A stretch of DNA of 64,000 nucleotides. Source: Marchantia polymorpha subsp. ruderalis (Eukaryota > Streptophyta > Marchantiopsida > Marchantiales > Marchantiaceae). Below are positions 1-64,000 of the stretch, in pieces (position 1 is the first letter of the stretch; each line of letters starts with the position of its first letter). A program made the position numbers and the translations under genes. The notes under the pieces are model-generated. The model had not been told where the DNA came from, did not search any database, and was given only the letters and a program-made list of their open reading frames with translations. The DNA lies in NCBI GenBank assembly GCA_037833965.1, contig AP031354.1, positions 2,086,001-2,150,000 of the forward strand, written 5' to 3'.

Positions 1-1600
1 AATTTGATGACGCTGCTTCCAGTTGCTGTCCTCGGTCCCATTTGTGGAAACGAAACAGACGACTTTTCCAAGGTTTCCCCCAGGGTTTGAAGAATCGACG
101 TGGATGTAATTTGCTGCCTTGTATATTCACCAACTGATGTACTCTTTGACTGCGTATACTATATTCGTGAGCAAGTCGGATGAAGCTGGTGTCATTGAAA
201 AAAGTCGAGAATGCTGTGATGGTAGTCGAGGCAACCAAACAAATTCAAAAGAAGTCTGGCCTGGCTGCGAGGAACGAGGTCGATTGCAGATATGGTGAGG
301 TCGAACCAGGTGAAAATGAGTGTAGAAGGATGTTACTCCGATTTAAGAGGATGTGGAGCTGCGATCCAGATTCATCTGCATGTACAGAAGACTGTATTTG
401 TTTTAGCTGTGTATATTTCCCTTCTTCGCATATGTTTCTGTACTTTTACGACAGGCAAGAGTGTTCATTGTCGATCTAGCAATGGGTATAGAAAGTAAGT
501 ATCTCTTCAGAAAGGGTAAACATCTTGTTTACCGCAGTGTATATTTCCCTTCTTAGCATATGTTTCTATACCTTTACGACAAGCAAGAGTGTTCATTGTC
601 GATCTAGCAATGGGTATAGAAGGTAAGCATCTCTTCAGAAAGGGTAAACATCTTGTTTACCGCAGAGTTAATATATATCTATCAGGATATGTGAACATAG
701 AAAGTTGTTGACAGGTCCTCAGTGTAAGAAGAAGATACAGACTGTTGTGGTGACGAATGATATTTACTTGAAATTTGGGTTCGGTTCTCACGACTCTGAT
801 GCTCGTCGCGAAGCTATGTTTGAGAGCTTCTTCAGACGCTTCTTGTGCAACTGTCCAAAATATGAAATTCTTTTGGCTGTTGTGACCGTACATGTGGCAT
901 AGTCTTCTGAACATTCTTCATACACAAAGTAGAACTTTGTCAATAACGAGACGACCAGACATGTATATGACTGATCTGCAGAGTCGGTTCCATAACAATA
1001 TTATAATCATCTCACAATAATAAACTCGGTCGACTTTGAATAGAGATTGTAGGATAGATCGTAACCGTTGCGTTGCCAAGAAAGATTTCTGGAGTGACAA
1101 TAGAATATGTCAGTGAATCCTGAAAATAGGCAGGCGTAGAATCGCAGTATACTGTGTCTCCGACTTTTATAAATAAACTTTCAGATGATCCAGCCCTACA
1201 ATGAAGATTCTCAGAACTCCCACGTGTTGTCCAGGAAGATGATAAATATAACCTGATAAAGAAATGTTGTCTTCACAAACCGGGCAGACAGGGGATGCCT
1301 AATATTTTTTACAGAGAGTCGCAGCTCACATCGATGCATGTAGTACTCATGCATCTCCTCGAGATATCGGCCAAAATAATTAGTCCTCCACGTGCAAGCC
1401 AAAGAGCGCAATCCCCACATATTATAGACATCAAAGGAGAGGACAAATCTTCCGTTGCTCACCACCTCGCAGAATTTTGAAATTGTTTACAGAAAGGGCA
1501 TACGAGATCCTCAAAAACTTCACTGGAAGTAGAGCCTTGTGCAATCACCATGGAAATCCCACCCCTGGAAGAAAAATCTTGACGAGCTGTGAAGACATGA
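1..1600. other. No recognisable gene; contains a tandem duplication
   Basis: Only short open frames occur and none resembles a known family. The one clear structure is the 128-bp tandem duplication annotated separately. The stretch lies downstream (3') of the DUF1295 gene, so its right part may hold that gene's 3' UTR. An exon of a gene continuing off the left edge cannot be excluded. Confidence 0.5.
409..664. repeat. Tandem duplication, two 128-bp copies
   Basis: Positions 409-536 and 537-664 are near-identical copies in direct, abutting orientation. Both contain the steps gtgtatatttcccttctt, ttcattgtcgatctagcaat and catcttgtttaccgcag at the same offsets. Only a few substitutions separate them (for example ttcgca against ttagca, and agaaagtaagt against agaaggtaagc), so the duplication is recent. 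No coding sense is seen. Confidence 0.93.
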
Positions 1601-1623
1601 ACGAACTGCGGGGGTTTGTCCTT

Positions 1624-2550
1624 CTAGGACTGCGTTGACGAGCTCTGCAGCTGCTCCTCATCGGCAGTGACTTTGGAGCTGTAGAAGGGAAATTCGAAGA
1701 GGAAGACTTGCTTGAACCAGAGAGGCAAATTCCCATACACTGCAGGGGGCAGAGGGATCAGAATGCTGGTGACCTTCTTGTACTGGCGATAGTTGGCATT
1801 GCTCATGTAGCGTTTGTCGGCCGAGGACTCCAGCAAAGGAATGCCGCTGAGGAAGAGGAGAATGCAGGACAGTAAGATGGGGCCGGCCACCACAGCCCAT
1901 CGTCCCTTGTCCAGCACGGGGGTGGAAGCTACGAAAATACCCCACCACAGCAACATCTCGCCGAAGTAGTTCGGATGTCGAGACCAGCTCCAGAGGCCGG
2001 CGTCGCACCATTTTCCCTTATTTTGCGGATCATTTTTGAATGTCAACTTACTCTGATCTGCCACCGCCTCGACGATTACTCCCACCGCGAACATCACCCA
2101 TCCCACAATGTCCTGCGCCTGGATCCCAGGGTTCCTGCCGCTCGAGTTCACTATCGTCACAGGCAAACTCACTGTCCACACCCAAATCGCCTGGAAAACC
2201 CAGAACAGGGCGAACTTGCACAGATTGTTGCGCTTGTCATCAAATCGCTTGTCCTCGCCCCAGTTCAGAATCCTCAACAGGAGGAAGAGTCCTAACCGCA
2301 GCCCCCACACTAGCACGAACGTCGTCAAAACCACCTGCCGGAAATAATAAGCGCCTCGAAGAACGAAGGTCAAAATCGCGAGGACGACGAAATTGGTCGT
2401 CCCCGCGAAATCTGTGACCTTGTCGAACTTGAAGCCTGCAGCTACCACGAAGAACAAGAATTGGTACAGGACAGTAACACAAGCAGTTATAGTGAGGAAA
2501 ACAGCATCCCTAACTCCAGGGTGTGAACCCGGCCAGTCCCGGCCGGCCAT
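1624..2550 (-). CDS. DUF1295 / steroid 5-alpha-reductase-like integral membrane protein
   Basis: A single uninterrupted frame of 308 residues. The protein is strongly hydrophobic, with likely membrane spans near residues 15-40, 51-66, 75-93, 112-134, 147-163 and 217-240. The family signature WSRHPNYFGE lies at residues 189-198, preceded by the characteristic EAVADQSK (161-168) and followed by LLWWGIF. This is the C-terminal fold shared by DUF1295 proteins, steroid 5-alpha reductases and isoprenylcysteine methyltransferases, in which the Arg-His-Pro-Asn-Tyr segment binds the nicotinamide cofactor. The expected role is a membrane-bound, probably NADPH-dependent reductase. The substrate is unknown. 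The length fits plant and bacterial relatives of about 300 residues. The ATG at 2550 gives the full N-terminus, and the upstream flank is CT-rich. The C-terminal tail (KVTADEEQLQSSSTQS) is hydrophilic. Lack of introns is unusual beside the intron-rich genes nearby and could reflect retroposition or ancient transfer. Confidence 0.9.
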   Translation of the reverse strand: MAGRDWPGSHPGVRDAVFLTITACVTVLYQFLFFVVAAGFKFDKVTDFAGTTNFVVLAILTFVLRGAYYFRQVVLTTFVLVWGLRLGLFLLLRILNWGEDKRFDDKRNNLCKFALFWVFQAIWVWTVSLPVTIVNSSGRNPGIQAQDIVGWVMFAVGVIVEAVADQSKLTFKNDPQNKGKWCDAGLWSWSRHPNYFGEMLLWWGIFVASTPVLDKGRWAVVAGPILLSCILLFLSGIPLLESSADKRYMSNANYRQYKKVTSILIPLPPAVYGNLPLWFKQVFLFEFPFYSSKVTADEEQLQSSSTQS

Positions 2551-5500
2551 CGCTGCACAAGGACCCGAGGTGCGCCGAAATGTTGCGACAGCTCAAAATG
2601 TCGAGCCCAAAGATGGTGTGCCAAACTCCCGCTTCAAATGCAAGAAGCCTGTCTGTCTGTCTTCTCTCTCTCTCTACCTCCCTCCCTCCCCACCGACCGA
2701 CTTACCGAGCGACCGCCCCTCGCGAGACAAATGCCGACGAAGATCTGAGACCTAGAATTACGGATTTGGTTCAGAGATGATCATAAAGTTCATACGTGCA
2801 AATCTCTTCCTCGCGTCTCCAACGATCGCACGAAGTGCATAGTATTTACAGCTTCGGGAGCAGACTGAGTTCCAGAGTCCAGGTAATCGAGCCTTGTTGG
2901 CCACACGGACGCCACTACTTCTTGCAGCTGAGCCTCGTTCACGTACACCCGATGGGCCAGCATGGACTCTAGGCTACACAAGCGGCCATGAATGCCAGAA
3001 TGATTTCTGATGGTGAGCAGCCATGAGCTTGCTTCATCTGAGGTACAACTCGTCTTTCTCGGCGACTGCAGACGTTGAAAGTGTTCTCATTCGCCACGGG
3101 GCTGAGTTCCAGTTTGTTTGTAGCAGTGCTCTGGCACGATCAGAGTAAAAGCGTTGGCAAAATCTGAAGTCAGATTTAGCTTACGTAGACTTCCGATTAA
3201 ATGATTCATCCAACTTCTGTTATAACATCAGGTTCATGATGGTGTCAGTGTCAAGATACCACCGAAGACAATTGGGATGCATTGTTGACCATGTAAGACG
3301 CGAGTCAAGATTTCAATGATCAAGAACAAGAATGTTAATGAGAGGAACTGCCATATTCAGGATGAGTATTTTAGCAGAAACATAAGAGTATATATAGGTG
3401 TAGGCTTGTGTGCGTGACATATTATCCATAAACTTCCCATAGAGCAATTGAGAAGGTATGAATGTAAGTGTTATGAGATCATAGGTTCCCCAATTCTCTC
3501 AATTCCTTACATTAAAATCTTACTGATTTTAATACTTGGTCAATACAAGTGCAATCATTTTACAGTTCATTTCAGAACGCTTCTAACCAACGAGCAATCA
3601 AAACAAAACACGTTCTGTTTTGATTTGCATATAATAGATTGATTCTTAGATTAATTCTTATAAGTCTACTTGTTATCCATGTAAATTCCAAAACATAATA
3701 TTTTTCCAGACATATAACATCACTGTTTGAAGTGATGTGAAAATATAAGATATTTATATATTACTTGAAGAAGGGTTCAAGTTCCAATGTTTATGCTTGA
3801 GTTTCTAGTGATTTCTCTATCTCGACACAGGATTAGTTTCCCTAAAACTTTGATCTGTATGGTTGAGGTTGATTAGATGTTCATTACTGCTAATATTTGA
3901 CTGATCTCTGATCTTTATCTCAATTGTAACCTGCAGTTGCAATTGCTGTAAAATTAAAATTGATTCACTTCAACTTTAAATGTAATTATGCAGACCTATC
4001 TTGAACAAGTGGCTATCAGCTCAATCCTTTCGACGTGGGGAAAGGACATGGAAATGCAGAAGACAAAGGACACGAGTATCACCCCAAAACGTGGAAACGA
4101 TACATCAACTCATAATGTATGAATTCAGTCTGATCGATGAAGGCTTACATCAAAACTTTGAGGAAGTTTCTTGCTTCAAATTCCTCCTTTTTGTTAATGA
4201 TATAAAATTTTAAAAAAACTTCACATCATTTGAAAAGGCCGCATGTGATATTACATACTTAATTGCTACCCTTGGGGGAACTATAATCTCATCACACTTA
4301 TATATGTGATATTTTTTCATATATATATATATATATATATAACTATTGATGTAATGAGTCGACTTTCATTAGTTTAATTTTATGAAGAAGAAAGAAACCT
4401 CGGTATGAATAAATTGTGATGAGATCTGAAAATGTCAAAATAGATTAGTTCTTCATTGTAGGGTCTTATGTAATATTCAGACCACATACGAAATCATTCA
4501 ACGGAGGACTCTGTATATCCAGATTAACATTGAGTACGTGCTGTTGAGTAGTGCTCACATTCTTTAAAAGGTAACCGTGGTTCTTAAAGACACACTTATT
4601 GCAAAAACTAAGAACTGTTTCAGAAAAAACATTGGAAGGGTGGCGGTCACTTTGGCGGTCTCACACTATTCCAATATCAAATGTGTTTAATGTACTACCA
4701 TGAGCTCATGAGTGGTGAAATATCCGCGCGCGAAAGGACCAGACCATTTATAGTTCAACTTGAAAATTGTGAATCTCAATTCTCCTTGGGTAACTTATAT
4801 TGGGACATTGGCACAATGGTAATAGCTGGATGGTACTGAATGAGACCGAAGTTGTCTCCACGACAGCACTCTGCTCTAATTCAGTATTGCAATGTATTGG
4901 TGTTTTCGTTCTAAGTTCTGATTTTCTCCGAGTTTGACAGAAACTTAAAAATTGCGAGACTCGAACACAAAAACTTCTATGTTGTGTGTGCAGTATAAAA
5001 CCCCTGCACTAATTTCTGCCCGTAAGTTCAATGTAACGTGTACTGTCGGGGCAAATGAAGGGAAAGCACAGAATATTGTTTAGATTTGCGTGAAAATTCA
5101 ACGAGTTATGTGTGAGCTTATTGTCATTGAATAAGTGAGTGACAAACGATCTTCATTTGGTAGAGAGGTTTTATCAAACACTATGTTGCTGAGCACTGGA
5201 GACCAAGAGCAAGGTTGATGCATTGGGTAAATCTTGCCTTCAGACTTCTTATAGAAAATGACGGCTGCCTTAAGGTGTACACCTTCTTCTATACAACTGA
5301 AGTAATGATAGATAAGATCATCTGCTGTTGGAACTTACCAACATGTTACATACCCCGATCAACAGTCCCAGGTGGCGTTTTGGATTCCACCAGGGGCCGA
5401 TACTTCTTGGTCTTTGACCCAGATGCACCAGTCCGCTACCTGGTAAGGATAGAAGTCTTGATCTGTAACACTGATAAATGGTAATAGATCGAGCCCGGGG

Positions 5501-8490
5501 ACCGAAAGGGTCAAAAAGCTGAATAACACAATACAAGCGACAACCACAAACAAGGGAAAAGACCCCAAAGGCCAATCCCTACCTAGTGCTCTTGGCACTA
5601 GCTAGGACTGAAATCCAGAATGCAGTCATCAGGCTGCAGATGTGGTGATGTAGGCTTCTTGCGGAAGAATGCATAAATTTAACTAGTGCCGCATGGACTG
5701 AACCTGTTGACCGCCGCTCTCGCATGTTCCGTAAAAATTGTACTGCCCAGATGTCCGCTGGTTCAGCAGATGAAAGGTATCTGCATAAGACCTCGGAACA
5801 AATTCAAAGGTCAGAAATCAGAAATCATTACGGCGCTCAGATCCGATCCAGTTCCAGCCACGGTGATATGGTGGGGCAAGATGATAGCTCCAAGGCACTG
5901 GAATGTCGGCGATTTTCGGATTGTTTTTACTGTCGCTGAGCCGACCGTCCATGATCTACTTGCTCTGCTTCAGATCGTCCATAGATCATAGACAGTCTGA
6001 CATTGATGGGCTCTTAGAGTGTTGTGTTCCGAAAGGTCTAAAAAATCCTGATGTACTCAAAATCACTTCCGGTATACAATCATCACTAAAGGGATGAAGA
6101 AACAGCAGATCCTACAATCAAGAGCTTCGTTTCCACATGGTTTCAACGCCCTGAATAATGTTGTTAAGATGCATGAATATTGTGCGTCCCTATTCGGCTA
6201 AAGATGCTCATAATTTCGCACTAAAAGAGTGACTACCAAGTAGAGTCTTTGCGAAGATATAAACTAATCAGTACATATCTCTGAATCTTGGAAAGAACAT
6301 TCAAATCGAGAAGCATTCATGAGATGACTACGGCAGTAAACGTTTAGTACTTCACGGCAGATGAGTGCGCGATCTCGTATCAGTTCTGCTGTCAGTAGAA
6401 CGTTCTTGCTGAAAGAGCCAATGCGAGAGAGAACAAGTCCAGTGACTCGGAACAAGATGGTTTATAAGACCATATCCGTAAAACTTTATACACGACCAGC
6501 TTACTGAAAATGTCAATCGCTTCGTGAGAACAAGACAATCGAGAAATTCTTAGAGCTGATTAAGATAAACCTGTAAAACTTTAAAAGGGCATGCGGGATA
6601 GTTGTCACCAATAATATGGAGTCAATTTGATTGCCAACAAGAAGAGTCATTTAGACTTCGAGTTAAATTATGCTTTACGAATGAAATTATATCCCTGCAA
6701 AAATTGATCTTCAAAATCAAAAAAATCTTTACAACAAAAGTCCAAGTGAATGGTATTAAAACTCCTTCCTTTTTTCGCTCAGTCTCGAAGAAGACGAAGT
6801 CGAGCATAATACTCTTTACTCTTCAAGTTGTAAGTAACAAGCATATAATTATGGGATGTAACATTGAGTGGAGTAAAGGGGTTTCAATAGATCAAATGGA
6901 CAAAGCGAATATACAGTACAAATATAATCATAGAAGCTGAATAAAACAGAGAGTTTACAGAGCAGGAGATCTCGCATTCTTCTTTACTGGCATGACTCGA
7001 AAGTAAAAGGGGGCTATTGTGGGAAGAACCCTTCAAGCTGATTTAATATATCAAATGCCTTAACAGGAGGTTGCTCTTGCTCTAGCATATGGACACGCCG
7101 TTCTTGTTCTTCAGGGCTGTATAATCCGGAACGGATCTAGCTCCTTTCTGAACAGTTAGACACAATTAGTAGACACAATCACCAAATGTGTCATGACAGT
7201 GAACATGCTCATAAGTTTTGGAGAAATGTGTCTGGTAGAGCTCTAACGCCACACGATCGTCTGCTTGCAAGTTGAGTAGAGCCAAGTATGCAAGTACACC
7301 ATCAAGAATAGCATCATAAATGGAAATAACATTCTCAGTCTAACATATCTGGATTATTAAATTCAAGCGTTGTTCAAATAACACTGTAATGTAATCACGT
7401 TCACAGAAATAATCATCACATTAAGTTTAAGAACGTAACAACTCTTGTAACCTAGTGTTATAAGCTCTCTGTCACGTACATAATTCTTTACTTAAAGCTC
7501 AATAACTAGTCTAAACACAAGTGAATAGCAAGGATTGTCGTCCATAACGTCACTCTCCTTCCAAGTTCCAGCTTGGTATCTATTTCAAATCGCTTTGAGT
7601 GGACGAAACCAATCAGGTTTGATTATTGCTAGTGTTATCTCCAGCTATCTATCATACGCAGATGTCGATGTGTGCTAAATCGAACGCCCGAACTTCTAAA
7701 TGAGAACGACAAATCCTAGAATGGAAGTAAACTGTTGGTTTTACTCATGTTTGAAAGTTTTAATCAGGTTTGATTCGACGACTTTCCAAGGAAATATGCA
7801 CGTGGTTCTTAGATTACTTTGTTTGATACTTTGATTATATTTTAACTTAGTTGCATCTGAATATGAGCATGTACAGATGAGCTCATGTGTACATATTGCT
7901 CATGTCTGTACAGCAGTGAAGCTTACTCCTCTGCTTCGTAACAACGATGGCCAATAAGATACGTTCTTACAGTGTCCAATGTTGGCTATTGTATCCTGGT
8001 TGATATCGAACTTATTAAAACCTTGAACCCCAACCCTGAACTCCCAAGTGCATCTTGGTGAACCTGAGAATTAAGTTGAGAATTGAGAACCTGAGAACAA
8101 GAGTTACGTGCTTTCCATATTGCTTTCTCATGATTTGTTTGAAACCGACTTATACATGTCATCCATTAATTATGATGGTACTCAGTAAGAGAAACGAGCA
8201 CAGTGTAATATGGTATATAATTTCCATCAGCAATATGGACATGATGTTGAGTCCTGGACAACTACATGCTCAGTGCGAGTGTCGGCTAAGTCCAAGCGAG
8301 CAAGAGCAAATCTAGCACGTTCCCAGCCTTCTCAACCCTGGAAACAGTATCTTTGAAGGAGCCCATGATCTCAAAATATAGCACCATACAGTCGATAGCA
8401 ATTTCCGAATAGATGCATTCTCATTAAAAGAATGGTAGTTGGACGTGAGAGATCTTCGGAGATCCCTCAGCAGGTAGAGAAGGAAAACCT
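2551..8490. other. Intergenic stretch without a recognisable gene
   Basis: The first 200 bases are a CT-rich flank (tctctctctctacctccctc near 2663) that probably belongs to the promoter or 5' UTR of the DUF1295 gene. From about 3 kb the sequence becomes AT-rich, with an (AT)n run at about 4318-4341. A loose inverted repeat occurs near 7865-7915 (gtacagatgagc against gctcatgtctgtac). Short frames such as 5215-5484 show no family resemblance. Confidence 0.5.
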
Positions 8491-8495
8491 TTAAG

Positions 8496-8840
8496 TGGAT
8501 CTTCAAGCTAAAACTGAACCCTGATGAATCTGTTCCAAGGTACAAACGCTCGACTCGTAGCTCGAGGCTTCACGTAGATATTTGGTTTAGACAATACCAA
8601 TACCTTTCTCACCTGGGGTAAAAATACAATCGGGAAGGCTGTTTCTCGCAATTCCTGCTGAAAACAGTTTGCATGTGCATCAGACGGGATTTGAAACATC
8701 GTTTCTAAATGGTACAACTAGGAGATTTACTTACAAACGCCAGAGGAAGTGAGGCCTCCTGAAGGTAGTCAGGTTTGTGAGCTGAATCAATTCCTGGTTG
8801 AAGCAACCGTCGAATGAATGGAAATATTTTCACTTGCTGA
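8496..8840 (+). pseudogene. Relic of a Ty1/copia reverse transcriptase
   Basis: Conceptual translation on the plus strand gives the copia RT opening: WIFKLKLNPDES, then [11 protein letters not shown], a segment resembling the usual TFSPVVK (here NTFSPGVK), then LAIPAEN, HVHQTGFETSFLNG (normally H-Q-M-D-V-K-T-A-F-L-N-G) and a degraded Y-x-x-Q-P-E region. Stop codons and frameshifts interrupt it, and the catalytic Asp in MDVKTAF has become Gly. No LTRs were found around it. The flanks up to about 9.4 kb may be more of the same dead element but cannot be read. It is unrelated in position and orientation to the 51.6-57.2 kb element. Confidence 0.7.
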
Positions 8841-9909
8841 CCAGTTCCTGAGAAGCGGGAATTTAATTAGTACAAGGGTCCGTTAACTGGGCAACACTAT
8901 GCACTTTGCCAGACCTGGATGGCAACGTGCCACTGAAGTCAAAGGATCTTCGAGAATATCAAGGAGACTGCTAACAATTTCAACGAGTACAAGGCCTCAC
9001 TGCGACATACTCCCCATGTTTGGCTGTACTGATGGAGACTGAGCCGGATAATAATGAGAACTGGAGAGATACCTCTTGATAAGTCATTGAAGTTTGTAGC
9101 AGTAGGTTGCAGTAGCAAGTGTCACTATCAAGTGGCACTTTCTACTTAACCTGAGTACATTCCCTTACTAGCTGTGCAGCGGATGGAATCTGGCTGATGG
9201 ATACACTTGATGGATGACATTAGTCTGCTTCGGGAAAGAATGAAATGTATGAGAACTCCTGTCATTTGCAGTGATGGTTTCTGCAACAGTACCACTGGGG
9301 CATATGTGCGAACTCGACTCGTTTAAAGCGAAGATCTTCTCGACACTTGATGCCGCAGTTCCTGTAGTAATCTTCTAGGAATTGGCGTGTACTTTTCCAG
9401 TCAAGTCAGAGTAAGTCCTGAATATCAAGTCCAAAATATAATATTGCCAAATATATCCCACCTCATACATCCCTCACAGCTTCGGCATTTTGATGAGTAT
9501 TGAAATGTTTGCCAATTTAGCAGTTGTTCACACAGTATAAATTACGAAAGTGAGTACTAAGTTACATTGTGCACCTCTCCAGCTGGAGAGGAAAGGATGC
9601 CCTGCATCCTCTACGCGCCTCACTTCTAAAACAATGATGGAGCATCTTGGACAACAAATTTCAGCGGGAACAGATACCTATCACTTCTACTAAACATACA
9701 ATTCTTTTCCTGATCTTCCCGATCAGATGTATGAATGATTCCCAACCAGCCGGTCTATTTGAGCTATCTACAACCTTGTACACTAACCATCACTCCTCTT
9801 AGCTTACTGAATGAGCCGGGACTTCCTTCGGGGTATACGTTCAAATGACTGAAGTACGTGTTGGAAGTATAAGAAAAAAAAAGTGGGAACTACAACACGA
9901 CCTCGTTGC
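8841..9909. other. No gene seen; right part likely 3' UTR of the CDPK gene
   Basis: No open frame of note. The segment next to the kinase stop codon at 9910 is the probable 3' UTR of that minus-strand gene. The left half may be remnant retrotransposon sequence continuing from the RT relic. Confidence 0.4.
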
Positions 9910-12900
9910 CTATTTGCCACGGTGGAAGTGTTGTAAGCTTCCACTACCGTTCGTTCTAGACCCTAGGCTTGCTTGCCTCAAAAGCCTTTGAAACTCTGGT
10001 AAGCTTATCCTTCCATCTCCATCGGTGTCCGCTTCTTCCAACAAAGTTTCCATATTTCCTTTCGTCCCGGTGGCCTGCAACACCTTTTAGTTTAAATTAC
10101 TATCAGCTTGGCTTCAAAACTAACGCCTAGCTTCATCAGAACTTGCTCGTAACGCCAGAGGGAAATATCTTGTGACACAGGTTTGTCATCACTCCTAGGA
10201 ACAAGCATTTGCAATTTTTCATGGATGATAAAAAATGGAATGATATTTCATAAGACCTTATGAACAATAACAACTTCCCATCCCATCAAACTGTAACAAC
10301 GTCGGCCTAACGGAGAAGGACGAGCTCACTTACAACTTTGAGTTCTTCAGCTGTGATGAAACCATCTTTATCGAAATCAAACTTTTCAAAAGCAGCTCGT
10401 GAGCGCCGTTGCCACTTATCAGTATCAGATTCCTCCAACTGGTGCACATGTAGCGTAGCTGCCACGAACTCATCAAAATCGACCATTCCATCTCTGTTGC
10501 TATCCATCTGCACGGACCCAACAATGACCAATTGACAATCAGGAGGCGATGACGCAGCCGCAACGAAGAAAAGGCCGTGCATACAATTCCGCAATCTGAA
10601 CCTTAAGATGGTGACCAATTTCTCATCTAAGATGATAAATCGAGACAGGGGAGGGGCCCCAGCGTAGAATTCATATCATATCAAATTGACAATATGTATA
10701 AAGCGGGTGTACTTACTGCTTTCAGGATTTCTACAACTCGAGTTTCTTTCACGCTCCAAGGCGTGTCTTTAGCGAGGGCCTGTGACAAAAAAAACGGATG
10801 GAAGGAAGAGCAAAATTAGTTTCCAAGACGCGAATTCAAATTTCTACTTTTACCTTTGGAGCAAACATGTACTTATTAGAACGAGAGCTTTTCGGAAAAT
10901 AGAAGTCTAAAGATTTCTTACTTGTTTGATTTCCTCGAGAGTTATTGTTCCGTTTTTGTCCATGTCAATAGCATCGAATTGATCCCGCAAATCTGCAATT
11001 TCTTCTCCGTCCAGAGTGCTAGCCAGAGCCTACATTCCAGAAATTCTCGCGTCAGGCATGCTTCGAGGGTAAAGGCTGAACGGTGACAACTCGAAAGATC
11101 GCTAGGGACACTGCTATTTGGGGAGAGCTTATGACGAGCGATGGTACATGCTAGTCTGAATTAGTTAGTAATTCTCAATTGACATACCTTAAGAGCCATT
11201 TGCTTGAGTCGACTATATTTCACAAATTCACGCATATTTGAAAGAACTGAGATATCCAATGGAATATCAGAAGCATCTCCTCCTTCCCTGGCCCAGGGAT
11301 GTGCTGCAATAGATACACCAGTCCAATTCGATGAGATATGATGTCGTCATTGACGAGAAAGACAAGAAGACCAACCATCTAAGCTTCCGCCATTAAAGAA
11401 TGTCACTCAGTGCTATGAGTTTCAATAGTGAAAATAACATGTGACGACATGCAACTCTAAATTGGCAATTCCCAAAAGTAATCAATATAGTTAGAAACCT
11501 ACACAACGCTTGTGATGCAGTAAGTCTCGCCCTCGGGTCCTTCACTAACAACTTCTTCACAAAGTCCTTAGCGCTGGCGCTTATTGACGGCCATGGCTTT
11601 TCCTTAAAATCGGGCTTCTTCTTCAACACCTGCATAGCATTTTCGACGTTAGATGTTTAGAGAGTTTATTTTAAGACACAAAAGGTTGAATTGGACTCGT
11701 GATGCTTTTAATTGTAACTCACAACCGTCTATACGAATCAGATTCAATAAATAAATTTCATATCATATTATTCTCGAAGATAAGATTGATTCGATCACCG
11801 TAACGACTAAAAAGCAAAAGGCTACAAGACACACAACTAAAATTAATCAGTAGATGAGGTTCAGATCCCCGATCTGGAAATAGTTATGGTGGGAGAGCAA
11901 TGTACCTCATTGAATATACCCTGTTCTTCTTTAGCCCAAAAGGGACGTCTTCCACATAGTAAAATGTAGGTGATGACCCCTATGCTCCATACATCTGACT
12001 CAGGTCCTGATTTTCTTCTCAAGACCTCGGGAGCCACATAGTATGCGCTTCCCACGACATCTTGGAATCTCTTCCCTGTGACGAAAGAGAGGAAACACTC
12101 AGAAGGTAGCTTCTCAAGTCCAAATTTGCAAAACATGAATCCCCTCCTTCCGACAAACATATCTTTGTAAAGCAAAAAGTGGTCCACAAAATCCAAAGAC
12201 TTTGTCCGTCTCTGGAACTGTCTTTATCTGACATCGAGGGGGCAGAGATTCCGCACAATTCCTCGTCCACGTGGGAAGACTTAAAGTGATAAAAGGTGTC
12301 GCATATGTGTTGACCAACTGACCTATCTTGATGTAATCCGAAAGACCAAAATCTGTAGCTTTGAGCGGTGAGTCCTCTTTCTGAGACTTGAACAAAAAGT
12401 TCTGCGCAAGAAAAAATTATAAATTAGACCTCAATGAGTGTCCGTGTGATGTGAACCGAGTCCAACAATTAAAATACTCAAGTACGCAATACGCTGTAAA
12501 AGTTACTTCTTAGTGATGCGATTTAGCCAACGCGACATACCTCTGGTTTCATGTCACGATGAACCACACCATTGAGATGGCATCGGGCTGCGACTTTCAA
12601 CATCTGCCTTACAATTTTTGCAGCATCCTTCTCACTGTAACGGCTGTCCTTCCTGACGATTCGCATAGACGACAATACAACCCGTTACATTGTGCCCATG
12701 TGCAGATGAACATCTGTTTAGCGAAAATTTGCACCTCTATTCTCCAATTTTTCTAAGATTTGCAGCAAAAATTTTCACCCGCTAGGGCATTAGCCAGCAA
12801 GAACAAAGTTCTTTAAGAGCATGGATTAATCAGCTAGCACAAATCCTTGTCTGATCTGATTTTCCAGCTAAAGAACTTAACAGGAGACTTGAAATAGGTG

Positions 12901-14390
12901 GCATTCATTATGGGTCCACACATCGACAGCTGCTTTTGATACTTACTTTGAAAGAATCCTGTCCAAAAGCTCCCCGCCTTCACAAAGCCTGTTGATTCCG
13001 ATGGATGTGAGTTAGTACAGCAGACTTTCAGGGCTTTCTTGGAGTGCGATTGGATGATGTGAAGATGTATACTGCGACTGTTAGAACTAGATTCGTATAA
13101 GACAGGACAATGGTGACATTCTCCCCATCTCGCAGCGCTGATCCATAAATTAAAATCTAGCATTCAATTGCTAATCTAGCTGGCCTAATGTGTAAGACTT
13201 GCCCGTTACATCCCGCGTGTCAAGTTCTAATTGCCCTAGCACAGAAGGTAATCATCAGAATAACCGATCGATCGTTTAGCTAATCTCATTTTGATCCCCG
13301 AGGGTTGCTGAACAATGCAACGTACGATAATGGAGTACGAAGAAACAACTATCAGCCTCCACTAAATCCTTGAGGTGCATTACGGCATTGCGCATAGATC
13401 GTGTTGGTCGCAAATCTCACACATACAGTTAAACAGTAAAAGAGGAAAACTGGTACATCTGTCATCAAAATGCAAAATGCAAAAGCATGAAGCATGAAGC
13501 ATGCAAAATGCGAAGCAAATGATATCGAAAGTGAAGATACATACTCCATGACAATGTAGACGAGGTCATCATCTTCAAATGCTGCATGAAACTGAACAAC
13601 ATTCTCGTGCCCTGATAGCGTTCCCAAGATCTCCACTTCCCGCTTCACGTCGTCCACCGATATTGGCAAAAGCATCTGCAATCGGCAATGATGTAAGTTT
13701 CATGAACAAACCAAGAACACTACCACATGTGAACAATAAAATATCACTCCTTCCGTCCTCAAATCACGTCGTGAGGAGAGTAATTCATCTTCCAAACACA
13801 GAGCAAGGGATTGATCCTGGCTCAAAGCACAATAAACCTACGACATCCCAGATCTAACGATCAGAACACGCGAAATATACAGCTCAGATTGGAGCTGTAT
13901 GTGCCCATCTGCACATTCATATTAACAACATTCGTGCAATAAACTGTGCCCAGGAAAAGTTAGAACACGTCGGGAGCATGAAAGTGACCTGCTTCTTCTC
14001 GATGGTTTTTACTGCCACCTTGAGCCCTGTACTAATTTCCACAGCGGCATAAGTGTATCCAAACTGTCCATGGCCCAGAAGCTTTCCTAGCTTGTACTTG
14101 GTCTTGAATTCGCGTTCGTATCCAAAATTGGTGCGCTTGCCTAGGGGGATGGAGGCCTGACTAGTATTATCCTTAATATGATTGACGGTGATTCTCGATC
14201 GTTTCCTCTCGGTAGTCTTCTTTTTTGGTGTGTTATTTTTTGTCGGAGACTTCCTCGGCGTAACCTTCTTCGGTTGTTGAGGAGGAGCGCTAGCGTTAGC
14301 TGAATTCTCGGCACTGTCCTGTCCCGCAACCTGTTGCGCCTTTGCCTTTCGGGCTCGGCCAGGATGTGGTGCCGATAAGCATCCACCCAT
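9910..14390 (-). CDS. Calcium-dependent protein kinase, group IV (CPK16/18/28 type)
   Basis: Twelve exons on the complement: 14390-13989, 13675-13545, 12988-12947, 12652-12541, 12401-12323, 12075-11906, 11629-11503, 11303-11188, 11029-10922, 10779-10717, 10507-10334, 10074-9910. All introns are GT-AG and all phases agree, giving 562 residues. MGGC at the start is a canonical N-myristoylation site with Cys4 for palmitoylation, so membrane attachment is expected. A basic variable region (residues 40-70) leads to the kinase domain: GHGQFGYTY 106-114, ATP Lys128, HRDMKPEN 223-230, DFG 246-248, APE 270-272, [20 protein letters not shown] just beyond. The junction (autoinhibitory) segment is followed by four complete EF-hand loops at 415-426, 452-463, 494-505 and 524-535, all with Asp first and Glu twelfth. 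It phosphorylates Ser/Thr targets when Ca2+ binds. The basic N-terminus and GKR-x-FGY lead-in match Arabidopsis CPK16/18/28. Exon 3 is only 42 nt. No lesion is visible, so the gene looks functional. Confidence 0.95.
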
Positions 14391-16500
14391 GCTAAATCCT
14401 GTACAATTCCTCGGGTTCTTGCCTCCTTCCGCACACTCGTCCCTCCTGTTTTACGCAGTCTCTGCTTCTTGTGTCACGAGCAAAAGCCCCACCATTACCA
14501 ATTCTAAACGGCGTTCTGATCTAAACCTGCACTAAACCTCTAATCTACCTCTCTAGCTCCCGCTCCTTCATCACTACAAGAAGTCGAAGTAAAATTCTTC
14601 GAATCCAGCGCCTTTTCCTTCTTTAAAGCTTCTTCTTACACGCTTCCCTTGCACCACCACACTTTTCTGTTGCCGTCCCCCTGCTTCCAACGTTGTCCTG
14701 CACCAACTTCGTGCACCCCTTCTCTTCCCAAACTACCTTCCTTTCGCCTTCTCTAAACCTTTTAGACCACTCTCCCTCTCAACCTCACTCTATGGCTTAA
14801 TCCCTCGCTCGCTCACTGGGTCTCGCAGTCCCTCATACGCATACGCACACTCTCACTCAGTCTCCCTTCTCTCTATCGTCCGCTCTTCACGTGATGACCA
14901 ACACCTCGGCCTCCAGGCCTCTCGAGGTGCAAATCAATTCCAATCGTTCTCCAATTGACGATCAGCTCGCGATCCGAGAAACCGGTCTCTCGCACACCTC
15001 GCCTCTCTATTGTCCATGCTTTGCAACAAGGCAATTCACACTCACTCTCGCTCACAAGCAGCGCACGCGCAGCTCCTCCCGAGCCGAGCTCAACGTCAAG
15101 CCCGGACCAGCCCCAGCCCCAGCCCAGCCAGTCAGCCCCGATTGGAGTCGGTCAGTCGGAGCAGCCACACCAATCGCGACCCTGTCTGTCTGTCTATCTG
15201 TCTGTCAACCAAGTGCGCCCTGTGTATCCCCCCAGCCAATTGCCCAGCCCGCTCCCCGGGAGCTGCCGCTGTGCCAGGTCGTCCTTCTCACCAGATTGTT
15301 GCACGATCGCCTGAAACCACTCCTCGCATGTGCAATGCGCATGCCCCTCCTTTCTCGATCTCGATCTCGGTCTCCTCCCTGGTATTCATCGATTGATCAT
15401 CCCCTCGCCTCCCTCCCTCTATCAATCACTCTCCCTCCCCGACTGGCCAATCAAAGACCAAATCAATTGGCACCCTGCCTCCCTCCCCCTCAATCTCTTG
15501 CCACCTCCCGTTTTCCCCTCCGCTTTCCTTTCCTGTCCTTAACTCTCCCTCCACTTGTACGTGGTCCGGTCTTCTATTCGGTGACTTTCTCCTTCCGCAG
15601 ATCGAACGAACCGATGAACTTACGCATATTCCCTCCCGGTCCTAATCCAAGAGCAGGAGTAGTAGCAGCATCAGATCTGTTGGGTAATGGTCAGAGCTTC
15701 GGAAACCGCCTTTCGGAATAAATGCCCAGCTTCCATGCCCATGTCTAATAAGCTCCTGGACGCCTTGCCTGTCATGATTAGCTAGCGGGCCGGGCGAGCT
15801 GACGAATTGCCGAAGGACGCGTCCCGCGCTCTTCTTATCCGGGCAACTCTTCCCACTGCCACGTTTCCGTCTGCACCATTGCGCCGTACTGCACAGCGGC
15901 CCCCCACCGCCACGTGCTCGTCATCTCCACCCACGAGTCCGGCATCTCGACCGCTCGGCAGCGTTGGCGCACCCACTCTCAGCAATCGAGCCCGATCCCG
16001 CTTTGCCCGACCACGGGCCATAACCCGTCGCCCCGAACCCAAGGTCATGTCAACGCGGCCTGCGGACTCCCGTCGTCGGTCGGACGGCGTAGGGAGCTTT
16101 CGGGGAGCTGTCCCCGACTCCCGCTGCCTACGTTACTAGGTTAAAGACCCGGATTGGTCCCCGGCCTAAAGCACGTCGTCCTCCGCGTCCACTGCAGTTC
16201 CCGCAAACGGACAAACACAGGACAGGTTCTGGGGTATGACTTGGTAGCCCGCAGCATTGAAGGAGCCCTCGCTCGCCTTCCTTCCTAGCCCATGGCTGCC
16301 TCTACAGATGGCTGACACGGTCTTACGCATCTTTGGGGGCTATCTACATCTACAACAAGCCCGTCAGCTGGCTGGCCGGCTGGCTGGCTCGGAGTGGGGG
16401 ATGCTAGGTGCGAATCCTTCGTCGAAGGCACGTGGAATATCCTGGGGTCGAAGCAACTTCAAACATGGGCAAAAGCGCGAGGGCTGTATGGCATAGCAGG
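14391..16500. promoter_or_regulatory. GC- and pyrimidine-rich 5' flank of the CDPK gene
   Basis: The 2 kb upstream of the kinase ATG are rich in C/T runs on the plus strand (purine-rich on the sense strand) and then strongly GC-rich at 15.8-16.4 kb. Long frames occur on both strands (for example 14891-15721), but they overlap one another in different frames, are low in complexity (Pro/Ser/Leu) and resemble no family. This composition is typical of promoter plus 5' UTR in this window. The transcription start cannot be placed. The far end could also serve a divergent transcript. Confidence 0.45.
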
Positions 16501-17004
16501 AGAGAGAACACTGCATTATTATTAACATTTGTGCGTGTTGCGGGAAGTCAATAAATGCATGCAAGCAAGCCAGCAAAACAAAAGCGAAAGTGGCTCCTTT
16601 GTTGCATTCAGCGTACTGTATGATATTACAGTGTGATCTGTTACGGAGTCAATTTAGATGATGTAGATGCAGATCCAAATTCGGGTCAGATCTCTAGACG
16701 AGCATCTCATCTTCCCTACCAGGCAAGCTAACAGCGTGGGCAGCACAGCGTTTGTCCCGCTTGAATTTATCGCTTTCTTGACATTGAGGTCTTGTTGGAT
16801 TGACTGGACTGCACCACGCCCTGAGAGAAAAACCAAGTCATCGCCCTACTAGGGACAGTATTGTGCTGAACACATGCCATCTCATCGTCCTTGCATGGGG
16901 GAAACCCAGACGTGTGATGAAGAATCCAACGGAGACGGGTTTCGATATGAAATAATTTTCGATCTAAGCTTTGGATCCATCCATATACGTACTAATACGT
17001 GAGT

Positions 17005-17063
17005 CTGGGTCATGGGCCATGACCCAGTAGTTGATGAGCCATGACTCATTGCTCATCAATTAC
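17005..17063. repeat. Two adjacent inverted repeats
   Basis: Arms ctgggtcatgg (17005-17015) and ccatgacccag (17017-17027) are perfect complements with one base between. Immediately next, gtagttgatgagc (17027-17039) and gctcatcaattac (17051-17063) pair with one mismatch around an 11-base loop. The core word catgac recurs in both. No transposon ends or coding sequence were found nearby. Confidence 0.85.
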
Positions 17064-20000
17064 TCAAACCGCAAATAAATCCAACGTATTTGTCTCAATT
17101 TTCCAACAAGTTGCAGTTAGAGTATATTGATTTTTTTTAATCGTGTTCGCTGACCCCATGATCAACATGGGCTTGAAAAGGTGCTGTAATGAGATATAGG
17201 TGGCCTTTGTTACCCAAAGTCGGACGAGCAGATGCTAGTACGATCTGGAGGTACCGTTTTAGAATGAAACTTGTAACTACAGTGAGGGACGTACGACACA
17301 TTAATCACGGCATATGGAGGAAATTTTTCGAGGAATCAATGCAACCAAGGTAGGTAATATGCTTCGAATTTGGGGCTGAGTTGCCATCGGTTTCCCGTTT
17401 TAACGCGGAGGGAAACGGGCAGAATCCGTAAGAGCTGGAGCTGTGGACCTCGAGAACTGAACGTGGGCCGCAACTTTTGGCCCTCATGAGACGCAGCTCG
17501 ACCGGTTGACTACAGCGGCCCATCTGCTGAAATGAGCTCAATCAGCTGGTTGAAGTTACTGGACCCGTTCTGACCAATCCACTTGGCTCCTCAGCATCAA
17601 CCGAGTGCAGAGTCTGTATCAGAGTATATCCATCCTGTTGCACTGATGGAGAGGAGACTCCATCCGTGAGGACAGCGCCGACATTGTATGCTAGATTGAG
17701 TGATGAACCTTCGTTTGACTGTTACAGATAGTGTGGACAGATGCGACCAGCCTATTATTCATTCGACATTTGACGCTACTGTAAACACTTCCATGAGATC
17801 ACAACAACGTGTTCCTCTGAACGTTGTACCCGCAACGAGTTGAATACGTCCTTCACACCAGACCCCACTGAACTCCGTGAACATGAAATGAACTGAAGAG
17901 GAATGGGATAGGATGTCAAGCAAAAGAAGCTAGCGTGCGACTCATCCTACATTGCTAGCAATATCCTATCCGTCCGCAGCCATATATGTTCCAGACTCAA
18001 AGTCATATACAACTCCAGCATTAAAGAAGAGCATTAGTTTTTCGATAGACCAGATTGTCTTTTGTCCAAACAGGCCATGAATGAACTCAGGTACATGAGT
18101 TGATGGGTTAAGGGTTCGGCTACAAAGATGAGTTAGATGAACTGACGATCACTCATTCTAGAGTCGATGTGGGGGAATTGGAAACGCATACCAGCCTGCT
18201 GCTAATCAAGGTAATGACATATGGGTTACCCGTGGTGAGGCATATAAATCGGTGAAGCATATCGTTGTTGATCTCTAGCTGGCCCGAATTAGCGACAACT
18301 TAATTATCTCTAGGTTAGCCACAGGGTTCAGCGAGTGAGAGGGCTTAGACATGTCCAGTTGTCTCCTCGCTTACCTACTCCGACAAACTAATACTAGAAG
18401 TTTTGCTGTCTATTAGCTAGGCAAGGCCCTTATCTGCTGTGTCTTGAAGAACTCCAGCTCAGGTCAATGTTCCCAAAATAGTGCCTAGCGGTGATATTAT
18501 GCTCCAATTTAGGTGGAACTCCCACTTTGTGTGGGCTTCCAGCTTCTAAAATTTGGCAGATCCAAGAGAACCGAGATGCGTAGTATAGTCCAGTTTAATT
18601 AGCATGAGTTCGCCATTACAACTGCCAAATGGTGTTTCCAACTACGTAAGTACAGTAAAGACATGTTGTGTGAATGTACCTGGCTATTGAAGTCCCGCCG
18701 CTTACATGGGGTTCACAACGAAGGACAAAGTTGACATACTCTCTCCAAAATATAAGTCCTTAGTCTCCTTTAGTACATTGTTCCCACTCCAAGTCTCTCT
18801 CGTTTGTTCTTACACAATAAGTTTTATCGAAACCGTCATACCGGAACAATAAGGACGTTGCAAGACGTGGGAGTACCTAGGGATCCACTGTGTACAGTCA
18901 GAGTAGATAATGGACGCAGAAAGAATCAGGTTACTCCCAAGTAATCATTGATTTTTTAACGTTCATTTTCCAGGCACGATAAAGTAATCCCATCCATCAT
19001 TCCTCCTCCTCCTGAGCTCCTGTTTTCTGATACTTATGCAACTGTAGACTACCATCTTAATAAGATGTACAGTGCTCATTTACACCTTATGCTCTATGCG
19101 CATGTGAATGAGTTTCACATGTACAAAGAGTGCCACATTCGTCCGATTCTGTAAGTTTTCCACAGAGTTTGATGCCATCTTGGCTAACAATAGATGTCAC
19201 ACAATGATAATATCTGGGATAAGAGGATACTGTGGGCAGAGCTATGTCAGCACGATGGAATTCACACAAAGAATAAACCAATAGGTTGCGAGTCATCATG
19301 GAGCAAATGATTGATTTCCAAAAACCCTATTCAGACCAGCCGATCCTTCAGTCAGTGTTCACTTAACCAGAAAGTGATAGGATATGGAATGAGCTGTAAT
19401 TATTTAGAAATCAGTATATAAGTTGATGATTCTGAAGATCTAACATATGCGACATTGCTATATGGACTTTGAGTACCGACGCCACCGCGGCCGTAACTAG
19501 TTGTAGTGCAGGCTCCTCGCCTCATTGTTTTCCTTTACCTTCTCGTCAAATGATGTACTCACACATGGCCTCTCCTCACGGCCATCACCAATTTTGTGTG
19601 GTTCCATTTTACGGTTTGTCGTCTATCTCTTCAGATCATTCGTGCTGCTTTGCAACTCGTGTGCTTTTATTCTGGGATTATTTCAGAGGAAAAGGAAAAG
19701 CACCTGATTCGTGAACTTGTTCTTTTAAAAGAACTAAAGTGTCGCTTAGCCTCGTTCTTTAGCCGAGATGGGATGGAGATATCAAATTTTGTAAAAGTGT
19801 CTGATTGGCTGCTGGATGTTATACAAATTAAGGCCACGTCACAAAATCAGAATGAACCTCGATCCCCATCTTGCCGTACCTCACACCTACTTGAGCTTTT
19901 TAAAAAAAGAAACAAAATCATTTTTTCAGACTCCAAATTATTCCGCACCATGTCAGCAGGCAGAATCCGACCTTGAATTATTTAACTCCGCCTCTGCTAA

Positions 20001-21318
20001 TTGGAGAGAGGGAAGAGTCGTAACGCAGTCCATTAGTCGAGATCAAACAAGAAGCGTGAGCTACGTCCTCTAATTGTGAGAATGTGATAATCGATTTTCC
20101 TGGTGGACCTATGTGTCTTCCATCTATTTTCAAAATATTTCCAATCTTTCCAACCTTCTCGACTTAGTGCCCTAGAAATGCACAACTTTACTTAAAAACC
20201 TTCTAACCTTTTTATGAGAAAGCGCAAGTTCCTTCAAAATACAAGTTCATTTGTTTCTTACTCTTTTGTTGATATTTCAAGTAAGTCTAGTACAAAAATG
20301 TGGATAGTCTTACTATTGTATTATTCTTTCAAACTTTATAAAGTTGATATATATGTTTTTGTCAAAATACAGTTTTTTTTCCTCTAAGTTGTCAGTATAC
20401 CGAATTTACCGTAAATCACCCTACGCAGCGTGACAGACCAACCCACGATTTTTCATGTTTCATGCAAACTGAGACTGCGGAGCGCAGTGTAATTTTTTCA
20501 TGTTTTTCTAGTACTTTAAAGAAAGTTATGGTGTGAGAAGTTGTCCTCTCGAGGTGGTTGGGTGTTTATTTTTGTTGAGACAGGTAATTGGAAAAGAGTC
20601 ATGAACATATCCTGAGCGAGTCATGAACAAAATATAGAAAACTACAAAATCATGGTTTCTACATTCAGATTCATAGTCGGCATTTGAAGAGATACACCTC
20701 TTTGTGCCTTCTTGCAATGTTGCATTGTGAGCCATGAGGTCATTATATTAGAGGACAGCAATCAGAAAGTCCCGACCCAAAGCGCGGTCAACTTAAGCCC
20801 GCCAGCAGCTCTGCTTACGAGATTCAGGAGATAGACAATCGTCAAAACATTACCGCAACCCGTGTATGACCCAGAAACTGCAGTCATGGTCCACCTTCCC
20901 CATCTCCTGAACCGTTTGTTTCTCTATGTTTCTACTCAATCTCCATTGACTGTCCAAAGCGAAATGAATAATTCCGAATTGCTTCCAGAGCTCAGGATGT
21001 GCGCCAGCGCAGCCACAGTGAGAGAAGGTCAAGTCAACCCTGGTCGAGTCCAGATATACGGAAGCAATATCTGCAACTGTTGTCGTGATTTACAAATCCA
21101 TTCCTAACCGCAGCACGAAACCGCGTTACGGAAATTGTGGGCGTAATATCTTAACCGAGCGCCGTTTCTCGGCAATGGCTTGTACTGGGTTCCATAACTG
21201 GACCGGATCTACTCGACTCGACTGCACAATAGAAACCGCGTCACAGGAAAGTGGGAGCGAAACCGAGCTAGGTGCCCACGTGACCCTTTAATGAGCCAGC
21301 TGAAGAAAACGTCTCGTC

Positions 21319-21338
21319 GACTTCGCGATCGCGAAGTC
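21319..21338. repeat. Perfect 20-bp palindrome
   Basis: GACTTCGCGATCGCGAAGTC reads the same on both strands. It lies in a short GC-rich segment. Symmetric sites like this can bind dimeric regulators, but no gene begins close by, so function is unknown. Confidence 0.9.
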
Positions 21339-23410
21339 CACCAGACGGAAAGGAAACTCGATGTCGGAAGTCAAAAAGCTCGTACTGTTCGCCGTTCCAC
21401 CGCCTTTTCTTCTTCTCGCCTCTTCCCTTTCCCCACCCGTCCGTGACGGTCCGTGACGGTCCGTCGGCTCAGTCCGTCCATCAGCAGATTCAGCATTCTT
21501 CCGAACCTTTAGTATTGCGTCACGGACATTGTCTTCCTGCGTAGTTACTGGTACCTGGTAACTCGGTAACTGCAGTCATTCTTGTTACCTTGTCTCCAGT
21601 CTCGGGCTCCGGAGTCTACAGTCTGCCCGGTTGACCTCTACCGCGCTTTGTGTACCTACTGCTGCACTGTGCTTTAACTTTTACGCCCCAATCGGTGCCA
21701 GCAAAATATCAACCGGGTATTTATCAATCGATCGCCATAACACCTTCGGGAGGAGAGCCAATAGACACAATTTTTGAGACAATCGGGGGCTGGTCAGGTT
21801 CCCTACGTTTATTTATTTCTAAGGTTGATGGAGTCTTTCCATTTTTTTGTTATTTACTTGTAGTTTCTCTCCTTGCTGGACTAATGTGTTAACCTTGGAA
21901 TCGATCTCAACCTAGGATGACGTTTTCACATCAATCAAAAGTAAACACCAAGTACAGTGAATAGAAATATCCAATTATCACACTTGATGGTGAAAAGCTT
22001 GAACATATTCATACTCATGAAAGAGATGTATTCAAGTTTTTATCACATCTGAATCAATTTGAGATCATCCAAGTTATAAGGATCCTTAAGTTGATTATTC
22101 TGTAAATTAGGTTATGGAGTGGTTAAAATACCAATAAAGAGATGTTTAAGACCTTTTGGAATTAGTTTGCCTGTCCATACTCATCACATAGGCTCCCTTT
22201 TGTGCTCGATACTGAGTCAGATGGGAAATTTCTTTTGCTAGATTTGGGGCAGAATTGCAATCATATGTTTTTTGTTACATTGGGAGATGGCACCTAGGGC
22301 AAAAAGTCGGGCTACATTGGGCGACGGGTTCACTTCTGTTGTGACAGAGCTAATATGAAAAAATGATAACATGTTCAGTCTTCAAAGCTGTTGTTATAGC
22401 AGTAGAACTCTAAGTCAAGATGACTTAGAGTATTTTACGGCAAATAATACACCTCTACTGGATCAACTTTGTATGATTGGGATTTTGTGAATATTTTAAA
22501 ACATATCATTCTATTTTATGGAGATTATCTTCATATTGCAAGTGCGGAGAGGAGATAACTACATTTTTTGATTTTGGACTGAGCAAGTAATCTGAATAAG
22601 TGGAGGTGAGGTGAAAGATGATTTTGCACGTCATGATGTGTCCAAAGTGTTGTGATCAACTTTTGATGTGTTTATTGTAATGATTTGTTATCATATAAAG
22701 TGTATCAATTTGAGATTAATAGTATTTCACAAAATTTGAACTTTATATTCGAACATATAAAGGAAATTATATACAACTTAAAAAATTAAATGTTTTGAAT
22801 CTGATTTGTTGTAATTGTTGTGAAATCGATTATGATGATTTGAAATTGAAAACTGAAATTTTGAATTAAGATTGTATTTCAATCTGTATAGAAATGAAAA
22901 AGTATATGTTTAACTAAGCATGAACATACATAAACATAGATTTTGCTTTTCCAGTTTTTGTAATTATAACTCTATGTCAATTGGTATGAAATATAAATAA
23001 CAAATATTGACACAATATGTTACTTTTCATCAAAGTTATAGGCTGCAACGACATTTATAAAAGCAACAGGGTGATAAGAAATTTTGATATCACAATTCTT
23101 CATCAATACTATTTTAAAGAGTAAACCTTGGATACGATTTTTTTTATGATGATCGATCGCATAAGAGTTGAAGGAGTGAGTTTACTTTATAATCTGCACA
23201 TTTTATTATGAAACATTACAAGATGCTCGTATCTCTTTAAAAGACATGGAAGAATAAAAATATTCAATATTATGAGAGCACGAGCAGATTATAGCAGACT
23301 TCGCAAAATGTAGATAATCATGACAAACTTTGAAACAAAACACTCGATTGGCCATATTCAACCTTATTTTACTTTAGATTGGGTTTTTGATTGCAAAGGT
23401 GGAGGATCAC

Positions 23411-23510
23411 TAAACTAGCGAATTACGGGGTAGAGAGCAAACACAATAAACACAGCGAATTAAACTAGCGAATTACGGGGTAGAGAGCAAACACAATAAG
23501 CACAGCCTTC
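23411..23510. repeat. Two abutting 50-bp direct copies
   Basis: Positions 23411-23460 and 23461-23510 both begin taaactagcgaattacgggg and continue with tagagagcaaacacaata. They differ only at a few bases, mostly at the right end. It is a recent head-to-tail duplication in non-coding sequence. Confidence 0.93.
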
Positions 23511-23975
23511 CATCCTTTCTACAACAAGTTGTATTGAAGAGACTATTCGCTTTTTGTGACCTTTAGACCCATCCATGGCAGGAAAGTACAGTAATAAGTA
23601 TTCCAGAATATGAAAGTAAATACATATACTCTAGTGCTTTCAATGATTTGTTTCTGGGGCCTGTATACATATTTTATGTATACTTCGGCTTCGGGGTTTG
23701 GCACATTAGACTGGACCGGAGATATGTGATGACCGATTGCTCTCAAGTAGGACAGTTGTCTTCTCGTTGACCTGCTGCTCGTCTTCTCCCGCAGGAAGTT
23801 TCTTGTGAGAGTCTTCGCAAGTGGACTGCAAGTCAGGCCATGAGATGCTTCATCTGTCCAGTCTTCAGAATCAAGGATCTCATCTCCCTTTTCGCTTTGG
23901 CTTTTCTATAATGCCATTGCGTAAGATAGATCTTGGGCGATAAACAAAACCAAAAGGATATTGGCCATTTCCGCT

Positions 23976-24017
23976 GAATAAAATCTGCATGAGAATCTTC
24001 CCATGCAGATTTTATTC
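23976..24017. repeat. Perfect 16-bp inverted repeat, 10-base loop
   Basis: Arm gaataaaatctgcatg (23976-23991) and arm catgcagattttattc (24002-24017) are exact complements. The pairing does not extend outward. It could be the remnant of a small MITE or a terminator-like hairpin. Confidence 0.9.
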
Positions 24018-25599
24018 CGATCGAGTCGTTCAGAACTACGAGTCTTTCGTCTGCAGAGGATGGGTAGGTCCACTGTGATGAAGGGCCGCTTCTGAGGAAG
24101 CAATTGAACCAGGATGTTGAGTTTGATTGAGAAATGGAAGCATCCCGGAGAAAGTTTAATTGGTCGCGATGTTGGTTGTCGCGGGAACCAAGACGATATT
24201 TTGGAAGTTTACATATTGCTCGCTAGAGTGCTTTTTGATAGTTTCAGCTCTTGGATCACTGTCTGTACCTGAAACAGCAGGTGGTTAATACACCTTGAAA
24301 GTATGTATGTTGGTATCTCTACGATCATGAAATATTTCATTGTATTCAACTGCAATTTCCTGCTGCTGCTATTGCTGCACTCGGTGATAGGTTTGACCCC
24401 TTCAATGGCAATCGAATGACAGTACAGTGTAACTCAATGAACTCATCATACTGAAGTTCCAATTAAAGTGAGGTTCAGTGATCGCTTAGGTTCAGTTCTC
24501 AAATGCATGCACCTGTGTGCCGTCATGACCGAAGACTGTTATGCTAATGAGTTATCCATTTCTTTCTCCTTATGGACGATTGTTGTCCCTGTTCGCTTGC
24601 TGCCCAATTCGATTGTTTTTTGTTTTTCTTTAATTCCACATTACTTCCTCTGCAATTCATTTTAACTTTGGATTTCAAATTTTTTTTTTACCGACACTGC
24701 CTTCTCCACACGAACTCAGATGGTAACCTTCACAAGGTTCTATTCCCAACCATATGCTGTTTGCATTTCTGTAACGTTACAGTTTGCATGTAAATCATGC
24801 CGAATCAAATGGTTGGTAACATAGGATTTGATATACTAGTGAAGTTGATCACGGTTCCAGAAAAAGACACTTTTCAACGACAAATAACTGCAGAGTTTGG
24901 AAATACAAATATTCTGCACAAGTCACACCCAAGTCTGAAGTCCCTTGCTCATAAGTATTGTCAGACGATGCCATAGTCATCTACTTTCAAAGATTCTTCA
25001 TGAATCTGGGAAAGTGCTCGATTGAATGCTTGTTGCTTTGTATTGGATGGAAGAGCTCAAATCTCATAAATTAATCTGCAAGAACTTGAACATTGTTTCC
25101 TAAAGACGTGAAAGATGAAACCTTGGCATCTCACCAAATTTGTCACTCTAGTAAAAGGGCAACGAATGGATGATCTATAGAGGAGAGAATATGTGAGAGA
25201 TTGTATATTAAATCTCATTTTTTCATAAACTATGGGAAAAATTATTTTTTTTCAACATGTTTATGTTTATTTTATGCCTATATGTCCTTAAAAGTTTGCC
25301 TGGTAGGACGAATATTGAGTTCAGGTTCCATATAGGTCTAATTTTTTGTACAGATTGATAGTTTGAATATATTAGATTTTGTGAAAAATGTTTGCCATGG
25401 TGATAAAAATTGAGACTGCGGGGTAAAAACGAACGAGGCTAAAAATTGAGACATTTGTGTCCTCCTTGGTATGATGGTGTCTGCCCTTATCAATTAATTC
25501 TTTTCGTTTTCTCCATATTTGACCAATGCCTTACCCTTGGGAGTCCCGATGAAGTCTTGGAGAAACCATTTAAAAATGTTCTTTTATTATAGAATAGAA

Positions 25600-27000
25600 T
25601 AGAATTGCGCATGAGTTTAATATCATCCCCGAAAGCAAAAGGCGTTGTCCTTCGGGGAACTGGGCAAACCTGCTGCCGTGCTCGATCATCTCCGTTCTAG
25701 AATAGCCTCGATCGAGTGTCCGTGACGAGGCCCAACGACGACACCGCGATGAATGTTCACCATCGTCATCGATGTCGTCACGGGTGACATCGTGCTGCAC
25801 AGCCCCTCGCGCACCTATCACAAGAGATTTAGGTGGCGGGAACTAATGCCACAACGCTTCCCACAGCCGCGTCTTCAAGCCTGGGACGCCAGATCCGTCT
25901 CTAAGAACCCGTCTCTCGACGATGACACAGCTCCGGGACGACGTTGACCGTAAGATTGCGACGTCGTGATGAAGCCCATTCGTCGGTGACTCTGATACTC
26001 TATGATTTGCTGCTGCACCACTTTCCCTCGTTCCTAGTAGTGTTCCTAGCATGCCGGAGAGAGCGCGCAACTGGAGGGCGAGGCGAGGCTCCGTACGATG
26101 CGGTAGTTGCCGATTTTTTTACAAGCTCAGACATCAGAACTTGAGATTGGAGGAATTCGAATTCCAAGGCCCTCTGCTGCACTTGCAAAACCGTTCTGAT
26201 AAAGTCGATCAGCAGCAGCAGCAGCAGCAGCTATGAAGCTGAAGTCGAGCAGAGCAGGCTCGGCCTTCAGTGCATTATCCTTGGACTGCCTGCCTGCCTG
26301 CCTGCCTGCCTTCCTTCCTTGCCTGGTCTCTGACTCGGAATGTTATTAATTTCGCCACCCCCACCACCGTCCGCAGTCGTTTCAACACGTTAGCGTTCCG
26401 AGTCTTGCGTCGAGTGGTTGCATTGCGATGTCGGTGACAGACTGTTGGGCTGGATAAGTCGGAGGTGATTGATTGCGTGCCGAGCGGTCGATCGAGAGAG
26501 AGAGAGAGAGAGGGAGTGAGTGAGGGTGAGTGGATCTGTCGTACGAGAGAGAACCTGTGGATTCTCTTCTATTCGCTCGCGAACGTAGTAGACGCAAGAG
26601 CGGAGCGAGGCCGAGGTCGATATTTCGAGGCCTAACAACTTCTCATGTCTTGCGGGACGTATGCCATCGTAAGCCTTCACGGACAGAGTCACACAATCGC
26701 GTGATTGCGGGGCTCTGTCTGTCTGTCCCCGTCATTCTTGCGGCCGCTCTTCTCTCTTCCACGCAGTTGTGTGCACGCATAGTGTTAACATTCGAGCCCC
26801 CGAATCCCTCCGACGTTGTGGACGACCGCAATCCTCTTCTACTCGCCCCCGGCCATCTTCATTTCACGGTTTGAGTCGATCCACAGAGAGAGAGATACTC
26901 CGTCAACCGTTGACAGAAGTTGACGGGTTTGACGCATGTTGGAACGAACAATCAGATTCGTGATTCGAGCTCCCTCCCTCCTTCCTTCCCGAGCTCACAC
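25600..27000. promoter_or_regulatory. GC-rich island with simple repeats, no protein gene
   Basis: This block stands out from the AT-rich surroundings and resembles the flanks upstream of the CDPK and CobB-BtuF genes. It contains a CAG run (about 26210-26230), a CCTG/CCTT run (about 26283-26320) and an AG run (about 26494-26515). Frames on both strands are short and unlike any family. By analogy with the other two islands it may be a promoter/5' UTR. The nearest candidate transcript is the hairpin at 27101-27195. Confidence 0.4.
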
Positions 27001-27100
27001 ATATAAAATATGTCTCGACCTCGTAACAGCTGAAATCCCAGATCTGAACATGTTTCGGCTGAAGCAAGTGGCGTGTGACAAGTAACTTCTACATCTCTTA

Positions 27101-27195
27101 CCAGATCAACCCCCACAGCAAAAGAGAGAAGAGCTGATTCGGCTCCCACTATGCAATCAGCTCTTCTCTATCTTTTGTTGCGAGGATTGATCTGG
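27101..27195 (+). ncRNA. Candidate pre-miRNA-like hairpin
   Basis: Positions 27101-27139 and 27155-27195 form a stem of about 40 pairs around a 15-base loop, with a few mismatches and one 2-base bulge. The best-paired part is caaaaga plus gagaagagctgatt on the left arm. Beyond the base of this stem, after an internal loop, gtgtgacaa (about 27073-27081) faces ttgtcacc (about 27213-27220), suggesting a longer foldback. Long imperfect stems of this type are characteristic of plant MIR precursors. I do not recognise the mature sequence. Either strand could be the transcript. The GC-rich island immediately left would suit a plus-strand promoter. Confidence 0.4.
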
Positions 27196-27199
27196 AAAT

Positions 27200-30100
27200 T
27201 GCGTCCGTTTTGTCACCGTGGTTTTTTCTTGGACACATTCCTTGGCCATCACGTTGTTGGAGCATTCATTCCCCGTGAAAACTTGGGAAGTGCATCGGAT
27301 TCAATGTTTGGCCATCAAATCGTATTCCTTCCAATGCAAACTTAGACTAATTTCCTGATTTAGTTCGCAGTCAGTTTCTGAATCAATGTGACATAATGTT
27401 CCACCTCTAATTCTCCCTTCATGGACATGCAAAACTTTCAAGGGCCAAAGGAGATCGAATCTTTAGAAGTTTCATCGCTTAGTCCTCTCTGCTGCCACTT
27501 GTGAGTGAGTCCACTTGTACATATCAGTGTGCTTGATTGACCGTCGAGGGCCAGAAACTTTCCAGAGAAAGATTTTGCGAAGGTGATGGACTCCTGGAAA
27601 ATCGGTTCGCCATGTGAAGAAATATCTCCGCATCTCTCTCGAGCAATAAGGTGCAATTCTGCTTTTTGTGTACATGCTATCAATCCATTGGCTGAAGGTT
27701 TATTATCTCTTTTACCAATAAGTGGTGTTTGTCCCAAAAAGTGTGAACCTGCTTACGATTAGTGGCCGGCAGAAAAGAGCAGGATTCCTGGAACCCGTGC
27801 TCGAAATATCGTTGAAGTGATTAATGCAAAGATACCACCACACACTCCATACCGCAACCGAGATTTGGTCATCAACAAAATGTAATTGCCGGAGACCAGA
27901 ACGACCAATTCCACGTTCATATATTGGATCCTCTGAGTAACTGAGAAGCTCTGCAGTAAAAGAATATTCCTAAAATCTGAACGATTCGATCGGCGATTAA
28001 GCATTCGTGAAGTTACTCAGATGGAGTTTCGTGTAATATACCTTCAATCTGGGCAAATACTGACGATTTTGATTTCGTCTTTCTATATAGAAAATCCGTA
28101 ATAGACTGGACCAATTAGTACCCGCACCTCGCACAGGCGTCAAGGGTGTGGAGAAACTTTCGAGATGGTAGCACTGTTCTCACTCGCGGAGGACGTTAGA
28201 TTTCTCCTGATCAGCTTCTCTCTGCAGACTCAGCGTCCAAGCTTGGGTGTGGTCGAATCCATGGGCCTGAAATATACTTGATTCTCCATTCCACAACCAA
28301 TTCAGGCATTGTGCTGTGACTATTCATATGTAAAGAAAATGGCTCAAACCTCTGGAGCCGGGGGCACTGTGAATCTGGAGGAGTTCCTCCTCGCTGTCAT
28401 CGAGCTGTCTGCGAAGGAGGAGGTCTAGAATTAGACACTGCGCGAAGTTCGTGTGCACGAGAACTCTCTGTTTGATTCCTGCTCTAAGACTCCGAGATTC
28501 ATGCTTCAAAGTGGTTTGACATGAACTGCAGTGGGTACGACACAGCGTTGTCGTTATTTTCCCGGCATTTTACGTGGGATTATGTGCAGTGACGAGCATT
28601 GTCAACGTATTTCAATCATGCGCAGTTGCAGGGAAGTATATACAGTACTGGGGATAGGAAGATAATGCCAAGACGCTGTTGCAATCATCCAGGTACAGTC
28701 TGATTCTCAGCGGCTAAATCTCATCGGTTCACCTTATCGAGTGCACGTTTTGCTGCACTCGTTCGTTCGGATCCCTGTGCACGAGAGGGTGACTCTTGCA
28801 ATGCCTAACGCGAGCAAACCGGAAGTAACAACACCGATCCAGACGTGAGATGGGCAAAGTACATCAATTTATAAAAATACTGCGAGCAGTTATCCCTTCC
28901 TCTTTCGAAGGACCGTTGGTGCAATGCAGAATAGCACAAGTGAAGAGCATGGCAGCTGTTGTTCAAGATATTTGCTTCTGATGCTGCCGCTGCTGATAAG
29001 AGTCTTTCTTCCTTGGATTCAGGTGCTCATGGTCACTTGTATGGATTTTATTCTTCCCACAGAGGAACTCGGGCATCTCGAAACATCTTCAGTTCATCAC
29101 AGGCTACGGATGTCGTCATCGGTACGTACAGGTGTCCTTTTCACAATATTAACAGAAACTGTTTTCTAATGCTAACCCATCTTCCACATGTACCGTGTTG
29201 GTAGACACAACGTTAGCCACTCGATCTGTCATCTCATCGGTTGCTTCTCATTCGCTACTTTGTGAAAATACTAAATTCTTTATTAAGAGAAAGTCAGTGG
29301 GCCGAATGTAAAACAGAAAAGCACGGGAAGACACCATGAAGCCGAACAAAGAGAGGATATTTTGATTATACAAGGTCGCACACAACATGGGGACGACAAA
29401 GCACCACAACGGACAATAAAGAAGTAAGTTTGTGTCATTTGTCTGGCTACAGCAATTCTTGGCGCCACTTGCAACCTACATCAGTAGATACACCATCTGG
29501 ACGTAGTAAACTTTGTGTCTTGGGACTCAGCACAATCTTCCGGTCCAACTTTGCATATGCCAACAAAATGGATGACATTCTGCTTTTATTAAGGTCGACC
29601 AAATCAGGTCAGATAGACCACCGTGTTGTCTTACCTGCTCGGTTGAGGTCCTGGTCCATTAGCGGACTACTTGCTTCCTAGTCAGAGGTATGGGCCGATA
29701 CTCTCTCGTGATTCTCATTGTGATACTATCGGGGCCTAGAGTCTTCACTTTCACTTGATGGGATCTTCACATTTTTCCAAGTCCACTTGGCCCCTTCGCA
29801 GCCTCTTTTCACATTCTGGGGAACTTCGCTCGAGGTAATGTTGGTCTAGTGACTTTTTCCATCATGTGCAAAACACATGCAAGTGTTAAAACTGGCAGTA
29901 GAGGCCGAGCTTGGTAGATCGGGGAGAAACGTGCAATACAATATCGAGACCAAATTCATTGAGAAAGAGGAAAGAAAGAAGGAAGTACGGAACTAGGATA
30001 ACGACCCATAGAAACCCGACCGGCACAATGCAGAGTGCTGCTCATTATCTTCATGTGAAGACGTCTTTGCAACGCCCCTCCCTCTGGTGTCACCAACCTT

Positions 30101-33100
30101 GAATATATTCCGTCAAGTAGCCTCACAACTGTTTATATAACGCCCCAGGTTTATCACATGAAATTCGTTTTGGAAGCGAATATCAACATACGTCCTGGCT
30201 ATAAGTCATCTCGACCCGCGAGGATGATGTTCCACGTCTGCTGATTTTGTTTCCAAGAGACCTTGATGCTAGCTAGGCTGGGCTCGAATGCGGGAGACAA
30301 CGCTCAGCTTTCGAAGGGCAGGGAGTCAACCCGATTCTGAAACAAATCCCATTTTACTGGATGTCAGCTCTGACTCGCGACGGCTGTCCTCTTTGACGAA
30401 ATATCTGCAGATTCTAGTTCACAAAGTTCATGATGTTCGTTGTGTTCTCAAGCTTGGTGTGTATCTTTGTGCATATTTAGGATAGAGTTACGACAAAGGC
30501 CGCAGTAAAGCAAAGGACAGTGCTTAGGTCCTATTGTACTTTTCCGTATGCATACAATCTACGAAGAAGAAATGCTGTCAAATACCCAAAACTGCAGGAG
30601 GGTCGATAGAGATGAAAGTATAAATGGGACTTGAATGCGAGTTGCTGAGTAAAGCCCCACACACACCCGTTCAGAGTGTGTTACCCTCGATAAGTCCTTC
30701 ACGGTGACCATGCAAGTTAAATTCTACCGCACGTAGAGTTACGAGCGCTTGTGACGTGCCGCCGGGACACCCCACACTCTTCCAGCTCGCAATGATGATG
30801 AGATGAGATGAGTAGGATAGTCTGATGACACAAACAATGTCCTAATTGCACGAAACGACAGATCAAATTGGAACAGCTTGGGAGTCGCGCAGAAACAACT
30901 CATATATATATACTCATCAAAGACAAAGGTCTTTGATTATATGAAAGAATGCTCATTTCGGAATTTATACTCTCCTACAAAACAACCCAGGGGATGGGAA
31001 TAAGAATTTGTTGCACTTGCTAGCCTATACACTCAGTTCAGTTCATCTTACATGCATTCCTATGATCATAAAACTCCCCAATAGGGATGCGAGATACTAC
31101 GAGCTCGGAATGCAGAATCTGCCGTACTTCATGAAATTTCTTTCCTTTCCTCCTTTTAGATCGGACCGTAGTGCTAGAAAGCGAAAGATCCAAAAGTGAC
31201 GAAATGATCGATTCCATTTAATAAGAGACCACGTAAGCTTTCAACCGTAAAAACTGCATGCACAACTGACTTGTAAAACTGCGTTTCCAGCCTTGTGACT
31301 GCTTGCGCTGGGGCTTAGGTGGTATGGCCTTTACGACGTTAGTGCACAAAAATTGGACTCTTGGACCTCCTTCGGATACTTGTGGTGTGTACGGTCGTTG
31401 GGTAGGAGTCTTCTCTGCATCGTCGTCTTCTGATCAAAGTCTGTACTGGAGTCCTTTTCTCGTCGAAAATCGAAATTTTGATAATTTTATAGAATTTCAG
31501 CACCACAGTACAAAGTTCAAAGTTCGCCCGGCAGGACATTGCATACTTACCAGGCTCATGTCTGATCACTTCCAAGTAGCACGAATCAGTTGAAACGACC
31601 TCGTTGGAGGAAGTTGTTGCTCGGATTACGTTCTCGATTTGGCTTCCTCCGAGTTTGTTCCTTTCAGATGCAGATGCTCCTTCTTTTCGGGACCTCGAGA
31701 GTCAATGTCGACGGGGATGGAATATCAGGAACGAGTTTGTCGACCGTCCTCCTCAGCCTCTAAAGGTGCAAGACTTCTTGTGGTCCTTGGAACTTTGTGC
31801 AAACGGTCCAGATTCCTACCTTCTCTGTCCTGCTCGTGAGCTGCAGATATTCTCGTCAGCAATGTTGGCCATGATGCTTCTGCTTTGTACATGCTGATAC
31901 GTCTTATTTTAACCCACTACTATATCACAGACCAGCAGACAACATCCCACTACCTCTTGTTGATGGATATAGAGCGAATACCTCCATGATTTTGGTTTTA
32001 AATTCTTCGGTCTACAGTTTTAGATTAAGATCAGATGTCAAGGTCTCCTTCTCTCAGTTGTCGAAAAATGGGCGATACAACCATGATGCAAGAGCATCTC
32101 TTATCACTATCGTGTGTATGTGTGCATATATATATATATATATATATGATATGAAACATTTACTACTATTTACTTTGCATAATTTTGATCTATTTCAATT
32201 CCAAATTATTTCAATTTTTTAGAATGCAATATAAGTACATTTGCTTGATTTAAATGACAGATTTGAAGATTGATTTTTATCTATCATCATTACTGGCATC
32301 GGCTAACTCGTAATTCAAATCTATATTGTGGACTTTATTCATAACATTTATAATACCCTCGCTGATTATATAGTGAAAGGATTGTCTCAAATGTCGTGTC
32401 CTTTATGTCATTCTCATGTCTCTGTAGTAAACTTGAATTTTCTTGGTTTCTAGGTGAAAGCACTTGATCACAGATTTTTTTTACTATTATTATAGATTCG
32501 CAAGTGAATAATTTTTAAGACTACAGTCACACCAAAAATGTCAAATTGAAATGAAGTAAAAGTCTGAATTTAAGGAGGTTGAATGACAAATGTACATTTC
32601 GAGTTAAATTTGTCAATTATCACACAATCCAATCATAAGCCGCAATTGATTGGTTTTATGGCAAAGTTACTGTGATAAAAAAAATTTGTAATTTTCTTTA
32701 TATGTAGAATATCAATTTTTAAGTCTTATTACTGTTCATTTCTAACACAAGTTAGTGTACATAAACTCGGATAACTTTGCAAGTAGCAAATTCTCTTTAA
32801 GCTATGGAAATTGAAGATTGTTTCCTTTTCAAGCTCTCACACTATCTAAACTACATTTATGATTAAAATACCAAGATGTGCAAGATCAAATAATCCTACT
32901 CTTGCATATTCCTAAATATAATCATAACTGCTAGTGTGTTAAATCGTTGCACTGATACCTTGAGGCTAAGTCTTCATGCAAATCTTTTTACTCGCAAATT
33001 CATATCTCTGCTAGAAAGCGTATCATGTATATTCCATTCAATGTCTTGTTTGTGAAACCATATATCTCTCTACATGTCCCCACTCGTGATAATGTATATT

Positions 33101-33400
33101 CTCGTTAAAATATACTCCTTGTCGATACAACTGCTCCGTCTTCTCCACATCACACTTGATATACATAGTTATGATGCATCTGCCAACTAGCTTTTTCTAA
33201 CTCTGCGAGTCATTTCAACTCAATCTCACTAAAACATGGTTGCAAATTTTTTCTCCCGGATTTATGTTCTAGCATCATGTATGTTGCACTGATATTCATC
33301 AATTATCTTTGACTGGTTAGCGATAAACTCAATATAATATCATAATAATAATTTAGGTGTACTGCTTGCGTGCTACTGAATTTCAACTCTTCCTTTGTGG
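27200..33400. other. Intergenic stretch, no gene recognised
   Basis: Short open frames only (for example 31303-31593 and 31604-31897), without recognisable motifs or consistent splice partners. A (TA)n run lies at about 32128-32149. From 32.1 to 33.4 kb composition is strongly AT-rich. Confidence 0.45.
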
Positions 33401-33450
33401 TATATTTCTCCACACAACACATATATCATTACCATCATAAGAATGCTCTT

Positions 33451-33491
33451 TGTAGAGGGTCAAAGAACTCCGTGTTCTTTGACCCTCTACA
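33451..33491. repeat. Perfect 18-bp inverted repeat with 5-base loop
   Basis: tgtagagggtcaaagaac (33451-33468) and gttctttgaccctctaca (33474-33491) are exact complements around tccgt. The pairing stops abruptly at both ends. It lies about 340 bases left of the repeats that precede the hAT transposase relic. Confidence 0.93.
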
Positions 33492-33830
33492 ATTCAAGTG
33501 GAGTCAAATTGGGGTTCGGAATCAGTGGCACATACACACTTAATGACACCCTTTTATCCGGTAACAATAGCATAATTATCCATACTTCAAATTTTATAAG
33601 AAGGGCCATATCGCGCAACTCTCCCTATACCAGGCGTCATAAGATTTGGCATTCTACTTTCTATTTGCCAAAAATAAGTATAATAATTAAAAATAAGTAA
33701 TAATTTTCCGAGTTTATGTCGCTATCCACGGTTCAATAGTCACAATAGCCGAGAGGGGGCTGTTCAATGGCCGCCTTTGTGGCCATAATAGTGCGGGCGG
33801 CATAGGAGGTTTGTTCAATCTCAACAATCA

Positions 33831-34063
33831 ACCTGTCATTTTTGGGTAGCATGAGTCGTCAAGAGAAGCATGAAATGGAATTTGGCCTCAGTCCAATTCA
33901 ACGTGTGCCAAATGGAATGATTACGACACTATAATGCCTGTTCAACCTGCCATTTTTGAGTATCATGAGTCGCCAGACCCTTCAGGAGAAGCATAAAATT
34001 GAATTTGGCCTCAGTTCAGTTCAAAGTGCGCCAAATGGAACTATTACGACAGTCCAATGCCTG
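33831..34063 (+). repeat. Two diverged direct repeats (about 114-120 bp) before the hAT relic
   Basis: The blocks starting acctgtcatttttgggtagc (33831) and acctgccatttttgagtatc (33945) run in parallel through catgagtcg, gagaagcat, gaatttggcctcagt, gcgccaaatggaa (gtgccaaatggaa in the first) and attacgac. The second copy carries an extra 8 bases before gagaagcat. Because they lie directly upstream of the transposase remnant they may be subterminal repeats of that element. Confidence 0.8.
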
Positions 34064-34080
34064 TTCAGCGTGCACATCGG

Positions 34081-36119
34081 ACGTGAGAAGCGTGATGGTC
34101 TAGCTGTTAAGAGATAGCGCATGAAGAATGTGCAATTGTTCCGGTTTACTTTTTGTCCTAAATCGCAACACACAGATGAATGGGCGAAATATCAAACTCT
34201 TTCTTGTGCAGAAAAACTGGCGTATTTCAACAAGAAGGAGACGACGGGAATCAACGCGTTTCTCGACAGGGACTGTGACAACTTGACGTTTGTTATACGC
34301 AGCCAGCCATTGTCGACAAGATTGTTGAGAATCTGTTTTTCAACTCCATGGAAGACGAGGAAGATAACGATTCAAAACTGATCATCAAAGCGAATGCCAT
34401 GAAACTGTTCAAGTTGCAAGAAGACGGATCGTACCTGATCATCATCTAGAACTCACCACGTTTCAATCTTGCAATTGAACACGTGTTTGTTGGATTGTCG
34501 TTTCGCCAGATTGCAGCTGTTATCACACAACATCAAAAACTATGCAAGAACTCAAAGCTTGAGGGTATCAACGATCACATGGTGGGACAGTTTGTCCGAG
34601 TGCTCCTCACCATCGCCCTCCAGTCGATATACACCATTTTGAATGAAAAACATGTATGAGCGTTTTCACTTGCTACTGATGCCAGCTCACATATGTGAGT
34701 ATCTCTACTTGATCAACATATTCGAATATGCGTTGAGGGAGTGCTCTACAACCTTCATATGGAAATGGTTCCATTCTTTGAATGTCATCTCGCTGTCAAT
34801 TACGTGAAACTCATCAAAATCATGTTGGATATTCTCTGCTCAGATTTGAGCTCCAAATTGATTTTGATCCGCTCTGACGGAGAGAACACGATGATCGATC
34901 GACATAGAGTAGTTCTCACCTTGCTCAAGAAAGAGTGCAACAACCATGTGCTCCGGATTTATTGTGTATCACATCAATTGGACATTGTCGTTAAGAACGC
35001 CACACAAGATATTTTGGATCAGACGTTTTACAAAGTACCTCATGACTATTTTGTTCATCTTCGAGTGCAGCAGAATCTGATCATAGACATGGGAGTCAAA
35101 TGTCCAAAAGACACGACGCGTTGGGTTGCTTTTGGTAGCATTTTGCACTGACTTCTTCAGAATTATCGCCGATTGATGATACATAACGTCGCGAAATGCC
35201 CTGTTCAAGCACCATCGAGAATGCGGTGGGTTATTGCGACTGCTATTTCATCATTGTTTGACAGGATTGTAACCACCTTCACCAAGATCCAGGCCCGCAA
35301 CATCGTAATCTCACAGCAGCGACAAGAAGTGTCAAAACTGATCGTTGATATTGCTACAGGTTTGTACATCCGCCCCGTCACCATTGAAACGATGAAAGTG
35401 ATTGATCCGCTCACCATCATCACGCAAAACGATTGGTTCATCAGAAAAATTTGGTCATTATGCACATTCAAGATCAGGTATGTTGGGTTCGTGACTTGTA
35501 CTATGATCTTTCTGATATTGACAAAGAGACAACTTTGAAAGCAATCACTATCTTTGGCATTTCTATTATTGCTAATGTATTGTAGGTGAAAGCTAAGCGT
35601 GATTCGAATAACAACGTCCGGGAGTTGGAAGCACCCCCTGTTATGCCCGCGGATCTCGTTAGGATCCGCCCAGCTGCATTCATCCAGGATGTGTTGGATC
35701 CATATCGCGATCATATCTCGAAACACTGGTCTCATCAGCATATCGACGGCGTGGAGAAAGAACATCGACATTTGCGTGCGGTATACGATCACAAGTCACA
35801 TATCGCGAAGGCATTCAATCAACATCACGAAGACACATTTTTTAACGATGCATGGGACGTTGTCAAGGGGCGATTCAGTGTTCTGCGCCAATTTTGTGGT
35901 GGATTGGCGACGGCCTTTTCCAACACAGCGACTGTTGAAAGTAATTTTCCGATGGTCAAGTGGGAAAAAAACGACACTCGCACAAGCTTGACCAGCGTGG
36001 TGCTGGCTGGTATCATGCAAGCGAAGCAATTCGAGCTTTTGAAGTCCCTTTTCAAACGTTCAAACACTGAGATCTGTTCAAACACGATCTCTGTGTCGCT
36101 TTCTGTAGTTCCCGGTTAG
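34081..36119 (+). pseudogene. Degenerate hAT-superfamily transposase
   Basis: Reading across frames gives a once-continuous transposase. The N-terminal part is 34121-34381 (DEWAKYQTLSCAEKLAYFNK). The RNase-H-like middle is at 34741-35151, with IRSDGENTM and the cysteine-histidine stretch CVSHQLDIVVKN. A further piece lies at 35173-35538. The C-terminal 177-residue frame (35586-36119) contains TATVESNFPMVKWEKNDTRT, the counterpart of the hAT dimerisation segment (normally S-E-R-x-F-S). Several frameshifts and stops separate these blocks, so no functional protein is made from this copy. The family resembles hAT transposases of oomycetes and non-seed plants more than classic Ac. No convincing terminal inverted repeats or target duplication were found. 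Two 40-base direct repeats (ctcattaa-type words tcattaactct near 36220 and 36306) follow the stop codon. Confidence 0.8.
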
Positions 36120-36216
36120 TTGGTGCTTTGATCTCTTTGTCTCTTGAAACCTCTGACTATCAAACGAACATTTAGTCAGAGTTCGTTCATAGCTGTGGAC
36201 GATTGTCCTCCGCTCA

Positions 36217-36345
36217 AATTGTCATTAACTCTCGTTTCATTTGGAGTGGATTCTGAATCAAATATGTTCTCAGAGATCCATTGTTACACGAATAGGCTCA
36301 TATCGTCATTAACTCTCTTTTCATTTGGAATTGCATCTGAATTGG
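36217..36345. repeat. Short direct repeats downstream of the hAT relic
   Basis: gtcattaactctcgtttcat near 36220 and gtcattaactctcttttcat near 36305 are followed in both cases by ttgga and tctgaat. They could be subterminal repeats of the transposon, matching the repeats on its left side in kind though not in sequence. Confidence 0.65.
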
Positions 36346-36419
36346 GCCTTTCTCCGTTCCGAGGAGTTTATGCATCGGTCTCTGTCAGTGTGTGCCACCA
36401 AGAAGGATGACTCGGACAA

Positions 36420-38127
36420 GTAAGCAGAAATCACCTGTTAGTGCAATATTCTCTCTACGTGTTTCCTCGTGTATTTTGCGCCAATCTCTCGCAGAGTAAG
36501 ATGAAACGATGTGCTCACGTTGCTGGAGCATCGTCTGATGGTCATTGCCTAAATTAACTAAAGAAAGTTGCCAAAATTAAATTAATTTTGGCAAACTTGG
36601 CATTTGCCACAAACTATGAGACCTGCCCTATACTCAACTCTTGCTTTTTCATGTGAGAGTGGTTATTACTCGTAACTGTAACTTTCAACTCTTACGTCTA
36701 AGGTGTATCTCACCTCTATCTCTCACCCCAATCCTACTTATGTTTCTTCTGTTATTAATTTGACGCTTAAAGTCTTACTGAGAAATATCTACTTATACAA
36801 CTCGATATTTCCGAGAGGAAACTAGTTGTAGACAAAAATGAAACTTGTCAAAATCTTTGTTAACATTGAAAGTTTTACAACTTGAACATATTGCCTTACT
36901 TTGAAACCAATCAAATAATTTCCTTATATCAACGTCTTCATAAGGAACTACAAATCCCAAGCAGAATACGTCGGTATGTGTGTGGCGGAGTAACCCAGGG
37001 ATCTCTCTGGGCGAGAGCTTTGACTGATGTTGTTATTATGACACCGCGTGATACTCGAATACGAAGTATACCTCGCCTGCTTCCTGTTTGTCCAAAGTCT
37101 CGCTCATGAGGACTCCATGTACCAATTGGGACCATTTAATCCTCAACCGACCATTTTTCCTAACAACATGTGTTTTTCGAGAACGAGGGTTACTCGGCGT
37201 GCTCCCGTTACTCATTTGGAGGCCAGACACCATCCGGGACTATTTAGTACCATTCGCACCCGAGTACGATAATATTAACAAAAACAAAATGAAAAACATC
37301 ACAAGAAATTTAATTATGTTTCAACGGTATATTCCCATATGATAGGAATACGCAATGAGGCCTTAATTGATCTTTCTGCAGATGTGGCAGTAAGATCGAT
37401 GGAGATGAAATCTCACACCTGGACACCTGGTTTCGCATTATCACCTACAAGATCAGGCTTGCAATTTACCTCTTCCAGGAGATTACAGAATGCATGACAT
37501 CAGTCACGAAGAGAAAGGTCTGTTGGAGGTTGTCATAACTTATGACAGTCATCATGTTGATCATCTTCAAGTAACTGCTGTCAGATGTGTACTTAGTAGT
37601 GATTTCCTCCTACCGAAAGCATTAGGGTTACCGACCTTATCACTAGAAGTTCTTTCAAAGACGCTTGTCCGGGTCCGGTTTGTTACTCTCATGACCTTTG
37701 ATGACAAGTACGTCCTTTCCATAGCTCTTCCACTGAAGATACAGTACACTCTAGTATACACGACTGTGTTCGACTGGCATGTGTAAACTCTAGTCATAAT
37801 TAAACACCTGTCAAAACGTGGAGAGAATAACCCCACACTAAGGCATAGGGGTGTATGACTTGAGAGTATTACGCCGAACAGCTTCAAAGTTGCGTTTATG
37901 TACATCGCAATCTACAGATGAGAAACTCTCAGATTCACGACTTGTTTGAACGGAGAGTAAAAGGTTTTGTACCACCGCTATTTCCTTTATTGAGATTGCA
38001 TGTGGCATTTCAGTTCGAATGCCACTATGAATAAATTCCAACTTGAGGACTTTCGAGAGATGAGAGCTGCCTCTGGCAATCTCAATTCTTCTGACAAGCT
38101 TAACAAGATTTTGGACGTTTTGGATCT
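36420..38127. other. No gene seen; right part likely 3' UTR of the CobB-BtuF gene
   Basis: A 12-bp perfect inverted repeat (ttgccaaaatta / taattttggcaa, 36568-36579 and 36583-36594) is the only clear structure. The last few hundred bases before 38128 should include the 3' UTR of the minus-strand fusion gene. Short frames have no resemblance to known proteins. Confidence 0.45.
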
Positions 38128-40931
38128 CTAACAAGGTTGGAAGTGTTTGGATATTTGATCTGGACTACATTTCTGTCCAGGGGTTAGTGATAGCTTCAAA
38201 ACTGCTCCAGGCACTTGCCAACTTTGGCTGGCTGATGGATGCAACATGCCAACCAAAAGTTCCACTCCATCGACAAGTTTTGGACCCGGGTAACTGAAGT
38301 AAATATGCTCGCAAATATACACGCGTCCGGCTTCGACAGCTGGAAGAGACCAGAAGCCTGAAAATTTGACAATCTTTTGTACCTGCATCAAGAAACCAAC
38401 ATTCAGTTGACCGCTGGTTAAAATTACGCAGATTGCCTGCTTTGGCAGTCGGACATGTACTACGCACAGAAAAATAAATTGAGCACGGTATCATTACGGC
38501 AACGAACCTCGGACAAAGTTTGCTCCGCACTAGGTGTAAGATGTGCGAAAATGAGAACCTCTGGTGCATAGTTTGTGATACGACGCCACAATAGAGTCTC
38601 TGCATTACAACCAGGCTTTTGAAGATCATCAAGCCCACCAGCTAGGCTTTCCATTTCCGGAACCCAATGTCCACCCATGATAAGAGGGTCTAGACTATGC
38701 AGAACAAGTACGCGGGGCCTATGTAACCTGGCAACCGCTACCGCAGCTTTTCGCAACCTTGACCTTAACCAGTCTGCCAATAAACACGCCTCATGATACA
38801 AGCCGACCCTGTCCCCTAGCTCCACAATCCCGGAGATCGCATCTGCGACCTGCACCACCGGTCACATGAATGAACATCGGGAGTCACAAAATTAACTTTT
38901 GAAATTGTCATCACAAACGGCGCCGATGTCTTCCAAAAAGGCTGGACTGTTGGCTGCAATACTGATACACGCGTTGATCGTACTGACAAAATCGTATATC
39001 GTACAGATCGTAAAGCTATCATCTATTGTCATGGGTAAAATGAAGACTATATGCTAGTACTGTGCATTATGGGGTCCAGGTTGAGGTTAAGTATATAATC
39101 CTTACAGTGTGGGGCCTCAGGATCATGATTTGAGTGTTCTTCCCACTTTGTAGCCCTGCCTGTGCCAGTATCCCAACTATTGACGTACTGCATGTATCAC
39201 CGTGTAGCGAAGAATCCTAATATATGGCATGAAAAGTTAGCAAGCATCAACTTGTATGATTAGCTCCAAGAAAGCGATTAGAATACAATTTCGTTCAGAA
39301 CCTCTCGAAGTTTTCTTGAACTTCAGAACTTGAATCCAACAACTCCAAGGTTCACCTGAATGATGATTAGATCGGGCTTTGCTTTACAGAGCCAGGAGAC
39401 ATCAAGTCTCATACTGCTTCCATTCCCAAGAGTTCCTACAGGTTTCTGCGAACGAGGAAGTTGGTTAAGTTTAAGAAGCCCTTGTAAAGTTGATATTGAT
39501 ACAGGTCAAAACGATTCTAACAAGTGCCAGTATGTACTTCATCGGCTCAAATGGATAATAGAGGAGTTAGCTTAATAACATGCTAAGTGCTCTGGCTGAT
39601 CAAACTGTTTTACATGCGAAGAATAAAACCACCATCAATTCACAATCGATTAACCCAACAATCTCCAAATAAAGCAGATATCTATGCATACAGCAAGGCC
39701 TCGGAAAACATCTCCTTCGGGAGCTGATACAAAGACAACGTCTGGCCCTAGGAACTTGATTGTACCGGTACTTCCACATACGTCTGCATTCTTGACCCAG
39801 GCTCCACCTTGGTACGACACACCTGAAAGCCCCAGCATATTTGAGACCACGCAAGTGGTCAGAGAGAAAAGAGTCATAGAAAATGAGGGAACTTAGCTTA
39901 CACATATCTCTCAGCAAAATCCTCAATTGTTGTACTATGTAGGGTACTTGGGGAATTCCTGTAAATATCGATCAGTAATCGTACAGACCAATTTGATGCT
40001 TAGAGACGTGTTCAGGCTGCACGGTACTTACATTGTAGAGTTCGTTCGAACATCCACTTGGCCTGACGCATGATTCTGTAACTCCTATTAACCTCTTCCC
40101 AGCACCTGTACAAATGTTATGGATGTCAAAACCATGTTTGTGCAAAACCTTTCTGTATGAAGAACAATGATGGTCCTAAGCAATCACGACTAAGTCAACT
40201 TCGCTTGCAAGATTTGGATCTCCGTGGCCTTACCTAGCTCATACAAAATTTCGGTTGCTGAAGGAGACAATGAAACGATCCTCTCAGGTAGAGCTCTTGA
40301 AGTAGGAGAACTTGACGAGAATCGACTACCCGATGGAACTTTTTCCAGATGTTTAGGAACTTCACCATTTACCAACCATCCAAAAGTTCTCCTGTTTGCA
40401 GTCAAAGGCGGCAAGTGTTTCCGATGGCCACCTTGAACTAAGTTATCTTTATCTAAATTCTTTTCTAAGCTATTTCCATGTCGTCCTCTAACATTGGAAT
40501 TAATGTCCTCAACATCATCACGAGAATTGTAAGCCTTTCCTGTTGTACTCGCAAAACCAGCTTTAGTTGAAACCCTCCTATTATAATCTTCACTCCTAGT
40601 AATTTCACCTCCTAATTTTGAATAAGAATTATTTTCCTGATCTAATTGTCCAACCCATATCTCTGATTCTGATCTCACCAGCCTGCCGTTATTTCTCCTC
40701 CCTTCGTAATGCTGCTTCATACTGCTTAAATCGAAGGATCCGGAACGACGCAAGAACAAGTCCGAATTATCACCCACACTTTGATACGGTATGAGACTCT
40801 TTGTTTCCCCCATTGCCTCTGCCACGGCCGCTGCTGCTGCTGCACCAGCTGCGGCAGCAGCTACAGGACCTGCTCCTGCAACTGCCGAAGCAGAGGCAGC
40901 AGCCACAGCTGCTGCTTTTGTTGAATCCATC
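38128..40931 (-). other. Ala-rich linker and BtuF-like binding domain (exons 9-15)
   Basis: Exon 9 encodes an Ala-rich run (about residues 470-508), then a polar Ser/Arg/Asn-rich linker, ending with [18 protein letters not shown], the hallmark opening of BtuF-like proteins. Later exons give [38 protein letters not shown], the central helix [74 protein letters not shown] and [20 protein letters not shown]. The fold is a two-lobed periplasmic binding protein with a bridging helix. The usual HECDYP corrinoid-side motif is replaced by TESCVRPSG, and the Cys-x-x-Cys after LTQ is altered (SSLHGDTC). Ligand preference may therefore have shifted. With no export signal the domain would be intracellular. 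Confidence 0.82.
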
Positions 40932-43900
40932 CTGTACGCACCACCAATAGGGCATAAGAAGAGCTCCGAGCTATCTGTAGTTTACGGCGATGATAGTTGG
41001 TTGGGGCGACCAAATGTGTGAGCGGTCAACAGTCTGAGAGAATAATATAATAGGAGATTCCAAGGAGCGCTTAGGAACAAGCAGTCCTGACAAACATTGG
41101 TTACGCTACCTGCTGTCCTAAAATACAGGTCACAGTGCACCCCTCTTTGGTTCAACAAGAGAAACAGAACGATGATAGCATTCTTGCAAGGTAGCCACAC
41201 AACACGCTTGAACCCTACTTAATACTAGGAATGCCTGAACATGACTGATGCAAACTGCGTTCCAACCTGCAACGCTCCACAAACGACACAGCAGCAGCTG
41301 GGTTGCTGCCGAAATGTAGATGAACGAAGCTGGCCATAGTGTTGCCGTGCATGTATCCCTCGACGTCCTCCGCAGCCTTCCGGTACTCAGCTTTAGTGCA
41401 GAAACTGCTCAAGCACATTCAAACGTTGGGACACAGAAGAAAATCTAAAGGTTGGAGAACGTACGGAACATTCCATTCTCCTCCTGTAGGTACAGAGGTT
41501 TTGTTTACAGCGTGGAAATGTACTACTACAATCTCATGTCCGACATACTCTCTAATATGACGACATATTTTTTAAGCGTCTAATAACTTTATGACAGCGA
41601 CATCAAGCGCAGCTATCAAGCGACCAAAGAAATACGAGAGGGCACGGATGAGACGTACCCTTTCGGACACAAATTGATGGTGTTGCTATTTGCATAGAAC
41701 ATCTCGCTGAAGTGGAAGATTTGGCCACGTATTTCACCGATTGAAGCTGGAAAGAGCACACAATTGTCCTGAGGAGTGACCTGCAGGAACACACGAACAA
41801 AATACGTACGATAAGTATTTATCAGAGAGTAAGGTTTTCATACTAGAACATCCATACAAACATCTAGATCAGGTGTGAGAACCAAAATGAGCTAGGAGAC
41901 TTATGAAGAATGTGACTTGGTCAAGCTCTCTGACTTAGTGACATGGATACCGCCCTCATTTTCATTTTTCACGTTCCGAGTTCAAAGCGGCCTCCCCGTT
42001 GTCTGTCCAAATATCTTAAACTTGAAACACATACCGTGACATAGCCCATGTGCATCACAGGCTGCATACGTGTCCAAAAAGGAAAGACGCCACACATACT
42101 CCATTTGCGCTGTTCGTCATCCTGGTTGCAAATCAATAGACAATTCGTTCATACTTGACACAATAAACTCCTGATGAGTGAAAATAAATTTTCATACAAG
42201 CGAAAACAACAAGGAAATCACTTCTAACATTTTCTAACAACCATCGACAAGTGGGTGAGACGAATTTGAACTTCCAAAAGTGAGACAAACCGTACCTCGA
42301 TGCCCTGTGAAAGATACATCAGACCACCACATTCCGCAAATATCACACCTCCTGCGTTAGCAAATGCTCGTATTCCATACAATAACCTCTTATTGCTGCT
42401 AAGTTGTTCGAGGTGAAGCTCTGGATAACCACCTCCAAAGTAAATTCCATCCAGTCTGGGAGGTAATGTATCTCTCAGGGGAGAAAACTCGACAAGCTCT
42501 GATCCTGCATCTGTGATAAGATGTATGTTAGGATTTGCCTGACCACGTAGGAAAAATCAACTTCTGATTGAAATTCAGTTTGACTCTGAAGAATTGTAAC
42601 AACATTAGTAGTCGGACGAGAATGGAAATAGAATATAGCTTAGAAATTACTTTGAAGCAGTAGCAGATTCTCGTGGTAGTAGAAACAGAAAGCATCATCT
42701 CGCGCTACTCCGATGCGCACGGGCTTTGGATGAACCACTGAACTATTATAGAAGAGATCTAAAGATGGATTCCCCAGAATGTCGCCATGGACGGATTCCA
42801 AAGGAACAGCCTGCTCCAGGATGGAATCCAGATCGACGTGAGATTCTATCAGATCAGCGAGTCTTTGTATGTAGTTCACTGGCACTTCTTCATCCACAGG
42901 TGGATGTGCACCAAGATGCATTTCAGGGAGCTCAATTCCAGCAGACTTAGGAACCCCTCCGAGAACTCTTACATCAGGCTCCGTTGCCAAAATAGCTTCT
43001 GTCAACCAGGCTGTGTGAGAAGAACTTCCCACCTGCATCAGACAAAGAACTATCACTATCTAGAAAAAGAAGTAAACGTGTTAGTGTCAACAGATCGTCT
43101 GCCACTACGATTCCAAATCATATGGAGACAAATAGTTACTAAAGAAGCACACCGGTGCAACCAGTGAGAACACATGATAGAGTTTAGGGGCAAGCTTGGG
43201 GGGCTTTCAGAAGGTTGAGGAGTGGACTTTCTACATATAAGTTGTTCGTTTTCTAGGCCTTAGGTTCGTGAAGCACTTATCATCAAATGTACACCTCTTA
43301 ATCAGTGGAAGCTTTGCCTCCTCGTTTGAAAGTCGTAAGTCTGGTCTTTCCTCCTCTTTCAACTACGACAACCTTGGACAGTTGGCTACTTACAGAGTGT
43401 GAGAAGAAGGGCTCCTACGGGGATTAAGTTAGTTTAGTTGCTTTACCACATGATCCTGTGACACAGCATCCTCTCCATCTTGAATCGCCGACAATTCTGC
43501 GTATGGTTGTTTGAACTCTTGTAGCCTGTGTTCCTCGTTTCCCAGACAAATAAGCTCAATAAGCCTACAGGAGTAAGGCTAGAGCTATCACTTAAGCACC
43601 CTGGTCAAGAAGGTTAAGTATCAAGATCTCATTTTTGACCTACGCGGTAACGTATATTCGAAAAACTCTTCTTAGTCGACCCCCAAGAGACTAATTGTGG
43701 CTTGTCTTCCTGATTCACAGTTCCTGCCATGTTCATTGACTGGCTTGTCACATCTGGAATAGACTACGAGGGAGAAGCAGTTCCATTCACTACAACTTGT
43801 CAACATGAATCAGGCATCAGGGAAGTAAATAAATTACGAAGGAGCAGCTGAGTAAAACACCACATCCAAGTAAGGTCCGAGTGTTAGCGGCGTCATCCTG

Positions 43901-45918
43901 ATTAAAGAGAAAGTAATTTGATTTTGTTTATTTTATAAATAATCAGTGTTGGTGGTTGGACACCGACAAGCCACATTTTTTAATGATCACATGCAAAATT
44001 TGACGCTCAAGCGACTATCTATCCCAATTCTCCAAAAATTTGTTCGCAGACTTGTCCACGTATTTTGATAAAGCCAAGTCTAATTAAGAGGACAGTCTAC
44101 ATTTCTTTGAGGTTCATTCACTAATTGAATTACAGTTTACGTTCCTCTTCTTGAAGTAGGATTTCACCTTGTTAAGTAACACTCCCGCAAATTTGACATC
44201 AGGGTCGAATGAAGTGTATCCCCGAATCAGTGCAGCGGCACTTCTAGCAAGCTGCCAGCAATCAAGCACCAGCACTACAGGCGTACCTAGCAGCTTTGCC
44301 ATCTCTGCTGTGCTGCCCGAATCGGACTTTCCATCCCTCCCATCATACAGACCCATCACGCCCTCCACGATAGCAATATCCGTGAAAGGGGTGCATCGCA
44401 TGAAGCAGGCTAGATTCACTTCTCTGACAAGAAACATACCAAAGTGTGTCAGTAAAATGGGTAGGAAAATACGATAAAATCATAACCCTTAAAGATTACT
44501 CAGACTGCGAAGTTACATTGATTACCACGCAAGAAAGTGGAACACTCTTGCATGTATTCATAGAATGGAGAATTTCTTATTCCTTTGTACCTGCTAAGCA
44601 TCCAACCATCAAGGTTGTACGAGTCACGACCAGTTGCTGCCTTGTGATGCATGGGATCCAAAAAATCTGCACTTCCAAGACTCTTAAAGATCAGGAATCA
44701 TATAACACTGAATTACCGAAGATGAAAACAGTCTGAAACTAAAACTAATCGCCATGGCTACTCACTCATTGGATCAAATGAAGACGTCAACTTGCCTATA
44801 AAATAGTTCTTGTGAGAGCTGGAGCTCGAAACCCTATCAAGAATCGAAAAATTCTGTTACAGAGCAAGCCCAACAAGCGATCTTGGTTTGTCGATCACGA
44901 ATTACTAGGTCGGTTAAGCATCGAAGTCCAGTACTATTTGTAATTGATCTGGCGATTTTTTGAGGTTAAGACACCTATAGAGAGATTAAAGCGACGCGTG
45001 AAATTAACTACCTGAGCTCCGACAGATTTCAAATGAACCAACAACAAAGGAGAGATGAGAATGAAAATCGTTCAGACGCATGCTCTATGTTAATCCGGAT
45101 CTCGTGCTAATGGGATCTAATTGCCTGTTCATTAAACTAGTTTCATAAAGACAACCGCAGGACAATACAAGAGGTCGGCAATCATGGGAGTTCCATCCCT
45201 CTACCCGATATACATACATTCCTTCCTTCACCAACTTTTGGTTCGACCCAGGAGTTTCAAATTTCTGCTAGCTGAAGGGCATGTCTTTATGGAGCGATTT
45301 CAGATTACTGATCTTCGTGCAGTGTTATCAGAGTTTGAGGTCATCAATTCTAGAGTAAGTAAGTCAACCCTGTAAAAGGTAAGACGAAAAGGCTGGAGAA
45401 AGTAATAAAAAAAAGTATCCTTGTCGGAATCGTCTAAAAGGTGGAACTTCCCTCGCTTTGCGATTGGGAGTCATTTCGCAACCCAAATTATATTGGATTG
45501 TCGGGAGCAACTTGGGACTCTACCGGAGGCGAAATCGAAGGAACGTATTTACAGTTTCTACTAACGGAATTATTAATCAGATGAATCACTTGAGATTTAC
45601 GACCGAATGGTCCTATGTGTATCAGAATCTGAGTGATCTCAGAAACAAATGTTTCAGCGGCCTCAAAGCAGATCCCAATTGCAGGTAAATACCTTCCTTC
45701 TTACTTACGAATATTTCCCTTCCGGAAGGTAAATCTACGCAATCCTGCATGTGGCTAGCAATTTTCACTCTCCTATCTCCAGAGATGGGAAGCGCACCTG
45801 GTCCAACTTTGAAGGGCTGCACTCGCAGGCCACGGCGGCAGAAGGCAGCCATGAGTCCCACCGCAATGCTGGTCTTGCCAACACCGCTATTGGTTCCCGC
45901 CACCAGTATTGTCTTCAT
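38128..45918 (-). CDS. Cobyrinic acid a,c-diamide synthase fused to a BtuF-like cobalamin-binding domain
   Basis: Fifteen exons on the complement: 45918-45798, 44666-44591, 44423-44168, 43032-42651, 42510-42296, 42121-42035, 41780-41659, 41404-41267, 40931-40234, 40105-40032, 39822-39772, 39445-39356, 39216-39106, 38849-38508, 38382-38128. Every boundary is GT-AG and the phases close on 1005 residues plus stop. Residues 1-466 are CobB/CbiA, residues 467-680 a low-complexity linker and residues 681-1005 a BtuF-type binding domain. In bacteria the two activities belong to cobalamin synthesis and salvage. Here they are one polypeptide. No signal or transit peptide precedes the P-loop. The start is fixed by an in-frame TAG nine bases upstream, unless a further 5' exon is spliced in at that TAG. 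The exon 8/9 junction has an alternative in-frame solution (exon 8 to 41226, exon 9 from 40974) that adds 28 residues. Both solutions keep the fusion. Confidence 0.85.
41267..45918 (-). other. CobB/CbiA domain (exons 1-8)
   Basis: This half follows bacterial cobyrinate a,c-diamide synthase end to end. It opens with the P-loop [10 protein letters not shown] (residues 8-17) and [14 protein letters not shown] at the first splice junction. [20 protein letters not shown] (with [18 protein letters not shown]) and AGVLLNK follow. The bridging region has [15 protein letters not shown]. The class I glutamine amidotransferase part shows [20 protein letters not shown] with nucleophile Cys339, and [11 protein letters not shown] with the catalytic His at 448 or 450. 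The enzyme uses ATP and glutamine to amidate the a and c carboxylates of a corrin-type tetrapyrrole. The related CfbB does the same for Ni-sirohydrochlorin. All key residues are retained, so catalysis is plausible. What the substrate could be in a plant is unknown. Confidence 0.88.
44667..45797 (-). other. Intron 1 of the CobB-BtuF gene with 131-bp sequence shared with the copia element
   Basis: The first 131 bases of this intron (45667-45797, starting at the splice donor) match 53759-53889 inside the retrotransposon with about four mismatches. The words gcagatcccaattgcagg, ttcccttccggaaggtaaat and tgtggctagcaattttcac are identical. The frame through the shared piece is open in both places, so exon 1 would read on into it if unspliced. 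The rest of the intron is unique in the window. Confidence 0.88.
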
Positions 45919-48350
45919 TTTACCCTACGTTTCGCTAGGCAACCTCTGACAAGTTTATGTTATACACCGCCACCTGCGGACAAAAGGTCGCCAAAGTCGC
46001 TAATTCCATGACCTTTGATAGTGAAGTATCTGCCCTCCACCTACTGCCCGTCGGGCCAAATGTGCGATCGCGAGCTGGAGACTCCATGATTGCTGCCGAA
46101 CCATGGTTGAACCTCAGAAGTGAAACTACCTTCTCTACATCAAGAACAATCCTGCGTAATTGGAAATGGCCCTCCTAAAAGCACCATCCTTTCTTGTACA
46201 CCAAACTAATAGATCAGTCCACACACGAGAACCGACCCCACCGTGCTGGAGCTAGCCTTCGACTAGCTTATCAACCTGCAAACTCCGCTCAAGAGCTACT
46301 ATCCAGTCCAGGGCTCCCGCCAAGTCCGTAAGTGCGACTGCAAGGTGTGGAATTATGAGTCTCCTCCAGTGTCTCAAATTTCACCCGCAGCCCAATACAC
46401 TCAGAAGTTCAGGGTACGGTGGAAACAGAGATTCTGTCTGTTCCTGATGCTGAAGAATTCCACAATCCGCACCCAGTGATTCCTCAATTTGAATACAGAC
46501 GGTGAACCATTAAACAGGTCTTCTACGCAGTCTACGTGCAGCCATTTGCGCTGGTTGGTGCTGAAGTGAGCAGAATTACGCCGCAAACTTGCATACTAGA
46601 ACGCAATGTCTCTTCCCTGCCCACGAATTAGGGTGAACTCCTGCTTGTGACGGAAAAAGAGGTTGACGAGCCATTCCAGCTCACACGTCCATGACATATG
46701 CGAACCACAGCCGCGGCTCCAACGCATTCTGGTGGAAGACTCAGGAATACCGGGGAAAAAACTCAAGCCCCTGGCGGTAAGAGAGCACACAAAAACAGCA
46801 TCTTTGCGCCGAATCCGGCTGCTGTCACAGACCCTGCGTGTTGCTCCATCCCACCGACAGATTTCTCACTTCCTGAAAACTCACATCGAAAGCGTGGCTG
46901 CAGGCTTTCCTCCTCCGTCAGAAGGCGTGCGCAGAAACAGCTTCCCCTTTCTCCAGACACGAAAAGCTGATCCACGAGTTCCGTCTCCGCGCCACAGATA
47001 CAAATTACAGAAATCGCCCCACCGTCATCCCCTGGAGCCAAGAGAAGAACCAGTGCGCCGTCTCATCCTCGTACCGGGGCAAAATCAGTACGAGATTTCT
47101 CGAACAGTGGATCCACAGGCTTCATTCCACAATGCAAACCCAAACAAAACCAATTCCCCCGCCTACAACCAAACCGATAACGATCGAACCTAAACCCCGC
47201 GCTCAATCCTAGCACTCAAAGCTGTGCCACTCCGCGAAGCGACGAGACGGCACGCAAGATTGCGTCCCAGGCTACGCAGGCGGGGGGCGACCAGAGCAGA
47301 GCCTGGCGAGCTCGTTCCACGGAGAGCAAGCCGGGCAAGCTTCGAGCACATGGCTCCGCGGAACAGAGCGCAGGGCAAGTGTTCAGGGATCTGTGCAAGA
47401 AGATGCAGAGGTCGCGGTTGGGCGACAGAGCATGTTTCTTCTTCGGCTCTCGCGTCGCCGAGAGCGGGAGTCTCTCGCCCGAGCGCCAGGAGCATTTAAG
47501 GCCTCAAGTAAATACAAACCCGGCAAAAATAATTGCTGATTATTTCCAATTTCCACTCGTCGGCCGCTAAGTGGGGTAATGCAGCTTACGTCTGCTTAAC
47601 CCGCAGCTCATTGGCTGGTGGCGCCCTGCGGATCTATCAGCCAGAGGCAAACGGAAGCCCTTGCGAGTGTTGATGATGCTGAGGTGTCGGGCTTTCGACG
47701 GAGGTCCGGCCTTCCAGGTCTTTGCTTTTGGAGCTAGCTCCTCGCCCCGTCTCGGCTCGAGGCAGTCCAGAGGTTGCTACCTTTCGGATGAAATTCGTAG
47801 GTTCAGATTCGCGCTTGTGCAAGTTGTGCTCTGCCCTTCCTGGGGTGAAACAACTCTCGATTCTCTGGAATTGGTCTCCTCGGCACGTGAGAGAGGTTAG
47901 CTGACACTTGCAGCTGAATCCATCGCGAGTAGTATGACACCCTCGGTCCGGCCTCCGGATTCAGGAAGTTGGTCAATGTCAGTGGCAGAGGTAACTTTCC
48001 CTCGCCCGGCGGAAGCAGTTGTTATAATCCCGGGGTTTCGGCCGGTCAGCTTTCGTGGGTCAGGTTGAGCCAAAAATCCTCGAACGTGGTTCTTCTGTCT
48101 CTGAGATCCCTGCTCAGTGCTTTCAGGCGTCCCTCACATTCTCGGTCGGTTATCAATCTTCAGCTGATCTACCCCATTTCTAGGAACCTGTTTACCATAT
48201 CTACACCTCGAGAGTCTGGTCTTCGTTGATCGATCTGGCAGTGGCACGCAATTCCGGGTAGATGCGTCGCTTACCTCGTCCGCCAGTCGGGGCTCTTAAG
48301 TCGATTGTTTGGAGGGCTGCTTTTTTTAGTGTCCAACTCTCTCTAATTTA
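45919..48350. promoter_or_regulatory. GC-rich 5' flank of the CobB-BtuF gene
   Basis: From about 46.6 to 48.3 kb the sequence is GC-rich, matching in character the islands upstream of the CDPK gene and at 25.6-27 kb. It lies on the 5' side of the minus-strand fusion gene and is the natural place for its promoter and any 5' UTR exon. Long frames on both strands (46663-47193 plus, 47190-47495 minus) overlap and lack any family signature. I regard them as chance frames in GC-rich DNA. Confidence 0.4.
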
Positions 48351-51100
48351 ATAATTTACTCTTTCCATATAACGTGAAGATGCTCCATGGGCACCTCCTC
48401 ACCTCCGTTGTCTCTCTGAGGATAATCTTTGCCACATGAAACGTGCGAAAAGGTGAGCTCTTGGATGTGACGTGATCTTTATTGTATGGGCTCGGGAGCA
48501 TGAAATCTTTCCTCTTGTTAATTCGAGCGTTCGTCATCAAAGGTTTTGAAATGAGCGCGCGAGTCAGACGAAGATAAAGAAAAGCAACCCCCTAAGACGG
48601 TCTGAAGCCCATGCATGTACGTCTGGCTTGAAATGGCTCTATCATATTTGATATATATCGGCGGATGGTGGGCAGTGCATGCTATTCCAAAGTGCGAGAA
48701 CCACCGAACGAAATGTGGCTATATCCCCTTTCTCCCTTTAAGGATGAATGGATGCGAGACGGGAGGCCAGATAAGGAAGGTAGTGATTCCGGTACGACAT
48801 CTGGGAATCCTACGATGCGAGCGGCGGGCTTTAGAGCAATTTGAACGCATCATGAACAAATTTTAAAGAAAAGCCTTCCATCATATGAAGCCTACGCCCC
48901 GATATGCCACAAGACCTACCCATCATGAAGGTTTCATGATCGTCACAACTCGCAGCTGATGCAGCGGCATATATCATTGTTCGATCGATCTATGCATACG
49001 TGTTGGAAAAAGTTGCAGAACATGAATCGTCAAACTATCTGGTTCATGTATCAAAGACAGCACGGAGGAGTCAATGAACAAGAAAGGTAGGTTCACTGAG
49101 TGGTCCGAGTAGATCTGAATCATTGCAGCAGACGTCTCCATGGGGCAGGTGACTTACTGTGAAGTGGGAATGACCCTCGACCTGACCGCATCTGTCCGAT
49201 GCAGTCAGAATACAGCTTGCAAGAGAATCGCCTCCTTCATATAACCTGGTAAAGTTGTCGATAAACTTATCGATAGCCACCCAGTGGAAAGTGATGAACA
49301 CTTGTAGAATTGGAAAAAGGTACAGAAAAGGGTACGCAAACACTGCCACATGAGACCACCCAACTCTACTATGGACATACATTTACAACTGATTATAGTC
49401 AACCCAGAAGACCAGAACCTACCTGGTAACGACTATTTCATCACATGCATCTGGATTGAGCTTGCTAAAATTTCACGTTTCAGTAAAGGTGGTGGTGCAG
49501 TCAATGCAGTGATACGAGCAAATATCCGCACCAACCAATGGGAACTTCCCTCTCTACCCTTATGGGATATAGTCTTTCAGATATGGAGTAAATGGGACCG
49601 AGTAGTTGCTTGCTGACTTCGACTTTTCTTCGCCGAGTGACTTCGTCATACACGAGAGAGCAGACGAATATGCCCTTCTTCGGTTATCTGGTTATGTCTA
49701 CAATTGTGGATGAAAGACATGGATGGCAAAAAGGATCAATCTACAACTCCACTTTAAGCTTTCAGAACTTTTACATCTTCAAAGACGATGCATACACTTC
49801 AATTTATTTCAAAGCAATATAAGCTATAAGTCGATTAAGACAAAGCGAGATCAGATATTTGAGTCGAAAAGGTAGCCTCGTTTTCAATGCCAAATTAACT
49901 TATCAGATATGATATAATGAGAAATTGGATTCTCAAATCATCTCCTTCCGATAACGTGAAGATATGATCAGTCAACATCGTTGTGAAAAGGTATGAAGCA
50001 ACATACACCATTAAGATTTTTCATTGACAACAACCATTAACTTCTTATTCCATCTTGAACCAAAGGTTTAGCTTGATTCTCTCTACATAGACAAAAATAT
50101 TAGTGAGTTCAAAACTTTATCATTAGGTTATGGACTGTCTCAAGCCTACACCCTCAAGTCTGGAACCCCTTTACGGTATAATCTATAGAAGCCAAGGTCT
50201 TTGAGGGAATTTTCCAAAGTTTAGTGCTTTACAAATGAACGTTCTCTTTGTTCCTTCAATTGTAGAGTATTCCTAGCTATGGATAAAGATCTTTACATAT
50301 TTCAGAGTCCGAATCTCAGTTATATAACTTATGGTTGGTTTAACATGAAATTTCATTTACTTTTATTATACTTAACTGGTTTTTCTCAATGCATTTAAGC
50401 ATGTCATTTTTTTTCGAAAAGAACTTCATGTGTTATCAAAATCAAGTCAGATGTGTGTTTACATGTAAAAACTTATTCACATTTCTTTCCCCAAATTTTT
50501 TTTTGATTTTATAACGTCAAGTAGTCAAATCATACACTACACTTATTTTATTTATTACTTAAAATTGATGAAAATATAAAATTAACATGACATAGTTAGC
50601 TATAACTTTATCGAGTATTCTATAACCCAAATTTTTTACTATAAAAAAATAAATACTCATATACTATTCCTACAAGTAATAAATTTATGACATGCATTTC
50701 AACACTTATATAAAAGAAAGTGTTTATATTTTGGTTTTAACATGTTGTTCTATCATGAAATGTTGAACTAAGGTTGATTTTTACTTTATTTTGGTTATAG
50801 ATTAATGATCTAAAAGGTCTGTAATAATGTGGAAAAAATTTGATAAACATCAATTAAAATTAATTAAACTTTAAGTTTTAAAAAAATTAACTAGGTTCTT
50901 GAAGTGTTAAGCTAATTAGTCAATCATTGTATATGAAAACTTGTAGTGATTATTTTTCACAAATTAATGTTTTTTAGTGAAGTTTCTTGTGGTACTTTGG
51001 TCGTAGTCATGTGCATTTTAAGTTGATGATCACTTAGGTTTTACCTCAAATGATTTTTTGATAGCTCATCGTGATTTAAGAAAAAATAATTTATCAGCAT
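48351..51100. other. Intergenic, increasingly AT-rich; no gene recognised
   Basis: Short frames between 48.6 and 49.8 kb have no recognisable domain. From about 49.9 to 51.1 kb the DNA is very AT-rich and ends at the left border of the hAT element. Confidence 0.45.
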
Positions 51101-51151
51101 GATTGTGTATAAACCAGAGCACAACATTGGGTTTCCATACCCATGCCCAAA

Positions 51152-51230
51152 TCCACCCATGCCCATGGACTTTGGATGGCCTTGGAAACAATATTATTGT
51201 TCATGGATGGGCATGGGTGGGTATTGTTTC
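51152..51230. repeat. Nested inverted repeats at the left end of the hAT element
   Basis: ccacccatgcccat near 51152 pairs with atgggcatgggtgg near 51204, and ggaaacaat near 51183 pairs with attgtttcc near 51222. The same ccatgccc/gggcatgg words return near 59680. Clustered short subterminal motifs of this kind are the usual transposase-binding sites of hAT elements. Confidence 0.7.
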
Positions 51231-51330
51231 CAATTGTATGGATAGCATAGCTTCCAAATGGGTACGGAACCAATGCTCTTCAGTAATGCTTGAAACCTGA
51301 ACCCTAAACTGTATGTTCGTCATGTAATAG

Positions 51331-51580
51331 TTGTCTCGTGTGTGTTCAACGCATTGGCGTGAACTCACGGAGTGCAAATTGCGTAAAATAGATCATTCCA
51401 TTTTTTACCATAGAATAATTGTGAATCTGCCGGACATCGATTCTGGAAATTTTACATGTGACTGTGTTATTGAGATGATGGCATCTAGCTCTAGTTCGCT
51501 AAATGCGCAAGTGATGGAAAAGGAACTAAAGAAGACATCGCCGAATGACGCCGATCGTGTATTTTTGTTATGCTGGTTTA
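51331..51580 (+). pseudogene. hAT transposase, N-terminal fragment
   Basis: The frame includes MASSSSSLNAQVMEKELKK and breaks off at LLCWF, exactly where the copia LTR begins. Continuation is found beyond the other LTR at 57165. The segment precedes the BED zinc finger that lies on the far side. Confidence 0.65.
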
Positions 51581-51876
51581 TGTTACAATCCTGAGAGCAC
51601 TCACATCAAGAGAGAGAGACATCCACTCAAGTAGATAAGAAAGAATAAAGAAGACTTGGCTACTCCTCTTTACTTATACTCAAAAATTTGGGTTGGTACA
51701 AGTAACTTAACCATGGTTACAAGTTTTAACCTTGGTTACATCTTATCCTGATTAGTAGATGCATGCATCTGTTGCCACCTACTCACCTACCATAGTGCAT
51801 GCATCTGCACTTACTCTAGTTTTGTCCTAACTAGAGTTACGCTAACATTAGCTAAGAGCTTGGAGATATATTAACA
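51581..51876 (-). repeat. 3' LTR of the copia element (left copy)
   Basis: 296 bp, beginning tgttacaatcctgagagcac and ending gagatatattaaca. It is about 95-96% identical to 56870-57164. It contains twin gcatgcatctg words (near 51761 and 51798) that also occur in the other LTR. Confidence 0.93.
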
Positions 51877-51893
51877 CTTGCCCTCAAGCTCAA
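51877..51893 (-). other. Polypurine tract of the copia element
   Basis: On the minus strand the bases just inside the 3' LTR read CTTGAGGGCAAG, a typical purine-rich plus-strand primer for copia elements. Confidence 0.65.
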
Positions 51894-53460
51894 GTCTATA
51901 TCATGCACTCTTAACTCAAATTGAAACTGCTCAAACTGATCCCTAGGTAGTGCCTTAGTAAAGATATCTGCTATCTAATCTGAAGTAGAAACATATAGAA
52001 GATCTATGCTTCCATCTAGTACCTTCTCCCTGATGAAGTGATAACGCACCTCAATGTGCTTTGTCCTAGCATGAAAGACTGGATTATTTGCTAGGTGAAT
52101 ATTACTTATATTTTTTAGAATACAATGAAACAGGAGAGCTATGCATACTAAGACCAAGCTCCTCAAGTAGAACTCGTAGCCATACACATTCACAAGTTGC
52201 AATTGTTGCTCCCCTATACTCTGCTTCCATTGATGAAAGCGCCACCGTCGGTTGTTTCTTTGACGCCCAATTGATTGCTGCACTCCCAAGGTTGAATGCA
52301 TACCCTGATGTAGATCGTCAATCTTGTACTCTTCCTGCACAATCTGCATCCGTAAACCCATGTAGACGTATCTTGCCAAACGCCTTGTAGTACAAGTCAA
52401 ACTAAATAGTGAACTTCACATACCTTAAAATTCTCCTTGCTGCATCCAAGTGAGGCTTCGATCAGGTCGTGTAAGAGTAAGATAGATCAAACTCCCAACC
52501 ATATATCGATACATATTCGGATAAGCAATAAGTTCTCCTTCATCTGCTCTAAATTTACAATTCTGTTCCAATGGTGTGGAGACAGGCTTGCATGCCGTCA
52601 TGCCAAATGCTGCAAGCTTCTCTAGAGCATACTGTCGTTGTAGAAGCCAAGTCCCATCTTCTCATGTGATGAACTCAACGCCAAGGAAGTACCTAAGCAA
52701 CCCTAAGTCCTTCATTTCAAACTCAGATTGGAGTTGAGTTTTGATCTTGCTAATCAACTTCTCACAACTTCCCGTGAGGATCAAATCATCCACATAGATG
52801 AGAACTATAATAATGTGCTTTTCTGTCCTCAAGGTATACAAAGAAGAATCTGAATGAAAAATCTGAATTCCAATTTCTATGAGGAATGAACTAATCCTAT
52901 CATACCAAGCTCTAGGGCCTTGTTTGAGTCCATACAAGGCTTTACTTAACTTACAAACCCTGTGAGGATATTGAGGACTCTCATATCCAAGTGGCTACAT
53001 TATATACACCTCCTCTTGCAGGTCGTCATTCAAAAATGCATTTTTAACATCCATTTGATGTAACTGCCATTAATTTGATGTAGCCATTGCAATAAGCGTG
53101 CGAATAGTGGCCATCTTAGCCACAGGATTAAAGGTCTTCTCATAATCAAGACCATATTGTTGTGCAAATTCTTTGGCTACCAACCTAGCCTTGTAGCGGG
53201 CAACTGTTCCATCAGCATTTCCTTTGATTTCATAAACCCACTTACAACCAATAGCGTACTTCCCTTCAGGAAGATCAACAAGTTCCCAAGTCTGTTGGGT
53301 TGTTAGAGCGCCTAGCTCTTCTTCCATGGCATGTACCCATTCAGGTTGCCAAATAGCCTCATCTATAGTACTAGGTTTGAAGTCATAGAGGACCACATAT
53401 GCATGATGTACAACGAGTAGACCCTCATGCATAAGGCGCTTAACATGATACTTAGCTCTG
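51880..53460 (-). pseudogene. copia reverse transcriptase and RNase H, disrupted
   Basis: 53432-53070 gives the RT opening: [41 protein letters not shown], then [20 protein letters not shown]. 52937-52662 gives MYGLKQGPRAWYDR and the catalytic YVDD at 52796-52785, then MKDLGLLRYFLGVEF. A stop and frameshift near 52980 separate the blocks. RNase H remnants follow to about 51980, ending in KHIEVRYHFIREKV. Key RT residues survive but the frame does not. Confidence 0.88.
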
Positions 53461-53734
53461 TCGGAACGTCAAAGATGTGTTGAATCAGAATGCTCGGAGG
53501 TAGAGCTCAACACTGAATCACTTGTTGGTTGAGGACTCTTTGGCTGCATGAGTGGATGGAGATCTGTGGATAGAATTACAGTAGAAGATCTTGATGGAGT
53601 CGTAGGTGGTGATGTAGACCGATCTGCTGGCCTTGAATCTCCACCTGGTGTAGATGAGCGATTCTCTTGTGGGACAGAAATTGGAAGATGTGGTATGCCA
53701 TAAGATTCTGGTGGTGGGAACTATGAATCAAGCT

Positions 53735-53908
53735 TATCAAATTTAGATGTAGTAGATTAGCAGATCCCAATTGCAGGTAAATACCTTCCTTCTTACTCAC
53801 GAATATTTCCCTTCCGGAAGGTAAATCTACGCAATCCTGCATGTGGCTAGCAATTTTCACTCTCCTATCTCCAGATATGAGAAGCGTACTAGCACGAAGC
53901 ACGAACAT
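53735..53908 (-). other. Extra segment inside the copia linker, matching CobB-BtuF intron 1
   Basis: The block 53759-53889 matches 45667-45797 with about four mismatches in 131. It is bracketed by direct repeats of about 25 bases: ggtgggaactatgaatcaag near 53713 and gatgggaactaggaatcaag near 53912. Removing the block plus one repeat restores normal spacing between integrase and RT. It therefore looks like an insertion or captured host fragment, not part of the ancestral element. Confidence 0.8.
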
Positions 53909-54134
53909 GGTGATGGGAACTAGGAATCAAGCTCACCACATCTCTACTCACAAAAAATTTCTTGATTGAGAGATTAAAACATCTATATCACTGCGAATCA
54001 GAAGCATAACCCAAGAATATACACTTCTCCGCTTTAGGATCCAAATTCTTTCGCCTCTCATAAGGTACATGTACATAGCAAATCGAACCAAAGACTTCCA
54101 GGAAAGAGAAGTCTGGTTTTATTCATGTGAAGGC

Positions 54135-54790
54135 CTACTCTGGTGTTTTATCATGTACTGCTACAGTAGGGGTTCTATTCATAGGATAGATAGCATATGC
54201 GACAGCTTCTGCCCAATAACAGTTGGGCATGTGTTTCTCATTTAGCATGGCTCTTGCCACCTCTGCAATGTGGCGATTCTTCCTCTCTGCTTCACCATTC
54301 TGTTGAGGAGTATAGGGACATGTTACTTGCCTCTTGATACCTTGGTCTCTCAGAAATGTGTCGAATTCTTCTGAGAAGTATTCTCCTCCACCATCGGATC
54401 GAAGCTTGAAGATGTATTTCCCTGTTTGTTTCTCCGCCTGATTCTTGAAGTCCTTGAACGCTTTCAAGGCATCTGATTTGACCTTGAGAAAGTACATCCA
54501 TGTTTTCCTGAAGAATTCATCAATAAAGGACACAAAGTACAGGCACCCACCAAGACTAAGAGTTGAAGAAGTCCATAGATCTGTTTGGATGAGTTCTAAG
54601 ACCTTGAATGCTCTTGTCCTTGTATTGCTGAATGATTGTCTAGATTGTTTGCCAAATTGTCATGCTGCACATACTCTGGGAGGACTATGCTCACTAAAAC
54701 GTGGTAAACCTCTAACAAGATCAGAAAGGGGTAAATCTTTCAATCTCTGGAAGTTCATGTGGCATACTCTCTTAAGCCACACTTTTTATT
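54135..54790 (-). pseudogene. copia integrase, disrupted
   Basis: 54533-54135 encodes SFIDEFFRKTWMYFLK, RSDGGGEY (second catalytic Asp), CPYTPQQNGEAERKNRH (third catalytic Glu) and AVAYAIYPMNRTP. Upstream, in other frames to 54790, are HMNFQRLKDLP and LELIQTDLW (first catalytic Asp). Frameshifts separate the N-terminal zinc-binding part from the core. Confidence 0.88.
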
Positions 54791-56190
54791 CTGAGATTTT
54801 TGAACTCTGTTGTCCATACATAGCATTTTGTGTTTCAGGTATTGTTGCATTGAGCCTGAACATTCTTCCTACTTTGGTGCCTTGTGCAACTATCTCCATA
54901 TTACGATTCATATCTTCTATGAAGCATCCCGCTTTATTAAACCTTACTTGAAGGTCTTGTTCTACCATCTCTCCAACAGAAATGAGATTCTTCTTGATAC
55001 CAGGTACACACAACACATCTTTGATCGTTTGAACAAAATCAGGTTGTACTTGTACATGAATTTTACCCATGTGTGTGATCGAATGAGATGTGTCATCTCT
55101 TGTGATGACGATCCCTGATTGCTTAACAGGTTCCATGTTGGTGAACCATTCCTTGTGTGCTGTCATGTGGTTGGATCCTCCAGAATCGATGGACCACTCT
55201 TCTTCTGTCGATGCGGTACTCATGCTGCCCATGACATGACTCATGAAGAAGAGATGGTTTGAACGCTGTGGCTGCTCTGTTGTAACATATTTGGTATGTG
55301 ATAATACTCCACTCTTGATATCATTCTGCTTCTTAAAACAGTCCCTTGCAATGTGGCCTCTTATGCCACAATAGTTGCATTCTATTTGAGAATCTCCACG
55401 ACCTTGGAAGCCTCCTCTCTCACGAGAGCTTCCTCTACCATGAGCATTACCTTGCTGTTGCTCTTGTTGTGGCTGCGTTGTATTGTTTGTTGAAGGTGAT
55501 TGACCTCTCCCTTGCTGGCCAAAACGTCTGCTGTTGTAGCCTCCTCTAGAGAATCTACCTCGTACCCTACCTCTTCCTGCATAGAGTACATGTTTTGTTT
55601 TGCTAGAGGATAAAGTAGTTGCCAATTTTGATTCCTCATTCACAAGTAATGGAATGAGTTTCTGGAACGTGGAGAATGTGGGCAACACAGATATGGATGT
55701 TTCAAACTAACTATGCTCAGTTCCAAGTCCAATTAGCATGGTTAAGGCAAGGTCATCTTCACTTACCTTTTCATTTATGCTACTAAGCTGTTCTACCAAT
55801 CCTCTAATATGCAAAATGTAATCATTAATACTCAAGGACCCCTTCTTGACTTGCAATAGTTGTTTCTTTGATTGTAATCTATGAGCATTGTTGGCAGATT
55901 CATACACCTTTGCTAAACTATCCCATGCTTGTTTGGGTATATCTGCGGATTGAATGTGACCTAGATTAGCAGACGTAACAGAGATAGAGATACAATGGAA
56001 TGATTGGTTGGCTCTTCTATTCTAGGATTTCTGCTCGCTAAAGGTATCAAGTTTTGGTGGATCGACATCAGGCTCTGGTTCGTCTCCTGTGACTATATTC
56101 CAGAGATCTTGGCTCATGAGATTTTGTTTGACTCTAAACTTCCAGATAGGGTTGTTGTTTGCATCTAATTTTTTCCAGCGATTAGGGATA
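54786..56190 (-). pseudogene. copia gag and protease, disrupted
   Basis: The gag N-terminus (about 56190-56040) reads PIWKFRVKQNLMSQDLWN. A stop near 56030 interrupts it. 55907-55707 holds the capsid core (YILHIRGLVEQLSSINEK). The 300-residue frame 55688-54786 carries an Arg/Gly-rich RNA-binding stretch, the zinc knuckle CNYCGIRGHIARDC (about 55380-55340) and the protease site WSIDSGGSNHMTA, where DSGG replaces the usual DSGA/S. TIKDVLCVPGIKKNLISVG follows. A TGA-type break separates the 55907 and 55688 frames. Confidence 0.85.
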
Positions 56191-56857
56191 AGGATTTGGA
56201 TAACGACGTGGATTCTGTCATCTTTTAGCGTACAACGAATAGATACACGAAATCTTAGAAGAGATATATATGATTTGATAACAGATTACAGAAGATGCTA
56301 GTCTCTAGTACTAATACAATATGAAGATAGTGCACATCCACTCACGTCCATATTCCACAACGAGCAAAAGAATTGGAACTCGACTATTCATGACCTTATT
56401 CATGAAATTTACTCTGAAACTATATACTAAGAAATGTCGAAGACTTTGACGCCATATCAGTCGAAGATTGATTTGAAACACTAGTGCTTGCAAAATATTG
56501 GTGTATCATGGATACCTTGATTCATCTGAACCTTTGATGTCTTGCTTCAATTTGTTCTTGATCGCAAATGCGTTACGGCGATGAGAAAACCGTCAAAACG
56601 GAGGCCTAAACAACTTCAAAAGCCAAATTTGAGGTGACAAAAAAACCTTTGGTTATATTTTCTTCACCCCTAGTCGCGAATCACCACGCCAAATTTCAGT
56701 CGATTCGCTTTCGGTCGGCGTTCTTCACTTGCCGACTGTCGCGCTTGCTGCAGCGCTTCCTTCTCGACGAACTTTGCTTTGCCATTCGATTCTGCTCCTT
56801 TTCTCCTCCACGCACCGCCTTGTGAGTCTTGAAGAACCTACTGTCACTCTCCTCAAT

Positions 56858-56869
56858 GCTCTGATACCA
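56858..56869 (-). other. Primer-binding site of the copia element
   Basis: Directly inside the 5' LTR the minus strand reads TGGTATCAGAGC, the complement of the 3' end of plant initiator tRNA-Met, the standard copia primer. Confidence 0.93.
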
Positions 56870-57164
56870 TGTTACAATCATGAAAGCACTCACATCAAGA
56901 GAGAGAGACATCCACTCAAGTAGATAAGAGAGAATAAAGAAGACTTGGCTCCTCCTCTTTACTTATACTCAAAAATTTGGGTTGGTACAAGTAACTTAAC
57001 CATGGTCACAAGTTTTAACCTTGGTTACATTTTATGCTGATTAGTAGGTGCATGCATCTGTTGCCAGCTACTCACCTACCATAGTGCATGCATCTGCACT
57101 TACTCTAGTTTTTCCTAACTAGAGTTAAACTAACCTTAGCTAAGAGCTTGGAGATATATTAACA
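56870..57164 (-). repeat. 5' LTR of the copia element (right copy)
   Basis: 295 bp, beginning tgttacaatcatgaaagcac and ending gagatatattaaca in plus orientation. Differences from the left LTR include one single-base indel and about twelve substitutions. Transcription of the element would start here, on the minus strand. Confidence 0.93.
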
Positions 57165-59100
57165 GTTTGAACTTTGCTCTTTGGAAAAACTTTGGCATCG
57201 TGTAGCAACATGGCAAGAATTGCGAGTACGCAACGTGCCCCACCTGCAAGAAAGTATACACGTTAAAAAAACCACAGGTACCAACATCATGAGTAATCAT
57301 AAGTGTTTTCAAGAAGAAAGATCAGATAGTGGAGCAATGAAGTTATTTGCAACAAAGAGCATCCCCACCACACATGACAAGAAGAAGATGACGCTTGCGG
57401 CTGCTAACTTCTGCGCTGTTGATCTCCGACCATTTGAATCGATAGCCAGAAAGGGTTTGAAAGGGCTTGTTCAAACAGCTTTGGACATCGGTGTTGCAAG
57501 CAATAAGTGGTTCATGGTTGATGATTTGCTTTGTCAACCAGTTATATATATACTCAGCCAGATGCAATATAGAGACTTGCGCGATAAAGGGACGAACTAT
57601 AGTGGCAAATCGTCTTCAAGAACACATTGATATTGACGTATTCATGGCAAGCACACTTGATTTATGGACGGACATGTGCAAGAAGGTAGCTTACATATCT
57701 GTCACGGCGCATTACATCGACGAAAAGTTTGCTCAAACATTGCATGATATGCCTATTCGCGATGAGAGCCACATCGCTGTTATGATTTTAGACGAATTCA
57801 AGGAAGCTTTAGACATCTTTGGTATCAAGGATTTGGTGTTCGGAAAAACCACTGTTGTGGCGGATTGTAGATCAAACATCATCGTCGATGGCATTTCAAG
57901 CGAGTTTGATTTATTATGGTGCATTGATCATAAAATTGCGAACTGTCTGAACTATGTACTCAACAAGGCTATGAAAAAAATCGATGGTAAGAAGAATAAG
58001 TCTTTTTACCTATACCTTGATGAGCCCAACATGAAAGCTCTATATGCTCTTGTTGACGCCTGTAAGAGTTTGGTGGTATACTTCAAAAAGTCAAATCTTC
58101 AATCAAAGTTGTCAAAGACGCTGAAACAAGAGAATGCAACCAGATGGAACTCGCTATATCATTGCCTACTTAGTGTTTCTGAAATGCTAAATGAGGTGAG
58201 AGATCTACTAAAACAGAAGGATGCATTGAGGAAAGTTGCTTCAATCTCAGAGACCTTTTTGAAACAATTAATTGACTTGTTGGCATCATTTTAGAAGGCA
58301 ACTCTGGATTTCAAACAATTCAAAGAGCCGACACTACACAAGGTTGTATTTTGGCAATTTCAACTGTTGAAGCATCTAAAACCTATTATCAACGATGTGA
58401 TTGATGATCAGGACGAGCAAAGACTCCTCTTCGATCATAGCTTGTAAGTGCCTCTTGACAACACTAGTGCAGGAGAAGATGGAGCTCTTGACGTGCTCCA
58501 TGTCGTAGCAACACTTCTGGATACCCTCATGAAGAATCGTATGCGCAAGATGGAGGTCCTTGACGCTTTAGTTATCAAGGCGAAAGCAAAATTGAGGACG
58601 CTTATGCGCTCGATTGGCACAGGGGAGGTTTTGGCAAATTTGGATCATGAAAAAGAGGATGCCCTGGCCTTACCACAAAAGAAGTGATGTATTGATGACA
58701 GAACGTGTATGTACGATGAGTTTGAGAAAGAATTATAAGAGATTCAAGACAATGAAGCTGAAACTCTTATTGTAAGCAACCTTGACGCTCGTATTGAGCT
58801 TGAGCTCAGCACGTATGAGACATATAAGGTCACTGATCTCAAAAATTTAATTCAACTCAGCATTGCCTGTGAATCGAGATACCATTGCTAAGTTCAATAT
58901 TCTTTTGTGGTGGAAGTTGAAAGGAGACTCCACATTCCTAATCATGTCGCACGTAGCGCGTTCGGTTTTGTGCATCTCTGCAACCAGCTCCAAATCGGAG
59001 TCAAACTTCTCGGATGCAGGAAATACGCTAACCAAGAAGCGCTCGGGGCTAAAGCCAACGACACTAAACGACCTTTTGTTTGTCTGATCCAACCAAGACT
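57165..59100 (+). pseudogene. hAT transposase, BED finger to C-terminal dimerisation domain
   Basis: Immediately right of the LTR a BED-type zinc finger can be read (WKNFGIV, GKNCEYATCPTCKKVY, then NHKCF in a shifted frame), with stops. 57467-58294 is a 275-residue frame of the catalytic core: MASTLDLWTDMCKKVAYISV, TAHYID, VADCRSN, WCIDHKIANCLN and ATRWNSLYH. 58448-58687 continues it. 58863-59087 carries the hAT C-terminal signature ESNFSDAGNTLTKKRSGLKP. Frameshifts and stops lie between these blocks, so the transposase is dead even without the copia insertion. Confidence 0.85.
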
Positions 59101-61369
59101 TGGTGTAGGTGCCATCTACACCAAAAGGTATTTTGAGTTTTGTGTTAGCACAAGAGATTTAATGTAAGCCTTATCATGAAGTGACCATGTCACAATTTAT
59201 GATGGAATTTGATTTAAATGTTCGAGCATTGACATGTTTGCCATCAAGGTTTTAGATCTAAAACATCAGTTTGGATCCACAATAGTAAATAAATATGTAT
59301 TTTTTGTGAGTCCTTGTGATATCCGCATAGTATTCTCCATATGGATGATTCAAAATTGTGCATCCTCGTTGTGACGTGTGGTATCATGCGTGAAATTTTA
59401 ACTTTTGAAGTCAATGAGCAAGATGATGATCTCCACACGTAAGAAGTTTCCTCGCTTGATCAAGTATCAAAGGAATTGCTCACTCTAATGTCAACGTGCA
59501 AATTTATCGTGCATGGTTGGATGTCTACTGGGTGTAGTATGGAGATGATCATGTGTATGACTTGCAATTAGTGGAATTCACGACGTGGTGGAAGTAGATG
59601 ATATTAAACTGAGGTTTGTATGAGCAATGCCCATACTTCTTCCTAGGTGGGTAATACATGAGCGCAATTTGATTAGAATGGATGGGCATGCGTGGGCACA
59701 AGTCATGCTATGGGTGCGCAAAGGTCACTGCAGATGGTTATGGTCCGGGTATGAATACGAATTTGAAGAAAAATATCAGGCTCTGATATAAACATACTTT
59801 CACAAAATCTTTTCATTCTATACTCAACAAAAACTGTCATTGACATTCAAAAATAGTTTGTAAATTCAAGCTTTTCATTGATGAAATAAATCTTCACACA
59901 AAATCATTTTTAAACTATCTAGAGAGATCTCTATCTTCATTCATACCATAGTCATATTTCAAGCTCTATTCAAATTCATAAATATTTATTTTCAACATTT
60001 CATGACTTTTGTTTGACTTTTTTTTAACTTTCATTGGATCGTCATGAAGTTAATCAAGTCAAACCATGTTAAAATAATTTTTTATGGAGGCATTAATGAT
60101 GACATACTTCAAATTCAATGCTATTGGGTTGACATTGTATACCAACTACACATTTTATATGATGTTGATAAAAAATTATATATATATGAATAAAAGCAAG
60201 TAAAATCAAAACATTAGTTAACACACTATAAATCCATGGATCAAGACAATCACCTCTAAAATTGAAACACAACTTTAGAAGAGAGATACCTAGAATGATT
60301 AACTTTTTCTCTTCCTTGTATAGATCTTACGAACAACTACAAGAAGATAAAATTCATTATGGATTGATGACATGGTACATTATCCTAAAAGCATATGAAT
60401 TGCTGACGTTTTGATTTCAACTAACAAAATTAATTAACACATTCAATAACTACCTAATAAACACATATATTGCTGATATATTGCTATTTACTAATACATT
60501 TACTCTTTAATTATCAAACACTCGGATTGCTAACTTGACAATTCTAGATAATGCACTATGATATAAATATATTTTTTCTTGAATGATCTAAATTTAAGTT
60601 CAAACCAACTAAAAATGATTAAAAATTATATTTTTTTAAAGATGCAACATACTTGTTGCATCAATTCTTGAATTATCAAAAGTGCATAAATTAGAATTTA
60701 ATGTATTTCTAAAATGATTCTTATGATGAATATACTTTTCATTAAATAAAATATATTATTTAAAGATATTTATGAGCTAAAAAATATTTTTTAAATGTAT
60801 TTTTCACCTCAAATTTCTCATGATTAGCTATCACGTATGTGTGAACGGTAAAATCAATATCACATTAAAACATTCATGAAATAGAGATGTAACATGGTTC
60901 ATCATTGGGAAAGAGTGCTACATCCACCAAAGTCACTCTTTACTTTGCTTCAGGTTTCTAACAAAAAGACTCAATATACAGGGAGAACCCTGAAGTATAT
61001 ATCTCGTGTCTAGGCGACCGTCATAGCTATAAATAGCTAAGACATGATGTTACTCCTTAATTGAAGTTAACATCAACAATCTACTCTTTGACTCACGTTA
61101 AGGAACAGTAGCCTCTATAACATACATTATTACTCCGCAAGAAGTGAAAAGAATGTCCCTAATACATGAACACTGTGAACATAAGAGTTAACTATAACTA
61201 AGCCGTAGCGATTACAAGATAGAGTAAATATATAAAGAGATAATTGAAGATACTATGTTGGTATATTTTAACTCTACTCCTCATGCACAGCTTGCATGAT
61301 ATCACGGTGTTGCCAGAAATGTTTAATAGAAATAACTAACGCATTAGTTGGATTAAATTTATTGTCTAT

Positions 61370-61567
61370 CTTGATTAGTTCAATCACCAGAGTGTATCAT
61401 CAAGATTGATCAGCTTAATCATGGAAATTTATCGTCAAGACTAGTTCAACAACCAGAGAATTTCGTCAATCTTGATTAGCTCAATCATAAGAGTTTATCA
61501 TCAAGATAGACTAGCTCAATCATCAAAGTCTATCATACATCTTGACTAACTTAATCATTTTATCAGA
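61370..61567. repeat. Minisatellite, about 5.5 units of 31-35 bp
   Basis: Units begin at 61370, 61405, 61440, 61471, 61506 and 61541. The consensus is roughly cttgattagctcaatcat followed by aagagtttatcatcaag. Unit 3 is shorter (31 bases). Units are diverged by several substitutions each, so the array is not recent. Confidence 0.85.
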
Positions 61568-61625
61568 CCCTCTTGTCTGATAAATACCTGATGTTGTTGT
61601 GCTTCACAGTATTGTAAATAACTTA

Positions 61626-61739
61626 TACCGCTGTTCATCTCAATCATTAATCACATAATGATCAAACTTTTTCACACCTACATACCGCTGCTTATCTCAA
61701 TCATTAAGTACATAATGATCCAAACTCATACACACCTAT
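61626..61739. repeat. Two 57-bp direct copies
   Basis: taccgctgttcatctcaatc at 61626 and taccgctgcttatctcaatc at 61683 continue in parallel through attaa, acataatgatc, aaact and cacacctat/c. It lies close to the minisatellite and shares its catctcaatcat-like core word. Confidence 0.85.
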
Positions 61740-64000
61740 ATTCGTGAACAAAAATTTTCACATTTTTATACAAAGATCCTGAGAATATGATATCAAAACA
61801 AATTCTCAAGATTAGGTTGAGGTTAACTTGTTGAACAAACAAATGATGTTGGTTGATTGGTTTTGTTGTTTTGATACATGTATTTTCTATTGTGATATAT
61901 AAAATATAGGATTTATTTTCATGTGTGAGTGAAATTTCAATTTGTTTGACACTTCATCAAGATGTTTGAAGATTATAAAAGTATCAATAAATCTATAATT
62001 AAACTTTGATGTCTCTACAAGAGATATTTCACAATCAAATATGAACTTTTATTTGAAAAATCAATTTTCTATGATGAGAATTTGCATGTTTATTTTAAAC
62101 AAAACTAAACAATCGTCAATTTTTTCTTGACTTGACATAGCACTTTGTGAATATGCTTCACAAAACTGTTAACTCAAGCTACTCTGATCAAAACTTTTAT
62201 CCTTTGAAAAGATTTATCAAATTTTCAATTCTTTTTTAAAGTCTAAAAATACATCATATCTAAAAAGTATGTTTTATACATCACAAAGTGTGATAAATTT
62301 TTATTTTGAAATATACATTCAAAACTTGATGTAAAGATACTACTTATAAGAATAACCTTGTAGATAAACATATTTCTTGATATTACGTAAAATGTAGGTT
62401 GCAAAATAAGGATACATTGATCGTAGTGATATCCTTAGTGATTCACGGGTTCAATTTTTTTATCTCAATAATTTTGATATCTTCATTACAGAAATTACAT
62501 ACATTGAAGAGATAAAACTTGACACTACAAAAGCAAAAGAAAGAGCAAAACTACACACACTACGCAACTTTCCATGACTAAAGTTCTCACGCTTGATGAG
62601 AATTTAAATCCAAATGATGAAGCAACCAATGACAAGAACAAAAGACATGTTTGCTACTGTGGTTGATCATTACACTGTGGATGACAAGGTTGATGATGAT
62701 ATTTTCAATTAATTGAAGTAAGAGTAGTATGTTAAAATTATAATTGCAGTGTAAGCATTAAGGTATATGGAGAAGTTACATAAAGAGAACATTTGCAATA
62801 TGCATGCATTAGATGAGATTGAGGTCGAGATGAAATTTTACAAATTTTTTACATCTATTCAAACTAAGTTCTATAGCATTTTCACTTCTAAACATGTCAT
62901 TGTTAAATTAACAATATCTTGACATATCTTTATTATTTCATAATATCGATCTTATGAAGTTTTGACTGGAAGTCTGTCTCCATAGATTAACCAAAATTTA
63001 CTTTTAAATTTTTTTTCCCAATCTAACTCCATATTATATTGCTTCATCCATGAAATTCATAGGCTAATATTATATTGAACTAGACAGTTTATTATCAAAT
63101 CAATCTATTACTTGTATTTGATAGATAATTTTGTGATAGAATGTTTATTGATTTAGTTTGAGCATTTGTTAATTTCATTTCTTCACTCACATCCTTCACA
63201 ATCCAATTTCATTGCAACATTTCATGACAAAATTATTATTTTTCTCCACAATTATTCATAACTTTCATCTTGTGTACTTTCATCATGTCATAAATAAGAA
63301 GAAATTTTTTTCTTACTTCGTATATAAACTTTCAACCATTTTATTATTCCAACTTCAACTTTTCTTCATTTCGTAAAACTAATCAGATCAAAAAGCAACT
63401 TCATTGATGATTTTTGCTTACCAAAATCATTTCATTAGCTTCTTTAAACTCTGTATTTTCCATGTTATTGAAAGGTTGTCAATGTATTTGACGTTCTCTT
63501 AGTTGAGTTTGGCAAAATTTTGCAATATGATTCATCCTTCTGTGTGCATAATATTAACAATTATCATGAATTTTTGTTTGCTTCATATAGTTTTTATCTT
63601 CAAACTCTTCTTGCAAATTAAAATCCATGATTTCCTAATTTCATCTTCAAATATTTGTAAATAAACTTCTCTACTTCAAAGTTTTTTTAACTTTATTGAT
63701 GTACAACCAATTGAATCTTGAACATTGTTTGATGATTTATCGTGTGATTCCATAATCGTACAAAATTTGTTGATCAGTTATGATTGCTTCATTCATTATG
63801 GATGTATAGTTCATTAAAATTTTTTTGCGTATATATCTTTCAAACCTTGCTTGAACACATCTAAAGCTTCTACTACATTCAAACACATAATGAATATTTG
63901 AAGATTACAAAATTCTTCAATATAGATGTAGATAAATTCTTTTATGCTTCAAAATTCACAAATCTATTTTTGCTATTCTAAATAAATAAACAACTTGAAA

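Follow-up and report, generated by a model that had tools for sequence, protein, structure and literature searches.

A Marchantia polymorpha gene that joins a predicted CobB-like amidase to a BtuF-like domain

Why should a liverwort genome carry an intact gene for one step of cobalamin synthesis, joined in frame to a domain of the BtuF family? The locus lies in a 64,000-nucleotide stretch of Marchantia polymorpha subsp. ruderalis DNA (hereafter, the window), from an assembly of 241 Mb in 9 contigs, and the original prediction took it as established that cobalamin is neither made nor needed by land plants. That premise is dated: passages of one report credit hornworts with METH and accessory proteins and liverworts with homologues of CblB/CblJ, and propose a B12 metabolism for the ancestor of land plants (PMC11439496), a proposal on which the present finding bears. 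The words cobyrin, CobB, and BtuF are absent from the main text of that report, a text search of PMC11096116 returned no B12 words, and among the matches listed, no article was noticed that deals with CobB in plants or with its fusion to BtuF. What calls for explanation is a lone, intact, and selected cobalamin-pathway step with a binding domain attached, searches of this genome having found none of the known B12-using enzymes. Either a land plant has kept some unknown form of corrinoid chemistry, or plants amidate another tetrapyrrole, and the product in this liverwort may be an amidated tetrapyrrole that is so far undescribed.

The gene runs along the minus strand from 45918 to 38128, and its 15 coding exons encode a protein of 1007 amino acids (Table 1). 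All 14 coding introns have GT-AG borders and consistent phases, and one additional intron is inferred in the 5'UTR. The protein is comprised of a CbiA/CobB domain (residues 1-466), a linker (467-677) that is Ala-rich at first and then polar, and a BtuF-like domain (678-1007), with exon 8 joining exon 9 in frame at Arg466-Met467. At a rate of 0.064 stops per codon, taken from two introns, the chance that 1007 random codons would stay open is ∼1e-29, a figure that ignores the choice of splice sites. Because an in-frame TAG lies 9 nt upstream of the ATG, the protein has no N-terminal targeting extension. The coordinates, strand, exon number, splice borders, and phases agree with the original prediction, as do the P-loop, Cys339, and the conserved His (His448).

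Table 1. Exons of the fusion gene, in positions of the window, with the intron-less copies that cross their junctions.
Feature	Position	Strand	Remarks
Coding exon 1	45798..45918	-	ATG and P-loop (residues 8-17); junction 1|2 in L081
Exon with start codon, full extent	45798..45974	-	From copy L081; 5'UTR exon ending near 46242 spliced on
Coding exon 2	44591..44666	-	Junction 2|3 in L081
Coding exon 3	44168..44423	-	Junction 3|4 in L081
Coding exon 4	42651..43032	-	Junction 4|5 in L011
Coding exon 5	42296..42510	-	GATase nucleophile Cys339
Coding exon 6	42035..42121	-	
Coding exon 7	41659..41780	-	Gln399 at near-invariant His position
Coding exon 8	41267..41404	-	End of CobB domain, His448
Coding exon 9	40234..40931	-	Ala-rich linker, then BtuF-like domain from residue 678; junction 9|10 in L079, L080
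Coding exon 10	40032..40105	-	Junction 10|11 in L079, L080
Coding exon 11	39766..39822	-	57 nt; junctions 10|11 and 11|12 in L079, L080
Coding exon 12	39356..39445	-	Junction 11|12 in L079, L080
Coding exon 13	39106..39216	-	Junction 13|14 in L011, L079, L080
Coding exon 14	38508..38849	-	
Coding exon 15 and stop	38128..38382	-	Junction 14|15: GT-AG, phase, and homology only

Four intron-less copies in the same assembly (L081, L011, L079, and L080) provide a record of spliced RNA, jointly crossing 13 of the 14 coding junctions. Past spliced RNA joined the CobB and BtuF halves: the processed copy L011 reads straight across junction 8|9, and the joining of these two exons in RNA, which had been singled out for checking, is thereby answered from the genome itself. 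Junction 14|15 is not covered by the copies, as L079 and L080 skip from CDS position 2764 to 2850. The copies are located on contigs C1 and C5, some on the gene's own contig and one old copy elsewhere. Together with the 33-Mb contig and the 14 coding introns, they exclude an assembly or contamination artefact, and these features, along with the inferred 5'UTR intron, uphold the earlier view of a settled host gene. The GC-rich flank that had also been cited for this view is weak evidence, far outweighed by that of the processed copies. The gene is real and nuclear.

The CobB half is conserved, as the original prediction held. It keeps 51 of 56 near-invariant residues, including the P-loop (G14, K15), Cys339, and His448, and differs at five such positions, H399Q among them. 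The match to the curated CobB models is full-length, at 472.5 bits for NF002204 (cut-off 254) and 418.2 bits for TIGR00379 (cut-off 261.4); a DsrN protein also exceeds these NCBIfam cut-offs, so they are not proof of substrate. In trees whose sampling was biased by the search patterns, the plant sequence groups with six bacterial CbiA sequences (support 98/92, and 98/99 in another tree), three of which (L012, L022, and L064) are shown among cob genes. Three DsrN-type sequences, a small sample of second copies, one of them beside dsrA, form their own 100/100 group apart from the plant. Across 12 columns that separate the CbiA and DsrN types, the plant is CbiA-like at 10 and DsrN-like at 1. The score against the model of CfbB (Ni-sirohydrochlorin a,c-diamide synthase) is 400.2 bits, below a cut-off of 560 that is strict (0 of 10 archaeal sequences reach it; best, 515), and the trees are without a certain CfbB. 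On these scores and trees, neither CfbB nor DsrN was retained as a label. A search of solved structures with the CobB half gave no match at the default limit. The plant half is thus like CbiA/CobB in its full-length scores above curated cut-offs, its P-loop, Cys, and His, and its place in the tree, and unlike it in being encoded by an intron-bearing gene of a 241-Mb genome, in its BtuF-like fusion, in H399Q, and in that CobQ and other B12 genes were not found in that genome.

The second half matches PF01497 at 50.4 bits (cut-off 27.5) over profile positions 1-232 of 235, and nearly the whole domain aligns to four prokaryotic proteins, relatives of BtuF or "cobalamin-binding protein," at 27-34% identity. 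It keeps 38 of the 69 columns that are invariant in these four relatives, and differs from them further in being fused to CobB in a genome where the importer permease was not found. When 19 genomes (of the 49 that carry CobB) and four plasmid records were searched for relatives, 13 of the 23 gave matches; the four plasmid records were strong, and the best genome match was 4.3e-9. A solved-structure search with the BtuF half of an early gene model listed seven sequences to E = 1 (best 1.6e-5), all as weak single stretches. The contrast drawn originally, between an in-frame fusion here and separate genes in bacteria, is matched in Deinococcus proteolyticus, where btuF-like, cobO, and cobB are consecutive genes. 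Among eukaryotes, passages on the algal protein CBA1 describe it as resembling BtuF structurally; by that description it stands alone as a protein, resembles BtuF little in sequence, and is required for B12 uptake (PMC10828217).

Exon-wise profile searches of the plant's own genome for METH, MCM, CblB, the B12-binding domain, FecCD, and CobQ found none, and METE, the control, was found. The FecCD/BtuC importer permease gave no matches in this genome, whereas 13 of 14 control genomes did give matches. These absences are soft, because an exon-wise search can miss split genes, and the exon-wise PF01497 search missed even the BtuF half of the present gene. The CblB search was negative here, whereas CblB homologues are reported from liverworts in passages of an earlier study (PMC11439496).

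Taken together, we consider it moderately probable (roughly 60%), on the sequence evidence, that the gene product is a tetrapyrrole a,c-diamide synthase of the cytosol that carries its own binding domain, both halves having been transcribed and at least the CobB half being under selection. One protein of 1007 residues would be made, in the cytosol because it lacks an N-terminal extension. Its N-terminal half would act as a CbiA-type synthetase and glutamine amidotransferase, in which two carboxylates of the tetrapyrrole would be activated with ATP and then amidated, Cys339 being the site at which glutamine would give up the ammonia. By sequence, the C-terminal half belongs to the periplasmic-binding-protein family of BtuF. 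Tethered by a linker that is presumably flexible, it probably holds the same tetrapyrrole or its product, and would serve to capture, deliver, or sense this ligand and not to form part of an importer. As to the substrate, the tree favors a corrinoid, and the failure to find the other searched B12 genes favors a plant tetrapyrrole. More tentatively, a tetrapyrrole a,c-diamide synthase with a built-in ligand-binding or sensor domain may be a dedicated enzyme of some land plants, and its amidated product, corrinoid-derived or native, would have a function apart from those of the known B12 enzymes.

Plants make siroheme-type tetrapyrroles, and the gene could amidate siroheme, sirohydrochlorin, or another such native compound, doing DsrN- or CfbB-like work from CbiA descent. 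The position of the plant outside the DsrN-type group, its DsrN-like state at a single separating column, and its shortfall against the CfbB model all weigh against this, and siroheme is synthesized in plastids, whereas this protein lacks an N-terminal extension. We regard native amidation as somewhat unlikely, even given that none of the other searched B12 genes was found and that, according to parts of one source, the tetrapyrrole-amidase family to which CbiA/CobB belongs amidates siroheme (through DsrN) and the F430 cofactor (through CfbB) in prokaryotes (PMC10504309).

The original prediction raised the idea of corrinoid salvage, in which the BtuF half would bind microbial corrinoids and the CobB half would amidate cobyrinate-type precursors. 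Corrinoid capture by the BtuF half is so far not supported, given its divergence from the invariant columns and given that FecCD and B12-dependent enzymes were not found. CobB acts ahead of several further cobalamin steps, and these would then be missing. CobQ, CblB, METH, MCM, the B12-binding domain, and the FecCD permease are all among the (soft) absences. Salvage is unlikely in our judgment, its best arguments being the grouping of the plant CobB half with bacterial CbiA, half of these shown among cob genes, the adjoining btuF-like, cobO, and cobB genes of a bacterium, and the B12-related genes that passages of one report describe from bryophytes (PMC11439496).

The gene could also be a decaying relic without present function, as the diverged BtuF half and a synonymous excess against the copies that is modest or absent might suggest. 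The gene differs from the old and decayed copy L081 at 20 conserved codons; in 19 of these it carries the residue seen in prokaryotes, whereas L081 does so in none, and this 19:0 polarity argues for purifying selection on the CobB half. Against copies of the BtuF half there was no clear selection signal: compared with L079, the gene keeps 4, the copy keeps 1, and neither keeps 4, and compared with L080 the counts are 1, 0, and 4. With 1007 open codons, intact splice sites, and nearly all near-invariant CobB residues in place, a relic is very unlikely.

That two genes were misread as one, with CobB ending in the intron after exon 8 and BtuF starting at the in-frame ATG that opens exon 9, is hardly credible and mostly refuted by L011: readthrough past exon 8 does meet a stop 16 codons after Arg466, but the 335-nt gap between exons 8 and 9 is a GT-AG intron, and the RNA that gave rise to L011 joined the two exons, which share one frame in the gene.

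The copies also corrected the exon model. An early version (exon 10 running to 40028, exon 11 from 39822 to 39692) and a putative exon at 39958-39904 were both rejected, since the copies splice from 40032 to 39822 and from 39766 to 39445. With exons 10 and 11 placed as in the copies (40105-40032 and 39822-39766), identity to Embleya, the best prokaryotic relative, rose from 30.5% to 34.1%. A further sequence, L082 on contig C7, resembled the processed copies at first but was left out of the count: its 5'UTR intron is retained, and its 5' flank runs into a piece of exon 9.

The CobB-BtuF fusion is a genuine fused gene. The window corresponds to C5:2086001-2150000 of a 241 Mb, nine-contig assembly; in it, the gene's 15 coding exons, whose GT-AG borders and consistent phases agree with the original prediction, yield a 1007-codon open frame. 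Residues 1-466 match the cobyrinate a,c-diamide synthase model NF002204 at near full length (472.5 bits, cut-off 254) as well as TIGR00379 (418.2 bits, cut-off 261.4), and contain the Pfam domains CbiA and GATase_3; residues 678-1007 match Peripla_BP_2 (50.4 bits, cut-off 27.5). The linker between the halves, Ala-rich first and polar after, returned no match in a Pfam search. Because an in-frame TAG precedes the ATG in the same exon, the gene encodes no targeting extension. The best reading of the protein is a predicted a,c-diamide synthase that would act on a tetrapyrrole and carries a binding domain on a tether.

A domain search of the genome placed GATase_3 at the fusion gene and one other locus, a decayed, intron-less copy of the gene (L011); as the domain was found nowhere else, this search yields no CobQ. 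In the alignment (94-95% identity), L011 has junctions 4|5, 5|6, 6|7, 7|8, and 8|9 joined as predicted, with one substitution next to 7|8 and two small deletions inside exon 8. The proposed fusion, for which RNA across exons 8 and 9 had been the suggested check, is thus supported by a processed copy whose source RNA had these exons joined. Further copies were obtained by DNA search of the genome, and L081, L011, L079, and L080 combined cross 13 of the 14 coding junctions. Both L079 and L080 jump from CDS position 2764 to 2850, so that junction 14 is uncovered and the two are perhaps not independent. L081 includes 5'UTR with another intron spliced out, the join having a short overlap compatible with GT-AG. 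These spliced copies show that a single RNA of the fusion gene, carrying both halves, was once made and spliced in a heritable cell lineage; they bear on that past event, not on the present level or place of expression. An earlier model of exons 10 and 11 was in the wrong frame and is overruled by the splicing seen in the copies. The revised BtuF-half peptide aligns without the 27-column gap which that model imposed on relatives, and identity to the best relative (Embleya) rises from 30.5 to 34.1%.

L079, L080, and L011, processed pieces on the gene's own contig, are found inside a stretch of about 250 kb, and two of them share a deletion; they are perhaps a single insertion, later fragmented and duplicated. 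The old, decayed copy in L081 is about 81% identical across exons 1-4, and lies on a contig (C1) of only 5.6 Mb, which may be a sex chromosome. The locus L082 is a recent chimeric duplication of the gene's 5' flank, carrying window 47160-46878 and 46685-45999 unspliced at 98.6-98.8% identity and joined to an exon-9 fragment.

Coordinates of the fusion gene, its copies, and other features (own assembly, G000)
Feature	Position	Strand	Basis or coding junctions crossed
Fusion gene	window 45918 to 38128	-	
Coding exon 10	window 40105-40032	-	intron-less copies
Coding exon 11	window 39822-39766	-	intron-less copies
5'UTR intron	46238 joined to 45974		L081
Old processed copy in L081	G000:C1:4015841-4016368		junctions 1-3
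Processed copy L011	C5:4729001-4739000		junctions 4-8 and 13
Processed copies L079 and L080	C5:4484000-4489000 and C5:4537000-4546000		junctions 9-13
Chimeric piece, L082 1486-2555	G000:C7:8347985-8349054		
Intron 1 piece, copy	window 53759-53889 (C5:2139759-2139889)		
Retrotransposon fragment	window 54789-55706		
DUF1295 open frame	window 1624-2589	-	

The placement of the CobB half was analyzed in a tree of 57 rows (47 used of 49 prokaryote-genome loci, eight plasmid proteins, Trichlorobacter, and the plant row), a sample that is biased, since the search patterns were derived from the plant sequence, and that holds no certain CfbB. The plant row groups with six bacterial proteins (support 98/99), and the Alphaproteobacterial aerobic-type CobB rows fall outside this group. 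The three of these six that were examined have cob-gene surroundings: L012 has CobQ, CbiD, and CbiE/CbiT neighbors that exceed their cut-offs, plus a precorrin-8 methylmutase that falls short of its own, L022 neighbors CbiD and CbiE/CbiT, and L064 sits in an annotated cob operon. DsrN and CfbB, concerned with siroheme and F430, are also CbiA homologs, according to PMC10504309. The tree was enlarged with CobB-like proteins that occur as second copies in the same group of genomes, and one misread row was removed. One second copy, L124, is DsrN, because it adjoins dsrA; no dsr genes were seen among the tested neighbors of the other two. These three DsrN-type rows form their own 100/100 group, separate from the plant, whose group retains 98/92. 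Twelve columns tell these CbiA rows apart from the DsrN type; the plant sides with CbiA at 10 of them, with DsrN at one, and with neither at one. Against the NCBIfam model for cobyrinate synthase, whose cut-off is 254 bits, the protein beside dsrA (L124 1270-4633) reaches 421 bits, and this model therefore cannot separate siroheme amidases from CobB.

Of the 56 columns with 95% or higher conservation across 56 prokaryotic relatives, the CobB half retains 51, the changes being R189M, L193A, A282S, G354Q, and H399Q. L081 covers 65 codons for which conservation reaches at least 70%, and its residue differs from that of the gene at 20, where the prokaryotic residue is held by the gene in 19, by the copy in none, and by neither in one. 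L011 differs at one of 63 conserved sites, and the gene has the conserved residue. Whole-gene synonymous changes are in excess for L011 (23 observed, 13.1 expected) and L081 (32 and 23.0), with hardly any excess for L079 (16 and 13.5) and L080 (13 and 9.8). In the BtuF half, gene-to-copy polarity is 4:1 and 1:0 in two comparisons, each with four undecided. These counts thus give good support for selection on the CobB half, and do not show it for the BtuF half.

Four prokaryotic proteins, one of which carries the annotation cobalamin-binding protein, align with the BtuF half over almost its whole length. The half keeps 38 of the 69 columns invariant among these four, and has lost parts of the motifs HECDYP, C-x-V-C-A-V, PCG, and YFNRPGPR that most of the relatives share. 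An exon-wise domain search, which has limits, found no FecCD permease in the genome. Given the lost columns and this absence, the half resembles a binding domain put to a new use more than it does a subunit of an importer. Deinococcus proteolyticus, where btuF-like, cobO, and cobB genes are consecutive, offers a precedent for the partnership, although the genes are separate there and fused in the plant, in keeping with the earlier statement that these are separate proteins in bacteria. A BtuF match lay within the fetched flanks, often short, of one in 49 CobB loci (L012).

Exon-wise searches of the genome found no Met_synt_B12, B12-binding, MM_CoA_mutase, or Cob_adeno_trans domains; METE (Meth_synt_2), searched for as a control, was recovered in four exon matches. 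The Peripla_BP_2 search gave no match, though the fusion gene has that domain in pieces, so exon-wise searching has limits and these absences are indicative, not proof. PMC11439496 reports METH in hornworts and CblB/CblJ homologs in liverworts, and the empty Cob_adeno_trans/CblB search disagrees with the liverwort CblB homologs, if this genome is that of a liverwort. That paper's main text does not contain the terms cobyrin, CobB, or BtuF, and among the literature matches listed none was noticed to concern a CobB of plants or a CobB-BtuF fusion; algal CBA1 is compared with BtuF in PMC10828217.

Elsewhere in the window are a 97% identical copy of an intron 1 piece from just after exon 1, an open frame with Pol_BBD and a zinc knuckle that is a retrotransposon fragment, and a 321-aa open frame that matches DUF1295 strongly (279.7 bits).
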